64,000 bases of DNA, from contig CAIQKQ010000109.1 in NCBI GenBank assembly GCA_903872425.1, positions 34,810 to 98,809 of the forward strand, read 5' to 3'. This DNA is from an uncultured Opitutia bacterium. GTDB lineage: Bacteria > Verrucomicrobiota > Verrucomicrobiia > Opitutales > Opitutaceae. A program made the translations under genes and the position numbers. Positions 1 through 64,000 of this stretch are shown piece after piece. A model generated the notes under the pieces. That model was not told the DNA's origin, did not search any database, and saw only the letters and a list, made by a program, of their open reading frames with translations. Position 1 is the stretch's first letter. Each line of letters begins with the position of its first letter.

Positions 1-1
1 C

Positions 2-544
2 GAGCTGGCCGCCAATTTGACGGGCAACGACAGTGTGCTTGATGCGTGGTTTGTACAGCACACGTTCGGCGGTGGGGCTACGCTATCCGAGTCAATGCCA
101 CCGTACGCTATCTACGCGCTGCTACTCGCGGGGGCGCCGGTATTGTGGTTCGCTTTGCCTGTCAGTCGCGCCACGCGCTCACCGGCACTGGCACTCGCCG
201 GTTCGCTGCTCGCCGCCGTCGGTTTTGCGACGTTCGCAGGCCACCTATTGAACGAGCTCGCGAGCCAAGGTCAAAACCAGCCGGCGGCCGGCAGTTGGGG
301 ACTGACAGCGAGCCTAATGGATATCCAGATGCCTGAGATGGACGGCTACGAGGCCACACGTGAAATCCGCCGTCGACAAAACTCCGTCCGCCCGCCGCGC
401 ATTGTTGCCCTCACCGCCAACGCACTCCAAAGTGATCGCGACCAAAGCACTGCCGTCGGCATGGACGGTTTCATCACCAAGCCCGTGAAATTACAGGAAA
501 TCGCCGCCACTATCCGTCGTCTCTTTCCGCCGGTGGAAAAATAA
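2..544 (+). CDS. Chimeric ORF (5' end may lie outside the window): N-terminal hydrophobic segment fused to the C-terminal part of a response-regulator receiver domain
   Basis: LMDIQMPEMDGYEATREIRR...IVALTANAL...GMDGFITKPVK is receiver-like, but the first ~50 residues of the receiver are replaced by an unrelated membrane-like segment (PPYAIYALLLAGAPVLWFALPV). Reading frame is open to the window edge. Confidence 0.5.
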   Translation, partial: ELAANLTGNDSVLDAWFVQHTFGGGATLSESMPPYAIYALLLAGAPVLWFALPVSRATRSPALALAGSLLAAVGFATFAGHLLNELASQGQNQPAAGSWGLTASLMDIQMPEMDGYEATREIRRRQNSVRPPRIVALTANALQSDRDQSTAVGMDGFITKPVKLQEIAATIRRLFPPVEK

Positions 545-1781
545 CATCACCCAGCCCTGCGTGCCGCGCCAGTTCCTTAATCTGTGCCGCATACACCGGT
601 TTTCCCGCGAGATTCTCCATCTCCAATGGGTCTCGTTCCAAATCGAAAAAAAGCCACGGTGAGCCGTTTGCGTTAATTACAAGCTTCCGTGTCTTCGTCC
701 GCACGCCGCGCCAAGTGCGGTCGCACTGGTGTGGTCGCGCCACCACACTCGGCATCGAGATGCTAGCCATAGTGGCGCGCGTCGTTTCCCACGCACTTCT
801 CCCATCCGCCCACGCCAACGTCATCGCGTGGAGATCGACCAATGACAACGTGCGATAATCCTTTCGTCCTCCTGACTCCCGCGCTCCGCGCACGAGCAGC
901 GGCACGCGCACCGATTCTTCGTGCGGCCATCCCTTTCGAAACAAGCCGTGCGCCCCGTGCATGTCTCCATGCACGCTGGTAAAAACCACATACCACTCAT
1001 TGCCTGCGACTTTCAGTAAACCTCCGATTGCCCGATCCGTCGCCTCGATGTGGGCGTAGTAGCCCGCCAGTTCCCGCCGTGCCACCGCCTCGACCTCGCC
1101 GTCGCGCGGCACATTCGGCGGTAAAACAATCTCGCCCTCTGCCCGTGCCGTCACGCCTGACGCGGGGTCATGATACGGTGGATGTGGCGCCTCCAAACTT
1201 ACCACACAAAAGCCCGGTGAGCCAATTGCCTGTCTCCCACCTCCGGTCTCCAGTTCGCGGAGCCATCCCTCGACCCGATCACAAATGACGTCGCTCTGGT
1301 AGCCGGACGTTCTCACTTGCACCGCTAACCGCGAGCCATGCAGCCAAGGATCATTTAGCAAAAAGCCGCCCTCGAATCCTTCAAAGGTCTCGAATCCGCC
1401 CCGCTCGTTTGGCGGCACAATCACCCTTGCCGCCTCTTCACCTACAAGAGGCGTACGCGGGTCACGGTGACCCAGACCCCACTTACCGAAAAACGCCGTC
1501 GTGTAGCCGCGCTCCCGCATCTCATGCGCAATGGTGCGAGCGCCCGCCGGCAACGAGTCAAAATATTCCCTCACCCCGTTCTCTGGTGATAACACGCCCG
1601 TCAACAACGCGGCCCGAGCCATCGGCCCCATCGGGTGTGGCGTCACCGCCTGGATATAGTTCATACTTTCCGCCGCCAGCGCGTCGAGCCACGGCGTATG
1701 CGCGTTCGGATCGCCCGCGTAGCCGAACGCCTGAGCCCGCCACTGCGTCGTCACAATCCACAGAATGTTGGGCCGGGTCAT
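510..1781 (-). CDS. Sulfatase-superfamily protein, probably catalytically degenerate
   Basis: Alkaline phosphatase/sulfatase architecture: N-terminal RPNILWIVTTQW, ARAALLTG, FFGKWGLGH, HGDMHGAHGL, EESVRVPLLVRG, LFFDLERDPLEMENLAG. Catalytic Cys motif reads PMGPMAR. Confidence 0.8.
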   Translation of the reverse strand: MTRPNILWIVTTQWRAQAFGYAGDPNAHTPWLDALAAESMNYIQAVTPHPMGPMARAALLTGVLSPENGVREYFDSLPAGARTIAHEMRERGYTTAFFGKWGLGHRDPRTPLVGEEAARVIVPPNERGGFETFEGFEGGFLLNDPWLHGSRLAVQVRTSGYQSDVICDRVEGWLRELETGGGRQAIGSPGFCVVSLEAPHPPYHDPASGVTARAEGEIVLPPNVPRDGEVEAVARRELAGYYAHIEATDRAIGGLLKVAGNEWYVVFTSVHGDMHGAHGLFRKGWPHEESVRVPLLVRGARESGGRKDYRTLSLVDLHAMTLAWADGRSAWETTRATMASISMPSVVARPHQCDRTWRGVRTKTRKLVINANGSPWLFFDLERDPLEMENLAGKPVYAAQIKELARHAGLGDVIFPPAERDDG

Positions 1782-1876
1782 AGTTTGAACAGCGGACTAA
1801 ACCCAAAGCTGCTAGGCCGCCAAGCCACGAAACGTAAATCCAATGGAGTATAGCCACGCGGCTTGGCCCCTCGGGT

Positions 1877-1896
1877 CCTTGGCGCAGCCGCCAAGG
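1877..1896. other. Perfect 8-bp hairpin between the RHH gene and the sulfatase-like gene
   Basis: ccttggcg-cagc-cgccaagg. Confidence 0.5.
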
Positions 1897-1908
1897 CAAC
1901 TTCCACGG

Positions 1909-2220
1909 TCATTTCTTTCCCTTGCCCGCCGCGAATCCGTCCGCCGCCGCGCGCAGTAATTCGCCCACACTCACATCTTTTTTTCGCGCCATCTGTGTGA
2001 GAAATTTCCGTTGCCGCAGCGGCAGCCGAACAGAGATTTGCCGGTGCTCCGCCGGCACCGGTCGATAGCTGCCGAAGTCAAACTCGCGCAGCGCAAGCCG
2101 GATGATCTCGCTAGTTGAGCGAAGGCCCGCGCGTTTGCGCTTCGTCTCCAGCTTGGCGAGTAGCGCGAGCGGCAGGTCAAAGGTCAGGGGCGCGGAGACC
2201 GGGGCGGGCTTGATAGGCAT
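1909..2220 (-). CDS. Ribbon-helix-helix-like DNA-binding protein, two RHH-like segments
   Basis: LTFDLPLALLAKLETKRKRAGLRSTSEIIRLALREF and RQISVRLPLRQRKFLTQMARKKDVSVGELLRAAADGF both look like RHH units. Confidence 0.6.
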   Translation of the reverse strand: MPIKPAPVSAPLTFDLPLALLAKLETKRKRAGLRSTSEIIRLALREFDFGSYRPVPAEHRQISVRLPLRQRKFLTQMARKKDVSVGELLRAAADGFAAGKGKK

Positions 2221-2397
2221 GGTTAAAGGGGCGTGCTACGACCGACATCTGGCCGCGCGCCATGCAACGCGCGCCGCGTATGCTCGTGCAACAAAAATTT
2301 CTGCTACCCTCTGCCTTTGCCTAGGCGCGGTAGATGTGCGTGGTTCGAGATTAAAAATTGCCGCGCCGGTTTCCATACATTCTATTTACTACCGATC

Positions 2398-3588
2398 ATG
2401 GCCCGCGTCGTCCTCGACCAAGTTTCCAAGACCTACCCTGCCTCCGGCTCCGGTAACCGTGCTGCCCCCGCCGTGCGCGGCGTCAGCCTCGATATCGCTG
2501 ATGGTGAACTGATGGTACTCGTCGGGCCCTCGGGTTGCGGTAAGTCCACCCTACTTCGACTCGTTGCCGGTCTCGAGACCGCGGACGCTGGCACTATTTC
2601 CATAGCCGGTCGCGTTGTAAATGACCTCCCGCCCAAGGACCGCGACTTGGCGATGGTTTTCCAAAATTACGCCCTCTACCCGCACCTCACCGTTTTCGAG
2701 AACCTCGCCTTCGGTCTCAAGCTCCGGAAAGTCCCCCACGCCGAAATCATAACCCGCGTACACTCCGCCGCCGACCAACTCGGCCTCGCTGACGTTCTCC
2801 ACCGACTTCCCAAGGCCCTCTCCGGCGGTCAGCGCCAACGCGTCGCCGTCGGCCGCGCTCTCGTGCGCCAGCCGAAAGTTTTCCTTTTTGACGAGCCGCT
2901 CTCCAACCTCGACGCGCAGCTCCGCACCGCCACCCGCGCCGAGATTTCCCGCCTGCACACCCGACTCGCCTCGACGATGATCTACGTCACCCATGACCAA
3001 GTCGAAGCGATGACACTTGGCGACCGTATCTGCGTGATGAAGGCCGGCGTAATCCAACAAGTTGCCGCGCCCCTCGACCTCTACAACTCGCCCGCCAATC
3101 TTTTTGTGGCCGGCTTCATCGGTAGCCCGCCGATGAATTTTATCCCCGGAAAAATCGAAAACACTTCCGCAGGCCCTGTCTTTGTCGCCACGCACTCCGA
3201 CCCGGCGTCCGTCATCAGCCAATCCCCACCCCGCACTCCGGCTTCCATAAATTCATCTATCCGCCTGCCCCTCTCGACTGAGAGATTCAGTTCTTCACAT
3301 TTTCAGTCTTTCAGCCTGCCCCGCCAGGTCATCCTCGGCGTCCGCCCCGAAAACCTCCACGCCCCAGCCACTGTCACCCCAAATGCAGCAGCCACCATCA
3401 CGGCCAAAATTGAACTCATCGAGCCAATGGGTGCAGAAACCATTGTTCACGTTCGCGTCGGCAATCGCCCTCTCATCGCCCGTGTCCCGCCTGCCGAACG
3501 GTTCGAACTGAATCAGGAAATTGTCCTCAGGCCCAATCTCGCGCTCAGCCATCTCTTCGATCCGGAAACCGGACATGCTTTAGGCTAG
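2398..3588 (+). CDS. ABC transporter ATP-binding protein (UgpC/MalK-type sugar importer family)
   Basis: Walker [10 protein letters not shown], signature [47 protein letters not shown]-terminal TOBE-like domain (LGVRPENL). ATG at 2398 preferred over the upstream ORF start. Confidence 0.9.
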
Positions 3589-3600
3589 TTCAGTTATTGC

Positions 3601-4491
3601 TCACGGCCCGACCCGCTGCACGCGGTCGGCGGGAGGCGGCACGACGGCATCGGTCAGCCGCACGGGATCGAAGAGCACGGCGGAAAATTCCTGCCCGAGC
3701 GCTGCGCCCGTCACGGCAAACTGCGTCTTGTTGCGTGTCGTCTCGTCGCGCACCTCCACCCACTTTGCGATCCACTGTTCACCGATTTTTTTGAGATCTC
3801 CGCCGGTGATGGATTTGAGCGGCTGCCCGTTGCGCCCGAGTTCCTCGGCTTTGCGGAGGGCATTAAATTGGGTGTCAAGCCAGACACGTACACCCTTTAA
3901 TTCGGGCTTCAGCGCGGTGACCGTCGGCGGCGGCCGTAACAGGAAAACGTCTGCCGGCCGGTCGGTTACGGATGCGATTCCCTCGTAGCTGAAATCGCTC
4001 CAATACAAAAACGGCATCTGCAGGTCGAAAACCGTGAAGTCGGTACCTGCCAGCGGTTCGAACAGGGCCGCGGTGTCTATAGACGCCACCCCACCGGCTT
4101 GGCCGGGCCAACGCCATGCCGCGCTCTGCGTGCCAACTTGCACGAGCAACCGTAGTTCGGCGTTTTTCACGCCGGGCTGGAGCTCCACGCGTGTGATTGG
4201 GCCGCGGTCGTTGCGACGGCCCCACAACCGGCCAGGCACGACGCGCTCGTCGCCCCGGCGCGGCAACACGCGCAGCTCAAACTCCAAGTAATACGCCCCA
4301 GCTAGGCTCCAGCCGGTTTGGCGGAATTTCTCCAAAATTTTCCGGCCCTCGGCTTGGTCCGGCTTGCCCTGTAAATACGTCGGTGTTTCGTCGCTGGGCC
4401 GGCGGGCCTGGGCGCGCGCCTCACCAGTTGCGACCGCCAGTAAAAGCGCAAGGCAGGCGGAAACGACCGCCTGCCTTGGAATAGTTTTCAT
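3601..4491 (-). CDS. Secreted protein, possibly outer-membrane lipoprotein-sorting-like
   Basis: Signal peptide MKTIPRQAVVSACLALLLAVATGEARA; C-terminal LKKIGEQWIAKWVEVRDETTRNKTQFAV. Confidence 0.55.
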   Translation of the reverse strand: MKTIPRQAVVSACLALLLAVATGEARAQARRPSDETPTYLQGKPDQAEGRKILEKFRQTGWSLAGAYYLEFELRVLPRRGDERVVPGRLWGRRNDRGPITRVELQPGVKNAELRLLVQVGTQSAAWRWPGQAGGVASIDTAALFEPLAGTDFTVFDLQMPFLYWSDFSYEGIASVTDRPADVFLLRPPPTVTALKPELKGVRVWLDTQFNALRKAEELGRNGQPLKSITGGDLKKIGEQWIAKWVEVRDETTRNKTQFAVTGAALGQEFSAVLFDPVRLTDAVVPPPADRVQRVGP

Positions 4492-4515
4492 GGGGACTAA
4501 GCACCGGCGCAAAGC

Positions 4516-4986
4516 TCAGGGTGTGGCGGGCTTCGGCGCAGTGGCCGGGGCCGTTTGACCAGCCGCGGGCACCGGCAAGGTCACCATCGGAGCGGAAGGA
4601 GTTGTGGTGGCAGCAGCAGCCGGCGCAGTGGGGGCGGAGCCAGTTGAGGAAGCCGGCGCGGGCATGGGCGAAAGAGGCTGGCGGGCGGGCGCGGCCGGCA
4701 CGGCGATTTTTTGCAACAGGTCGTCGCCAACCGTGCGGGTGTGCTTGTGCTGATAGATGCGGCCGAGATAGAGCGCGAAAGCCAGCACGAAGAACGCGAT
4801 GGCAGCGTTGATCGTAAACTTAGAGAGCACGTTGCCCGTCTCATGGCCAAATGCTGACTCGGTCGCGCCGCCACCGAGGGTCGCGCCCATACCGCCGTCC
4901 TTGGTCTTTTGCATGAGCACGACCAAGACGAGAGATACCGAGATTAGGATGAGGGCGAGATTGAGCAGGCCGAGAAGAATGGACAT
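4516..4986 (-). CDS. secG: Preprotein translocase subunit SecG with Pro/Ala-rich C-terminal extension
   Basis: [29 protein letters not shown] followed by a second TM helix. Confidence 0.85.
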
Positions 4987-5214
4987 AAAAAAGGACAACA
5001 AACAGCTTGGCGGTAGGGTTGTCAATGCACGGATTGGCGCGGCATTGGGCGTTTTCGACTGGCGCAAAGCTCGCGAGCATTCTCGCGCACGGAAAAGCGC
5101 GCCTGCATCAGGCCGCCTCCAAAAAAGAGCCTATGTTGTATCAACAGCCGGACAACCCGGTGTAGCCGGTCGGCCGACTTCTGCCACACCCCTGACGTGA
5201 GACCAAGCCCAAGT

Positions 5215-5538
5215 TCAGAGCCGTGCGAGCAGCTTTTCCTTGAGCGCGGCCTTGGACATCATGCCGACCATCGTGTCGACCACTACGCCGTTCTTGAAGA
5301 GCAACATCGTTGGGATGGCGCGCACGCCGTATTCGGCGGAGATAGCGTCGTTGTCGTCCACGTTGAGCTTAGTAATTTGCACCTTACCAGCCAGCTCAGT
5401 GGCGAGCTCCTCCAGAACGGGCGCAATGGCTTTGCAGGGCCCACACCACGGCGCCCAGAAGTCCACGAGGGTGGGCGTGCCGGCGGCGATGGCGGTCTTG
5501 AAGGTGGTGGCGTCGAGATTGGTAATTTGGGCGGACAT
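5215..5538 (-). CDS. trxA: Thioredoxin
   Basis: VDFWAPWCGPCKAIAPVLEELA; YGVRAIPTMLLFKNG. Confidence 0.95.
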   Translation of the reverse strand: MSAQITNLDATTFKTAIAAGTPTLVDFWAPWCGPCKAIAPVLEELATELAGKVQITKLNVDDNDAISAEYGVRAIPTMLLFKNGVVVDTMVGMMSKAALKEKLLARL

Positions 5539-5597
5539 GAGGAAGAGAATGAGGGTCTGAGGATAGATGATGAAAGAAAAATGTCAAAAATCCGAAT

Positions 5598-5903
5598 TCA
5601 TTGCGGCGTGGACTTTTGTAAGATCTCCGCCAGCTCTTTCGGCTCGACGGTTTCGAGGCGTTTGTGGCGGCGCTTTAGCTCTTCAAAAGTTTTCACAACC
5701 GTCTCGGTCATACGGCCGTGCGTCTCTTCCGAGCCACCGAGGAGGACGAACTGTTCGCCCTGCGTGATTCGTTTGTGTCCATCCTCGTTGTCGAGAGCAA
5801 GACCCAGGAGACCCGCCTTAGCCTTGGCTTTCGCTGGCGAGCTGGTTTTCGTCTTACTGGGAGCGGATACGGGCCGCGTGCGTTTGATAGGTTTTTTACT
5901 CAC
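5598..5903 (-). CDS. Small hypothetical protein with Lys/Ala/Pro-rich N-terminal tail, overlapping the scpA stop by 4 nt
   Basis: ORF of 101 aa; ATGA overlap with the upstream gene; no family recognised. Confidence 0.6.
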   Translation of the reverse strand: MSKKPIKRTRPVSAPSKTKTSSPAKAKAKAGLLGLALDNEDGHKRITQGEQFVLLGGSEETHGRMTETVVKTFEELKRRHKRLETVEPKELAEILQKSTPQ

Positions 5904-6685
5904 GCGTTCACGGTGTCTGCATCAGCGAGCGTTTCAAGCGGGTTTTCTTCGGTTGGCGCGTTCGCTCGGACCGAGCACTCGATGTCGGTGAATGCCGCGT
6001 TCTGCCGCAGCCTGAGCCGACCAAGGCGTGTGAGCTCCAGCACGGCCAGAAATGTCGCCACGAGCACGCGCAGGTTGACCGGGCCGGTGAATAGTTCGGA
6101 AAATACAAAGTTGGGTCGCGTCCGGGTGAGGGTGAGCAGCTCCTCCATCTTGTCTGACACGGTGACCTGCTCATCCTCGATCTCGCCGACGACGAGCTTC
6201 TCGGCAAGGCGGCGCAGCACGAGGTTAAACGTCGTCCACAGGTCGAGGCGACCAACGGATTTGAGCACACGATCGGCCGAGAGCACCGAAACATGACGCG
6301 CGAGCTGATCGCGCTGCGCGACGGCGAGCTCGTTGAGTTTGGCCGCTGCCTCCTTGAATTTTTTATATTGGAGCAGCTGGTTGACCAATTCCCAGCGCGG
6401 GTCGAAGCCCTCGTTGTCGCCATCGGGATCCACCGCCGCCTCTCCACGGGGGAGCAGCATGCGGCTCTTAATCTCCATCAGCGACGCGGCCATGACAAAA
6501 AAATCGCCGGCGACCTCAAGGTCGAGTTGCTGCATCGAGTGTAGCACCGCAATATATTGTCGCGTGACCGACTCGATAGGAATGTCGTAGATATCGAGCT
6601 CGTTTTTTCGAATGAGAAAAAGGAGGAGGTCGAGCGGCCCCTCAAAAACGGGGAGCTTGATGCGATAGTCGGCGTCGGGAACCAT
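5900..6685 (-). CDS. scpA: Segregation and condensation protein A
   Basis: YRIKLPVFEGPLDLLLFLIRKNELDIYDIPIESVTRQYIAVL is the classic ScpA N-terminus. Start at M34 of the listed ORF. Confidence 0.93.
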   Translation of the reverse strand: MVPDADYRIKLPVFEGPLDLLLFLIRKNELDIYDIPIESVTRQYIAVLHSMQQLDLEVAGDFFVMAASLMEIKSRMLLPRGEAAVDPDGDNEGFDPRWELVNQLLQYKKFKEAAAKLNELAVAQRDQLARHVSVLSADRVLKSVGRLDLWTTFNLVLRRLAEKLVVGEIEDEQVTVSDKMEELLTLTRTRPNFVFSELFTGPVNLRVLVATFLAVLELTRLGRLRLRQNAAFTDIECSVRANAPTEENPLETLADADTVNA

Positions 6686-6897
6686 GATGCCTCGCGACCA
6701 TGGCAAGCACAGCGTACTAGGCAATTGGCAAATCTTGGTGCAGTATGCCGATCCAACCAGCCCGCTTGCAACCGGTATGGTCACACCTAATCTCTCTTTC
6801 CCATGGTCTCCGCTCTACGTGTGGGGGACTAATTCAAGACCGGCTGATGCTACACGCCGATCTCGTCAAAGGGGAGGCGGAAAAACCGTGCTCGGTT

Positions 6898-7155
6898 TTA
6901 CTTCCCCAACGCGTTAAACTTGGGAGTGAGGTATTCGGCGCTACTGTCGAGGCTAGCGAGTTGCTGGTAGTCGGCCTCGGGCACCTCAATGCCGTGGCGT
7001 TTTCGCAACTCCATCACGATGTCCAAAAAGTCCATGCTATCGAGCTGGAGTTGGTCGCGTAGGCGCACGTCCGGCTTCACACTGGAGAGGTCCTCGTCGG
7101 GCGCGATGTCGGCGATGATGTCGAGCACGATTTGTTTGCAGGCGTCTTTGGTCAT
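6898..7155 (-). CDS. Acyl carrier protein
   Basis: LRDQLQLDSMDFLDIVMEL phosphopantetheine site (DSMDF). Confidence 0.85.
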   Translation of the reverse strand: MTKDACKQIVLDIIADIAPDEDLSSVKPDVRLRDQLQLDSMDFLDIVMELRKRHGIEVPEADYQQLASLDSSAEYLTPKFNALGK

Positions 7156-7177
7156 TTTTTAAGGTTGGCGATAGCAG

Positions 7178-8422
7178 TCAGGGGACAAACCGGCGGACAA
7201 TCAACGTGGAATTTATCCCTAGCATCCCGAACGAGTTGTTGAGGATGGTATCCACCTTGGCGACTTGGCGGGGCGCGTTAAGCACGAGGCCGGGCAGCGC
7301 GCACTGGGGGTCTAGGTTGTCCACGTTGATCGTAGGGTGGACGATGAGATCGTCGAACGATGGCAGATTGCCTGCGAGTTCCAGCGCGCCCGCCGCGCCC
7401 ATGCAATGTCCAATAAAGCTCTTGGTGTTATTAATGGAAGTGTCGGGGCAACCGTCGCCGAATACAGCACGGATGGCTTCGCATTCCTGAATATCGCCCA
7501 GTGGAGTGGCCGTGGCGTGGGTGTTGACGAGGTGGATGTCGCGTGGCGCGAGGCGGGCGCGGGTGAGCGCGGCGCGGATGCACTCGGCCTGCCGTGTGGG
7601 GTTGGGAAGAACGTAGTCGCTGGCATCGGAATTGACGTGCCAGCCGGCAATTTCGGCGTAGATTTTCGCGCCACGCCGCAGAGCGTCATCGAGGCGTTCG
7701 AGGGTGTAGAGGCAACCGCCCTCGGAGATGACAATGCCGTTGCGCGCGAGATCGAAGGGGCGTGAAGCCTTCGTGGGGTCGTTATGGGTAGCGAGGGCAT
7801 TTTGCGATTTGAAACCAGCAAAAATACCGAACGTGTGGATACTCTCGCTCACACCTCCACATAGGGCGAAGTCCACCTCGCCGAGGCGTAACATCTGCGC
7901 GGCGTGGACCAGGCCCATATTGCCGGCGGCGCAGGCGGCGCCAATGGTGTAGGCGGGGCCTGTGACGCCGAGATTGAGCGAGGCCTCGCCGGCGGGGTTG
8001 TTGGCGACGGTGCGGGGGTTGTGGTAGTGCGACCAGAACTTCGTGTCGTAAGAAAATTTCGAGATGTTATAAATTTCATTCTCGGTCTCGACGTTACCGT
8101 GTTCAGTGATGCCGATGTAGATGCCCACCCGGTCTTTCGCCACGGCCTCCCACGCCACACCGCTGTCGGCCACGGCCTCGCGGGCGCAGTAAATCGAGAT
8201 GCTCCCAGCGCGTGTACCCACGCGCACCTCCTTTTTCTTCTGATGGCGGAGCGCGTCGAAACGGCAAACGCCCGCGAGCTGCGTACCCATGTAATGAACC
8301 TCGGTGCGGCTCACGCCGCTGACGCCCGTGAGGAGGTGACGGCGGAACTCGGCAAGCGAGTCGCCGTTGGGCGCGGTAAGGCCAACGCCGGTAATGACGA
8401 TGCGGGCGGTTGCAGAAGGCAT
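7178..8422 (-). CDS. Beta-ketoacyl-ACP synthase (KAS I/II family)
   Basis: IVITGVGLTAPNGDSLAEF; active-site Cys GAACAAGN, His NTHATATPLGD, His KSFIGHCMGAAG. Start at MPSATARI rather than the extended ORF start. Confidence 0.9.
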   Translation of the reverse strand: MPSATARIVITGVGLTAPNGDSLAEFRRHLLTGVSGVSRTEVHYMGTQLAGVCRFDALRHQKKKEVRVGTRAGSISIYCAREAVADSGVAWEAVAKDRVGIYIGITEHGNVETENEIYNISKFSYDTKFWSHYHNPRTVANNPAGEASLNLGVTGPAYTIGAACAAGNMGLVHAAQMLRLGEVDFALCGGVSESIHTFGIFAGFKSQNALATHNDPTKASRPFDLARNGIVISEGGCLYTLERLDDALRRGAKIYAEIAGWHVNSDASDYVLPNPTRQAECIRAALTRARLAPRDIHLVNTHATATPLGDIQECEAIRAVFGDGCPDTSINNTKSFIGHCMGAAGALELAGNLPSFDDLIVHPTINVDNLDPQCALPGLVLNAPRQVAKVDTILNNSFGMLGINSTLIVRRFVP

Positions 8423-8473
8423 GGAACCGAAATCGCTAGCCATGCCGCCAAGGAAAGCAATACAACCGTGGCC

Positions 8474-9463
8474 ATGAATGTCCTCGTCGTTGGAGGCGCC
8501 GGTTATATCGGCAGCCATTGCGTCCGTCAGCTCACTGCCGCCGGCCACCGTCCGGTGGTGGCCGACAACCTCGTCTTCGGCCACCGCGCCGCGGTCGCGG
8601 AGGACGTGCCATTCTACAGTGTGAACCTCGGCAATGAGAGCGAGATCGGCAAAATCCTTCGCAAAGAAAAAATCGAGCTCGTCATGCACTTCGCCGCCTA
8701 CGCCTACGTCGGCGAGAGCGTGACCGACCCGCTCAAGTATTATTTCAATAACGTCGCTGCCCCACTCCACCTCCTGCGCTGCATGATTGGCTCCGGCGTG
8801 AAAAAATTTGTCTTCTCCTCGTCGTGCGCGACCTACGGCATCCCGGCGACGATGCCCATTACCGAAGCCGATCCGCAGTCGCCCATCAACCCCTATGGTC
8901 AGACGAAACTGGACGTCGAAAACGCGCTCAAAGCCTTTGCCGTCGCCTACGGCCTGAGCTTCGCTGCCTTCCGCTACTTTAATGCCGCCGGCGCCGCCGA
9001 GGACGGCGGTATCGGCGAAGATCACACGCCCGAGACTCACCTCATTCCGCTCGCCATTGACGCCGCCGCGGGCCGCCGCCCGCCGCTCCAAGTTTTCGGC
9101 AATGATTACCCCACACCCGACGGCACCTGCCTGCGCGACTATGTGCATGTCGACGACCTCAGCCGCGCACACATCGCGGTATTCGAAAAACTCACCACGC
9201 CCGGCACGCAGCTTTTCTACAACCTCGGCACTGGCACCCCCACCTCCGTCCTCGAAGTCATCCGCGCCGTGGAAAAAATTACCGGTAAACCCGTGCCGCA
9301 CGCCTTCGCGCCACGCCGCGCTGGCGACCCGCCCGCGCTTTACGCCGACTCATCGAAGGCGCAGCGGGAGCTCGGCTGGACGATTCAGTTCCCCGACATT
9401 GAGTCAATCGTGGCGACCGCGTGGAAATGGCACGAGTCGCGCCCCGGCGGCTTCAAGCCGTGA
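8474..9463 (+). CDS. galE: UDP-glucose 4-epimerase
   Basis: MNVLVVGGAGYIGSHCVRQL; SSSCATYG; PYGQTKLDVE; LRDYVHVDDLSRAH; YNLGTGTPTSVLEVI. Confidence 0.93.
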   Translation: MNVLVVGGAGYIGSHCVRQLTAAGHRPVVADNLVFGHRAAVAEDVPFYSVNLGNESEIGKILRKEKIELVMHFAAYAYVGESVTDPLKYYFNNVAAPLHLLRCMIGSGVKKFVFSSSCATYGIPATMPITEADPQSPINPYGQTKLDVENALKAFAVAYGLSFAAFRYFNAAGAAEDGGIGEDHTPETHLIPLAIDAAAGRRPPLQVFGNDYPTPDGTCLRDYVHVDDLSRAHIAVFEKLTTPGTQLFYNLGTGTPTSVLEVIRAVEKITGKPVPHAFAPRRAGDPPALYADSSKAQRELGWTIQFPDIESIVATAWKWHESRPGGFKP

Positions 9464-9518
9464 GCTTCATTTCGTCGCCCTACGAGTGATCGCAGGAAAT
9501 GCTTGCTCGGTTTCCTGA

Positions 9519-10445
9519 TTATTTTTTCGCCAACGCGGCTTCGGCCGCAGCGCGCATTGTGCCAACGGGAATGGTGGCTCCGCCGCTCCAGAGTTCCAGC
9601 GACTTCGCGCCTTGGTGGACAAGCATCGAGAGGCCGTTGGCGTGCGGGAGTCCGAGTTCTCCGGCTGTGCGAAGCAGTGGCGTGAGCGGCGGGTTGTAGA
9701 TCATGTCGAACACGGCGGCTGGGCGCGGCAGCGCGGCGAGGTCCACGGGGGACGCGTCTTTTGCACGGAGACCGGAGCTGGTGGCGTTGATTACAAGAGT
9801 GTGCACGGGGAGGCCGCCGTGTCCACGCGCGGCGAGCTCGTCGAGCGTCAGGCCGTAGAGCGGGATATTCGCGGCGACGGCGAGGGGTGAGAGGTGCGCG
9901 AGGAGGGTGTCCAGGTGCGAACGCGTGCGGTTGGCAATCCAGAGGGTGGCAACTTTGCGGGCGAGACACTCGATGGCAGCCCCACGTGCGGCCCCGCCCG
10001 CCCCGACGAGGAGAACCGTCGCGCCCGCGAGGTCGCGGCGCAGCTCTTCGTGGACGGCGGCGGCGAGGCCGTGGCCATCGGTGTTAAAGCCGTGCCAGCC
10101 ATCAGCGGTACGGAAGAGGGTATTGACCGCTCCGACCGGCTGGGCGGCGGCGTCCACGGTGGCAACGTGATCATAGGCGAGCACTTTGTGCGGGACGGTG
10201 AGGTTGAGGCCGTGAAAATTTTTCTTGTGGAAAAGTTTGAGTGCCCGCGGGAGGTCATCGGGCGGCACGTCAAAACGAAAATAACGCCAGTGAGCAAAGA
10301 GGGGATTACGCGCAGCGAGGCGCGCGAGCGCGGCGTTGTGCATCGGCGGGCTGACCGAATGCGCGACCGGGTGGCCGACAACCGCGAGGGCCGTGCCCGT
10401 GAAGGACCAGTTGGCGAGGTCGGCGAGAGTGTGGACGGAATCCAT
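9519..10445 (-). CDS. aroE: Shikimate dehydrogenase
   Basis: VVGHPVAHSVSPPMHNAAL; FHGLNLTVPHKVLA; GAVNTLFR; NTDGHGLAAAV; LLVGAGGAARGAA. Confidence 0.93.
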   Translation of the reverse strand: MDSVHTLADLANWSFTGTALAVVGHPVAHSVSPPMHNAALARLAARNPLFAHWRYFRFDVPPDDLPRALKLFHKKNFHGLNLTVPHKVLAYDHVATVDAAAQPVGAVNTLFRTADGWHGFNTDGHGLAAAVHEELRRDLAGATVLLVGAGGAARGAAIECLARKVATLWIANRTRSHLDTLLAHLSPLAVAANIPLYGLTLDELAARGHGGLPVHTLVINATSSGLRAKDASPVDLAALPRPAAVFDMIYNPPLTPLLRTAGELGLPHANGLSMLVHQGAKSLELWSGGATIPVGTMRAAAEAALAKK

Positions 10446-10560
10446 CGTCAAATGCGAAAAAATGCGAAGCGTTACGTGACGCAGGAAGGAGAAGGGAGAA
10501 TAGAGCGGGGGGAAAGGAAAACCTTCTCCATGTTCCTTTTCCCAGTATGGTCCCGCGTCA

Positions 10561-11295
10561 TCAGCCGCGCACGCCGAAGAGCGCGGTGCCGATGCGCACG
10601 AGGGTGCTGCCGGCGGCAACCGCCGCCTCAAGGTCACCGCTCATGCCCATCGAAAGCTCGCGAAGCGACGTGCCATAACGGGCGGTAAGGGTATCGCGCA
10701 GTTCGCGAAGATTCCCAAACGTGCGCGCGGCGTGCGCGGCGGTTTCGACAGGTGTCGCGCCGAGCGGGGCGATGGCCATCAGCCCGTCCACGCGGAGATG
10801 ATTACATGCGAGCGCGGCCTCAAGGAGCTGGGGCGCGATGGCGAGAGCGGCCCCAAATTTCGCCGGGTCGTTGCCCGCGTTGATTTGGAGAAGCACGGGC
10901 AACTGCTTGCCCAACTCACCTGCGGCGCGATTGAGGTGACGGAGGAGTTTCTCGCTGTCCACGCTTTGGACCCGGTCAAAGTGGGCGGCGGCGAGTATGG
11001 CTTTGTTGGTCTGCAGGTGGCCGATGAGTTCCCACGCCAGCCGCTCAATCCCATGCACCGCAGGATCAGCCGCGGCGCGTTTGGCTACGCCCTCTTGCAC
11101 ACGGTTCTCGCCCACGGCGCGCAGGCCGGCACGTGCGACGGCCTCAGCCGCGACGGGCGGGTGATTTTTAGTCACGGGCAAAATTTCCACGCTCGCGGGG
11201 TCGCGCCCCGTGCTGCGGCACGCGGCGGCGACACGCGCGCGCACTGTGGCGAGACGGGAGGAAAAATCCGAATAATTGTCAGACGGGACGAGCAT
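10561..11295 (-). CDS. YggS-family pyridoxal phosphate homeostasis protein
   Basis: VEILPVTKNHP; VGENRVQEGVAK; WELIGHLQTNKA; LRELSMGMSGDLEAAVAAGSTLVRIGTALFG. Confidence 0.9.
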   Translation of the reverse strand: MLVPSDNYSDFSSRLATVRARVAAACRSTGRDPASVEILPVTKNHPPVAAEAVARAGLRAVGENRVQEGVAKRAAADPAVHGIERLAWELIGHLQTNKAILAAAHFDRVQSVDSEKLLRHLNRAAGELGKQLPVLLQINAGNDPAKFGAALAIAPQLLEAALACNHLRVDGLMAIAPLGATPVETAAHAARTFGNLRELRDTLTARYGTSLRELSMGMSGDLEAAVAAGSTLVRIGTALFGVRG

Positions 11296-11354
11296 GGAAT
11301 TGGGCTGGCGGCGGCTGGCCGGGCGATTTAACGTGCCCTTACATTACCTGAGCC

Positions 11355-12257
11355 ATGCAAATCGAAAATCTTAAAATTTTTGCCGACCTCGTCGAGACGA
11401 AGAGCTTCTCGAAGGCGGCGAAGTTAAACGGCATCACGCAATCCGCTGTGAGCCAGCAGGCGCGCATGATGGAGCGGACGTTCAAGGCGCTGCTCATTGA
11501 CCGCAGCCAAAAACAGTTTCACCTCACCCGCGAGGGTACGCGGGTCTATGAGACGGCTAAAGAGATTCTGCATAACTATGATACCCTCCTCAGCGGTTTG
11601 CAGGAAATGAAGAAGGTCATTAGTGGATCCATCCGCATCGCGACCATTTATTCCATCGGCTTGCACGAGTTGCCGCCCTATATCAAGCGGCTGCTGCAGG
11701 ACTATCCATCGGTCAATGTGCGGGTCGAGTATCGCCGCTCAAACCTCGTCTACGAGGACATCCTGCACAACGCGGTGGACTTCGGCCTCGTAGCGTTTCC
11801 CGTCAAGATGCGGCAGCTTGAGATCATCCCGTTCCGCGAGGACCGACTCGTCCTCATCACGCATCCGAAGCATCCGCTCGCGGCCCGCACCGAGGTGGAG
11901 ATCTCCGACATGGCTGGGCAAAAGTTCATCAGCTTCGACCCAGACATCCCGACGCGGAAGGCCGTAGACCAGATTCTACGCGACCACAAGCTGGAGATTG
12001 AGCCGGTGATGGAATTTGACAACATTGAGACGGTAAAACGCGCGGTCGAGATTGACCACGGCATTGCCATCGTCCCGCAGGCCACCGTGCGACAGGAGGC
12101 CAAACAGGGGACACTCGCCGTACGGCCGTTCAAGGGCGGAGGGCTCACTCGCCCGCTCGCCATCATGCACCGCAAAGGCCGTGTGCTCACGCCGGCGATG
12201 AAAAAATTCGTGGACATCTTAGTGAAAGGCCTGCCCGGCGAGGCGGGTGAAACATGA
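11355..12257 (+). CDS. LysR-family transcriptional regulator
   Basis: N-terminal wHTH MQIENLKIFADLVETKSFSKAAKLNGITQSAVSQQARMME; substrate-binding domain follows. Confidence 0.9.
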   Translation: MQIENLKIFADLVETKSFSKAAKLNGITQSAVSQQARMMERTFKALLIDRSQKQFHLTREGTRVYETAKEILHNYDTLLSGLQEMKKVISGSIRIATIYSIGLHELPPYIKRLLQDYPSVNVRVEYRRSNLVYEDILHNAVDFGLVAFPVKMRQLEIIPFREDRLVLITHPKHPLAARTEVEISDMAGQKFISFDPDIPTRKAVDQILRDHKLEIEPVMEFDNIETVKRAVEIDHGIAIVPQATVRQEAKQGTLAVRPFKGGGLTRPLAIMHRKGRVLTPAMKKFVDILVKGLPGEAGET

Positions 12258-12826
12258 GATGGGCTTGGCTCTTCCTCGCGGCCTGCGCAATCGGTGCGCT
12301 CGTTTCTTTCTGGCCGCGCAGCCCGGTTGCGCCGTTCACCGGCACGTTACCCGTCTTGGCCACCGCTCCGACTTGGACGTTGCACGATGTGGACGGCCGC
12401 GACGTGCGCGCTGAAGACTTCAAGGGCAAGGTCGTGATCGTAGATTTTTGGGCGACCTGGTGCGAGCCGTGCCGTAAGGAAATCCCTAATTACATCGCGC
12501 TCCAGAAAAAGTATGCGGCGCAAGGACTGGTTGTGTTGGGTATTTCTGTCGACACCATCGGTGCGGCGGCGGTGAAACGGTTTGGCGAAGCGCAAATGAT
12601 CAACTACCCGCTACTAATGGCCGATGACGTGACGGTGAAGGCGTTCGGGGGTATCGAGGGCATTCCCTCAACGTTCCTCATGGATCGCGCAGGCCGCGTG
12701 CGCCATCAAAAAATCGGCGTGGTCGATGCCTCGTGGTATGAGAGCCTGGTCGCGACCGTGCTCAAGGAATCTACCCCGGGGGTCGTCATGCCCGCCCTAC
12801 CCCAACCGCTGCCGGCCGCCCGCTGA
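12254..12826 (+). CDS. TlpA/ResA-type membrane-anchored thioredoxin
   Basis: N-terminal TM; VVIVDFWATWCEPCRKEIPNYIALQKKY; GIPSTFLMDRAG. ATGA overlap with the LysR gene. Confidence 0.9.
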   Translation: MRWAWLFLAACAIGALVSFWPRSPVAPFTGTLPVLATAPTWTLHDVDGRDVRAEDFKGKVVIVDFWATWCEPCRKEIPNYIALQKKYAAQGLVVLGISVDTIGAAAVKRFGEAQMINYPLLMADDVTVKAFGGIEGIPSTFLMDRAGRVRHQKIGVVDASWYESLVATVLKESTPGVVMPALPQPLPAAR

Positions 12827-12850
12827 GTCGACGGGCCTAGCCAAGCCGCC

Positions 12851-13678
12851 ATGCAACTGCCACCCATCCTGCACGAGGACGACGCTCTGATCGCGTTCGA
12901 CAAACCGCCCGGCCTACCGATCACCGTCGAGCGTGGCCGGAGTGTCGGCGGCATCTCCAACGAAAATCTCCTGCGACTTGTCCGGGAAAAATTTGGCTAC
13001 GGAGTAGCCAGCGTTCACCGCCTCGACTCCGCCGTGAGCGGCGTGCTGCTCTGCGCGAAGACCAAGCGGGCACTGGATTTCCTCAGCGGACAGTTCCAAG
13101 GCAAGACCACACAAAAAAAATACCACGCTCTGGTCGCCGTGCAGCCACCGGAGCGGCTGGCGGCCGTACTCGCTCCCGAGCGCACCGCGACCGGCGCGTT
13201 GCCCGAAACCTTTACGGTCGAACTGTCGCTTGAGGAGGATGAGCACCAGCAAGGCCGGATGCACGTTTTCAGCCACCGCGGCGGCCGGCCAGCGACCACC
13301 GAGTTTAGAGTCTTGGAAAATTTCGGCCCCTTCGCGTGGGTCGAATGTTGCGCGCTCACCAGCCGTACGCACCAAGAGCGCGCACACCTCGCCGCCGCCG
13401 GCGCACCGGTGCTAAACGACGCGCTCTACGGCGAACCTGACCTCGAATTGCGTCTCTCCGCGCTCAAACGCGGCTACAAAGGCCGGGATGACGAGCAGCC
13501 TCTCATTCGTCGCCTCGCGCTCCACGCCAGTTCGCTGACGGTGAAACACCCGACGACGGAGACACTGCTAACCATCACCGCACCGCTGCCGAACGAGTTT
13601 GAAGTGGCGCTGAAATATTTGCGTAAATTTTCTGTGGGCACCAGGAAGGGTGCCGCCGCGGGCCACGCCAGAAGGTAA
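12851..13678 (+). CDS. RluA-family pseudouridine synthase
   Basis: FDKPPGLPI; VHRLDSAVSGVLLCAKTKRAL; LTSRTHQERAHLAAAGAPVLNDALYG. Confidence 0.88.
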   Translation: MQLPPILHEDDALIAFDKPPGLPITVERGRSVGGISNENLLRLVREKFGYGVASVHRLDSAVSGVLLCAKTKRALDFLSGQFQGKTTQKKYHALVAVQPPERLAAVLAPERTATGALPETFTVELSLEEDEHQQGRMHVFSHRGGRPATTEFRVLENFGPFAWVECCALTSRTHQERAHLAAAGAPVLNDALYGEPDLELRLSALKRGYKGRDDEQPLIRRLALHASSLTVKHPTTETLLTITAPLPNEFEVALKYLRKFSVGTRKGAAAGHARR

Positions 13679-13720
13679 ATTTCCACCCGGCCAACTCCAA
13701 GCGGCTCCGTTGCGCCGCCT

Positions 13721-15643
13721 TTACGCCAGCGCCGGCGCGAGTGACACGTCCTTGAGCTTAATACCGGCGAGCTTCTTCACGATGAACTCAGCCTCACCAC
13801 TCGCCACATCGGCCAGCGTGTGATCCTCGTGGATGTCAATCGCACCGACGACACCGGCGGGTAGCCGGGTGACGCCGGCAATCTTGCCAACAATGTCTGC
13901 GGGAGTGATGAGCTGCGCCCGGCCAACGTTGAGCCGCACGACCGTCATACCTGGCTCGCGACCAGTGCGCGGCTTGCGCTCGTATTTGGGTTTACGCGCG
14001 GGCGGAGCGACCGCCACATCGGTCTCAGCTTGTTTGCTGGTGCTGGGAGGGACGGCTGGAGCCGTGTCGGCGACCTGGCTAGCCGTTGGCGCAACGATGG
14101 GTGGCCGCATTTTTTTCGCCACCCATGCGGGCGCACCCGGCGGGATCGCGGACTTACCCGCTTCGGCTTTAGCTGCCGTCTTCAGCGCCACGGCATGCGG
14201 CGGTGGGCCACCGTAGCGCGGCTTGGGGCGTGCGTCCGGCGCGGTCGGGTCGGGCGCGGTACGCGCGAGCGGCGCAAGGGGAGCCGTCGGTTTGCCCGGC
14301 GCGACAGCAGTCTGGCCTGCCGCACCCGCCGGTTTTGCCGCGGCGGACGCGCCCGTTCCGCCTTGCAGCATATGGATAAGGGCGGAGCTAATATCTGTGC
14401 TCGCGTAGCCTTGGTCGAGTAGGCGGTCGATCATGCGGTCATGCGGCTTGAAGTTTTTCGCTTCCAGCGTGGCGCGGATTTTTTCGAAAAACACGTTCGC
14501 GCGCGCCTCGTCCACCTGATCGAGCGAGGGAATGCGCTCGCGACGGATGTCGAGCCTCGCCCAGCGCACCATGCTCTGCAATTTATAGATCTCTTGCCCG
14601 CTCACGAATGTAAAGGCGCGACCCGACTTGCCCGCCCGGCCGGTGCGGCCGATACGGTGTGTATAGTCCTCGGCGTCATTGGGCAGATCAAAATTAAACA
14701 CCACCTCTAGGTCGTCCACATCCAGACCGCGCGCGGCCACATCGGTCGCGACCAGAAACTCAAATTTCCGCTCACGAAACTTTTGCATCACGCGGTCGCG
14801 CTGTGCCTGGGTGATGTCACCGTGCAGCCGGTCGGTCATGTAGCCGCGCGCGTGCAGGTGCTCGTCCAACTCGTCCACCATGATCTTCGTGCTGCAAAAA
14901 ATGATGCCGTAGCGAAAGTCATGCACATCAATCAACCGCGTGAGCGCCTCGATTTTCGAGCGGCGATCCACCTCGAAATAAATCTGCTCCACCAGCGGTG
15001 CGTTTTGCGCGACCGACTCGATCTTGATCCAGGCCGGATCCTTCGAGTAGCGACTGATCAGATCTTGAATGGCGCGCGGGATTGTCGCCGAGAAAAACGC
15101 TAATTGCCGCGTGGTCGGGACCGCTTTGAGGATTTTCTCGATGTCGTCACGAAAGCCCATGTCGAGCATTCGGTCCGTCTCATCGAGGACGACGAGTTTC
15201 AGTTGGTCGAGCCGCAACGTGCCGCGCTCCATGTGATCCATCACACGGCCGGGCGTGCCGATAACCACCTGCGCGCCAGCGGCCAGCGCACGAAACTGCC
15301 GCTCGTAGCTTTGCCCACCATAGATCGGCACGGCGGAAAGGCCGCGTTTGAAAAATGAGAGCTTGCCGACCTCCTCGGCGACTTGCACCGCCAGTTCACG
15401 CGTCGGACAGAGGATAAGCACCTGCGCCGCACGTAGCTTCATGTCCACGCGCTCGATGGCCGGGAGTGCGAACGCGGCCGTTTTGCCCGAACCGGTAGAA
15501 GATTGGCCCACGACATCGCGACCCGCGAGGATCGCGGGGATGACGGCGGTTTGGATGGGCGAGGCCTCCTCAAAACCCATCTTGGCGACAGCCTTGAGGG
15601 CGTCAGGTGAGAGTCCGAGCGCGGCAAACGGAAGTTTTTCCAT
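13721..15643 (-). CDS. DEAD-box RNA helicase (DeaD/CsdA-like) with C-terminal DbpA-like RNA-binding domain
   Basis: GSGKTAAFALP, PTRELAVQV, VLDETDRMLDMGF, SAT, VATDVAARGLDVDDL, HRIGRTGRAGKSG; C-terminal VVRLNVGRAQLITPADIVGKIAGV. Confidence 0.93.
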   Translation of the reverse strand: MEKLPFAALGLSPDALKAVAKMGFEEASPIQTAVIPAILAGRDVVGQSSTGSGKTAAFALPAIERVDMKLRAAQVLILCPTRELAVQVAEEVGKLSFFKRGLSAVPIYGGQSYERQFRALAAGAQVVIGTPGRVMDHMERGTLRLDQLKLVVLDETDRMLDMGFRDDIEKILKAVPTTRQLAFFSATIPRAIQDLISRYSKDPAWIKIESVAQNAPLVEQIYFEVDRRSKIEALTRLIDVHDFRYGIIFCSTKIMVDELDEHLHARGYMTDRLHGDITQAQRDRVMQKFRERKFEFLVATDVAARGLDVDDLEVVFNFDLPNDAEDYTHRIGRTGRAGKSGRAFTFVSGQEIYKLQSMVRWARLDIRRERIPSLDQVDEARANVFFEKIRATLEAKNFKPHDRMIDRLLDQGYASTDISSALIHMLQGGTGASAAAKPAGAAGQTAVAPGKPTAPLAPLARTAPDPTAPDARPKPRYGGPPPHAVALKTAAKAEAGKSAIPPGAPAWVAKKMRPPIVAPTASQVADTAPAVPPSTSKQAETDVAVAPPARKPKYERKPRTGREPGMTVVRLNVGRAQLITPADIVGKIAGVTRLPAGVVGAIDIHEDHTLADVASGEAEFIVKKLAGIKLKDVSLAPALA

Positions 15644-15933
15644 GCGGCACGATGCAGTTTAGGTGGGCACGTGGCGAGCCTCATTCCTTTCGCAACGTCA
15701 AATGTCGTTAATCTCCTTTAGCGTGTTCTTGCGCCGAGTCTTTGCAATTGCTCCGGTGACTACCTTGATTCGTGGATACGAGGGGTGCCGTACAAAGGGC
15801 ATGCTCTTTGGTCGCCGCCACAGATCGCGGCCAGTACGCAATGCTTGCCGTCTCAGAATTTATTGCGACGTTCTGCAATCCTACGAGGCGCCACCGCTTG
15901 CTCGGTTGGGCGACCTTGCCTTACACTTCTCCC

Positions 15934-16824
15934 ATGCGCCGCATCCTGCTCATTGACGACGACCGCCTGCAGTTCGTGCTGACGCGGGCACAGTTCGCAC
16001 AGTTCCGAGGTGAACCGTTTGCCCTCGACTACGCTGCTAGTTACGAGGATGGCCTAGCACAACTACTCGCCGGCGGCCACGCGGCATGCCTGCTCGACTA
16101 CCAGCTTGGCCCGCGCGACGGTTTGGCCCTCATCCGCGAGGCCGTCGCAAGCGGTTGCCGCACGCCGATCATATTTCTCACCGCCGAGACTTCCGACAGC
16201 GTGGACACGGCCGCGATGAACGCCGGCGCGCTCGACTACCTCGTGAAAGGCGAGCTCAACCCCGCCGCCCTCGAACGCTCGCTCCGTTACGCGCTCAAAC
16301 TCGGCGATACGCTGGGGCAGCTCCACCGCCTCGCCACGCACGACGGTCTCACCGGCCTGCTCAACCGCCGCGAGTTCGACCGCCTACTCGCCGAGGAAAC
16401 CGAGCGCGCCGCGCGGTTTGGCCGCCCGCTCGCCCTCGCGCTTTTCGACCTCGACCATTTCAAATCCGTCAACGACACCCACGGCCACCCGGCCGGTGAC
16501 GCCGTACTGCGCGCGGCCGCCGCGCGACTCGCGGCTGGGCTACGCGCAGTGGACCGACTCGCGCGCTTCGGCGGCGAGGAGTTCGCCGCGCTGCTCGTGG
16601 AAACTCCGCCGGCCGCTGCACTCGAAACCGCTCAACGCCTCGTCGCCACCATACGCAGCGAACCCATCGTACTTCCCGACGGTAGCACGCTGCGGCTCAC
16701 CGTGAGCGCCGGCGTGGCCGCATTGCCTGCGCACGCCGCCGATGCTCCCGGCCTCATCCATGCCGCCGACACCGCGCTCTACGCTGCGAAACACGCCGGT
16801 CGCGACCGCGCCTTGCTGGCCTAG
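15934..16824 (+). CDS. Response regulator with receiver and GGDEF domains (diguanylate cyclase)
   Basis: Receiver MRRILLIDDDRLQ...CLLDYQLGPRDG; GGEEF signature RFGGEEFAALL; LALFDLDHFKSVNDTHGHPAGDAVL. Confidence 0.92.
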   Translation: MRRILLIDDDRLQFVLTRAQFAQFRGEPFALDYAASYEDGLAQLLAGGHAACLLDYQLGPRDGLALIREAVASGCRTPIIFLTAETSDSVDTAAMNAGALDYLVKGELNPAALERSLRYALKLGDTLGQLHRLATHDGLTGLLNRREFDRLLAEETERAARFGRPLALALFDLDHFKSVNDTHGHPAGDAVLRAAAARLAAGLRAVDRLARFGGEEFAALLVETPPAAALETAQRLVATIRSEPIVLPDGSTLRLTVSAGVAALPAHAADAPGLIHAADTALYAAKHAGRDRALLA

Positions 16825-16924
16825 GACGGCGCTCGACGCCACCCGTGCGAGCGCATCTGCGAATGCCAGCGCCAACTTATCCGTGTACGTCAAAGACTAA
16901 TTTTTCTGGTTTCCTAGCTTTTGA

Positions 16925-18361
<1,437 letters not shown>

Positions 18362-18394
18362 ATGTGGTAGCCCCCACGCCTTTATCCTCACCAA

Positions 18395-18423
18395 AGCCGG
18401 GCCATGCGCCCGGCTTTTTTTTG
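18395..18423 (+). terminator. Rho-independent terminator of eno
   Basis: agccgggc-catgc...gcccggct followed by a T8 tract. Confidence 0.85.
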
Positions 18424-18430
18424 CACCCCA

Positions 18431-18826
18431 TCAGCCGCTCGGCGAAGCCGACGGATCATCTGCGAAAATCTTGCTCAATTCTTCCAGCATTTGCGGTGGC
18501 GGGAGGTCTTTACGGATAAAGCCATCCGCCCCGGCCTCGACGACGGCGCGAATCGTGGAGGTCAGCGCGTCGGCGCTCATCACGATCACATAGGTGTCCG
18601 CATCGTGCGCCCGGATCTCCCTGAGAAAGTCGAGCCCGTTACCTCCGGGCATGTTGAGGTCCAGCGTGACCAACTCGGGCTTGAATGCGGCGAGTTGTTC
18701 GCGCGCCAAGGCGATGTTGGATGCCTCGTAGGTTTTCGCCACGCCAAACTTCTTGAGCAGCATCTTAAGGTAGATGCGGATGTGATTCTCATCGTCAATG
18801 ATGAGGGCGCTCGCGGGAATGCTCAT
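18431..18826 (-). CDS. Single-domain response regulator
   Basis: ALIIDDENHIRIYLKMLLKKFG; VTLDLNMPGGNGLDFL; MSADA; IRKDLPP. Confidence 0.9.
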   Translation of the reverse strand: MSIPASALIIDDENHIRIYLKMLLKKFGVAKTYEASNIALAREQLAAFKPELVTLDLNMPGGNGLDFLREIRAHDADTYVIVMSADALTSTIRAVVEAGADGFIRKDLPPPQMLEELSKIFADDPSASPSG

Positions 18827-19015
18827 ACGTCGACAGCTTGGCCATCCCGCCCCGCCGCGCAAGCCCGCAGCGAAAAAGAACCCGTCGCCAAGCTAGTTTG
18901 AAGCAGGATACCAAGAAACCAAGGATCAGAATATGCCTCTCATTTTTCGCTGTTTGGCGCTGAGTTTTTCATGGCTTCTTGGCTTCCTGCTTCACCCCCC
19001 AACCTGCTTCGCCCT

Positions 19016-20299
19016 TCACTCCACCCGCAAAATGCAGCCGCGTAGGTATTCGCTCTCGGGCATCGTCACCAGCACGGGATGGTCAGTGGGCTGGTGGCAA
19101 AAATCGAGGATCTGGACGCGGCGTTTCGCGTCGGACGCCGCCTCGGCGAGCACGCTGCGCAGCTCGGCGTCGCCCATATGGTGCGAGCAAGTGTAGGTCG
19201 CTAGCACGCCGCCGGGCGCGAGTGACTTCATCGCTCGCAGGTTGAGTTCCTTGTGCCCGCGTAGCGCGCTCTCGATCGCGCTCTTCGACTTCGCGAACGG
19301 CGGCGGGTCCAGGATAATGAGGTCCCATGCGGGCGCAGCGTCTCGCCGCGCGGTGAACCAGTCGAAGACGTTGGCCAACTCGAAGGCGACCGTCACGCCG
19401 TTGCGCTGGGCGTTGCGGCGGGCGGCCGCGATGGCGTCGTCCGCACTGTCGAGGCCGAGCACCGAGGCCGCGCCCGCGCGCGCAGCGTGCAGTGCAAACG
19501 CACCCTGGTTGCAGAATGCATCCAGCACCCGCTTGCCGGCAGCGTACTTCGCCACGGCGGGGTGCTGCTCACGCTGGTCGAGATAGAATCCGGTCTTCTG
19601 CCCACCCGCGAGATCGAGCCAATAGTCGAAGCCGCCGATGCTCGCCCAGCGCGGTTCCCACGCTTTGCCCGAGCGCGTGTGAATTTCGGCGGGCAGCCCC
19701 TCCAGTTTACGAAGATTTGAGTCGTTGCGAAAAATGATCTCGGTCGCACCGGTCAGCTCGGTGAGTAGATCACCGATGAGCGCGGCGCGTTTTTCCAGCG
19801 CGAGCGTCTGCACCTGCGCGACCAACGTGTCGCCAAACTGGTCCACGACCAACCCCGGCAGCTCATCCGACTCGGCCCATACGAGCCGGCCAATGTAGGG
19901 CGGGGTCGCCGAACCCCGCCGGTCAGTGTCTGCTCCCCGCTGTGTTTTGTTCGCAATGAACGCCTCGGGTGTTGCGGAAGGCAGGTTTCGGCGACCCCTC
20001 CCTATATCACTCTCGCGCCGCGCCAGCGCACGACTGAGCGCCGCGCGCAGCCACTCTGCGTCCAGCGTCACACGCCCCGTCGACAGCCGCCGCCACACGA
20101 TCTGCGACTTTGAGTTATAGATGCCCGTGCCCAATGGTCGACCAGTACGGTCGCGGCAGCCGACAACCTCACCGTCGTGCTCGGCCGGCAACAGTGTCTC
20201 GATCTCGTTGGCAAACACCCAGGGGTGTCCGTGCAGAACACGTGCGCTGGCGGCGTTGGGCTTGAGCTTAAGGGTGGGCAGGACGGGCGTTGACGACAT
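19016..20299 (-). CDS. RlmI-like class I SAM-dependent rRNA methyltransferase with PUA domain, carrying an in-frame insertion
   Basis: PUA-like N-terminus VLHGHPWVFANEI; DLAGGQKTGFYLDQREQ; VLDAFCNQGAFALHAARAGA; LIILDPPPFAKSKSAI; TCSHHMG. Confidence 0.9.
   Translation of the reverse strand: MSSTPVLPTLKLKPNAASARVLHGHPWVFANEIETLLPAEHDGEVVGCRDRTGRPLGTGIYNSKSQIVWRRLSTGRVTLDAEWLRAALSRALARRESDIGRGRRNLPSATPEAFIANKTQRGADTDRRGSATPPYIGRLVWAESDELPGLVVDQFGDTLVAQVQTLALEKRAALIGDLLTELTGATEIIFRNDSNLRKLEGLPAEIHTRSGKAWEPRWASIGGFDYWLDLAGGQKTGFYLDQREQHPAVAKYAAGKRVLDAFCNQGAFALHAARAGAASVLGLDSADDAIAAARRNAQRNGVTVAFELANVFDWFTARRDAAPAWDLIILDPPPFAKSKSAIESALRGHKELNLRAMKSLAPGGVLATYTCSHHMGDAELRSVLAEAASDAKRRVQILDFCHQPTDHPVLVTMPESEYLRGCILRVE
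19893..20006. repeat. Palindromic element inside the RlmI-like CDS
   Basis: Arm 19893-19920 atgtagggcggggtcgccgaaccccgcc versus reverse complement of 19979-20006 (approximately) atatagggaggggtcgccgaaacctgcc: 24/28 identical; ~58-nt spacer; frame preserved. Confidence 0.85.
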
Positions 20300-20414
20300 G
20301 GTCGCCCATCATCACGCCGCTTCGCCACGTTAGAAGCGCAAAGTTGAAACCCGAAAAACGAAAGTTGGAGGTTGAGCGCCAGAGTTTGCGCGTAGACGCT
20401 CTCCCCCTTCCGCC

Positions 20415-22082
20415 ATGTCACCCGCCGCCGAAATCGCCCGCCGTCGCACCTTCGCGATCATCTCGCATCCCGATGCGGGCAAGACCACGCTTACGGAAAA
20501 ATTCCTCCTCTACGGCAACGCCATCCACCTCGCTGGGGCCGTCAAGGACCGTAAGAACCAGCGCGCCACCACCTCCGACTGGATGGAGCTCGAGAAGCAG
20601 CGTGGTATTTCCATCAGCTCGACCGTCCTCCAGTTCGATTACGCCGGCTGCGCCGTCAACCTCCTCGACACGCCCGGCCACAAGGATTTCTCCGAAGACA
20701 CTTACCGCGTGCTCACCGCCGTGGACGCCGCGCTCATGGTCATTGACGCCGCCAAGGGCGTCGAAACGCAGACGCGCAAACTCTTCGAGGTCTGCCGTCG
20801 ACGCGGTGTGCCGATTTTCACGTTCATGAACAAGTGCGACCGCCCCACGCGCAGTCCGATCGAGTTGCTCGACGAACTGGAAAACGTGCTCGGACTCCAG
20901 GCGTCGCCCGTCATCTGGCCGTTGGGCAACGGCCCGTCGTTCAAGGGCGTGTTCGATCGTCGCACGCGCGAGGTGCATTTGTTTGAGCGCGTGCCGGGCG
21001 GAAAATTTCAGGCTCCCGTGAGCGTCGCCTCGCTCGACGACCCCATTGTTCGCGCCAAGCTCGACGACGATGTTTATCGCGACGTGAAGGAGCAGCTAGA
21101 GATGCTCGACGGCGCGGGCCACCCCTTCGACCTCGCCGCCGTGCAAGGCGGCCGGCAGACCCCCGTCTACTTCGGCAGCGCCGTGAACAATTTCGGCATC
21201 CAGCTTTTACTCGATGGCTTTCTGCGGGACAGCGTCCCCCCCGCCCCTCGCCGCTCACTTTCGATCCAAACTCCTAATTCCAAACTCCAAACGGGAGCAG
21301 ACGCGGCGGAGTCTCGGGTGATCTCGGTCGAAGACCCCAAGTTCTCCGGCTTCATTTTTAAAATCCAAGCTAACATGGATCCGAAGCACCGCGACCGTAT
21401 CGCCTTCTGCCGCGTGTGCTCCGGCAAGTTCGAGCGCGACATGGTCGTCACGCACCAACGCACCGGCAAACAGGTGCGCCTCTCCTCCTCGCACAAACTC
21501 TTCGGCCAGGAGCGCGAGACCGTGGACGAGGCCTGGCCCGGCGACGTCATCGGACTGGTTGGCCACGACAGCTTCGGCATCGGCGACACGCTTACCACCG
21601 ACCGCAGCATCTTCTACGACGAGATCCCGCGTTTTCCATCAGAGGTCTTCAGCTACATCTCCAACCCCAACTCCGGCGACGCCAAAAAATACCGCGCCGG
21701 CTTGGAGCAACTTTTACAGGAAGGGGTGGTACAATCGTTCAACGCCAAAAACGCCCCACCGGGCGCGACCCTACTCGCTGCCGTCGGCCCGCTGCAATTT
21801 GAGGTCGTGCAATGGCGACTCCAAAGCGAATACAATGCCGAGTCGCGGCTCACCCCCACACCATGGACGATGCTCCGCTGGGTCGAGGCTCCCGCCGCCG
21901 AACTCACCCGCGATGGCGCATTGGATTCGACCCGTTACGTTGTCGCCACCGGTGTGAGTTTCGGTGCCGACAAGTTCGGCAAACCCGTTGTGCTCTTCCC
22001 CAACGAATGGACCATGCGCTATTTTCAGGAGAAAAATCCGTCGCTGAAGCTGCACGAGCTACCGATTGAGCAGACGACGTGA
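20415..22082 (+). CDS. prfC: Peptide chain release factor 3
   Basis: IARRRTFAIISHPDAGKTTLTEKFLLYG; WMELEKQRGISISSTVLQFDY; LLDTPGHKDFSEDTYRVLTAVDAALMVIDAAKGVE; MNKCDRPTRSP; FKIQANMDPKHRDR. Confidence 0.96.
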   Translation: MSPAAEIARRRTFAIISHPDAGKTTLTEKFLLYGNAIHLAGAVKDRKNQRATTSDWMELEKQRGISISSTVLQFDYAGCAVNLLDTPGHKDFSEDTYRVLTAVDAALMVIDAAKGVETQTRKLFEVCRRRGVPIFTFMNKCDRPTRSPIELLDELENVLGLQASPVIWPLGNGPSFKGVFDRRTREVHLFERVPGGKFQAPVSVASLDDPIVRAKLDDDVYRDVKEQLEMLDGAGHPFDLAAVQGGRQTPVYFGSAVNNFGIQLLLDGFLRDSVPPAPRRSLSIQTPNSKLQTGADAAESRVISVEDPKFSGFIFKIQANMDPKHRDRIAFCRVCSGKFERDMVVTHQRTGKQVRLSSSHKLFGQERETVDEAWPGDVIGLVGHDSFGIGDTLTTDRSIFYDEIPRFPSEVFSYISNPNSGDAKKYRAGLEQLLQEGVVQSFNAKNAPPGATLLAAVGPLQFEVVQWRLQSEYNAESRLTPTPWTMLRWVEAPAAELTRDGALDSTRYVVATGVSFGADKFGKPVVLFPNEWTMRYFQEKNPSLKLHELPIEQTT

Positions 22083-22086
22083 CAGG

Positions 22087-22157
22087 TGGAACGCGTCGAC
22101 CCCCAACGCGCTTGATTTTCCGCCCACCAAACAGTGCGTTGGGGTCAACGCGCTCCA
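22087..22157. repeat. Intergenic inverted repeat downstream of prfC
   Basis: tggaacgcgtcgacccccaacgc versus reverse complement of gcgttggggtcaacgcgctcca (tggagcgcgttgaccccaacgc): two mismatches and one indel. Confidence 0.8.
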
Positions 22158-22229
22158 ACATATAAAACCTGCCGGACATTTGTTCTAGGATCAGGGCAGC
22201 CTAGCCCGAATGTTGCCCACCTTTCCGCC

Positions 22230-23021
22230 ATGAACCTCGCTCACGTCCCGCTCTTGCAAATCCAGCGAGACCTTTACCGCCTGCCGCGCGGGAGGGAGCG
22301 TTTTCAGACCTACCTGAAAACCATGCTCACGCCGGATGGGCAGGGTGTCAGCCTGCTGCCGTTGGTGGCGATGAACCCGATGGCCAAAGACCATGTGTCG
22401 GCACGGCTCGACGCATGGCTCGCACTCGACGCCGAGGGCATTGTCGCGCGCACCATCGCCGACGCGGCGACGCGGCTCGCAGACGCGCCCGGCGAATTCA
22501 AACTCGGCCTCGTGTTAGCCGATGATGCGCAGGGCGGCTGGACCAACCGTTTTAGCGTCGAGCTCGCATGGCGTACTTCCATCCGTGAATTCGCCCGCGA
22601 TGGATGGCTATCCGCCATTTTGTGGACCAGCGAAGAGCCGACCGCACAAACCGTTATTGAAGCCGTCCTAACGGCCATTTTTCGTGCCGTCTTTCTCGGT
22701 ATACACGGCTCCGCCCGCACGCTGCGCGACTTGCTCGCGCAAGAGGGCCGGGTCATGGCTTCCGCCGGCTGCGTCGGCCCCGTGCTTGCACCCAATCAGC
22801 TCACCCAAGACCGCGCAATCATTGCGCCCTATCTCGGCGCGGACGCCGCCGACCTGCCCGTGGTCATCCCATGCCTCTTTGGCGACCACGCGGCGGTGTC
22901 ACTCGGCTACACTCCCCTCGGGCTGCCACTCCGCGCCGGCCTCGCGCTCGCGTTGCACGACGCGCAAGCTGCCGTCGGACGTGCCGCCACGGTGACTACC
23001 CGCGCCGGTTCGCGCAGATGA
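22230..23021 (+). CDS. Hypothetical protein
   Basis: ORF MNLAHVPLLQIQRDLYRLPRGRERFQTYLKTML...; no family recognised; consistent coding character. Confidence 0.7.
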   Translation: MNLAHVPLLQIQRDLYRLPRGRERFQTYLKTMLTPDGQGVSLLPLVAMNPMAKDHVSARLDAWLALDAEGIVARTIADAATRLADAPGEFKLGLVLADDAQGGWTNRFSVELAWRTSIREFARDGWLSAILWTSEEPTAQTVIEAVLTAIFRAVFLGIHGSARTLRDLLAQEGRVMASAGCVGPVLAPNQLTQDRAIIAPYLGADAADLPVVIPCLFGDHAAVSLGYTPLGLPLRAGLALALHDAQAAVGRAATVTTRAGSRR

Positions 23022-23082
23022 CTAGGTATTTTTTATCGAATTCTTCTCGTCGCGCCGGAAAAAGTTTCGTTGCTTCGCGCCC

Positions 23083-24126
23083 ATGTCCTTTCGTCGTTTT
23101 TCGCTTTTCACTCTCTTCCTCCTCTGGCTCGGCGCCCAAGCCTCGCTCCCGGCCGCCGCCAAAAAGCCCGCCCCCGCCCCAACTGGCACCTACAAAGGCG
23201 CGATCGTGATGGACGCCACGAGTGGCCAAGTCCTGATCGAGGAAAACGCCGACCAAATCAGCCCACCGGCCAGCATGACGAAGCTCATGACCTTCGCCGT
23301 GCTCGACGACCAGATCCACGCCGGCGTGCTCACGCTACAAACTCCCGTCACCGTGACCGCGGCCGATGCCAAGATGGGCGGCACGCAGGTCTGGCTGGCG
23401 GATAAGGAAGTGTTCTCCGTCGAAGAGCTGACGTACGCCATGATGATCCAATCGGCCAACGACGCGGCGCACGCGCTTGCGCGCACCGCCGCCGGCAGCG
23501 TGGAGGCGTTCGTCGCGCTGATGAACGCCAAAGCCCGCGCGCTCGGCATGACCCATACCACCTTCGTCACTCCGCACGGCTTGCCGCCCGTTGGCCGGAA
23601 AATTGCCGACGGCGACCTCACCACCCCACGTGATTTCGCGCTACTCTGTCGTTACCTGCTGACGAAGACTGAAGTGCTCAAATACACCTCGGTGAAAGAG
23701 CGTGTATTCCGCGCCAACTCGCCGACCCACGCCATAACCATGATCAATCACGACCACCTGCTCCACGTTGACGGCGTGGACGGTTTAAAGACCGGCTACA
23801 CCGAGGCGGCCGGCTATTGCCTCAGCTCGACCGCGCAACGCAACGGCCAGCGCGTGATAGTCGTGATCATGGGCTCGTTCGGACCGAATGGCCAGATTGA
23901 CCTCGGCAAGTTCCGCGACATAAAGGCCACCGAGCTGATTGAGCGCGGCTTTGCAGCACTACCCGCCAACGGAGCCAAATTCACCGGCCCCACTGCGCCC
24001 ACTACCAACACTCCCGTTGTCCCCACAGCAGCACAAGAGGGTAGTCCGATCGTCCCCGCGTCTCCGCCGCCAGCAACCGACAGTCTGCCCATGGTGATCT
24101 TTACGCCGCCAGGCCAAAAGAAATAA
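23083..24126 (+). CDS. D-alanyl-D-alanine carboxypeptidase (DacA/PBP5-like)
   Basis: Signal peptide; PASMTKLMTFAVL (SxxK), QSANDAAHAL (SxN), DGLKTGYTEAAGYCL (KTG). Confidence 0.92.
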   Translation: MSFRRFSLFTLFLLWLGAQASLPAAAKKPAPAPTGTYKGAIVMDATSGQVLIEENADQISPPASMTKLMTFAVLDDQIHAGVLTLQTPVTVTAADAKMGGTQVWLADKEVFSVEELTYAMMIQSANDAAHALARTAAGSVEAFVALMNAKARALGMTHTTFVTPHGLPPVGRKIADGDLTTPRDFALLCRYLLTKTEVLKYTSVKERVFRANSPTHAITMINHDHLLHVDGVDGLKTGYTEAAGYCLSSTAQRNGQRVIVVIMGSFGPNGQIDLGKFRDIKATELIERGFAALPANGAKFTGPTAPTTNTPVVPTAAQEGSPIVPASPPPATDSLPMVIFTPPGQKK

Positions 24127-24130
24127 CCCG

Positions 24131-24847
24131 TCAGCGCTCCAGCACCACCACCAACACCCCCAGCAGGATGAAAAGAGAGCCGAGCAAGCCAGCCTCGTAG
24201 CGCTCAAAAATTTTCAGCCTGACTTTCTCTAGCCCGCGCAGCGCCAGCCCGGTGAACAGCATCATCGCTGCCAGTGCCCCCACTGCCAAGATCACGCTCA
24301 GGACCGCGAAGCCCTGCCAGCCGAATTTTACCCCCGCTAGATAGACGGGCAGAAAGCCCTCACACGGGGACAGCGTGAGCATCACGAACAGCCCGCCTAC
24401 CGTCGCCCGGTCGCCGTTTTTCTCTGACACCAACGCGCTATCCTTCAGCTCTGCTTCCATGTGGGAGTGCTCCTCCTCTTGCCCGCAATGCTCGTCGGCG
24501 TGGTGATGTCCGCCTGGCACCGGATGGTGGCAGATGCCGCCGCCCCGCCACTGTCGCCAGAAATAAAACGCCCCCATCGCGCTCAGCAGCCCCGCCGCGA
24601 TCCACGGAAACGCCGCGCCGACCGTTTCGTCGAGCCGGAATCCAAACCAAGCCACTGCCAGCCCCAACAGGCTCGTAAGGAGAACGTGTCCCGCCCCAGC
24701 CAGCGCGAGGATCGCCAGCGCCTTGCCACGGCTCCAGCCCCGTGCCCGTGCCACTAGCACGAACGGTAGCCAATGCGTCGGGATAGCCGCGTGGAAAAAT
24801 GCCACGGTGAAGCCGGTCGCGGCAATGCTGGTAAGAGCGGCGAAGTC
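24131..24847 (-). CDS. Polytopic membrane protein with His/Cys-rich loop (possible metal transporter)
   Basis: Multiple TM segments; loop CHHPVPGGHHHADEHCGQEEEHSHMEAE; LTLSPCEGFLPVYLAGV. Confidence 0.6.
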   Translation of the reverse strand, partial: DFAALTSIAATGFTVAFFHAAIPTHWLPFVLVARARGWSRGKALAILALAGAGHVLLTSLLGLAVAWFGFRLDETVGAAFPWIAAGLLSAMGAFYFWRQWRGGGICHHPVPGGHHHADEHCGQEEEHSHMEAELKDSALVSEKNGDRATVGGLFVMLTLSPCEGFLPVYLAGVKFGWQGFAVLSVILAVGALAAMMLFTGLALRGLEKVRLKIFERYEAGLLGSLFILLGVLVVVLER

Positions 24848-25057
24848 CATGTGTTGGTTGAGAGGATTGAGGCAACACGGCCCGGCCGCGCTGTCGAACG
24901 CGAACTCTAGCAAAGTCGTCAAGCACCCCGAGCCGTTTCGCTCACATCCTGACCCTCCTGCTGGTTCCCCACCACGCTTTCATTTCTCCATTTGCTACCA
25001 TCTTTCTCCATCTTCCTCGCTCGACTTGCGCGCCAGAAAACGGTTAACAAAACGTGA

Positions 25058-26002
<945 letters not shown>

Positions 26003-26056
26003 GCATAAACAACACGAAGCCGCACAATCAAGGGGGGGACCCGGTTGGCGTTCCTC

Positions 26057-26101
26057 TAGGTCAGGTTTTATGCCCAATACGTCGGGTTAAAACCCGATCT
26101 A
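26057..26101. repeat. Palindromic element in hemF-hemE spacer
   Basis: taggtcaggttttatgccc versus reverse complement tagatcgggttttaaccc of the right arm; inner perfect palindrome tcgggttaaaacccga. Confidence 0.7.
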
Positions 26102-26114
26102 AATTCTCCTTACG

Positions 26115-26175
26115 TGCCACTAAAGACCAAAAGTATGTCTCCCTCTTCGTGTCTTTTTGTGTTTTTTGTGGCCAA
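26115..26175. repeat. A-rich/T-rich imperfect palindrome immediately upstream of hemE
   Basis: tgccactaaagaccaaaag ... cttcgtgtctttttgtgttttttgtggccaa; right arm shared with 63218-63250. Confidence 0.7.
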
Positions 26176-26181
26176 TCACCT

Positions 26182-27210
26182 ATGACCTCTCGCGAACGCT
26201 TCCTCGCCGCCTGTGCCTGCGCGCCGCTCGACCGCCCGCCGCTTTGGCTCATGCGGCAGGCCGGCCGCTACCTACCCGAATACCGCGCGCTCAAGGCCAA
26301 GTCGTCGTTCCTCGAGATGGTCCGCACCCCCGCGCTCGCTGCCGAGGTCACGCTCCAACCGCTGCGCCGTTTCGCCTTCGACGCGGCGATCCTATTCTCC
26401 GACATCCTCGTCATCCCCGAGGCGCTTGGTCAGGGTTACAAGTTCCGCGACGCAGGCGGCATCGCGATGGAGTTCCGCCTCGACACCCGCGCGCAGATTG
26501 ACGCCCTTGCCCCCGCCGCCGCCGTGCCGGAGCGTCTGCGCTACGTCGCCGACACGCTCGCCCTGCTGAAACGCGAAATCCGCGGTGAAAAGGCGCTCCT
26601 CGGTTTCGGCGGGTCGCCGTGGACGCTCGCTGCCTATATGGTCGAGGGCGGCAGCTCGGAGGATTTCGCGCGCGTGAAGACGCTATTCTATTCCGACCGC
26701 GCCGCTTTCGACGCGCTCATGGAGAAACTCACCGCCGCGCTCATCGCGTATTTCCAGATGCAGATCGCCGCTGGGGCCGATGCGATCCAGATTTTCGATT
26801 CTTGGGGCGGTGTCATCGCGGGGCCGGACTACGAGGCGGCGTCGCTGCGCTGGATCCGCCAGATCATCGCTGCGCTGCCACGCGAGTTCCCGGTCATCCT
26901 CTACGCGAAAGGCTGCGCGCCACATCTCGCCGACCAGTCGTTCACCGGCGCGCGCGTCCTCAGTGTGGACTGGACCAGCGACCTCAGCGTCGTCCGCCGC
27001 ACGCTCCCCGCCAACGTCGCCGTGCAAGGCAACCTTGACCCCGTGTTGATGACCACGACCCCCGCCATCGTCCGCCATGAGGCCGCGCGTCTGCTCGCGT
27101 CCATGCGCGGTACTGCCGGCCACATCTTCAACCTCGGTCATGGCATCACCCCCGACGCAAAGATCGAGTGTGTCGAGGCGTTGGTCGAAACCGTTACGAC
27201 GTGGAAATGA
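26182..27210 (+). CDS. hemE: Uroporphyrinogen decarboxylase
   Basis: PPLWLMRQAGRYLPEYRALK; FSDILVIPEALGQ; GFGGSPWTLAAYMVEG; GNLDPVLM; FNLGHGITPDA. Confidence 0.96.
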   Translation: MTSRERFLAACACAPLDRPPLWLMRQAGRYLPEYRALKAKSSFLEMVRTPALAAEVTLQPLRRFAFDAAILFSDILVIPEALGQGYKFRDAGGIAMEFRLDTRAQIDALAPAAAVPERLRYVADTLALLKREIRGEKALLGFGGSPWTLAAYMVEGGSSEDFARVKTLFYSDRAAFDALMEKLTAALIAYFQMQIAAGADAIQIFDSWGGVIAGPDYEAASLRWIRQIIAALPREFPVILYAKGCAPHLADQSFTGARVLSVDWTSDLSVVRRTLPANVAVQGNLDPVLMTTTPAIVRHEAARLLASMRGTAGHIFNLGHGITPDAKIECVEALVETVTTWK

Positions 27211-27285
27211 TGACGACGAGAATCACGAAAAGGTAAAAATCCCATCGTCAAGCCGCGCCTCATTTTGTGATTTCTTGTGATTTTC

Positions 27286-28680
27286 GTGGCTAAGTCCGAA
27301 TTACCTTCCATCGCCGTTGTCGGCGCCGGCCTCACCGGCCTGACGGCCGCACACCGGTTACACACGGCCGGCCGTCGTGTGCGGCTATTCGAGGCGTCGG
27401 GCCGCGTCGGGGGCGTCATTCAGACCGAGCGCGCCGAAGGCTGGCTCGTCGAGGCCGGCCCCAACTCCCTGCGCGGCGGCTTGCCTGAACTCACGCGACT
27501 CATCGCCGAGCTGGGCCTCACTGGCACGGTCGTTACCGCCGAGCCGGCGGCGAAAAATCGCTACCTTGTCCATCGCGGCCAACTCGTAGCCGCGCCTGGC
27601 TCACCTCAAGCGCTTCTCTCTAGCCCGCTGCTCTCGTTCGGCACCAAGGCCCGCCTCGCCGCCGAGTTGCTGCGCCGCCCACAGCCGCGCGCGGCCGATC
27701 TTTCGCTCGCGGCGTTTGCCCGCGAGCATTTCGGCTCGGAGCTGGTCGAACGCGCGCTCGATCCATTCGTCTCCGGCGTTTTCGCCGGCGACGCCGAAAA
27801 ACTCTCCGCCCGCCACGCCTTCCCCGTGATCTGGGAGATGGAGCAGAAGCACGGCTCGCTCTTGCGCGCGCAGGCCGCCGCCGCCCGCGAACGACGCGCT
27901 GAGGGCCGCCCCCCCTCACAGATCTTTTCTTTCGCCGACGGTCTCGCCTCCCTACCCCGCGCCTTGTCCGCCGCGTTGCCAACTGGCTGTGTCGAGCTCA
28001 ACGCCGCCATCACCCGCCTCACCCCGACCGGTTCCGGCAGCACGCCCGGTTGGCAACTCACATGGACGAACCCTGCCGGTGTCGCTCAGACGGATGAGTT
28101 TGCTCGCGTCATCCTCGCACTTCCCGCGCCCGCCTTGGTCAAGCTCGCCATCGGTGCGGATGCCGCCGCTCGCCCGCTCTCCACGCTGGTGGAGATGGAG
28201 CACGCCTCTGTCGCTTCTCTCTATCTCGGATTTCGACGCGACCAAGTCGCCCACCCACTCGACGGCTTCGGACTGCTCATCCCGTCCGCGGAAAAACGCG
28301 CCGTGCTCGGCGTGATTTTCTCCTCAACCCTTTTTGCCGGGCGCGCCCCCGAAGGCCATGTCGCGCTCACGGTCATGACTGGCGGCACCCGCCGTCCCGA
28401 CCTCGCGGCGCTTGCGCCTGATGCGCTGCTCGCCGCGGTACAGTCCGACCTCGCCATGCTGCTCGGTGTGCGCGGCGAACCGATGTTCCTGCGGCACCAC
28501 GCCTGGCAGCGCGCCATTCCGCAATACAACCTCGGACACGAACGCTTCCTTGGTGCAATCACCCGCTGCGAGACCGATCATCCCGGCCTCTTCATCGGCG
28601 GCCAAGCCCGCGACGGCATCGGCCTGCCCGATTGTGCTGCCGCCGGCCTGCGCCTCGCCGACAAAGCCCTAGCAGGCTGA
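27286..28680 (+). CDS. Protoporphyrinogen oxidase (HemY/HemG, oxygen-dependent type)
   Basis: FAD motif IAVVGAGLTGLTAAHRL; VGGVIQTERAEGWLVEAGPNSLRG; C-terminal LFIGGQARDGIGLPDCAAAGLRLA. GTG start inferred. Confidence 0.88.
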   Translation: MAKSELPSIAVVGAGLTGLTAAHRLHTAGRRVRLFEASGRVGGVIQTERAEGWLVEAGPNSLRGGLPELTRLIAELGLTGTVVTAEPAAKNRYLVHRGQLVAAPGSPQALLSSPLLSFGTKARLAAELLRRPQPRAADLSLAAFAREHFGSELVERALDPFVSGVFAGDAEKLSARHAFPVIWEMEQKHGSLLRAQAAAARERRAEGRPPSQIFSFADGLASLPRALSAALPTGCVELNAAITRLTPTGSGSTPGWQLTWTNPAGVAQTDEFARVILALPAPALVKLAIGADAAARPLSTLVEMEHASVASLYLGFRRDQVAHPLDGFGLLIPSAEKRAVLGVIFSSTLFAGRAPEGHVALTVMTGGTRRPDLAALAPDALLAAVQSDLAMLLGVRGEPMFLRHHAWQRAIPQYNLGHERFLGAITRCETDHPGLFIGGQARDGIGLPDCAAAGLRLADKALAG

Positions 28681-28700
28681 GTCGCTAAAAAATGGAGGCC

Positions 28701-28728
28701 TGATGGCGCGGGTAGAATTTGAACCGCC
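28701..28728 (-). other. tRNA 3'-end-like fragment
   Basis: tgatggcgcgggtagaatttgaaccgcc matches the tRNA-Cys 3' region at 30385-30412 (tggaggcgcgggtcggaattgaaccgac) at 22/28 positions; no intact tRNA body follows. Confidence 0.45.
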
Positions 28729-28911
28729 TGCCGCCACAGAATCTAAGCCGCTAAAATAGGCGGACTTAGTTAACGGTTTGAACAGGCAGAACGAAGCAGG
28801 CAGACGCACCAAGGGTAAGCAAAAAACATCAATTGTGGCGCGCTTAAGGCACTCTAAATCTGGGTACCTCCCAGCGCCAATCTCCACTGATTGTCCTCTG
28901 CTCAACCGCGC

Positions 28912-29457
28912 CTATTTCGCCGCGAGTGCGGCCTCAACGGCCTTGGTGATTTCGGGAGACTCGGGGGTGACTGACGAGTCGAACCGCTGGAGGATCTTGC
29001 CGTCGCGGCCAATGAGAAACTTGGTGAAGTTCCAGCCGATGTCGCCAGGGAAAGGCGACCCCTTGCCAGCCAGCAGTGTGTAGAGCGGATGCCGCTTGTC
29101 GCCGTTGACTTCGATTTTGTCGAAGAGGGGAAATGTGACCTTAAAGGTGTCGGTGCAGAATTTCTTGATCTCGATGTTGGTGCCGGGTTCCTGCCCGCCA
29201 AACTGGTTGCACGGAAAGCCCAGCACGGTGAGACCCTTGTCCTTGTATTTCGTAAACGCGGCCTGGAGACCCTGGTATTGTGGCGTGTAACCGCACTCAG
29301 AGGCGACGTTGACGATGAGCAGCACGCGGCCTTTGAAGGGCGCAAGTGTGCCGACCTTACCGTCTATGTCCTTGATGGCGACCTCGTAGAGGGACTGGGC
29401 CTGTGTGGTCATGACGGAAAGGATGAGCAACACAGCAAGGCTGAAGAGATTTCGCAT
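28912..29457 (-). CDS. Glutathione peroxidase, secreted, Cys-type
   Basis: Signal peptide; LLIVNVASECGYTPQYQGLQAAF; VLGFPCNQFGGQEPG; WNFTKFLIGRDGKI. Confidence 0.93.
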   Translation of the reverse strand: MRNLFSLAVLLILSVMTTQAQSLYEVAIKDIDGKVGTLAPFKGRVLLIVNVASECGYTPQYQGLQAAFTKYKDKGLTVLGFPCNQFGGQEPGTNIEIKKFCTDTFKVTFPLFDKIEVNGDKRHPLYTLLAGKGSPFPGDIGWNFTKFLIGRDGKILQRFDSSVTPESPEITKAVEAALAAK

Positions 29458-29686
29458 AACAGGCAGGGTGAGCGGGCAGGCCGAGCTGTCAAGAAGAGCA
29501 CCGGCAGTTGCTCGATGGATTTGGTGGACTGGTCAGAAAACATCCTGCCCTCATCACTCCCGTCACATTTAACTGTCATATGGATGCATCGCGTGACGCC
29601 ACTCGCGCTAGTTCTCATCCGAATTCCGCCTCTGTCACCGACTGAAAAACCTGATGGCCCGATATCATTTCGTCCAGCAAGCCCGC

Positions 29687-30115
29687 TTAAACGTGGATAG
29701 GATTGGCGATGGGCGCGACCGGATCGCTCGGCCCGATGACAGGCAGCGGCGTAGGTGGTGGCACGGTCTTCTTCACCGGCATGGGGATTGGCGGATTGGG
29801 AGGAAGCGGAAAGTCCGGCATGGGGCGCGGCGGACTGGGTGGCAGAATCACAGCTGGGGTTACTGGCAGTGGGGGCACAGGCGGGATCGGGGGTAAAGGC
29901 AGCTCCGGCGGTGGGGTTGGCTGGAGGGGCGGTAAGGGAAGTTCTGGCACGGGCACCGGCATGATTGGCGGCAACGGCAGAACGGGCGTGAGTTGATAGC
30001 TGGCCAGTGGGGTTGTCGGCGGTAGGGAACTGCCTACGATGCCATCCGCACCGCGCAACTGAACCGAGGCGAGGCCGGCGAGGCATGAAGCCAAAGCGAG
30101 GAGGAGAGATTTCAT
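29687..30115 (-). CDS. Secreted proline-rich protein
   Basis: Signal peptide MKSLLLALASCLAGLASVQLRG followed by repetitive PLPPxPPxP tract over ~100 residues. Confidence 0.6.
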   Translation of the reverse strand: MKSLLLALASCLAGLASVQLRGADGIVGSSLPPTTPLASYQLTPVLPLPPIMPVPVPELPLPPLQPTPPPELPLPPIPPVPPLPVTPAVILPPSPPRPMPDFPLPPNPPIPMPVKKTVPPPTPLPVIGPSDPVAPIANPIHV

Positions 30116-30384
30116 CGCAGCACGTTAGCACCCTGCTGCCACGGCTCCTATGGGGTCTTGCCCGACTATCTGATTCTGAATCCCACACTCCCTCCGACTG
30201 AAAATCCAACTGCCCTGAAAATTTCGCCCACAAGCCGCTGTCCCGACGGTGGGACGGAGGGCAAGAAAATCTCTTTTGACCAAACCGCCACCAGCGTAAC
30301 CAACTTGCCCGCGATGGGCCTTCGCACTCGCATCGTGGACTTTAACGCCTAGCTCCTGAAGATTTCCTCTTCAGAGGTAAAAAC

Positions 30385-30459
30385 TGGAGGCGCGGGTCGG
30401 AATTGAACCGACGCATAGAGGTTTTGCAGACCTCGGCCTTACCACTTGGCTACCGCGCC
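30385..30459 (-). tRNA. tRNA-Cys (GCA), CCA encoded
   Basis: Cloverleaf on minus strand: ggcgcggtagccaagtggtaaggccgaggtctgcaaaacctctatgcgtcggttcaattccgacccgcgcctcca; anticodon GCA; U73 discriminator. Confidence 0.96.
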
Positions 30460-30609
30460 TTGTTGTCTCTGTCCGGCATTCAGCAGGAAGCATCAGTCGG
30501 ACCGACAGGCGATTAGGCACGACGAGAAACGGGTGACAAGCAATTTCGCCGCCCGCCATGCCGCCAGCCTGGGTTTGCCATGACCGGCTGTTAGTCTCCT
30601 GCTGAGATC

Positions 30610-33600
30610 ATGCCGGATAATTTTCCCTCAGCTCGTGAGCGTCACCTCGGCGTTTGTCCGCCGGCGCGCGGGGCGGTCGTGGGCGGGTTGGTCGGCCGCC
30701 AGCCGGCGTCGCTCTGGCTCGTGGTCGCGGATAACGCGCGCGAGGCCGAGCGGCTGGCTGAGGATGTGGCGTTGTTTCTTCCGACGACGGCGGGTGCCGC
30801 CGCGCCGGAGATTTTAGTTTTTCCTGAATCGCTGGCCGATAGTCGGGATATGCGCGAGGCCTTCGCCGCCTCCGCCGCGCGCATGGCGGTACTTTCCCGC
30901 CTGCGCGCCTTGTCTGACCGCCCCGGCCATGCCGCGCTCATTTTCACCACCCCTGCCGCGCTTCTGCAGCCCGTCCCCGCGCGCGAGGCCGCCGCGCAGG
31001 CCGAGCTTACACTGACGCGCGGACAGGTGCAGCCGTTCACCGGCCTGCTCGAAAAACTCCGCACGCTAGACTACGATTCGGAGCCGGTTTGCGAGTCGCC
31101 CGGCCACTACGCGGTGCGTGGTGGCATCATTGACGTTTACCCTGTCACCGCCACGCAGCCGTGTCGGCTGGATTTTTTCGGCGATACGCTGGAGGAAATC
31201 CGCTGGTTTGACCCCGTGACCCAACGCTCCGGTGCGACCGTCGAGACCATCACGCTCGCCGCGTCCCCGCGTCTGCAACTCGCTGCTTCGGCCACCGGGC
31301 TGGCCGATTATTTGCCCGCGGGCGCGCGGCTGCTGCTCATCGAGCCGACCGCGTTGGAAGAGGAATTCGGTTCACTCTCGCCCAACGGCGCGAACGGGTT
31401 GGAGTCGGTCCTACAACGCTGTGCCGCCGTCGTCGGGGTCAGCGATCTCGACGAGGCCAGTGCACTGTTCGCCGAGGTCGAGGGTGTCGCCGAAACGACG
31501 TGGGACACCGAAAGCCTCGCGCACCACCGCCGCTACCCGGCCGACGCGCTCATCGCCCAGGAACGCCTGCAATTCGAAGAGGACGCCCGCCACGAGTTTC
31601 TGCGTCAATTGGCCACATGGAAAAATTCCGGCCATGCCGTCACCATCGTGACCGCACGGGTCGGCGAGGAGCAGCGCGTGCAGGAAATCATCGCGGCCGA
31701 TCCCGCCCTGAAAAATCTGCAGCCCCACTATTTGCGCGGGGGACTGAACGAGGGATTCCGCGTCACCTTTCGCGACGGGGCGCGGCTGGGTGAAATAGTG
31801 CCCCAGGTCGGGGTGGAGACGGGGCGCACTCGCCCGGTCAAGTCGCCCAAGCGGGGCGAGAGCGCCCCACTCCATTTCAATCCAAATTCCGCCGGCCTGG
31901 TCGTCGTCACCGAAACCGAAATATTCGGCCGCGCGCGCCCGCGCCGTGCGGCGGCCGCGTCGCAGGTCGCCGCCCCGCCGCGCGCGCAGGTGGACCAGTT
32001 GCTCGATTTTTCCGAGCTGGTTGAGGGCGACTTTGTCGTCCACCTCCAGCATGGCGTCGCACTCTTTCGCGGGCTGCAAAAACTAGAGGCCACCGACGGC
32101 ACCCGCGAGGTTATCTCACTGGAGTTCGACGACAACGTGACCTTGCACGTCCCGCTCACGGAATCACACCTCGTGTCGCGTTATGTCGGCCTCGGTCGGA
32201 CCCGGCCGCAGCTCGGCCGCGTGGGCTCGGGCCGCTGGGAAAAAACGCGCGCCGCCGCCGAGCGCGCCACGCTCGACCTCGCAGCCGACCTACTGCGTGT
32301 GCAGGCCGCTCGCGAGGCGCAACCGGGCGAGGCAATGCCGCCCGACACAGACTGGCAGCGTGAGTTTGAGGCAGCGTTTCCGTTCACCGAAACGCCCGAC
32401 CAGCTCCGTGCGATTAACGCCACCAAAGCCGACCTCGAGCGTGCGCGCCCCATGGACCGGCTCATCTGTGGTGACGTGGGTTTCGGCAAAACCGAGGTCG
32501 CCATCCGCGCCGCGTTCAAGGCCGTGCAGTCCGGCAAACAGGTCGCGCTGCTCGTGCCGACGACCGTGCTGGCGCAGCAACACCTCAACACCTTCCGCGA
32601 GCGTATGGCTGGCTACCCAGTGGTAGTCGAGCTGCTGAGCCGTTTCCGCACCCCGCGCGAGCAGAAAAAAATTCTCGCCGCCGCCAGCGCGGGGCAGGTG
32701 GACATCCTCATCGGCACCCACCGACTGCTCCAGCCCGACGTGGTTTTCCGCACACTCGGGCTGGTGGTGATTGACGAGGAGCAGCGCTTCGGCGTGCGAC
32801 ACAAGGAGCGGCTCAAGGCCATGCGCGCCAGCGTGGACGTGCTCTCGATGAGTGCCACGCCCATCCCGCGCACGCTCTACCTCGCGATGACCGGAGCACG
32901 CGACCTGAGCGTGATCGAGACCGCACCGACCAACCGCCACCCCATCCAAACCGTCGTTAAAACCTACGATGAGGCGACGGTAGTTGACGCGATCCGCCAC
33001 GAACTGCGGCGCGGCGGACAGGTTTTCTATCTGCACAATCGTGTCAGCACGATCGAGCAGGTCGCCGCTCGGCTGCGTGAGCTGTTACCCAGTGTGAGCG
33101 TGGGGGTCGGCCACGGACAAATGGATGCGGGTGACCTAGAGCGCGTGATGACGGACTTTGTCGCGGGAAAATATTCCGTGCTCGTCTGCACCACCATCAT
33201 CGAGAGCGGCCTCGATATTCCGAACTGCAACACGATCATCATCGAGGGCGCAGACCGCTTCGGCCTCTCGCAGCTCTACCAGTTGCGCGGACGCGTTGGG
33301 CGGTTCAAACACCAGGCCCACGCCTACCTGCTGCTGCACCGCTCGACGCGGCTGCTTGACGTTGCCCGCCAGCGTCTCACCGCCCTGCGCACGCACAACC
33401 AGCTGGGCGCGGGTTTCCGCATCGCAATGCGCGACCTTGAACTGCGCGGCGCGGGCAACCTGCTCGGCGCGGAGCAAAGCGGTCACATTGTCGGCGTGGG
33501 CTTTGAGCTGTATTGCCAACTGCTGCGTCAATCGGTCGCACGACTGAAGGGCGACCAAACGGCCGCCGCCATCCGCGCGAGCGTGAAGCTCGATTTTGTT

Positions 33601-34092
33601 TTGCTCGGTGAAATGGCCGTGGATCCGGCCGCCGCCGCCCACGGTCGCCACCATGATAGCTACACCGCCCTGCGCGATGCCGAGCACGCCGCGGCCGGAG
33701 CCGCCAGCGTGCGCCGGATCGCCGCGCGCCTACCGGCCGCCTACATCGGCGAAGCGCGGCTGCGGATAGATTTCTACCGGCGACTCGCGCTCGCCGCCAC
33801 CTTGCCCGTGCTGGCCGAGATTGAGGCCGACCTACGCGATCGTTTCGGCAAGTTTGGTGACGAGGTGCGCGCGCTCCTGCTTACCACGGAAATTCGCGTG
33901 CGGGCTGAGGCAAAGCGCATCGCGGCCGTCGAGACCGAGGGTAGCCGCCTGAAATGCCGCCGCGCAGGCAGCGGACGCGACGACTGGGTCCAACCCGGCG
34001 CGCGGTTTCCGAGGTTGACCGCCACGAAGCCGCTCCTACGGTTAAAAGAGATCATCACGTTTCTGAACCACTTGCCTGCTCCTTCCGCCTAA
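30610..34092 (+). CDS. mfd: Transcription-repair coupling factor Mfd
   Basis: LLDFSELVEGDFVVHLQHGVALFRGL; RLICGDVGFGKTEVAIRAAFKAV; DEEQRFGVRHKERLK; SATPIPRTLYLAMTGARDLSVIETAP; IESGLDIPNCNTIIIEGADRFGLSQLYQLRGRVGR. Confidence 0.97.
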   Translation: MPDNFPSARERHLGVCPPARGAVVGGLVGRQPASLWLVVADNAREAERLAEDVALFLPTTAGAAAPEILVFPESLADSRDMREAFAASAARMAVLSRLRALSDRPGHAALIFTTPAALLQPVPAREAAAQAELTLTRGQVQPFTGLLEKLRTLDYDSEPVCESPGHYAVRGGIIDVYPVTATQPCRLDFFGDTLEEIRWFDPVTQRSGATVETITLAASPRLQLAASATGLADYLPAGARLLLIEPTALEEEFGSLSPNGANGLESVLQRCAAVVGVSDLDEASALFAEVEGVAETTWDTESLAHHRRYPADALIAQERLQFEEDARHEFLRQLATWKNSGHAVTIVTARVGEEQRVQEIIAADPALKNLQPHYLRGGLNEGFRVTFRDGARLGEIVPQVGVETGRTRPVKSPKRGESAPLHFNPNSAGLVVVTETEIFGRARPRRAAAASQVAAPPRAQVDQLLDFSELVEGDFVVHLQHGVALFRGLQKLEATDGTREVISLEFDDNVTLHVPLTESHLVSRYVGLGRTRPQLGRVGSGRWEKTRAAAERATLDLAADLLRVQAAREAQPGEAMPPDTDWQREFEAAFPFTETPDQLRAINATKADLERARPMDRLICGDVGFGKTEVAIRAAFKAVQSGKQVALLVPTTVLAQQHLNTFRERMAGYPVVVELLSRFRTPREQKKILAAASAGQVDILIGTHRLLQPDVVFRTLGLVVIDEEQRFGVRHKERLKAMRASVDVLSMSATPIPRTLYLAMTGARDLSVIETAPTNRHPIQTVVKTYDEATVVDAIRHELRRGGQVFYLHNRVSTIEQVAARLRELLPSVSVGVGHGQMDAGDLERVMTDFVAGKYSVLVCTTIIESGLDIPNCNTIIIEGADRFGLSQLYQLRGRVGRFKHQAHAYLLLHRSTRLLDVARQRLTALRTHNQLGAGFRIAMRDLELRGAGNLLGAEQSGHIVGVGFELYCQLLRQSVARLKGDQTAAAIRASVKLDFVLLGEMAVDPAAAAHGRHHDSYTALRDAEHAAAGAASVRRIAARLPAAYIGEARLRIDFYRRLALAATLPVLAEIEADLRDRFGKFGDEVRALLLTTEIRVRAEAKRIAAVETEGSRLKCRRAGSGRDDWVQPGARFPRLTATKPLLRLKEIITFLNHLPAPSA
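31814..31874. repeat. Palindromic element inside mfd
   Basis: tggagacggggcgcactcgccc ... gggcgagagcgccccactcca; arms pair as ggggcgc(a/t)ctcgccc plus TGGAG/CTCCA ends; frame preserved. Confidence 0.8.
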
Positions 34093-35153
34093 TGCCCTGC
34101 TTCTACCGCGCCTCTGTCCTGTTGCTCGCCGCCGCCTTCAGCACCTGCGCATTCGCCGCTGGCGCCGTGCCCACCCTGCTTGCCAGCCCAGCCGCTTCAG
34201 CCGGGACTGAGTTGCCGGGCGCGACTATCATCGCCAAAGTCGAGGAGCGCATCATCACTCTGGCCGACGTACTCCGCGAGATGGATGACCGCGTGGATGG
34301 CGTCCGTAAGATGGCGGCCAATGAGAAGGAATTTTACCAGCTCATGGAGGAGCTGCAAAACGTCACGATCAACGAGTTGATCAACAAGGCGCTCGTCGTG
34401 CACGAGTTTCTGAAAGACGGCAAACGCCGTATCCCCGCCAGCTACGTTGACGAAATCATCGCGCACACCGTCCAAAGCCGGTTCAATGGCGACCGCTCCA
34501 AGTTTCTTGCCTGGCTGCTCTCGAAGGGCTGGACCCCGCGTGAGCACCGCAAAAACGTAGAGGAAGACCTCATATATGACATCATGCGCCGGCAACAAGG
34601 CAGCGGCGAAACCGTCATCAGCCCGGCCAAAGTCGAAGCATTTTACAACGAGAACAAAGAGAAGTTTCGCCAGGAGGACGCCGCCCACCTGCGACTCATC
34701 ACCTTCTCCCGCGCCGTCGGCATGGATGACGCCAAGCTACTCGCCCGCGTGCAAACGGTGCTCGCCCGTCTCAAAGCTGGAGAAAAATTCGACGCCTTGG
34801 CCCGCGAGCTGACAGATGTTGAGGCGCATCGCTCCAAGGGCGGCGATCTTGGCTGGAACCGGAAGTCAGACCTCAAGCCGGAGTTCGCTGCACTCGCCTT
34901 CACCTTGGGAAAAGGCGAGATCGGTGGCCCGATTGTCACGCCCGAGGCCGCTTACTTAATCCTCGTTGAAGATCGCAAAGCCGCTGGCATCCAGCCGCTC
35001 TCCGACGTCAGCGGTGAGATCCAAAAAATACTCACCGACAATCTCGGTCGCGAGAACGAAGCCCGCTGGATAGCGCGGTTGCGCGCCAACGCCTACATCC
35101 GAGTCTATCTGCCGTCCAGTCCGGCCGACGCCGCCCCCCGGCCGACACCCTGA
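34092..35153 (+). CDS. Parvulin-type peptidyl-prolyl isomerase (SurA/PpiC-like)
   Basis: Signal peptide; AKVEERIITLADVLREMDDRVDG; SKGGDLGWNRKSDLKPEFAALAFTLGKGEIGGPIVTPEAAYLILVED. TAATG overlap with mfd. Confidence 0.88.
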   Translation: MPCFYRASVLLLAAAFSTCAFAAGAVPTLLASPAASAGTELPGATIIAKVEERIITLADVLREMDDRVDGVRKMAANEKEFYQLMEELQNVTINELINKALVVHEFLKDGKRRIPASYVDEIIAHTVQSRFNGDRSKFLAWLLSKGWTPREHRKNVEEDLIYDIMRRQQGSGETVISPAKVEAFYNENKEKFRQEDAAHLRLITFSRAVGMDDAKLLARVQTVLARLKAGEKFDALARELTDVEAHRSKGGDLGWNRKSDLKPEFAALAFTLGKGEIGGPIVTPEAAYLILVEDRKAAGIQPLSDVSGEIQKILTDNLGRENEARWIARLRANAYIRVYLPSSPADAAPRPTP

Positions 35154-35375
35154 AGTCGTCTAGGCGTCAGTCGGGAAAACAGGGCCGGCCGCCGCCCATC
35201 GGTCGCTAGCCGGACCACATCGCCCGTCGGCAGTAAAAGCGGTACGCTCCGCGCCACTCCTCCGCTGAATCGCATGGCGCGAGCCAAAATAAGACTAACT
35301 CTTCTGTGACGTTACGACTCCGATAGTGTACAACAACGACAGTCGAGCGGCATTGTTGCGAAGGTCGCTCAAATT

Positions 35376-36146
35376 TTATTTCTTCACCGCCGCCTCGCGG
35401 TATTGCAGGTAGCCGTTGCGGACGGCGAGGTAGGGATCCACGGCGGACTTTAGGAAGTCGTCGTAGGTTTTGAGGAAATCGGGGCTGCTTTGCACCACAT
35501 CAAGCGTCTGGATGCCGGTGCGCCACCACCAATGATAGCCGTCGAGATGGTCAAATGCGGCCCAGTTGGTGGGGATGAGCCACACGTCGCCCGCGTAGCC
35601 AACGGTGTCGCGAACATCGTTGGGGCCGATGACCGGGAGCACGAGGAACGGGCCGGGGCCGATGCCCCACGCGGCGAATGCGGTGCCGAGGCCGGCGGGC
35701 GGTACATCTTTGAGCGCAGGGACGGAATCGGACACACGAGCGAGACCCGCGAAGCCGACGGTGGTGTTGACGATAAACTTGCCCGTTTCCTGCGCGGCGC
35801 GTTTGGGCCGTCCAGCGAGCACGTCGCCGACGAGGCGAATGGGGAAACGGAGGTTGTCGAAAAAATTTGTGAGACCGTGACGCAGGGGCGGCGGCGTAGC
35901 GCGCTCATAGCCGTGTGCGACCGGGCGCAGCACGAATGAGTAGAAGCCATCGTTGAACTTGAAGATGGCGCGGTTGAGTCCTTCGAGGGGGTCGGAGACA
36001 GGCTTAACGGCGAACTCGTCCGGTTCATCGGTCGGCGTGGCGGCGAGCAGGGGCGAAGGCGTGGCGGCGAGCACGAGCCAGAGAGCAGAAAACGCGACGA
36101 GGGCGTGGCGGCTCCAGCGGGCAGGATGGTGGAGAAACGTCTTCAT
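35376..36146 (-). CDS. mlaA: MlaA/VacJ-family lipid transport lipoprotein-like protein
   Basis: VSDPLEGLNRAIFKFNDGFYSFVLRPVAHGY; NFFDNLRFPIRLVGDVLAGR; GPFLVLPVIGPNDVRDTVG. Confidence 0.9.
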   Translation of the reverse strand: MKTFLHHPARWSRHALVAFSALWLVLAATPSPLLAATPTDEPDEFAVKPVSDPLEGLNRAIFKFNDGFYSFVLRPVAHGYERATPPPLRHGLTNFFDNLRFPIRLVGDVLAGRPKRAAQETGKFIVNTTVGFAGLARVSDSVPALKDVPPAGLGTAFAAWGIGPGPFLVLPVIGPNDVRDTVGYAGDVWLIPTNWAAFDHLDGYHWWWRTGIQTLDVVQSSPDFLKTYDDFLKSAVDPYLAVRNGYLQYREAAVKK

Positions 36147-36811
36147 TTGTTGGCGGCGGCGTAGTCGGCGATGTTTTTCTCGATGGCGGCGATGATGGCG
36201 GCAGCACCGCCTTTTTGGAAAAGTGGGTCGAACTGCGCACGGTAGTTGGCGACCATACTCACACCCTCAACGTTCACGTCGTAGATCCGCCAGCCTTCGG
36301 GCTGTTGACGGACGCGATAGGAGACGGAGTAATTTTTGCCAGCGTAGGCAATTGCGGTCGGTAGCTCTCGGCGGGCGGCATCAATTTCGACGGGTTTGGC
36401 GTAGGTGATGCCGGGGCGCGCGCCAGGCTCGAATTTGTCGGAGTAAGTGCGAATTACGAGCGTGGTGAACAAAGTGATAATGCGCTGCTGATCGTTGGCC
36501 TTGATCTGGTTCCAGCCGGGACCGACGGCGCTGCGGGTGAGCAGGTCGAAGCTAAAATATTTTTCGAGCACGGGACGCACGCGCTCGGCGAGCGGTGCGG
36601 GAGCAACGGAGTCGGCGGCGATTTTTTCCGGGTAGGCGATGGCGAGGACCTCGTCCACGGCGGCGCGGAGCATGGTCGTCGGATCGGCCGACTTCGCCGC
36701 AGCGGCGGCGGGCGAAGGAGCGGTGGCACTCGCGGACGGTGAGGCGGTCGCAGCGGCGAAACTCGTGCCAGCGAGGGCGGTGAAGAGGAAAAGCAGGGAA
36801 GGCGTTTTCAT
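36143..36811 (-). CDS. mlaC: MlaC-like phospholipid-binding protein
   Basis: VRPVLEKYFSFDLLTRSAVGPGWNQI; SVSYRVRQQPEGWRIYDVNVEGVSMVANYRAQFDPLFQKGG. Confidence 0.9.
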   Translation of the reverse strand: MKTPSLLFLFTALAGTSFAAATASPSASATAPSPAAAAAKSADPTTMLRAAVDEVLAIAYPEKIAADSVAPAPLAERVRPVLEKYFSFDLLTRSAVGPGWNQIKANDQQRIITLFTTLVIRTYSDKFEPGARPGITYAKPVEIDAARRELPTAIAYAGKNYSVSYRVRQQPEGWRIYDVNVEGVSMVANYRAQFDPLFQKGGAAAIIAAIEKNIADYAAANK

Positions 36812-37284
36812 TTTTTGTCGGGTGCCGGAGCTTGCACCGAGCCGAAAGCGAAGCGGCTGATAAGGGAAGCGATATCCACGTCGGATTCGGTATCGGTGAT
36901 TTTGCCGTCGGGCTTGATCATGTCGGGGTCCCCGCCGGGCGCAATCGCAATGTATTTATCGCCGATGAGTCCGGCAGTTTTCACGGACGCAATGGAGTCA
37001 AGGGGGAGCTGGATGTTTTTCTCCAGCTGGAGGCTCACGATCGCGCGAAAATTTTTCGGATTGAGTGTGACCTTGTCCACGCGGCCGATAGGGACGCCGG
37101 CGATCAGCACGTTGCTCCCGGGATTGAGACTGCCGACGTTGGCGAACTCGGCCGACACGTGGTAGCTGTCGGCCCCGACGAGTGCGCCTGCGCCCGTCGA
37201 AAGCGCGAGCCAGGTGATGGCGGCGAGGCCGACCGCGACGAAGACGCCGACGATCAGTTCGAGTTTGGTTTGTTGCTTCATCAT
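36808..37284 (-). CDS. mlaD: MlaD-like MCE-domain protein
   Basis: KLELIVGVFVAVGLAAITWLAL; YHVSAEFANVGSLNPGSNVLIAGVPIGRVDKVTL; GLIGDKYIAIAPGG. Confidence 0.92.
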   Translation of the reverse strand: MMKQQTKLELIVGVFVAVGLAAITWLALSTGAGALVGADSYHVSAEFANVGSLNPGSNVLIAGVPIGRVDKVTLNPKNFRAIVSLQLEKNIQLPLDSIASVKTAGLIGDKYIAIAPGGDPDMIKPDGKITDTESDVDIASLISRFAFGSVQAPAPDKK

Positions 37285-37290
37285 AGAAAA

Positions 37291-38160
37291 TCAGTCCGCC
37301 GAGAGCGGGGCCTCGCCACGGCGTACGGCGGCGATGGTATCACGCAGCGTGGCGGCGCTATCGCGAAACGCGTGCACGGTCGGGTCGTCCGACCGCGCGA
37401 ATTCGGCCGGAGAACCTTGGAAACGCATCCGGCCACTGTCGAGCAGCGCGATGCGGTCGCTCACGGCCAGCGCCTCGGGCACGTCGTGGGTGACGAGCAC
37501 AGCGGTGAAATTGAGCTGGCGCTGGTATTTCGCGATCATCTCGAAAACGGTGTTGCGTCGCAGCGGGTCGAGGCCGGCGGTGGGTTCGTCGAAGAGCACG
37601 AGCTCGGGGCGCGTGACGATGGCGCGGGCGAGCGCGAGGCGTTTCTGCATGCCGCCGGAAAGCTCGCCGGGATGCGCGTCGCGGAACCGATCGAGTTCGA
37701 GCTGGCGGAGCGCCTCGAGGCTGCGCGCACGAATCTCGAAATTGGGTACCTGAGTGGTGGACTCGAGTGGAAGGGCGACGTTTTCGAGCGCGGTGAGCGA
37801 GTCGAAAAGGGCGTTGCTCTGAAACAGATAGCTGCACCGGCGGCGGAACTCGGCGCGGGCGACAGCGTTGGCAGCGTTGAGCGCGTGGCCATCAAAACGG
37901 ATTTCGCCCGCGTCGGGCGTGACGATGCCGGCGAGGCATTTGAGGAAGACAGATTTACCGGTGCCGCTTTTGCCGAGCACGGTAACGACGCTGCCGCGCG
38001 GCACGAGCAGATCCACGCCAACGAGCACCGCGAGCTCGCCGAAGTGCTTGGCGACGCCACGTACATCAAGGAGGAATTCGCCACTGACGGTGGTCGGGGC
38101 CGCGCTGGCACTGGCCGCCGTACCGCCCGGCGTGGGAGAATTTGTCGCGCGCGATTGCAT
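37291..38160 (-). CDS. mlaF: MlaF-like ABC transporter ATPase
   Basis: LGKSGTGKSVFLKCLAG; ELSGGMQKRLALARAIVTRPELVLFDEPTAGLDP. Confidence 0.92.
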   Translation of the reverse strand: MQSRATNSPTPGGTAASASAAPTTVSGEFLLDVRGVAKHFGELAVLVGVDLLVPRGSVVTVLGKSGTGKSVFLKCLAGIVTPDAGEIRFDGHALNAANAVARAEFRRRCSYLFQSNALFDSLTALENVALPLESTTQVPNFEIRARSLEALRQLELDRFRDAHPGELSGGMQKRLALARAIVTRPELVLFDEPTAGLDPLRRNTVFEMIAKYQRQLNFTAVLVTHDVPEALAVSDRIALLDSGRMRFQGSPAEFARSDDPTVHAFRDSAATLRDTIAAVRRGEAPLSAD

Positions 38161-38163
38161 GGT

Positions 38164-38946
38164 TTAGTTTCCGACCAGCAATGAAGTGATCACGTAATCG
38201 GCCGCGAGTACCGCAATACTCGACACGACAACGGCGCGGGTGGTCGAGGCGCTCACCGCGCGCGCACCGGTGGTGCGGCTGCGGCGGTGGGTGTTGTAGC
38301 CGTTGTGTGCGCAGATGGCGGTGGTGAGCAGACCGAAAACCACGGCCTTGATAAAACATTCGCGCACATCGGGGCCGCGGACCGACGCATGGACCGATGC
38401 CCAATACACCCCTCCCGACAACGGCAGCAGCAGCGAACCGGAGAGAAATCCACCCCAGATGCCGATCAGCGAAAAAAACACCGTCTGGATCGGAAATGAC
38501 ACCGCCGCGGCGATGAGGCGCGGCGCGATCAGATACGCGTGCGGGCTAGCCCCCATCGTCTCCAGCGCGGCGATCTGCTCGCTGTTGCGCTGGATGCCCA
38601 ACTCGGCCGCAAGCGCCGAGCCGGCCTGGCCCACGAGCATGAGTGCCGCGAGTACCGGACCGAGCTCACGGATCAGCGTCAACGACACCAGCTCTCCGAG
38701 CACGCTGGTCGAGCCATAGCGGTTGAGCACGTAGTAGCCCTGCAAACCGAGCACGAGACCGGTGAATAAGCCAACGATGACTATGACCGGCAGACAGCGC
38801 ACCCCCTGCTCGTAAAGTGCACGCATGATGCGCCGACCGAGCTTGCGCGAGCCGACGGCGGACGCGAACGACTGCCCAAAGAACAGGGCAAAGTCGCCGA
38901 GTTCGCCGACAACGGCGAGAGAGGTGCGGCCAAGAGTTTCGAGCAT
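38164..38946 (-). CDS. mlaE: MlaE-like ABC transporter permease
   Basis: [77 protein letters not shown]. Confidence 0.92.
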
Positions 38947-39075
38947 GTATTTCACGCTACCGTGACAAGTCGCGGCGACGGCGCAAGTGCGCGGATGACT
39001 TCCGCAACTTTGCCAGAAATTATGTTTGGTTTTCTTGCACCGTCCTGCCAAGCGTCTTGTCCCTCCATTTATCCC

Positions 39076-40584
39076 ATGCCCAAATCCCGTTCCGACATCG
39101 GACTCATCGGCCTCGCCGTCATGGGTCAAAACCTCGCCCTCAACATTGCTGACCACGGTTTCCAAATCTCGGTCTACAACCGCACGACGGACAAGACCGA
39201 CAAGTTCGTCGCCGAAAATCCCAACACGCCCGGCGGCATCGTTGGCACCAAGACTCCCGAGGAATTTGTCCGCTCCCTCGCCAAGCCCCGCAAGATCATC
39301 ATCCTCGTGCAGGCCGGCAAGGGCACGGATGCAGTGATTGACAGCCTCACGCCGCTGCTGGAGGCCGGCGACATCGTGATTGACGGCGGCAACGCGCTCT
39401 GGACCGACACCATCCGCCGCGAAAAAGCTTTGAAAGAAAAAGGACTGCGCTTCGTCGGCAGCGGTACCTCGGGTGGAGAAGAGGGCGCCCGTTTCGGCCC
39501 GTCACTCATGCCCGGCTGCGATTTCGCCGCGTGGCAGGAGATCAAACCCATTTGGGAGGCCATCGCCGCGAAGGTAGACGCCAAGACTGGCAAACCCATC
39601 ACCGGCGCGAAGCCCGGCAAGCCCGTGAGCGGTGGCGTGCCTTGCACGACCTACATCGGCGAGAACGGCGCGGGCCACTACGTCAAGATGGTCCATAACG
39701 GGATCGAGTATGGTGACATGCAGATGATCTGCGAGGCCTACGCTCTCATGCAGGGGCTCCTTGGCCTTAAGCCTGCCGAGATGGGCGCGATTTTCTCCGA
39801 GTGGAATGCTGGCAAACTCGACAGCTTCCTCATCGAAATCACCGCTGACATCCTGAAACAAAAAGACCCGGTGACGAAAAAGCCCTTTGTGGATATCGTG
39901 CTCGATACCGCCGGACAGAAGGGCACCGGCAAATGGACCTCGGTGAACGCGCTCGACATGGGCGTCGCCGCGCCGACGGTCGCCGAGTCGGTCTTCGCCC
40001 GCTGCATCTCCGCGATTAAGGACGAGCGCGTGGCCGCCTCGAAAATCCTCAAAGGCCCGTCGAAAAAATACCGCGGCTCGAAAAAGGCGCTCATCGCCGC
40101 TATCCACGACGCGCTCTACTGCTCGAAAATCTGTTCCTACGCGCAAGGCTTCCAGCTCATGCGGGCCGCGCAGCAGGAATATAATTGGAAGCTCAACTTC
40201 GGTGGCATCGCCCAGATTTTCCGCGGCGGCTGCATCATCCGCGCCGCGTTCCTCCAGAAAATCACCGAAGCCTACGCCCGGAAACCCGCGCTCGCGAACC
40301 TGCTCCTTGACCCGTATTTCAACAAAACGGTACAGAAAGCGCAGGCCAACTGGCGCAAGGTCGTCGCCCTCGCAGCCGAGTGCGGCGTGCCCGCGCCGAC
40401 GTTCTCGAGCGCCCTCTCCTACTATGACAGCTACCGCTCGGCTCGCCTCCCCGCCAACCTGCTGCAAGGCCAGCGCGACTACTTCGGCGCCCACACCTAC
40501 GAGCGCACGGACAAACCGCGTGGGAAATTCTTCCACATTGACTGGCCCGAGACCGGCCGCCCGCAGCTCGAGATCGCGAAGTGA
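39076..40584 (+). CDS. gnd: 6-phosphogluconate dehydrogenase (decarboxylating)
   Basis: [98 protein letters not shown]. Confidence 0.97.
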
Positions 40585-40647
40585 GGGCTAGTTAGCTGCC
40601 GCACCATTCGCCGAGAATTAAATTCTCGACGGATTTAGTTTTCATCA

Positions 40648-40685
40648 ACCGCGCCGCCCTGAAAAGGGCGGCGCGGTTCTGTTTT
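40648..40685 (+). terminator. Strong GC-rich hairpin terminator after gnd
   Basis: aaccgcgccgccc-tgaaaa-gggcggcgcggtt followed by ctgtttt. Confidence 0.8.
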
Positions 40686-40689
40686 CGGG

Positions 40690-41050
40690 CGCAGCGGTTC
40701 GCGCGTTTCGAATCCTGGCCGCCTGCTCGACGGCGAAATCCTTGGTCATTTGCTGCATGTTGGGCATGGCTGCCAAGACGTCCGGCACCGTTGCTTCGAA
40801 TTCCTTCGCTTATAGCTTGGGCAGTTTGACCAACATCACATCCGGCGGTTTGGCCTGAAATGCCATCGAGCTAGAACCCGCGCACGCGTGCGTTAAGAAT
40901 GCCTTGGCCCATCCGTTCCAAGACCAGAGATGTTTGATTTTCTCGCACGGGTCCGACTATTGGCACGGCATAAATTTGCGAGGGCACACTGCTGCTATCG
41001 CGCCAAGTGTAACTCGCAATTATGGGCTTTGCGCCCGACGGGAAAGCTGA
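40690..41050 (-). pseudogene. Degenerate coding remnant with stop codons and a frameshift
   Basis: Minus-strand fragments ASYTWRDSSSVPSQIYAVPIVGPVRENQTSLVLERMGQGILNARVRGF* and, in another frame, FQAKPPDVMLVKLPKL*AKEFEATVPDVLAAMPNMQQMTKDFAVEQAARIRNA. Confidence 0.35.
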
Positions 41051-41072
41051 ATGATGCCCAACTATTCAAGGC

Positions 41073-42098
41073 ATGAACAACGCCGCCTTATGCTCCCCGC
41101 GCTACGCCGCGCTACGTGTGCTGACCGTTCTCGCGCTGGCCACCAGCCCGGCCTTCGCCCTCAGCACTGTGCAGTTAAAAAATGGCTCCAGCCTGCGCGG
41201 CGATGTGCTCGCCGAGAAGGCCGACCGCATCGTCGTGGATCTTGGTTTCACCGTCGTCACCGTGCCGCGCGACGAAATTGAGAAAGTCACCGCCGAAGCC
41301 GCCGCGCCCGCCACTGCCGGGGCCGAGGAGTCCGCCGACCTTTACCACGTCGCCGTCAATCCGCCCGCGCTCTCGATGAAGGAGAACGTGGATCGCGTCG
41401 CCGAGGCGGTCGTCCAAGTCCGCACCCCCACGGGCCTTGGCTCGGGCTTTTTTATCCACCCGTCGGGCTACATCGTCACCAATGAGCACGTAGTCGCGGG
41501 CGAAAACAACCTCACCGTCACCCAGTTTCGCAAAGGCAAGACCGAGTTGGAGAAGGTGCAGTTCAACAAGGTTCGCATCGTCGCGTTTGATGCGCGACTC
41601 GACCTAGCGCTGCTGAAGATCGAGGATGCCGGCGAGACCATATTCCCCACCGTCCCAGTCGGCGCGGGCGGCTCGCTCACCGACGGCCAGACGGTTTTCG
41701 CTATCGGCAGCCCGCTCGGCCTCGACCGCACGGTGTCGCAGGGTATCATCAGCTCACGCAATCGCCCGCTCGGCGGCCAGCTGTTCATCCAAACGACGAC
41801 CCAAATCAACCCCGGCAACTCCGGTGGCCCGCTCTTCAACCTGCGCGGCGAGGTCGTTGGCGTGAACAACATGAAGGCCATGCAAGTCGGCGTTGAGGGC
41901 CTGAACTTCGCCATCCCGACTGAGGCGCTGAAAAGCTTCCTCCGCAACCGCGACGCCTTCGCCTTCGATCCGCGTAATCCCAACGCCGGCTTCCGCTACC
42001 TGTCGCCGCTCGCCCTCCCCGCTGCGCGCGGGCATGCGCCAGAGACAGGAGCAGTTAATCTGGAACCGGGAGATGTCCCCTCCCCGGCGCGTCCGTAA
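41073..42098 (+). CDS. Secreted trypsin-like (S1C) serine protease, no PDZ recognised
   Basis: Signal peptide; SGFFIHPSGYIVTNEHVV (His), DLALLKI (Asp), INPGNSGGPLFNLRGEVVGVN (Ser). Confidence 0.88.
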   Translation: MNNAALCSPRYAALRVLTVLALATSPAFALSTVQLKNGSSLRGDVLAEKADRIVVDLGFTVVTVPRDEIEKVTAEAAAPATAGAEESADLYHVAVNPPALSMKENVDRVAEAVVQVRTPTGLGSGFFIHPSGYIVTNEHVVAGENNLTVTQFRKGKTELEKVQFNKVRIVAFDARLDLALLKIEDAGETIFPTVPVGAGGSLTDGQTVFAIGSPLGLDRTVSQGIISSRNRPLGGQLFIQTTTQINPGNSGGPLFNLRGEVVGVNNMKAMQVGVEGLNFAIPTEALKSFLRNRDAFAFDPRNPNAGFRYLSPLALPAARGHAPETGAVNLEPGDVPSPARP

Positions 42099-42148
42099 GT
42101 GACGCCAGCTCTCGCGCGCAATTTGTCCGCCTTTGCTATTCATCTCCT

Positions 42149-43954
42149 ATGAAATTCCGATCCCTACGCCCGATTTTTCCCCGCTACCTCGCTCAAGTCT
42201 CCACCTTCCTCGCGGCCATCACGCTGCTCGCCGCTCCGCTCGCCTTCGCCGCCGCTCCGGCCAACCCGCCGCTCACGGACATCGTGGACGACCAGACCGC
42301 GCTCGCCCTTTTCGTGAGCGATGCGCCGGCGCTTGTCAGAGGCTGGGACGCCAGCCCCTTCGCGCGCACCTGGAACGATCAGCAGGTCGCCAAGTTTTTT
42401 GGCCCGCTGCGTGCCACCATGAACATTGAAACGTGGGACGACCAGGCCAAAGCCGCCACAGGCAAGACCGTGCGCGAACTGCTCGCGTTGGCCAAGGGCG
42501 GCGCGATCATCGCCTTGCCTGTTTCGCTTCTGAGCGACGCGTTCGCCGGTAAAACGATCACCGCACCGCCGTTACTACTGGCCATCGAGTTTGGCTCCAA
42601 CGCTGCGACCGTCGAAAAGCTGGCCGCTGATGCCGCTACCAAGAATGCTGGCCTGCGCGTCGAGACGACCAATTACGCCGGCGTGCTCGTCCATACCCAG
42701 ACTCAGTCCGCGCCCAAAGACGGGGAAAAATCCAACACAAGCGTCCCTGATGTCACCGCCATGTGCCAGGGTATCTGGCTTAATAGCCCGAGTTACCAAC
42801 GCGTGTGCGCCGCAATTGATGCTATCAAACGGGGCGGTCTGTCCAACGCCCTCGGACGCAGCGAAAATTTCCTCCGGGCCCAAAAGCGCGCCGGTCCCGC
42901 GCAGCTGACGGCCTACGCGGATTTTCAGGCGATCTATCCGGCGCTGCAGGCAGCGGTGGAAAAGGTTCCCACCACTAACCTCCCCTTCGAGCCAACGACC
43001 GCGCTCAAAGCTCTCGGCTTCGACGCGCTGCGCGGACTTTGTTACACGATCAACTTTGGCGTGAAGGAGACCAGGGTGACCTTTGGCCTTGGCTACACCG
43101 AGGAGCGTGGCCTACTGCAACTGCTCGCCGCCTATGGCCCCGGCGCGGCCGAGCGGCCAGAGTGGCTGCCCGCTAAATTTTTTAGTGCTGCCTCCGACAA
43201 ATTTGATCTGCGCGCGGCATATGTCGCACTTGAGAGTGTCCTCGCGGCGGCCAGTCCCGAACTTTCCGCGCAGGCACAGAGCGGAATCGCGGACCTCAAC
43301 AAAGAACTAGGCGTTGATCTCAAGCGCGACTTTATCGGCAGCCTTGGCGCGGATCTCGTTATGGGCCAGTACGTGCCTGACGGCGCGTCGCTCGACAAGG
43401 CCGATCAGCTCATCGCGCTCTCTCTGGAAAACCCCGAATCCTTCGCCAAGGTCGTTGAAGCCCTCAAACGTCTGGCTGCCGGCAACGATCCCGGTGGAGC
43501 CGATCAACTCTTCGTCAAGCGCACCTACCTCGGCCAGACGCTCTACACTTTCGCACCGCCCGGGGCCCCAGCAGGCTACCGCGGCTTCAGCTATGCCATC
43601 GCCAACCGCACGTTTCTACTCGGCATTGGCTCGCCTGCCCCTGTCGAAGCGGTGCTGCAAAACATGGCGGAAAAACGCGCGTCGTTTTGGAACAAGTCGG
43701 AGGTCAAGGCCGCCCTCGCTGACGTACCCGCATCCTCCCCTGACGTGTGGGCAACCGATGCCCGCGCGTTGGTCGGTGGGATGATCGACACCTTGGCAGG
43801 CGTCCTGGCACAGTCTCCCGTCTCGATTGTGGATGCATCCGCCAAGCCCGACCCCGCGCAGCTCGCGCGGTACTGGGGCATGATGTCTGGCTATCTCGTG
43901 AAAGAACCCACCAGCTTTTTTGGGGTGGCTCGCATTGCCAACCCGTCGCCATGA
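42149..43954 (+). CDS. Large secreted hypothetical protein
   Basis: Signal peptide; 601 aa; no catalytic motif recognised. Confidence 0.75.
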   Translation: MKFRSLRPIFPRYLAQVSTFLAAITLLAAPLAFAAAPANPPLTDIVDDQTALALFVSDAPALVRGWDASPFARTWNDQQVAKFFGPLRATMNIETWDDQAKAATGKTVRELLALAKGGAIIALPVSLLSDAFAGKTITAPPLLLAIEFGSNAATVEKLAADAATKNAGLRVETTNYAGVLVHTQTQSAPKDGEKSNTSVPDVTAMCQGIWLNSPSYQRVCAAIDAIKRGGLSNALGRSENFLRAQKRAGPAQLTAYADFQAIYPALQAAVEKVPTTNLPFEPTTALKALGFDALRGLCYTINFGVKETRVTFGLGYTEERGLLQLLAAYGPGAAERPEWLPAKFFSAASDKFDLRAAYVALESVLAAASPELSAQAQSGIADLNKELGVDLKRDFIGSLGADLVMGQYVPDGASLDKADQLIALSLENPESFAKVVEALKRLAAGNDPGGADQLFVKRTYLGQTLYTFAPPGAPAGYRGFSYAIANRTFLLGIGSPAPVEAVLQNMAEKRASFWNKSEVKAALADVPASSPDVWATDARALVGGMIDTLAGVLAQSPVSIVDASAKPDPAQLARYWGMMSGYLVKEPTSFFGVARIANPSP

Positions 43955-46281
43955 ACTGTGTGTTTCACTCCCTCGCGCGGTCCGGTGTCGTGCTCGCGGC
44001 ACTGCTCGGCGCCTTCTGCAGCCTTCGCGCCGCGGCACCCGCCGTGGCGCTCGGCGGCCCAGAGATCACCAAGCTCGACTGGAATATCCGTGCCCTCACC
44101 CCCGTTGATCTTGACGGCGACGGCCGTACCGACCTCGCGCTCATTAACAACGACTACGCCACCATCGAGTTGCTCTACCAAATCAAGCCCGGCGCGCCGC
44201 CCGATCCCGCCAAGCCCGCCCGCGCTAACCGCTGGGAACCCGTAATCGACGACGCGCGTTTCCGCCGCGTCAGCGTGACAACCGGCCTCACGATGTACGA
44301 CCTTATCGTCAGTGATCTGAACGGCGATGGCCGCCCCGATCTGGTTTACACCGGTGACGCGACGGCGCTCACCGTCCGTTATCAGCAGGCCGACGGCCTA
44401 TGGCGGGAGAAAAAAATCACCGAGGCGCCTATGCCGGTGCAAGCGCTCGGTAGCCTCCGCAGCGGTGATCTCGACGGTGATGGGCGCCCTGATCTCGCCA
44501 TGATGGGCAAGCAGGAGATCGCGATTTTCCATCAACAGGCTGACGGTACGTTGGCTGCACCTGAGCGTTACGCACTGGCCGACGAAAATTGCTACGGCCT
44601 CGAGTTTACTGACGTAAACGGCGACGGCCGCCCCGACCTCGTCTATCTCGCCAACGGCAGCCGCGACATTCTCCGCGTGCGCCTACAAACCGCCACCGGC
44701 CAGTTCGGCCCCGAGCTGGCCTACGCGCTCAAGCCAGCGCGTAGCACCCTCCAAATATTGCCGCCGACGACCGCCGGTGGACCGCCAGTGTTTACCTATG
44801 CCCAGGACCGCACGGGACAGTTGGAATTTTTCAGCTTGGAGACGACGGACGGTAAAGCCACCGGCCTTGCACCGCGCCCACGTGTCTTCACGCCGTCAGC
44901 CGCCGCCGCCAAGACCGCAGCCGCCGCCTACGCGTTCGGCGACTTCGACGGCGATGGCCGCGAGGATGTCGCCATGAGCGACCCCGACGGCTCGCAGATG
45001 TTCATCTATTTTCGCCAAGCCGACGGCGGCTTCACCACGCCAAAAAAATTTCCTACGCTCTCCGACGTGCGCGGCCTCGCCGCCGCCGACTGGGACGGCG
45101 ACGGCCGGCCCGATATCTTTGTCGTCAGCCCGAAGGAGGAGGTGCTCGGCATCGCCACGGTCGGCAAAGATGGCCGGCTCAGCTACCCGCAGCCGCTCGC
45201 CGTGAAGGGCCGCCCGCTGGCCATCGCCGCCGGTGCGCTCGCAGGAGGGAAAGAAATTTCCGTAATCGTACTCCTCGAGGATAAAGGCGCACGCTCCATC
45301 GCGATTTTGCAACGCCAGCGCGACGGCTCTACGAAGACCGTGCGCACGATCCCTCTTGATGGTCTCAAGACCGACCCACATGCCGTACGCCTCGTGGATG
45401 CGAACCAGGACGGGCGCCTCGATCTCGCGGTGTTCACTCCCCTCGACGCCATGCGTCTGTTTGTGCAGGCGGCGGACGGAGGCTTCGCCGATGCGTCGGC
45501 CAACGCCGCGTTTCACAAGAGCTATGTAGACAACTTGGAGGCGAGTGCAGTCGGCACGGGCGATCTCGACGGCGATGGCAAGCCCGAGCTACTTGTGAGT
45601 ACAGGCGCGTTCATCCGCGCGCTTCGGCTCAACGCGACCGGAGCGCTCACGGTGGTCGAGCAGGCCAACGCCCGCGACAGCACGGCGGACATCGCCGCCG
45701 CTTTCGTGCTTCCGCCAGCCGCGAAGGGGGTGCGTCCCGAGGTACTGCTTTACGATCGCAAGGGCGAACAGTTCCAGCGCTTACGTGTCGGTAAGGACGG
45801 CGTCTACGAGGTCGGCGAGGTCACACCCGCCGGTCGCATTGAAGCCGTCGGTGCGGAAGTGCGCCCGACCGGCCCGGGCGGCGCGGCGGAACTGTTTCTC
45901 CTTGGCAAAAACCGTTTCTGGTGGCTACCCCTCGGTCAAGGCGTCCTCGCCGTCCGCTCGATCGATAACCTCACAACCGACTTGCCAGAGGTGAGCTATT
46001 TCGACGTGACAGCGGGCGACCTCACTGGCGATGGCATGCCCGAGTTGGTGGCCGTTGATCCCGAGGAAAACATGGTAGAAGTCCTCGCGCGCGACCCAGC
46101 AACAAAGGCATGGGCAAGCCGGCTGCATTTCAAGGTCTTCGAGGCCGACCAGCATTACCAAGGCAAGAAAGGCTCGCCGCTCCAACCGCGTGAGACGGTC
46201 ATCGCCGACGTGACCGGCGACGGCAAGAACGACCTTATCCTCCTGGTCCACGATCGCGTACTCGTCTACCCGCAGCAGTGA
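43951..46281 (+). CDS. Secreted FG-GAP/VCBS-repeat (beta-propeller-like) protein
   Basis: Repeated D-x-D-G-D-G-R-x-D-L motifs (PVDLDGDGRTDLAL, DLNGDGRPDLVY, DLDGDGRPDLAM, DVNGDGRPDLVY, DFDGDGREDVAM, DWDGDGRPDIFV). ATGA overlap with upstream gene. Confidence 0.88.
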   Translation: MNCVFHSLARSGVVLAALLGAFCSLRAAAPAVALGGPEITKLDWNIRALTPVDLDGDGRTDLALINNDYATIELLYQIKPGAPPDPAKPARANRWEPVIDDARFRRVSVTTGLTMYDLIVSDLNGDGRPDLVYTGDATALTVRYQQADGLWREKKITEAPMPVQALGSLRSGDLDGDGRPDLAMMGKQEIAIFHQQADGTLAAPERYALADENCYGLEFTDVNGDGRPDLVYLANGSRDILRVRLQTATGQFGPELAYALKPARSTLQILPPTTAGGPPVFTYAQDRTGQLEFFSLETTDGKATGLAPRPRVFTPSAAAAKTAAAAYAFGDFDGDGREDVAMSDPDGSQMFIYFRQADGGFTTPKKFPTLSDVRGLAAADWDGDGRPDIFVVSPKEEVLGIATVGKDGRLSYPQPLAVKGRPLAIAAGALAGGKEISVIVLLEDKGARSIAILQRQRDGSTKTVRTIPLDGLKTDPHAVRLVDANQDGRLDLAVFTPLDAMRLFVQAADGGFADASANAAFHKSYVDNLEASAVGTGDLDGDGKPELLVSTGAFIRALRLNATGALTVVEQANARDSTADIAAAFVLPPAAKGVRPEVLLYDRKGEQFQRLRVGKDGVYEVGEVTPAGRIEAVGAEVRPTGPGGAAELFLLGKNRFWWLPLGQGVLAVRSIDNLTTDLPEVSYFDVTAGDLTGDGMPELVAVDPEENMVEVLARDPATKAWASRLHFKVFEADQHYQGKKGSPLQPRETVIADVTGDGKNDLILLVHDRVLVYPQQ

Positions 46282-46310
46282 GTGGCCCGGAACGATGCAC
46301 GTTTCCGCCC

Positions 46311-47189
46311 CTAAACCGTATCGACCAGTTGGCGCAGATAATTCGCGTAAGCCGACTGGCCGTGACGCGCGATATGGCTCTCGAGCTGTGCGCGGCTGAT
46401 CCAGCCCCTACGAAACGCAATTTCCTCTAGGCAGGCAATCTTCAGGCCCTGGCGGTTTTCGATCACGCTGACGAACTGACCGGCCTCCAACAGCGAATCG
46501 GGTGTACCGGTGTCGAGCCACGCAGTGCCACGGCCGAGCAGTTCAAGCTGGAGCCGACCGGCGGCAAGGTAGAGGCGGTTGAGGTCGGTGATCTCGAGTT
46601 CGCCACGCGCCCCAGGCCGAAGGCCGCGGGCCAGATTCACCGCCTCACCATCGTAAAAATACAGGCCGGGTACCGCGTAACTCGACCTCGGCCGCACCGG
46701 TTTTTCCTCTAACGAAAGGATGCGGCGGTCCGGTGCGAACTCGACCACGCCGTAATGTTCAGGGTGCGCAACGTGATAGCCGAAGATGGTCGCGCCCGGA
46801 CGCGAGTCCGCCGTCTCCAGGGATTTAACGAGCTCCTGCCCATAGAAAAGATTGTCACCAAGGATGAGTGCCACCGGCTCATTTTTCAGAAAGCCAGTGT
46901 CGCCTGCGATGTGCAGCGCCTGCGCGGGCCCGGCGGGACTGAGTTGCGCGGCGTAAGAATATTTCAGCCCGAGACCGGACCCGTCACCGAGAAGTTGTCT
47001 GAACTGCGGCATGTCGGCGGGCGTCGTGATGACGAGGATTTCCCGGATGCCCGCGAGCATCAGCACCGACAACGGATAATAGACCATTGGCTTGTCGTAG
47101 AGCGGCAGAAGCTGCTTGCTCACGGCCAACGTGAGCGGAAAGAGGCGCGAACCGGATCCGCCAGCGAGGATGATACCCTTGCGATTCAT
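46311..47189 (-). CDS. rfbA: Glucose-1-phosphate thymidylyltransferase
   Basis: MNRKGIILAGGSGSRLFPLTLAVSKQLLPLYDKPMVYYPLSVLMLAGIREILVI; ALILGDNLFYG; LEEKPVRPRSSYAVPGLYFYD. Confidence 0.95.
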   Translation of the reverse strand: MNRKGIILAGGSGSRLFPLTLAVSKQLLPLYDKPMVYYPLSVLMLAGIREILVITTPADMPQFRQLLGDGSGLGLKYSYAAQLSPAGPAQALHIAGDTGFLKNEPVALILGDNLFYGQELVKSLETADSRPGATIFGYHVAHPEHYGVVEFAPDRRILSLEEKPVRPRSSYAVPGLYFYDGEAVNLARGLRPGARGELEITDLNRLYLAAGRLQLELLGRGTAWLDTGTPDSLLEAGQFVSVIENRQGLKIACLEEIAFRRGWISRAQLESHIARHGQSAYANYLRQLVDTV

Positions 47190-47451
47190 GGGAAACGGTT
47201 GGGATCTAAGACGGGCGGCGGCGAGACGGCGAGCGAATTGGTCAGGCCGCCTCTTCTTCATAACGCACCCGTGAGACCGAATACTCACATTCCCGCTCGG
47301 GCACTCTTGGGATCACTGCCTCCCCTCGTTGCACTCTGATCTCGGCCCTTCTACCCCTTGATTACCCGGCCTTAAGACGGCGTTAACGGTGTGAATGTCT
47401 CAGCGACACACCAAAGCCCCTGACGGCACATTGCCGAAGTGGAATATAACA

Positions 47452-47528
47452 TGGTGCACCTGCAGGGAGTCGAACCCCGAACCTCCAGATTCGTAGTCTG
47501 GCGCTCTATCCAGTTGAGCTACAGGTGC
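47452..47528 (-). tRNA. tRNA-Arg (ACG), CCA encoded
   Basis: Minus strand gcacctgtagctcaactggatagagcgccagactacgaatctggaggttcggggttcgactccctgcaggtgcacca; anticodon ACG. Confidence 0.95.
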
Positions 47529-47702
47529 GAAAAGCGAGGGGCAGCAAGCAAGGCCACCCCGCTTGGTGCAAGCGCAATTTTGAGTGTGGGTCCAAGTTCA
47601 CATCCAAAGCAAAATAATTGCTGGACAGCATGGAACCCGACTGCTTTTTTCATGACCAACAGCGCAGCCGCGCATTTTACCTTTCCCGCAACCTAAACCT
47701 AC

Positions 47703-48296
47703 ATGAACAAGTCCATCATCAAATCCCTCCTCCTCGCTGGTGTCGCCCTTCTCGGCATCGCCTCCGCCCAAGCCCAGACGACACCCAAGATTGTGTCGGT
47801 GGACATCGGCAAAGTCGCCGATAGCTACTGGAAAATGAAAGACTACCGAGATGCTCTCCAGACTTTCTCAAAGACCTTGCAGTCCGACGTCAACAAGCAG
47901 AACGACAGCGTCAATGATCTTGGTAAAGCGTTGACCGAGCTGAACGAAAAGATCGGCAAGGCCTCTGAAAAGGACAAGGCGGGCTTTCAGAAGGAGTATA
48001 ATGAAAAGGTTATCGAGTATCAGGCTAAGCAGGAAGGCCTGCGCTCGTTGTACACCAACGGCCAGCAAAAGGTTCGGGATGCCGACACCAACCTCACCAA
48101 TCAGGCGCGTCAGGATATCCTCCAGGCGGCCGATGCTATCGCCAAGAAGGTCAAAGCCTCCGTGCTTATCACCGACCGGGGTACCGTCCAATACTATGAC
48201 TCGTTTGCCCCCGTTGACATCACGGCCGATGTTCTCGCCGAGTTGAACAAGGATCACCCGGCGGAAAAGACCGCCGCCGCGCCGGCGACGAAGTAA
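47703..48296 (+). CDS. OmpH/Skp-family periplasmic chaperone-like protein
   Basis: Signal peptide; IVSVDIGKVADSYWKMKDYRDALQTFSKTLQSDV; coiled-coil centre. Confidence 0.75.
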   Translation: MNKSIIKSLLLAGVALLGIASAQAQTTPKIVSVDIGKVADSYWKMKDYRDALQTFSKTLQSDVNKQNDSVNDLGKALTELNEKIGKASEKDKAGFQKEYNEKVIEYQAKQEGLRSLYTNGQQKVRDADTNLTNQARQDILQAADAIAKKVKASVLITDRGTVQYYDSFAPVDITADVLAELNKDHPAEKTAAAPATK

Positions 48297-48331
48297 GTAC
48301 GAAGCCAGTCTTTACTCGCTTTTTTCAAATC

Positions 48332-48366
48332 AGCCCGTTCCGTTTTTTAGGAACGGGCTTTTTGTT
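48332..48366 (+). terminator. Rho-independent terminator after the OmpH-like gene
   Basis: agcccgttcc-gttttttag-gaacgggct followed by ttttgttt. Confidence 0.85.
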
Positions 48367-48427
48367 TGAGTAACTGCCGAGCCGCCTGATTTGTCGTAGG
48401 AGCCGCGCAGTACGGCCGAAAACGGTC

Positions 48428-49729
48428 TCACGCCCGTTTTTCGATCGCTAGGTAGTCGCGCTTGGTCTTGCCAACGTAGATCTGGCGGGGGCGATAGATT
48501 TTGTTCTTCGGGTTGGCGGCCACTTCGCGCCAGTGCGCGATCCAGCCGGGCATCCGGCCGATGGCGAACATCACTGTGAACATGTTTTGCGGGATACCGA
48601 GCGCGCGCATGATGAGACCGCTGTAAAAGTCCACGTTGGGGTAGAGCTTCCGGGCGAGGAAATACTCGTCCTTGAGCGCGGCGTCTTCTAGCCGACGGGC
48701 GATGTTGAGCAGCGGGTCGTCTTTAATGCCGAGGCTAGCGAGCGCCTTGTCAAAGCTGGCCTTGATGATCTTGGCGCGCGGATCGTAATTTTTATAGACG
48801 CGGTGACCGAAACCCATGAGGCGGTGCCCGCCTTTACCGGACTTTGCGGCCTCGACGAATTTCGTGCCGTCGTCGCCCTCAGCGTGGATGCTCTCGAGCA
48901 TGCCGAGCACAGCCATGTTAGCCCCGCCGTGGAGTGGGCCCCAGAGCGCGCACACGCCGGCGGCTGTCGAGGCGAACATGTTGGCACCAGAGGAGGCGAC
49001 CATTCGGACGGTGGAGGTGGAGCAGTTCTGCTCGTGGTCGGCGTGGAGGAGAAGGAAGAGATTGAGTGCGGCCACAACCTCGGGCGTGGGCGTATAGTCC
49101 TCGCCGGGCCGCGAGAACATCATGTGCAGGAAGTTCTCACAGTATGGCAGGGTGCTCTTCGGATAGATGTAGGGTAGCCCGTGGCTCTTGCGGTAGGACA
49201 TGGCCGCAATGGTGCGGACCTTGGAGATGGCGATGGCGGAGGCCTCCTCGAAGTTGGCAAGGTCCTCGCTGGGATTATTGGTGGCGAGGTGCGGGTAGTA
49301 GCAGCCGAGGGAGTTGAGCAGCGCCGAGAGAATAGCCATCGGGTGCGATCCCATCGGGAACCCCTGGAACAAGTGCTCCATGTCGGCGTGGACGGGGGCG
49401 TGGTCGCGCAGCAGGTCGCCGAAGCGGCGGCGCGCCGTGGTGTTGGGAAGCTCTCCGTTGATGACGAGGTAGGCAGTCTCGACGAAGTTTGAGTGCTCGG
49501 CGAGTTGCTCGATCGGATAGCCGCGGTAGCGCAGGATGCCCACATCGCCGTCAATGAACGTGATGTCGCTCTGGCAGGATCCGGTGTTGCCGAAGCCGTC
49601 GTCGTACGTGATAAAGCCGGAGTCGGCGCGAAGCTTGGAAATATCCACCGCCTGTTCGCCCTCGGAGCCGACGATAACAGGGAGAGAGAGTTCCTTCGCA
49701 GGGAGCTTAAGCGTGGCGGTGGTGGGCAT
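48428..49729 (-). CDS. gltA: Citrate synthase
   Basis: [96 protein letters not shown]. Confidence 0.96.
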
Positions 49730-49897
49730 GGGGAGTAGGGGCAACAAAGCAAGAAACACTCCCATTGCCAAGAAAAGTCGGGACAAATGACGGGCGCAAA
49801 TCGGGCAAATAAGGTAGGCGCGTCGGGCGCGTTAGAAAAAATGCGCGGATAAGCGGTATGTGCGCACAGTCGTGGGGAGCCCCTACCCTCTCCAAGA

Positions 49898-50725
49898 TTA
49901 CGGCAGGTCGAAATACTTCGCCTGCACGCGGCGCTTGATCGGCAGCGAACCGAGGCGCGCGAGCAGCGGCGCGAGCACGGCCTGGAAAAACCGCCCACAG
50001 CGCACCGTACCGCTGCGGCGGCGCAACAGTGCGCGGCGCAGCGCGGCAGCGGCGTGGGCGGGCGCAGGGCCAGTCTCCATCATTTTGCCAAATGCCACCC
50101 ACGCACGTGCCATCGCGGGCGTAGTCTCACCCGGCGGCCGGCGCACGCTGCCCTCAAAGTCAGTGCGGTAATCCCCCGGCCGTACATCGAGGATAAAGAC
50201 GCCGGTGCCGGCCGTCTCGACCATGAGGCTCTCGTTGAGCGCGGTGAGGCCGGCCTTGGCCATGTTATAGACACTCTGAAACGGCAGGGGAAACTCCGCC
50301 GCGAGCGACGAGATGTTGACCAACGCGCCGTGGTTGCGCGCTCTCATCCCACGCAGCGCAGCATGCGAGAGACGCGCGGTGTTGAGCAACATCACTTCAA
50401 GCTGCTCCTGCCAGACGGCGAAGTCAGTCGCGGCAAAGTCACCGAACACACCGTAGCCCGCGTTGTTGACCACGATCGCGAAACCGCCTGCTGAGCTGTC
50501 GGCATCGATAAACACCCCCTCCGCCGCCGCGCTGTCGCGGAGTTCCAGCGCGACGGGAGTAAAGTTGTTGTGCTTTGCCAGTTCCGCCAACCGCGCCGTG
50601 TCGCGTGCCGTGCCCCACACGCGCACACCGTCGGCGAGGAGCATCTCGGTAAACGCCCTCCCCAAGCCCGTGCTTGCGCCTGTCACAAACGCCGTTGGGT
50701 AAAAGTCTGAGACGCGTTGGCTCAT
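49898..50725 (-). CDS. Short-chain dehydrogenase/reductase
   Basis: AFVTGASTGLGRAFTEML; VNNAGYGVFG; SVYNMAKAGLTALNESL (YxxxK). Confidence 0.88.
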   Translation of the reverse strand: MSQRVSDFYPTAFVTGASTGLGRAFTEMLLADGVRVWGTARDTARLAELAKHNNFTPVALELRDSAAAEGVFIDADSSAGGFAIVVNNAGYGVFGDFAATDFAVWQEQLEVMLLNTARLSHAALRGMRARNHGALVNISSLAAEFPLPFQSVYNMAKAGLTALNESLMVETAGTGVFILDVRPGDYRTDFEGSVRRPPGETTPAMARAWVAFGKMMETGPAPAHAAAALRRALLRRRSGTVRCGRFFQAVLAPLLARLGSLPIKRRVQAKYFDLP

Positions 50726-51981
50726 GCGCGTTTAAGCACCAAGCACACATTCGCCCCGCCGAAGCCGCTGCTATTGTTGAGCACGACACGCGGTGCGATG
50801 GGTCGCGTTTCGCGTGGAATGTTCAGCCCCGCTGCCGCCGGGTCGAGTTGGCGGATGTGCGCCGAGCCGGGGATGAAGCCATTGCGCAGCGCCAGCGCGC
50901 AAAAGCCCGTCTCCATCGCGCCCGCTAGCGATAGTCCGTGGCCGGTAAGGGCCTTGGTGCTGCTTACGGCAACCCGCCCCGCCTCCGCGCCAAGCACAGC
51001 GTGCAGCGCTTTGCACTCGGAGATGTCACCGATGGGCGTCGAGGTCGCGTGGGCGTTGATATGGTCAAGGTCGGCGGCGGTTACCCGCGCGGCGACGAGC
51101 GCGCGGCACATGGCGGCGGCGAGGCCCGCGCCCTCGGGGTGTGAGATGGCCACATTGTGGCCGTCGGACGCCTGCCCCCAGCCGGCGATTTCGCAATATG
51201 GCGTCACCCCACGGCGCCGCACCTCGTCCTCGCTCTCCAACACCAACACGGTCGCGCCGCCGGTGCCGACAAAGCCGTCGCGCGCCACGTCGAAGGGCCG
51301 CGAGGCCGTGTCCGGGTCGGGGTTCAGTGAGAGCGCGCGCATTCCGGCGAAAGGCAGGATCGTCTCCACATTGCCGTCCTCCGCGCCGACGACAAACATC
51401 CGCCGCTGACGGCCGAGCGCAATCTCGTCGAACGCAAAGCCCGCCGCGTGCGACGACGATGCACACGCCGACGAAAAGCCCGTCGAGGCGCCCTTAATCT
51501 TGAAATGTGCGACGAGGTTGAACTGCACCGTGCCCGCGATACTCGCCACGATGCCGAGTGGCGGGCAGCGCATCACACCCTGCTCGTGCATGCGGTTGAC
51601 GTGCCGAGTTAGGATGCCCGGCGAGCCCGCGGACGCGGCATAGAGGCCCGTTCCGTCGTCGGACACGTCGACCTCAGCAAGCTTCGCGTCGGCCACGGCC
51701 TGCTGCATAGCACACCACGCGTAAAGCGAGCCGGGGCCCATGCTGCGGAGCACCTCGCGGCGCACGCGGTAGCGTGTGGGGAGCGTCCAGTCCTCGGGGT
51801 CCTCGGCGTCGGTCTGAAACTCGCGCACCGGTGCAGCGACCTTGACCGGCACCTCGGGCTTGTCGAACGGCGGATAGCGCACGATACCGTGCCGCAACAC
51901 GCGGAGACTGTCGCCGACAGCGGCGGCGTCGTTGCCAATGCTAGTGATGAAGCCTACTCCCGTGATGAATACTTTGGGCAT
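50722..51981 (-). CDS. Beta-ketoacyl-ACP synthase
   Basis: KVFITGVGFITSIGNDAAAV; FSSACASSSHA; NAHATSTPIGD; VSSTKALTGHGLSLAGAMETGFCALAL. Confidence 0.9.
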   Translation of the reverse strand: MPKVFITGVGFITSIGNDAAAVGDSLRVLRHGIVRYPPFDKPEVPVKVAAPVREFQTDAEDPEDWTLPTRYRVRREVLRSMGPGSLYAWCAMQQAVADAKLAEVDVSDDGTGLYAASAGSPGILTRHVNRMHEQGVMRCPPLGIVASIAGTVQFNLVAHFKIKGASTGFSSACASSSHAAGFAFDEIALGRQRRMFVVGAEDGNVETILPFAGMRALSLNPDPDTASRPFDVARDGFVGTGGATVLVLESEDEVRRRGVTPYCEIAGWGQASDGHNVAISHPEGAGLAAAMCRALVAARVTAADLDHINAHATSTPIGDISECKALHAVLGAEAGRVAVSSTKALTGHGLSLAGAMETGFCALALRNGFIPGSAHIRQLDPAAAGLNIPRETRPIAPRVVLNNSSGFGGANVCLVLKRA

Positions 51982-52170
51982 GGCGCGATTTTTGCGCTCA
52001 TCGTCGGGAAACGCGCGCGGCGTTAAAGGCAAAAATGCGAATATCCTTTTGTATCTCGTGTCGGCCGCGAGCTTCCTCGCGCCTACACGGTTAAACCTGA
52101 GCGCCTGCAAGCAGGCGGCCTATACGGATGGCAACGAGGCGCGAAAACCACCCATAAGTATTTTTCCGCA

Positions 52171-53118
52171 TCACCCATTCACTGCCGGCTTGAACGGGAT
52201 CGGTTCATTGACCGCGCCGCCGTTGGCCGTCTCGCCCACAGCGGGCTGGGCCTGGGGCAGCTCGATGTAGCCGTAGGTTAGTGTGATCTCCTCAGCGACG
52301 ACGGCCTTCTCCTGCCCGACGCGGATGCTACCCTCGAACGTAGCGAGCGGCATCTTGGTGCGCTTGGGCTTGATGCCGAGCGTGAGCACGTCGCCGGGCT
52401 TACACACGCGGTGGCAGCGCACGCCCTCGCACGAAGTGAAGAAAATCGTCCCCGGTCCAACCATCTTGCCCGGGTCGGCGGGCGGATGACCCTCGAGGAG
52501 GTAGAGCACGCCGAGCTGTCCGAGCGCCTCCAGCATCATCGAAGCGGGCATGACCGGGTTGTCCTTGAAGTGGCCTTGCAGGAAAAATTCCTGGCCAGTG
52601 ATGCGGTATTTTGCGGTCGCGCCGGTGGAGCCGACGCGCGCTTCGTTCAAAAACAGGAACGGCGGCGAGATCGGCATGACGGCCACGATGCCCTCGATGG
52701 GGAGAAACTTGCTCGGCTTGGGCAACGGGAGGCCTCGGGCCTTGCAGTCAATGAAGGTCTTCACATCGCCCAGCGTGCGCAGGTCGCGTAGTTCGTCGTT
52801 GTTGATCTGCATCCCGACGACCTCCTCCACCAACATAACGATCTCCATCATGGTGAGCGAATCAACGCCGAGGTCCTCCATCAGGCGCACGTCGTCGTCG
52901 CCCTCAACGAGCTTGGCGCGCAGGTCGGACTCGACGTAACGCTCGACGATGCCGATGATGATGCTCGGCAGCAGGTCGGGGTCACGACGGCGGCGGTAGG
53001 CAAGCGCAGCCTCGACAGTGGCGGAGGAACAGCGCTTGAGCGAATCGCGCAGCGCGGCCTCGGTGTCCCCACCGGAGGCGGGCTTGGCGGCGGGGTGATG
53101 CGGAGCAGGTTCTGACAT
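52171..53118 (-). CDS. Fusion of acyl carrier protein domain and FabZ/FabA-like hotdog dehydratase
   Basis: ACP site LGVDSLTMMEIVMLVEE; hotdog motif QGHFKDNPVMPASMMLEALGQLGVLYLLEG with His and Glu retained. Confidence 0.85.
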   Translation of the reverse strand: MSEPAPHHPAAKPASGGDTEAALRDSLKRCSSATVEAALAYRRRRDPDLLPSIIIGIVERYVESDLRAKLVEGDDDVRLMEDLGVDSLTMMEIVMLVEEVVGMQINNDELRDLRTLGDVKTFIDCKARGLPLPKPSKFLPIEGIVAVMPISPPFLFLNEARVGSTGATAKYRITGQEFFLQGHFKDNPVMPASMMLEALGQLGVLYLLEGHPPADPGKMVGPGTIFFTSCEGVRCHRVCKPGDVLTLGIKPKRTKMPLATFEGSIRVGQEKAVVAEEITLTYGYIELPQAQPAVGETANGGAVNEPIPFKPAVNG

Positions 53119-53480
53119 GGTTCGATGGCAGTAACGCGTTCCGTCACCTGATTGTAAATCACGTTTTTCCGGGTGCCACGAATCGCAACCCAGAGACAGG
53201 GGGCAGTTCAATGATGGCGACAGCTCTTTTGCCAACTTAAGCTGCCCACTCAACAAACCCTCTCAGCCTCTCCCCTGCCGATGAGTCTCGCCGTGATGAA
53301 CGAGACAATCAGAGGGACCTAGATGCGGTCACTCTAAGATTCCTTCGCCATACGCCTGCGGATTTCAGCCTGAGGGCATCACTCAAGAGTGAACAGCCAG
53401 TTCTCAGGGCGAAATTTCTGCCGCAAGCAGTGGTGCCTCGCACCGCGAGAGAGTATCGCTCCCTCCCGTCGCGTGCATAC

Positions 53481-55700
53481 TCAAGTAGCCAGTTGCGCCG
53501 CCAGCTCTCCGCAGGTCTTGAGGTCGAGCTTGCCGGTGCCAAGGACAGGAATCTTATCCACGCGGCGAACGATCCGCGGGATCCAGAGGTTGGCCAGACC
53601 GGCCGCAGTGAGAACGTCGCGCACGGTATTGGCCGTGAGGTCGAGCGTCGTGAGTACCACGAGCGCCTCGCCTTTGCCTGGGTCGGGCACGCCGGTAACG
53701 ACGATGCTGTAACCCTCGCCCGCGTCCACGCCGAGCGCGTGCAAGAGGGTTTGCTCGACCGTACCGTGTGGCACCATCTCGCCGCCGATCTTGGAAAACC
53801 GCGAGAGCCGACCTTCAATGAAGAGAAAACCATCCTCATCGAAGCGACCGAGATCGCCGGTGACGAACCAACCGTCATGAAACGCCATACGGGTGCGCGT
53901 ATGGTCACCGAGGTAACTGCTGAAGATGTTGGCCCCGCGAAACACCACCAGGCCAGTGGCTGTGGCCGGCAACGGCGCACGGGTGACCGGGTCGAGGATC
54001 CGGGCGGTCTGGCCGACAACCATGCGGCCGACGGAGCCGGCGCGCTTGGCGAGCTGTGGCGCGGCCGCGCCGTCGGGCGGTGGGTGGGGACGGTTGATAT
54101 TGGCGGCCGGCGAAGTCTCGGTGAGGCCATAGCCTTGGAGGATATCAAGGTGGAATTTTTCCTGAAACGCTTCTGCGAGATCAGCCGTCAGTTTTTCCGC
54201 GCCGGAGACAACGATCTCCAACGAGCGCAGATCGCCACGTCCGGCTTTGCGGAGCAAGGGCCGCAGAAATGTGGGTGCACCGATGAGAGCGGTGCATTCC
54301 TCGTCACGAATGACGTCGGCAATTTTGCGCGCGTCGAGAGGGCTGGGCAGTGTAACCACTTGGCAGCCGCTCAGCAGGGGGTACCACAACGTGACCGTGA
54401 AGCCGAAGCTGTGAAACACCGGCATGCAGGCGAGTAGTCGGCCGCCGCCGGGTAGGATCCCAAGCGCGGCGATCTGCGCACAATTGGCGAGCAGATTACG
54501 GTGCGTGAGCACGACGCCTTTCGGCTCGCCCGAGCTGCCGCTGGTGAAGAGTAACCCGGCCTCAGTATCGCCGCCGCGCGCCGGCAGGCCAAGCAGGCTG
54601 GCAAACCACGTGCCCGGTAGCAGCCACGCGGCCAGAAACCACGGCCACGCAACGCCAGCGGCGCGTAACTCGGTGCCGAGGTCGAGCGTACGGGCCGGCC
54701 ATGGAACATCGGCGATTTTTTCGCGCAGTGCGCTAGCGGTGATTACAGTGGTAATTTCTCCCGTGCGGAGACAGGCCTCGAGCGCGGTGCGGCCGGCGGT
54801 GAAGTTGAGGTTTACCGGCACTTTGTCGGCGCAGAGCACGGCGAGATTCGCCACGGTCGCGCCCGCGCCGGGCGGCAACACAATGCCCACACGCTTTTCC
54901 GGCGTCGTTCGCCTCAGCCGGCGCGAGAGCAGCGCGGCGGCCGCAAGCAGCTGCGCGGCCGTCAGCTCGCGGCGCCCGGCCGTGCGGTCCACGAGCTGCA
55001 CGCGGCCAGGGTGACGCGCCAGCGCGCGGACGACCTCGCGGCCGAGATGCCCACGTAGCACTGGTCGCTCCCCAAACGCCTCCGCCGCGAGATCGAGCAG
55101 TGCTTCGCGCACTCGCGCGGTCGTCGCCTCGGTCGCCGGAATCGGCCGGCCCCATGCCACACACACATCCGTGCGCGCAAGGCGCGGACGTTTGAAGACA
55201 TATTTATTTTCTGAAAAGGACAGTAATGAGCCCCACAGTCCGTCGTGCGCGACCGGCACGACGGGCACACCGGCCTTGCGCGCCATCAACTCAAACCCAC
55301 GCTCCAACCGCATCAGTTGCCCGGTGCGCGAGATTGAGCCTTCAGCAAACAGCAGCAGCTCACCCGCGGTCAGCGCCGCAGACACTCGCCGGGTCGCCGT
55401 GAGAGCGTTGGCCGCCGACACCGGGATCACACCCGCCATGCGAAACGCCAGCCGGAAAAACCAATGTTGCCCCAGCAGCTCTTCGTGCCCCACATAGCGC
55501 AACGGACGTGGACACGCGAGCTGAAGCACGATGACGTCGGCGTACGAAAGATGGTTCGCGACCAGTAATGCCCCGCCCGTAGGGAGATGTTCCACACCCC
55601 GCACGCGCACTCGGTAGCAGAGCCACCCCAACAAGTGGACGAGCGGCTCCAACAACCATGGCAGGTTGGAACGGCGGGAGAAAAACGAGGGGCGCATCAC
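53481..55700 (-). CDS. Fusion of 1-acylglycerol-phosphate acyltransferase and AMP-forming acyl-ACP/CoA ligase (Aas-like)
   Basis: HX4D motif NHLSYAD, FAEGSISRTG; AMP-binding LLFTSGSSGEPKGVVLTHRNLLAN, YGLTETSPAANIN, GWFVTGDLGRFDEDGFLFIEGR. Confidence 0.9.
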   Translation of the reverse strand: MMRPSFFSRRSNLPWLLEPLVHLLGWLCYRVRVRGVEHLPTGGALLVANHLSYADVIVLQLACPRPLRYVGHEELLGQHWFFRLAFRMAGVIPVSAANALTATRRVSAALTAGELLLFAEGSISRTGQLMRLERGFELMARKAGVPVVPVAHDGLWGSLLSFSENKYVFKRPRLARTDVCVAWGRPIPATEATTARVREALLDLAAEAFGERPVLRGHLGREVVRALARHPGRVQLVDRTAGRRELTAAQLLAAAALLSRRLRRTTPEKRVGIVLPPGAGATVANLAVLCADKVPVNLNFTAGRTALEACLRTGEITTVITASALREKIADVPWPARTLDLGTELRAAGVAWPWFLAAWLLPGTWFASLLGLPARGGDTEAGLLFTSGSSGEPKGVVLTHRNLLANCAQIAALGILPGGGRLLACMPVFHSFGFTVTLWYPLLSGCQVVTLPSPLDARKIADVIRDEECTALIGAPTFLRPLLRKAGRGDLRSLEIVVSGAEKLTADLAEAFQEKFHLDILQGYGLTETSPAANINRPHPPPDGAAAPQLAKRAGSVGRMVVGQTARILDPVTRAPLPATATGLVVFRGANIFSSYLGDHTRTRMAFHDGWFVTGDLGRFDEDGFLFIEGRLSRFSKIGGEMVPHGTVEQTLLHALGVDAGEGYSIVVTGVPDPGKGEALVVLTTLDLTANTVRDVLTAAGLANLWIPRIVRRVDKIPVLGTGKLDLKTCGELAAQLAT

Positions 55701-55761
55701 AGTTCGGCGACCATGCGAACGGTCGCGGGAAATATTTCAACGCTTTCCGTGCGCAGTAATG

Positions 55762-56268
55762 TCATGGATAGGGTTTCCCGTCGAGGAGCACGCGTTTGAG
55801 GTAAAGCCGATGGGCCGGACTGACGGCCGCCTCAACCTCCAAGGTCTTGAAGCGCGGCGTGCCTTTGCCCTCCGGCACGAAGAACTGCTCGATCCCGTAG
55901 GTGAGCTGGAGCGCTCCACGCGCCCGCGAGTCCTGCGCAGCCTCGGCCTGGGCATAAAGACGGCGGTCGCTCGCGGCCGGCTCGTGCAGCTGAACTTCGT
56001 CAATCTCACCGTGGCCATCTTCCAACTTGAACATGACATAAACGGCCCGTGTCTCGTCTCCGGCCCAGCCAATCGGGGCCGCATGACGGCTAATCTCGTA
56101 GTTCAAGATCATGTAGTCACCGCGCAGAATATCGCGCGGATCAATCGGACGTGTCTTCAGGAGCACCGTGGGCGCAGTCGCGCGCACGTGCTCATGCCAG
56201 CCGGCCCAGCCGAGTAAAAACAGCGCCTGCGCCGCCACCACGACCCAGATAAGTTGTTTATTTTTCAT
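55762..56268 (-). CDS. GDYXXLXY-domain membrane protein
   Basis: TRPIDPRDILRGDYMILNYEIS; ATGA overlap with upstream gene. Confidence 0.8.
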   Translation of the reverse strand: MKNKQLIWVVVAAQALFLLGWAGWHEHVRATAPTVLLKTRPIDPRDILRGDYMILNYEISRHAAPIGWAGDETRAVYVMFKLEDGHGEIDEVQLHEPAASDRRLYAQAEAAQDSRARGALQLTYGIEQFFVPEGKGTPRFKTLEVEAAVSPAHRLYLKRVLLDGKPYP

Positions 56269-57470
56269 GGTTTGACCTCCGGCTTAGCACGTAGCCCGCG
56301 AAGCAGCTCGCGGCGTTTGCGTTCAAGGAAAATGCCGAGCACCAACACCAGTGCGCCGGAGAGGATAAAGAACAGACCACCCTGAAGCATCGTGCCGAAT
56401 AGGTCGAAGTAACGCGTGAGAATATTTAACGCGATGAAGCCGATGCCGAGATTGACCCAGCTCGCACGCCCAGTGGTCAGCCCGAGGTTAACCATGCACA
56501 GGTTCAGCCCAAACAACGCGCACCACGCGAGCATGCTCCACAGCCAGCCGCCCTCGCCGATGTCCCACTGGAGATATACCGCCACGAGCGGCACGAGCGC
56601 CAGGCCAAACCAAGACGCGAGCGCTTGCAATTCGCGCCGACTCTGCCGCCCCGCCAACCAACCAGTGATCAGCACTAGCACTACTCCTAACGCCAGCGGA
56701 GGCAGCGCGATGGCGTGTATCTCGCGATCCCGTAGGTTCCAGTCATGCCGCACCAATCCCAGTAGATAGATACCGAAGCACGTCAGCGCCGCGCCCCAAG
56801 TTTCGTGCATCCCGGCAAACATCGTGTACCGGGTCCCGCGCAGCCCCAGACCTGCGAGCCAGACGGCAAGTGTCAACAACGTGAGTACCGTTATATGGGC
56901 AAAGGTGTCATCCCACCAGCGGGAAGTGTTGGCCAGCGCCAGCCACGAGCCCGGCGTATTCATTTCCCAACCGAGCCACGTCAGCAACGCACCCGTGCTC
57001 AGGAACTGCGCGCCCTTTGAGCCGGTCAGCCACGGGACCGCCGCGATGCCGAGCCACCAGACGAGCATACCTGTAGCCGGCCGTGCATTCAGGTGATAAA
57101 TTTGGCTCACGAGCGCGATACCGGCGAGAAACAGCCCCGCACCTAGCATTAAGCACGCGTCGCCGAGACGTGGCCAGCGGCCCGGTGAAATCAGGCAACG
57201 CCAGCCGACGAAGTTGGCTGCGACGAGCAGCGCGAGCAACCCAAGGATTTTTGTCCAATCACCGATGTCTTGCCAATTGGAGCCAATGAGGAGGCCTACC
57301 CCCGCCAGCACCAGCGCGCCACCGACGGTCGCAAGCACAGCAAGAAATTTTCCGCCGCCCTCGCCCGCGGGATGCCGCGCCAGCAACGCAGTCTGTTGCC
57401 CGACCGTCACTAGGCCATCCGCCACCCAACCGTCCGACTCGTGCCGCAGCCGTTCCTCGAATGTTTTCAT
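56265..57470 (-). CDS. DUF2157-like multi-pass membrane protein
   Basis: MKTFEERLRHESDGWVADGLVTVGQQTALLARHP followed by many TM helices. Confidence 0.75.
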   Translation of the reverse strand: MKTFEERLRHESDGWVADGLVTVGQQTALLARHPAGEGGGKFLAVLATVGGALVLAGVGLLIGSNWQDIGDWTKILGLLALLVAANFVGWRCLISPGRWPRLGDACLMLGAGLFLAGIALVSQIYHLNARPATGMLVWWLGIAAVPWLTGSKGAQFLSTGALLTWLGWEMNTPGSWLALANTSRWWDDTFAHITVLTLLTLAVWLAGLGLRGTRYTMFAGMHETWGAALTCFGIYLLGLVRHDWNLRDREIHAIALPPLALGVVLVLITGWLAGRQSRRELQALASWFGLALVPLVAVYLQWDIGEGGWLWSMLAWCALFGLNLCMVNLGLTTGRASWVNLGIGFIALNILTRYFDLFGTMLQGGLFFILSGALVLVLGIFLERKRRELLRGLRAKPEVKP

Positions 57471-57739
57471 GTTTCGTCCTACGTGCCGGTTAAGGTTTCC
57501 GATCTTGGTACAAGGTTGGGTGTCATTGCCTCCAGTTGCACAGCGCGCAAATGTCGGACCCGTTGGTAGGAAAAACCCAACCTGAGCAGCCCGCCACCGG
57601 TGCGTTGCGACCCGCATCCGAAACATGCAAGCGCGAGGCCCACGAGCCGGCACTTGAGAAGACTGAGATCGTATTGGACGTTCATGAGGTAGCTCCAGGG
57701 GCAGATAGGGCTGATTGATGAAAATTGCGTACGGCCGGG

Positions 57740-58192
57740 TCAGTCGGCCAGTTTCCACTTTGGCGCGGCAGCTTTAAGACGGGCAAGTACAGCAAGCGTG
57801 GCAGAGACCTGCTCCTCGGTCAGGCCGCGTGTGACCTGCGCAACGACGGCCGCGTAGCGCGGGGCGACCTTTTCCCAGAGCCGTCGACCCTCGGGCGTGA
57901 GATGCACGCGGTAGATACGACGATCGGCCGGGTCGTCGTCACGCCGCACCCAACCGGCCTTCGCCATGCGGTCGAGTAGACCGGTGACGTTGGAACGGTC
58001 CACGACCAACTCGTCGCTCAGCTCGCGCTGACTGAGACCGCCAGGCGCAGACGACTCGGCGAGGATGTTGAGGACGTTGTATTGCGCGCTGGTAAGACCA
58101 AGCGGTTTGAACAGCCGCGATCCCTCGCGCAGGAATCCGTCCGCCGTCGCCAGCACGGCAATAATGAGATCGAAGTTGGTCTCGGAGGGCAT
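57740..58192 (-). CDS. MarR-family transcriptional regulator
   Basis: LTSAQYNVLNILAESSAPGGLSQRELSDELVVDRSNVTGLLDRMAKAGWVRRDDDPADRRIYRVHLTPEGRRLW. Confidence 0.93.
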   Translation of the reverse strand: MPSETNFDLIIAVLATADGFLREGSRLFKPLGLTSAQYNVLNILAESSAPGGLSQRELSDELVVDRSNVTGLLDRMAKAGWVRRDDDPADRRIYRVHLTPEGRRLWEKVAPRYAAVVAQVTRGLTEEQVSATLAVLARLKAAAPKWKLAD

Positions 58193-58229
58193 GCGAAAGA
58201 TGGGATGGCGAATACTGATTAATATTATT

Positions 58230-58243
58230 GTTGATACGTCAAC
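58230..58243. promoter_or_regulatory. Dyad upstream of marR, candidate autoregulatory operator
   Basis: gttga-tacg-tcaac in an AT-rich tract 37 nt upstream of the marR start. Confidence 0.4.
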
Positions 58244-58299
58244 GGTTTATTTTTCATTGTTTTCTTACCCATTGGTCTGGTTTAGCTTAGCCCATGTAT

Positions 58300-58947
58300 T
58301 CAATTGCCTATGCTGGGAACCACCCAGCCGCGGATATCACGCGCGAGGGAGGCGAAACCGGGAAAATCATTTTCCAAACGGCGCGGGTCGCGGCGATGGT
58401 GTTCGGCGGCGACCACGGCGCACTTTGTCTCATGCGGCAAACTTGGTCGATCAGTGCCATAGGCACGCCATTTCAGCTCGGCACGGGTGTACGGCCGGTG
58501 GCCGGCAGCCTGACCTTCAGACCAAGCGGCTTCCGTGACCTGCGGATCGCGGCCACAGAGTAGCCAGGCCTCGATGGCGGGCACGGCGACACCTGCGCCG
58601 CGCAACACCCGCTCGCGGCCTTGCGCGGGCGGAAGGTTTTTCGTCGTCTGCCGGAAAATCGCGCGCAGTTGGCACAAGCGGCAGCGCGGGTGGAAATAAC
58701 TGGGCGCGTCGTGTCGTGTGGTGTGGACGGGAGAGTCGTCGCTATCCACGACGACGATGAGTGCATCGGCCCGCGTGTTGAAATGCAGGTGGCGGATAAC
58801 AGCAGGGAGTACTTGTGCGACGTTCGGCCAGCCGCGCGCGCGCAAGGCCGGCTGCACGAGATCAAATGGCCCGCCGAGCACGGCGGCCGCCAACACCGCG
58901 ATGGCAGCCTCGTCCGCCGGTGACTCGCTGAGGATCGCGATTTTCAT
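58300..58947 (-). CDS. Hypothetical protein, possibly TOPRIM-fold
   Basis: MKIAILSESPADEAAIAVL (acidic motif) and ALIVVVDSDDSPVH (DxD-like motif); CRLCQL pair. Confidence 0.55.
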   Translation of the reverse strand: MKIAILSESPADEAAIAVLAAAVLGGPFDLVQPALRARGWPNVAQVLPAVIRHLHFNTRADALIVVVDSDDSPVHTTRHDAPSYFHPRCRLCQLRAIFRQTTKNLPPAQGRERVLRGAGVAVPAIEAWLLCGRDPQVTEAAWSEGQAAGHRPYTRAELKWRAYGTDRPSLPHETKCAVVAAEHHRRDPRRLENDFPGFASLARDIRGWVVPSIGN

Positions 58948-59071
58948 GGGCCAAAAAATTCGGCCAGGAAGTGGCTCGGTAATCTACCAATAAAGTGCCG
59001 GTTCATTTTTGGGCAAAAAGTATCAGACTGGGGAGCCTTAGGTATGATAGGTGGAAGTGAGTTCGGGTGGC

Positions 59072-59109
59072 GAGAGTTTAAGAGGGCCTAAATCGGGGTT
59101 TAAACTCTC
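59072..59109. other. Perfect 10-bp inverted repeat upstream of the atp operon
   Basis: gagagtttaa ... ttaaactctc, 18-nt loop. Confidence 0.65.
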
Positions 59110-59349
59110 AGAAAAGCGGGAGCATCACTATGCCATAGTTAAGTCAAATACCATCCAACCGCTGCCGCCCGTCCCAACAATCCACAGTTTTTATAGAGAA
59201 CGAAGGCAGTCATAAGCTTGCCGTGTCACCATCGCGGGCGGGGCTAATGTTTAGCCGGGTGACATGGTCGTCCCTATTTCGGGGGTTGACGCATCACCTA
59301 ACGTTTGCCTTCTTGAACCTTTCGATAATTACCCAGTCCGCCTGTGTTC

Positions 59350-60249
59350 ATGATCCGCGCCACCCAAAAAATTCTCCGCCTGCTGCCCTTTCTCGCCACC
59401 AGCGGGACGGCGTTTGCCGCCGAGGAGCATGCGTTGCATGCGGAGGCGGAAAAATTGTTCAGCGTCGGGCCCTTGCCGGTGTCGAATAGCATGATCACCA
59501 GTTGGGTGGTGGCGGCGTTGCTCATCATTGCGGTCCGCCTGATTGTGAAGACCCCAAAGTTAATCCCTTCGCGGGGACAGGCGGTAATCGAAAGTATGCT
59601 GGAGGGAATTATGGATTTGGTCGGTCCGATCGTTGGCCCCAAGGCCATCAAGTCTGCTTTCCCATTGCTGATGGCGTTTTTCACCTATATTCTCATTCAG
59701 AATTGGAGCGGCTTAGTGCCTGGTGTCGGGACTATTCAGATACTACACCAAGGTGAATGGCACGGCATCATCCGCCCTGGTAATGCCGATATGAACGGGA
59801 CCGTCGCCCTTGCGCTGGTTTCCTTTTTTGCCTGGCTGTATCTCATCTTCCGCTTTGCCGGACCGAAGGCAGTGTTTCTCGACCTGTTTGGCAACAAGGC
59901 GGACAAGCGGGATGTACACGCAGCCATTTATTATCCGCTATTCGTGATCTTCTTCCTTGTTGGCCTGCTAGAAATCATCTCGATCATCTTTCGGCCTGTC
60001 TCACTTTCCTTCCGTCTGTTTGGCAATGTCTTCGGTGGCGAGAACCTACTGCATTCGATGTCCGCCATCTGCCAGTGGCTGCTCCCGGTGCCGTTCTATG
60101 GTATGGAGCTGATGGTCGGCTTTGTTCAGGCCTTTGTCTTCACCCTGCTCGTGGCCGTTTATGTCGGCCTCATCTGCAATCACGGCGACGACCATGGCCA
60201 TGATGATGCCCACGCCGGCCACGGCACATCCCAACCCCACGCCCACTGA
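59350..60249 (+). CDS. atpB: F0F1 ATP synthase subunit a
   Basis: ESMLEGIMDLVGPIVG; FFTYILIQNWSGLVPGVG; VSLSFRLFGNVFGGENLLHSM; FVFTLLVAVYVGLICNH. Confidence 0.95.
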   Translation: MIRATQKILRLLPFLATSGTAFAAEEHALHAEAEKLFSVGPLPVSNSMITSWVVAALLIIAVRLIVKTPKLIPSRGQAVIESMLEGIMDLVGPIVGPKAIKSAFPLLMAFFTYILIQNWSGLVPGVGTIQILHQGEWHGIIRPGNADMNGTVALALVSFFAWLYLIFRFAGPKAVFLDLFGNKADKRDVHAAIYYPLFVIFFLVGLLEIISIIFRPVSLSFRLFGNVFGGENLLHSMSAICQWLLPVPFYGMELMVGFVQAFVFTLLVAVYVGLICNHGDDHGHDDAHAGHGTSQPHAH

Positions 60250-60319
60250 CCCCTTTCCCGCCGGGACCATGCCAAGCGTGTGGACGGCGGAACAACACCA
60301 ACCCAACCCACACACCACC

Positions 60320-60550
60320 ATGTCCACCCATATCCTCGCAGCAGCTGAAGCGGCCGCCGGTCTTTCCGGCAGCATCCAAGGCGGTCTCGGCTGTCTCGGC
60401 GCCGCTGTCGGCGTCGGCCTCGTCGGCTTCAAGGCCGCTGAAGCCGTCGGCCGCAATCCCGCCGCGTTCGGCAAAATTCTTGTCATCGGCATTCTCGGGA
60501 TGGCCTTTGCCGAGGCCGTTGCCTTCTACTCGCTGTTCCTCGGTAAGTAA
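60320..60550 (+). CDS. atpE: F0F1 ATP synthase subunit c
   Basis: [60 protein letters not shown]. Confidence 0.92.
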
Positions 60551-60624
60551 GCCGAACCCTTCTGTCTGATCGCCGCGCCACGGCACCTGCCGTTGGCGCG
60601 GCCCCTCTCTTTCCAATTGTAGCC

Positions 60625-61170
60625 ATGATCCCGCATCTTCCTCTCCTCGCTGAAGCCGCCAATGGTCTCACCAAGCTCACTGATGAGTTTGGCATCAATG
60701 TGCCGGGCCTGCTCGCGCAGATGTTTAATTTTGGCATCGTCGCGGTTCTGCTGTGGTATTTCGCCTTCAAGCCCGTCACCGCCACGCTTGATGAGCGCCA
60801 GAAAAAAATCGCCGATGGCCTGAAATACGCCGAGGAGATGAAGGCCAAGCTCGAAGCGACTCAGCAGGAGAGCGCCGCCCTGATGAAGAAGGCCTCGGTT
60901 GAGGCTGGCCGCATCGTAGATGAGGCCCGTAAGTCCGCCAAGGAATTGCTCGACAAGCAGGTGCAAGAGGCCGCCGCCAAGACGACTGAGATGCTCGCCA
61001 AAGGACAGCAGGCGATTGAGCTCGAGCATAAAAAGATGCTGGCCGAGGCCCGGAGCGAAATCGCCCGACTTGTGGTAGTCACGACCGAACGCGTGCTCGC
61101 CAAGAAGCTCTCTGAAGCTGACCGCACCGCCTACAACGAGGCCGCCGCCCGCGAGCTCGCCGGTGTCTGA
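60625..61170 (+). CDS. atpF: F0F1 ATP synthase subunit b
   Basis: [54 protein letters not shown]. Confidence 0.95.
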
Positions 61171-61200
61171 TCGCCACTAATATTATCTATCTACGCCTCA

Positions 61201-61596
61201 ATGGCTTCCGGCAAAAAACAAATCCAGACGCTCGCACGCCAGCTGTTCAAGCTGAGCTTTGATGGCGGCGTGCTCACGGCCGACCGGGTTGCCGGCGTGA
61301 TGGCCTATGTGGACAAGCACCGTCCCGCCCACGCCTCCGCCGTGCTCAAGGCCTATCATCGGCTGGCCGTTGCCGAAGTCGCGCGTGGTCGCGCACTAGT
61401 CGAGCACGCCGGCGCGGTGGGTGACGCCACGCTGGCCGCGATCGCCGTCGCGATGTCGAACAAGTATTCCCGCCCGATCACCGCCAGCGCCCGGCCCAAC
61501 CCTACGCTACTCGCCGGTCTCCGGATCCGCGTGGGCGATGATCTCTATGAGTCGTCCGTCGCCGGCCAACTCGCCGCACTCAGCGTCGCCGTCTGA
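61201..61596 (+). CDS. atpH: F0F1 ATP synthase subunit delta, short form
   Basis: Position between atpF and atpA; C-terminal LLAGLRIRVGDDLYESSVAGQLAALS. Only 131 aa. Confidence 0.85.
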   Translation: MASGKKQIQTLARQLFKLSFDGGVLTADRVAGVMAYVDKHRPAHASAVLKAYHRLAVAEVARGRALVEHAGAVGDATLAAIAVAMSNKYSRPITASARPNPTLLAGLRIRVGDDLYESSVAGQLAALSVAV

Positions 61597-61635
61597 TTTC
61601 GCTTTCCCTCCCCTGCAACTCCCAACTTTCCCGAT

Positions 61636-63162
61636 ATGAGCACCGTCCTCGAACAAATCGAACAGCAGATTGCCAAGCTTTCCAGCAAGGCCGTCAAGAA
61701 GAACACCGGCAACATCCGCACGGTCGCCGACGGCGTCGCCAAGATCGACGGCCTCTCCGCCGTCATGTACAACGAGATGGTGCAGTTCCCTGGTGGTGCC
61801 ATCGGCATCGCGCTCAATCTCGAGGAGGATGAGGTTGGTTGCGTCGTTCTCGGCGACGTTTCCAAGCTCAAAGAAGGCGACGAAGTCCAGACCACGGGCA
61901 AGCTGCTCTCCGTGCCGGTCGGCAAAGCACTGCTCGGCCGCGCCGTGGATGCCTTGGGCAACCCGGTGGACGGCAAGGGCCCCATCGCGGCGACTGAATC
62001 GTATCCCGTCGAGAAGATCGCTCCCGGCATTATGGCGCGCAAATCTGTCAATCAGCCCCTCTTCACCGGCATCATGGCCATTGACTCCATGATCCCGATC
62101 GGGCGCGGCCAGCGCGAGCTCATCATCGGCGACCGCGGCACGGGCAAGACCACCATCTGCATTGATACCATCATCAACCAGGCGAAGATCAACAAGGTCG
62201 GCCTGGCCAGCGGCGACCCGAAGTTCCGCCCCGTTTACTCTATCTACGTTGCGATTGGGCAGAAGAACTCCAATATTGTCCGCACGATCGGTGCCCTTGA
62301 GTCCGCCGGTGCGCTGGAGTACACCATCATTGTCGCCGCACCCGCCGCCGATAACCCCGCCAACCAATACCTCGCCCCGTTCTCCGGTGCCGCCATGGGC
62401 GAGTGGTTTATGGAAAACGGCATGGATGCGCTCATCGTGTATGACGATCTCTCCAAGCACGCCGTCGCCTACCGCCAGATTTCACTCATCTTGAAGCGCC
62501 CTTCCGGCCGCGAGGCGTATCCGGGCGACGTGTTCTATCTCCACTCCCGCCTGCTCGAGCGCGCCGCGCGCCTCGATGGCAAGGGCTCGCTCACCGCTCT
62601 GCCGATCATTGAGACCCAAGCCGGCGACGTATCCGCCTACATCCCGACCAACGTCATTTCGATCACCGACGGTCAGATCTTCCTCGAGACCGACCTCTTC
62701 AACCAGGGCATTCGTCCCGCCGTCTCGGTCGGTCTGTCCGTTTCGCGAGTCGGCTCGTCCGCCCAGATCAAGGCCACGAAGCAGGTCGGCGGTAAGCTGA
62801 AAGGCGAGCTCGCCCAGTTCCGCGAGCTGGCGGCGTTCGCTCAGTTTGGCTCGGACCTTGATGCCAAAACCAAGGCCCAGCTCGAACGTGGCGCGCGCAT
62901 CGTCGAGCTCTTCAAGCAGCCCGCCTTCGCGCCCCTGCCCATTGAGCTGCAGGTCGCCGTGCTGTTCGCGATGCAAAAGAATTTCTTCGACCCAATTGAC
63001 GCGAAGAAGGTCGTCGCCGCCGCTGCGGCGCTGAAGGATTTTTTCACCGCCCGCAAGGACGCCCTCCTCACCGAAATCCGCACCAAGGCCGCCCTCGACA
63101 AGGACCTCGAGGCCAAGCTCCAGGCCGCCTGCGACGAATGGAAGGCCGGATACTCCTCTTAA
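61636..63162 (+). CDS. atpA: F0F1 ATP synthase subunit alpha
   Basis: [89 protein letters not shown]. Confidence 0.98.
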
Positions 63163-63176
63163 AATCTTCGGTCCAA

Positions 63177-63250
63177 TTGCCACGAAATACACCAAAACCA
63201 ACGAAAACAGATTCCTGCTTTTTGTGTCTTTTCATGTTTTTTGTGGCCAA
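63177..63250. repeat. A-rich/T-rich imperfect palindrome between atpA and atpG
   Basis: ttgccacgaaatacaccaaaaccaacgaaaacag / attcctg / ctttttgtgtcttttcatgttttttgtggccaa; reverse complement of right arm matches left arm over most positions. Confidence 0.8.
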
Positions 63251-63263
63251 TAAATAAATTCCC

Positions 63264-64000
63264 GTGGCATCAACCAGAGACATCCGCCGCCGTATCAAAT
63301 CGGTCAAGAACACCCGCCAGATTACCAAGGCGATGGAGTTGGTCGCGGCGTCGAAGATGAAAAAGGCGCAGCAGGCCGCACTGGCCGGTCGGCCTTACGC
63401 CGAACTGATGGCAGGGATGCTTGCCGCGCTCGGGCCGCGCGTGGAGGAACTCTCGCACCCTTATTTGGCCAAGCGCGAAATCCGCACGCGTGGCATCATC
63501 CTGATCACCTCAGACAAGGGCCTCTGCGGTCCTTTGAACACCAACGTCTTCAAGCTGGTGACCGACATCAAGACTCCAGCGAAATATGCGGTCATCGGTC
63601 GCAAAGGGGCGCAGTTCATTGCCCGGACCAAGCGTGATCTGCTCGCCGACTTCCCGGCCAACGACCGCACCACGTTCACCGATATCCGCGCGGTCGCCGA
63701 GTTCATGGTGAAGCAGTTTGAGGAAGGTGTGGTGGACACGGTCGAAATCATCTGGCCCCGGTTCCGCAATACCTTGGTGCAGGTGCCGACCCTCATGTCG
63801 CTGCTGCCGCTCTCGAGCGTGAAGTCAGTCATCACCGACCTCCAGTCCGATGCCGGCCACGCTTCCCCTCCCGCCGCCCTACCCTCCGACAGCCAGATGC
63901 TGTTCGAACCGGATGCCGCCGCGGTGCTGCAGGCGCTACTCCCGCTCTACCTCCATCGCGAACTCTTCCAGCAGGCGCTCGATGCTAAGGCCAGCGAGCA
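63264..64000 (+). CDS. atpG: F0F1 ATP synthase subunit gamma, partial (runs off window)
   Basis: GTG start: VASTRDIRRRIKSVKNTRQITKAMELVAASKMKKAQQAA; ITSDKGLCGPLNTNVF. Confidence 0.93.
   Translation, partial: MASTRDIRRRIKSVKNTRQITKAMELVAASKMKKAQQAALAGRPYAELMAGMLAALGPRVEELSHPYLAKREIRTRGIILITSDKGLCGPLNTNVFKLVTDIKTPAKYAVIGRKGAQFIARTKRDLLADFPANDRTTFTDIRAVAEFMVKQFEEGVVDTVEIIWPRFRNTLVQVPTLMSLLPLSSVKSVITDLQSDAGHASPPAALPSDSQMLFEPDAAAVLQALLPLYLHRELFQQALDAKASE

Follow-up and report, generated by a model that had tools for sequence, protein, structure and literature searches.

Intragenic GTAG REPs were reported in 2013, most numerously in Opitutus terrae, by Di Nocera et al. (PMC3733652), who suggest that such copies may be neutral, lying in flexible linkers or loops. 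The kind of insertion described here, inside an RlmI-family rRNA methyltransferase gene of an uncultured Opitutaceae bacterium, was therefore already known. Our element shares with those repeats the GTAG tag followed by a short hairpin, the head-to-head dimers 20-100 bp apart, the intragenic copies coding for 20-30 residues and the phylum. The main text of that paper makes no mention of methyltransferases, however, and the likeness is drawn from the described features. Its sole case of different REPs using the same site is Xanthomonas recB. In the REPIN/RAYT systems (Bertels and Rainey 2011, PMC3116915; PMC8266576), two inverted REPs likewise form a doublet hairpin, and in a genome of the same genus as ours a RAYT gene is flanked by the same REP that makes up the insert. 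Unlike those extragenic elements, the RlmI insert is intragenic, its spacer is variable, and no close RAYT was found in its own genome. The Rickettsia palindromic elements (Ogata et al. 2000, as cited in PMC3767692 and PMC3733652) are also mobile palindromes tolerated in frame in protein genes. They are tagged with CGTC instead of GTAG, have no known transposase according to the same sources, and are unrelated to the RlmI insert in sequence and lineage. A sequence-only reading of this DNA had likened the insert in concept to the rickettsial elements, though in an unrelated lineage and with a different sequence. The concept holds, but the insert is less isolated than was thought, since it belongs to the known GTAG REP/REPIN and RAYT class and intragenic GTAG REPs had already been reported.

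A REP doublet in an RlmI-family gene

The features are collected in Table 1, numbered along the window, that is, the whole 64,000-nucleotide stretch analysed. The minus-strand ORF of the host gene has no stop along its whole length, insert included, in agreement with the earlier claim of an open, in-frame segment in an rRNA methyltransferase gene. The best NCBIfam model for the protein is 23SC1962Mtase (300.6 bits, under the curated cut-off of 575), and its PDB relatives are 1wxw and 3c0k. At the loop position, solved relatives and the majority of orthologues carry just a few residues, in line with the statement of the sequence-only reading that RlmI-type proteins normally run straight through here.

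Table 1. Features of the RlmI-family gene and its insert, in window coordinates
Feature	Position	Strand	Description
RlmI-family rRNA m5C methyltransferase gene	19016-20299	-	carries the insert; 427 aa; PUA_3 and Methyltrans_SAM domains
REPIN insert	19895-20005	-	two head-to-head REPs, GTAG...CTAC; in frame, 111 nt (37 codons), residues 99-135
REP-A copy	19895-19920	+	perfect match to consensus GTAGGGCGGGGTCGCCGAACCCCGCC
Spacer between the two REPs	19921-19979		59 nt
REP-A copy	19980-20005	-	4 mismatches; GTAG now ATAG

The inverted arms described earlier are present at 19893-19920 and 19980-20007, with 28 nt each and 86% (24/28) complementarity. The gap between them measures 59 nt instead of the ~58 given before, and the palindrome placed at 19893-20006 has the finer element limits of Table 1. 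No other close inverted repeat of high identity in the window is as long. The arm consensus TAGGGNGGGGTCGCCGAANCCNGCC occurs twice in the window, both times as these arms, where shuffles lead us to expect 0.01, and the insert strand folds far better than shuffled sequences, with z-scores of -4.5 as RNA and -4.8 as DNA. The shuffles, together with multiple copies in the genome, exclude a chance palindrome; a structured RNA of a known family was dismissed, as the insert region has no Rfam match.

The insertion point lies after codon 98, and removing the insert in silico leaves RR-ESD-IG-RLVW, an ordinary short loop as in most relatives. No target-site duplication, which the sequence-only reading had proposed to look for, is evident at the insert except a possible 2-bp AT. 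Judged as a MITE, the insert thus has inverted arms and this possible 2-bp AT as its only duplication.

The arms match many partial copies elsewhere in the genome of origin (G000, Opitutaceae bacterium; 85% complete, a draft in 304 contigs), so the possibility that the sequence is single-copy falls away. When the copies are aligned in register, their consensus, REP-A, consists of the GTAG tag and then an imperfect hairpin, with a T immediately before GTAG in 32 of 34 distinct copies; five of its six frames are stop-free. A census by pattern search, which is not complete, found 15 copies with at most three mismatches in G000, a modest family for an 85% complete genome. At the same threshold it found 23 in G001, 15 in G003 and 4 in G005, all of the same genus (G003 being a separate, 98% complete assembly), and none in G002 and G004. 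The reversed-pattern control gave no copies in any searched genome except G002, which had two. REP-A copies are frequently paired in inverted orientation. On one contig (L360:1580-1697, G000 C264), three copies are repeated head to tail every 46 bp.

REP-A is a GTAG REP, with its tag 5' of a short imperfect palindrome and its copies dispersed. The insert combines two REP-A copies head to head and is thus a REP dimer, or REPIN, in which two inverted REPs form one hairpin. GTAG REPs are usually extragenic and the RlmI copy is not, but membership remains compatible with this location because intragenic copies are documented for the class.

Filled, empty and differently filled sites

The G003 orthologue (L155) carries a REP-A insert at the same point, 105 nt or 35 codons long, and taking it out leaves RR-GID-IG-RLVW. 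The 59-nt spacer of our insert is weakly similar to the spacer of this same-site insert (p ~0.015) and to that of no other REP-A dimer. The palindrome is absent from the G001 orthologue. Some orthologues therefore have the insert and others lack it, which answers the earlier concern that all might share the segment. The three species G000, G001 and G003 form an open fork on the tree; REP-A was gained either once, with a loss in G001, or twice.

Besides REP-A, at least four further dispersed repeat families occupy this loop in other Opitutaceae. G002 and G035 have a different inverted pair, REP-B (GTAGGGGCGCAGNCTTGCTGC...), which has copies scattered over several genomes within the family, as found by searches of genomes other than that of G035 itself. 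The loop of L157 contains REP-C, present in 130 copies in its genome; those of L160, L167 and G034 contain a CCCTTCGACAGGCTCAGGGC-type repeat and that of G019 a CCTGCGCCAAGGCTTCGGAGGGC repeat. REP-B has 60 copies in G001, 40 in G005 and 25 in G003, with none in G000 at up to two mismatches. The loop also holds (L034, L035) a minisatellite-like AACGGAGAACAGAGAACGGAGGACAGAG in G001 and a TTCCCAACTCCCAATTTCCAATTAC stretch in G021, and the loop sequences of G021, G020 and G001 matched no recognised repeat.

Insertions of at least 8 residues occur at the loop junction in 20 of 107 orthologues, against 3 of 107 at the next junction, where none is longer than 8. Parsimony counts at least 8 changes of insert state, on a quick tree that was built without the loop and has many weak forks. 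The peptides inserted in the relatives have neither sequence nor length in common. Since unrelated repeats sit there in related species, the RlmI loop is a recurrent and apparently harmless landing place, and the presence of several unrelated families in one loop is the less expected part of our result.

REPs also lie inside other genes. The histidinol-phosphate aminotransferase gene of G000 contains a REP-A dimer, and residues 187 and 218 of its product align to the adjacent residues 107 and 108 of PDB 3hdo. In a SpoU-type methyltransferase, one linker holds a single REP-A in G000, a full REP-A dimer in G001 and the unrelated REP GTAGCCGGGGTCGTCGACCCCGGC in G007 (17 occurrences in 400 kb, control 0); this linker repeats the pattern of the RlmI loop. 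QueA of G001 has a REP-B dimer inside, its residues 308 and 333 aligning to 269 and 273 of PDB 1vky. Many REP-spanning ORFs, of FabV-like, alanine racemase, ABC_trans_aux, OEP and PSD proteins, were not counted as intragenic because they lack Pfam domain support or have the REP upstream of the domain.

Two further features lie near the gene in the window. The neighbouring prfC (release factor 3) contains a segment SLSIQTPNSKLQTGADAAES at 21243-21363 that differs in G001 and is partly encoded by a repetitive CAAACTCCTAATTCCAAACTCCAAAC stretch, possibly another repeat tolerated in a loop. Between two genes, at 18899-18994, there is an inverted repeat whose 23-nt arms are 87% complementary and lie 50 nt apart; it may be a terminator or a further palindromic element.

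Origin and fate of the insert

A candidate mobiliser is encoded in G001 (C4:1501-1908). It is a RAYT-family HUH protein (NF047646, 107.9 bits, cut-off 80) that matches the TnpArep of PDB 4er8, and REP-A copies flank its gene on both sides, so the REPIN hallmark of a RAYT gene flanked by its own REP is found within the genus. According to PMC8266576, TnpAREP recognises single-stranded REPs by their GTAG motif and cleaves at CT. By analogy, the REP-A insert was probably moved by a RAYT. Other RAYT genes of the genus have different REPs next to them. The RAYT genes L236 (G003 C7) and L238 (G002 C39) adjoin REP types of their own, GTAGGGCGGGGCCGCTGGCCCCGCC and GTAGGGACGCCTCTCCGAGGCGTCC.

We consider it very likely that the insert is a REPIN, probably copied by a RAYT into the inter-domain loop, which survives there because it is tolerated in frame. 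A single-strand transposase of the RAYT (TnpAREP) type would copy the REPIN into the RlmI loop, which links the PUA-like N-terminal part to the catalytic one and where the insert would persist as a neutral passenger. Its survival would be due to a loop that tolerates extra residues, to the frame being kept and to the mostly stop-free frames of REP-A. What the data show directly is the family of repeats, its dimer form in the insert, the kept frame, the filled and empty orthologues, the REP-A flanks of the G001 RAYT gene and the selection contrast given below. Two observations count against this explanation. No RAYT close to that of G001 was found in G000 or in the 98% complete G003. In addition, G000 and G003 agree at all 28 nt of the right arm, at odds with simple neutral drift, whereas the left arm drifts.

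An unchanged right arm would suit a hairpin that has been put to use, pausing inter-domain translation or regulating the transcript in its mRNA or ssDNA form, with selection keeping the pairing. The strong fold (z -4.5), the position between domains and the REPs in linkers of several RNA-modifying enzymes are also consistent with such a use. However, the left arm is decaying in both species, with 4 and 2 mismatches that are not compensated, G001 has no palindrome, Rfam gives no match, and not every repeat that replaces it in relatives is a long hairpin. We therefore regard a working hairpin as unlikely.

Outside the insert, dN/dS between G000 and G003 is ~0.09 (dN 0.057, dS 0.635); inside it is ~0.67 (dN 0.292, dS 0.438). 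The RlmI-family gene is under strong purifying selection, and selection on the insert is relaxed. This contrast, and the unrelated peptides of the relatives, make it very unlikely that the protein has adopted the encoded peptide, for example as a binding linker, with its amino acids retained for their own sake, even though the peptide RRGSATPPYIG is the same in G000 and G003. A repeat falsely joined into the gene during assembly or binning, conceivable in a fragmented draft, is hardly credible, since the separate G003 assembly has the insert at the identical codon, the length is an exact multiple of three and unique flanks continue into the repeat on both sides.

The AlphaFold model has a mean pLDDT of 82 and predicts residues 99-133 as a disordered loop, set between a helix that runs to 102 and a strand from 136, with a pLDDT below 50 that may in part stem from few aligned rows there. 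Given the dN/dS contrast and this prediction, the enzyme is probably functional and the insert a flexible loop. Most likely, then, the REPIN is a piece of selfish DNA that persists because the linker between the domains is permissive. The earlier idea of a mobile palindrome tolerated in frame is borne out by the multiple copies, the sites with and without the insert, the kept frame and the purifying selection. Five repeat families in one loop, the predicted disorder and the relaxed selection directly support the proposal of Di Nocera et al. that intragenic REPs may be neutral when they lie in flexible linkers or loops.

A more tentative and less likely reading is that, in Opitutaceae, unrelated mobile palindromic repeats independently and repeatedly land in the same linkers between the domains of rRNA-modifying enzymes. 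REP transposition might then be a standing source of change in linker length, possibly guided by a preference, for a DNA target or of a co-translational kind, that goes beyond mere tolerance. The locus is a clear case of mobile REP doublets in conserved enzymes, where related species have the site empty, filled or filled with another repeat, and RlmI-type loops are natural permissive sites for assaying REP insertion and RAYT activity.
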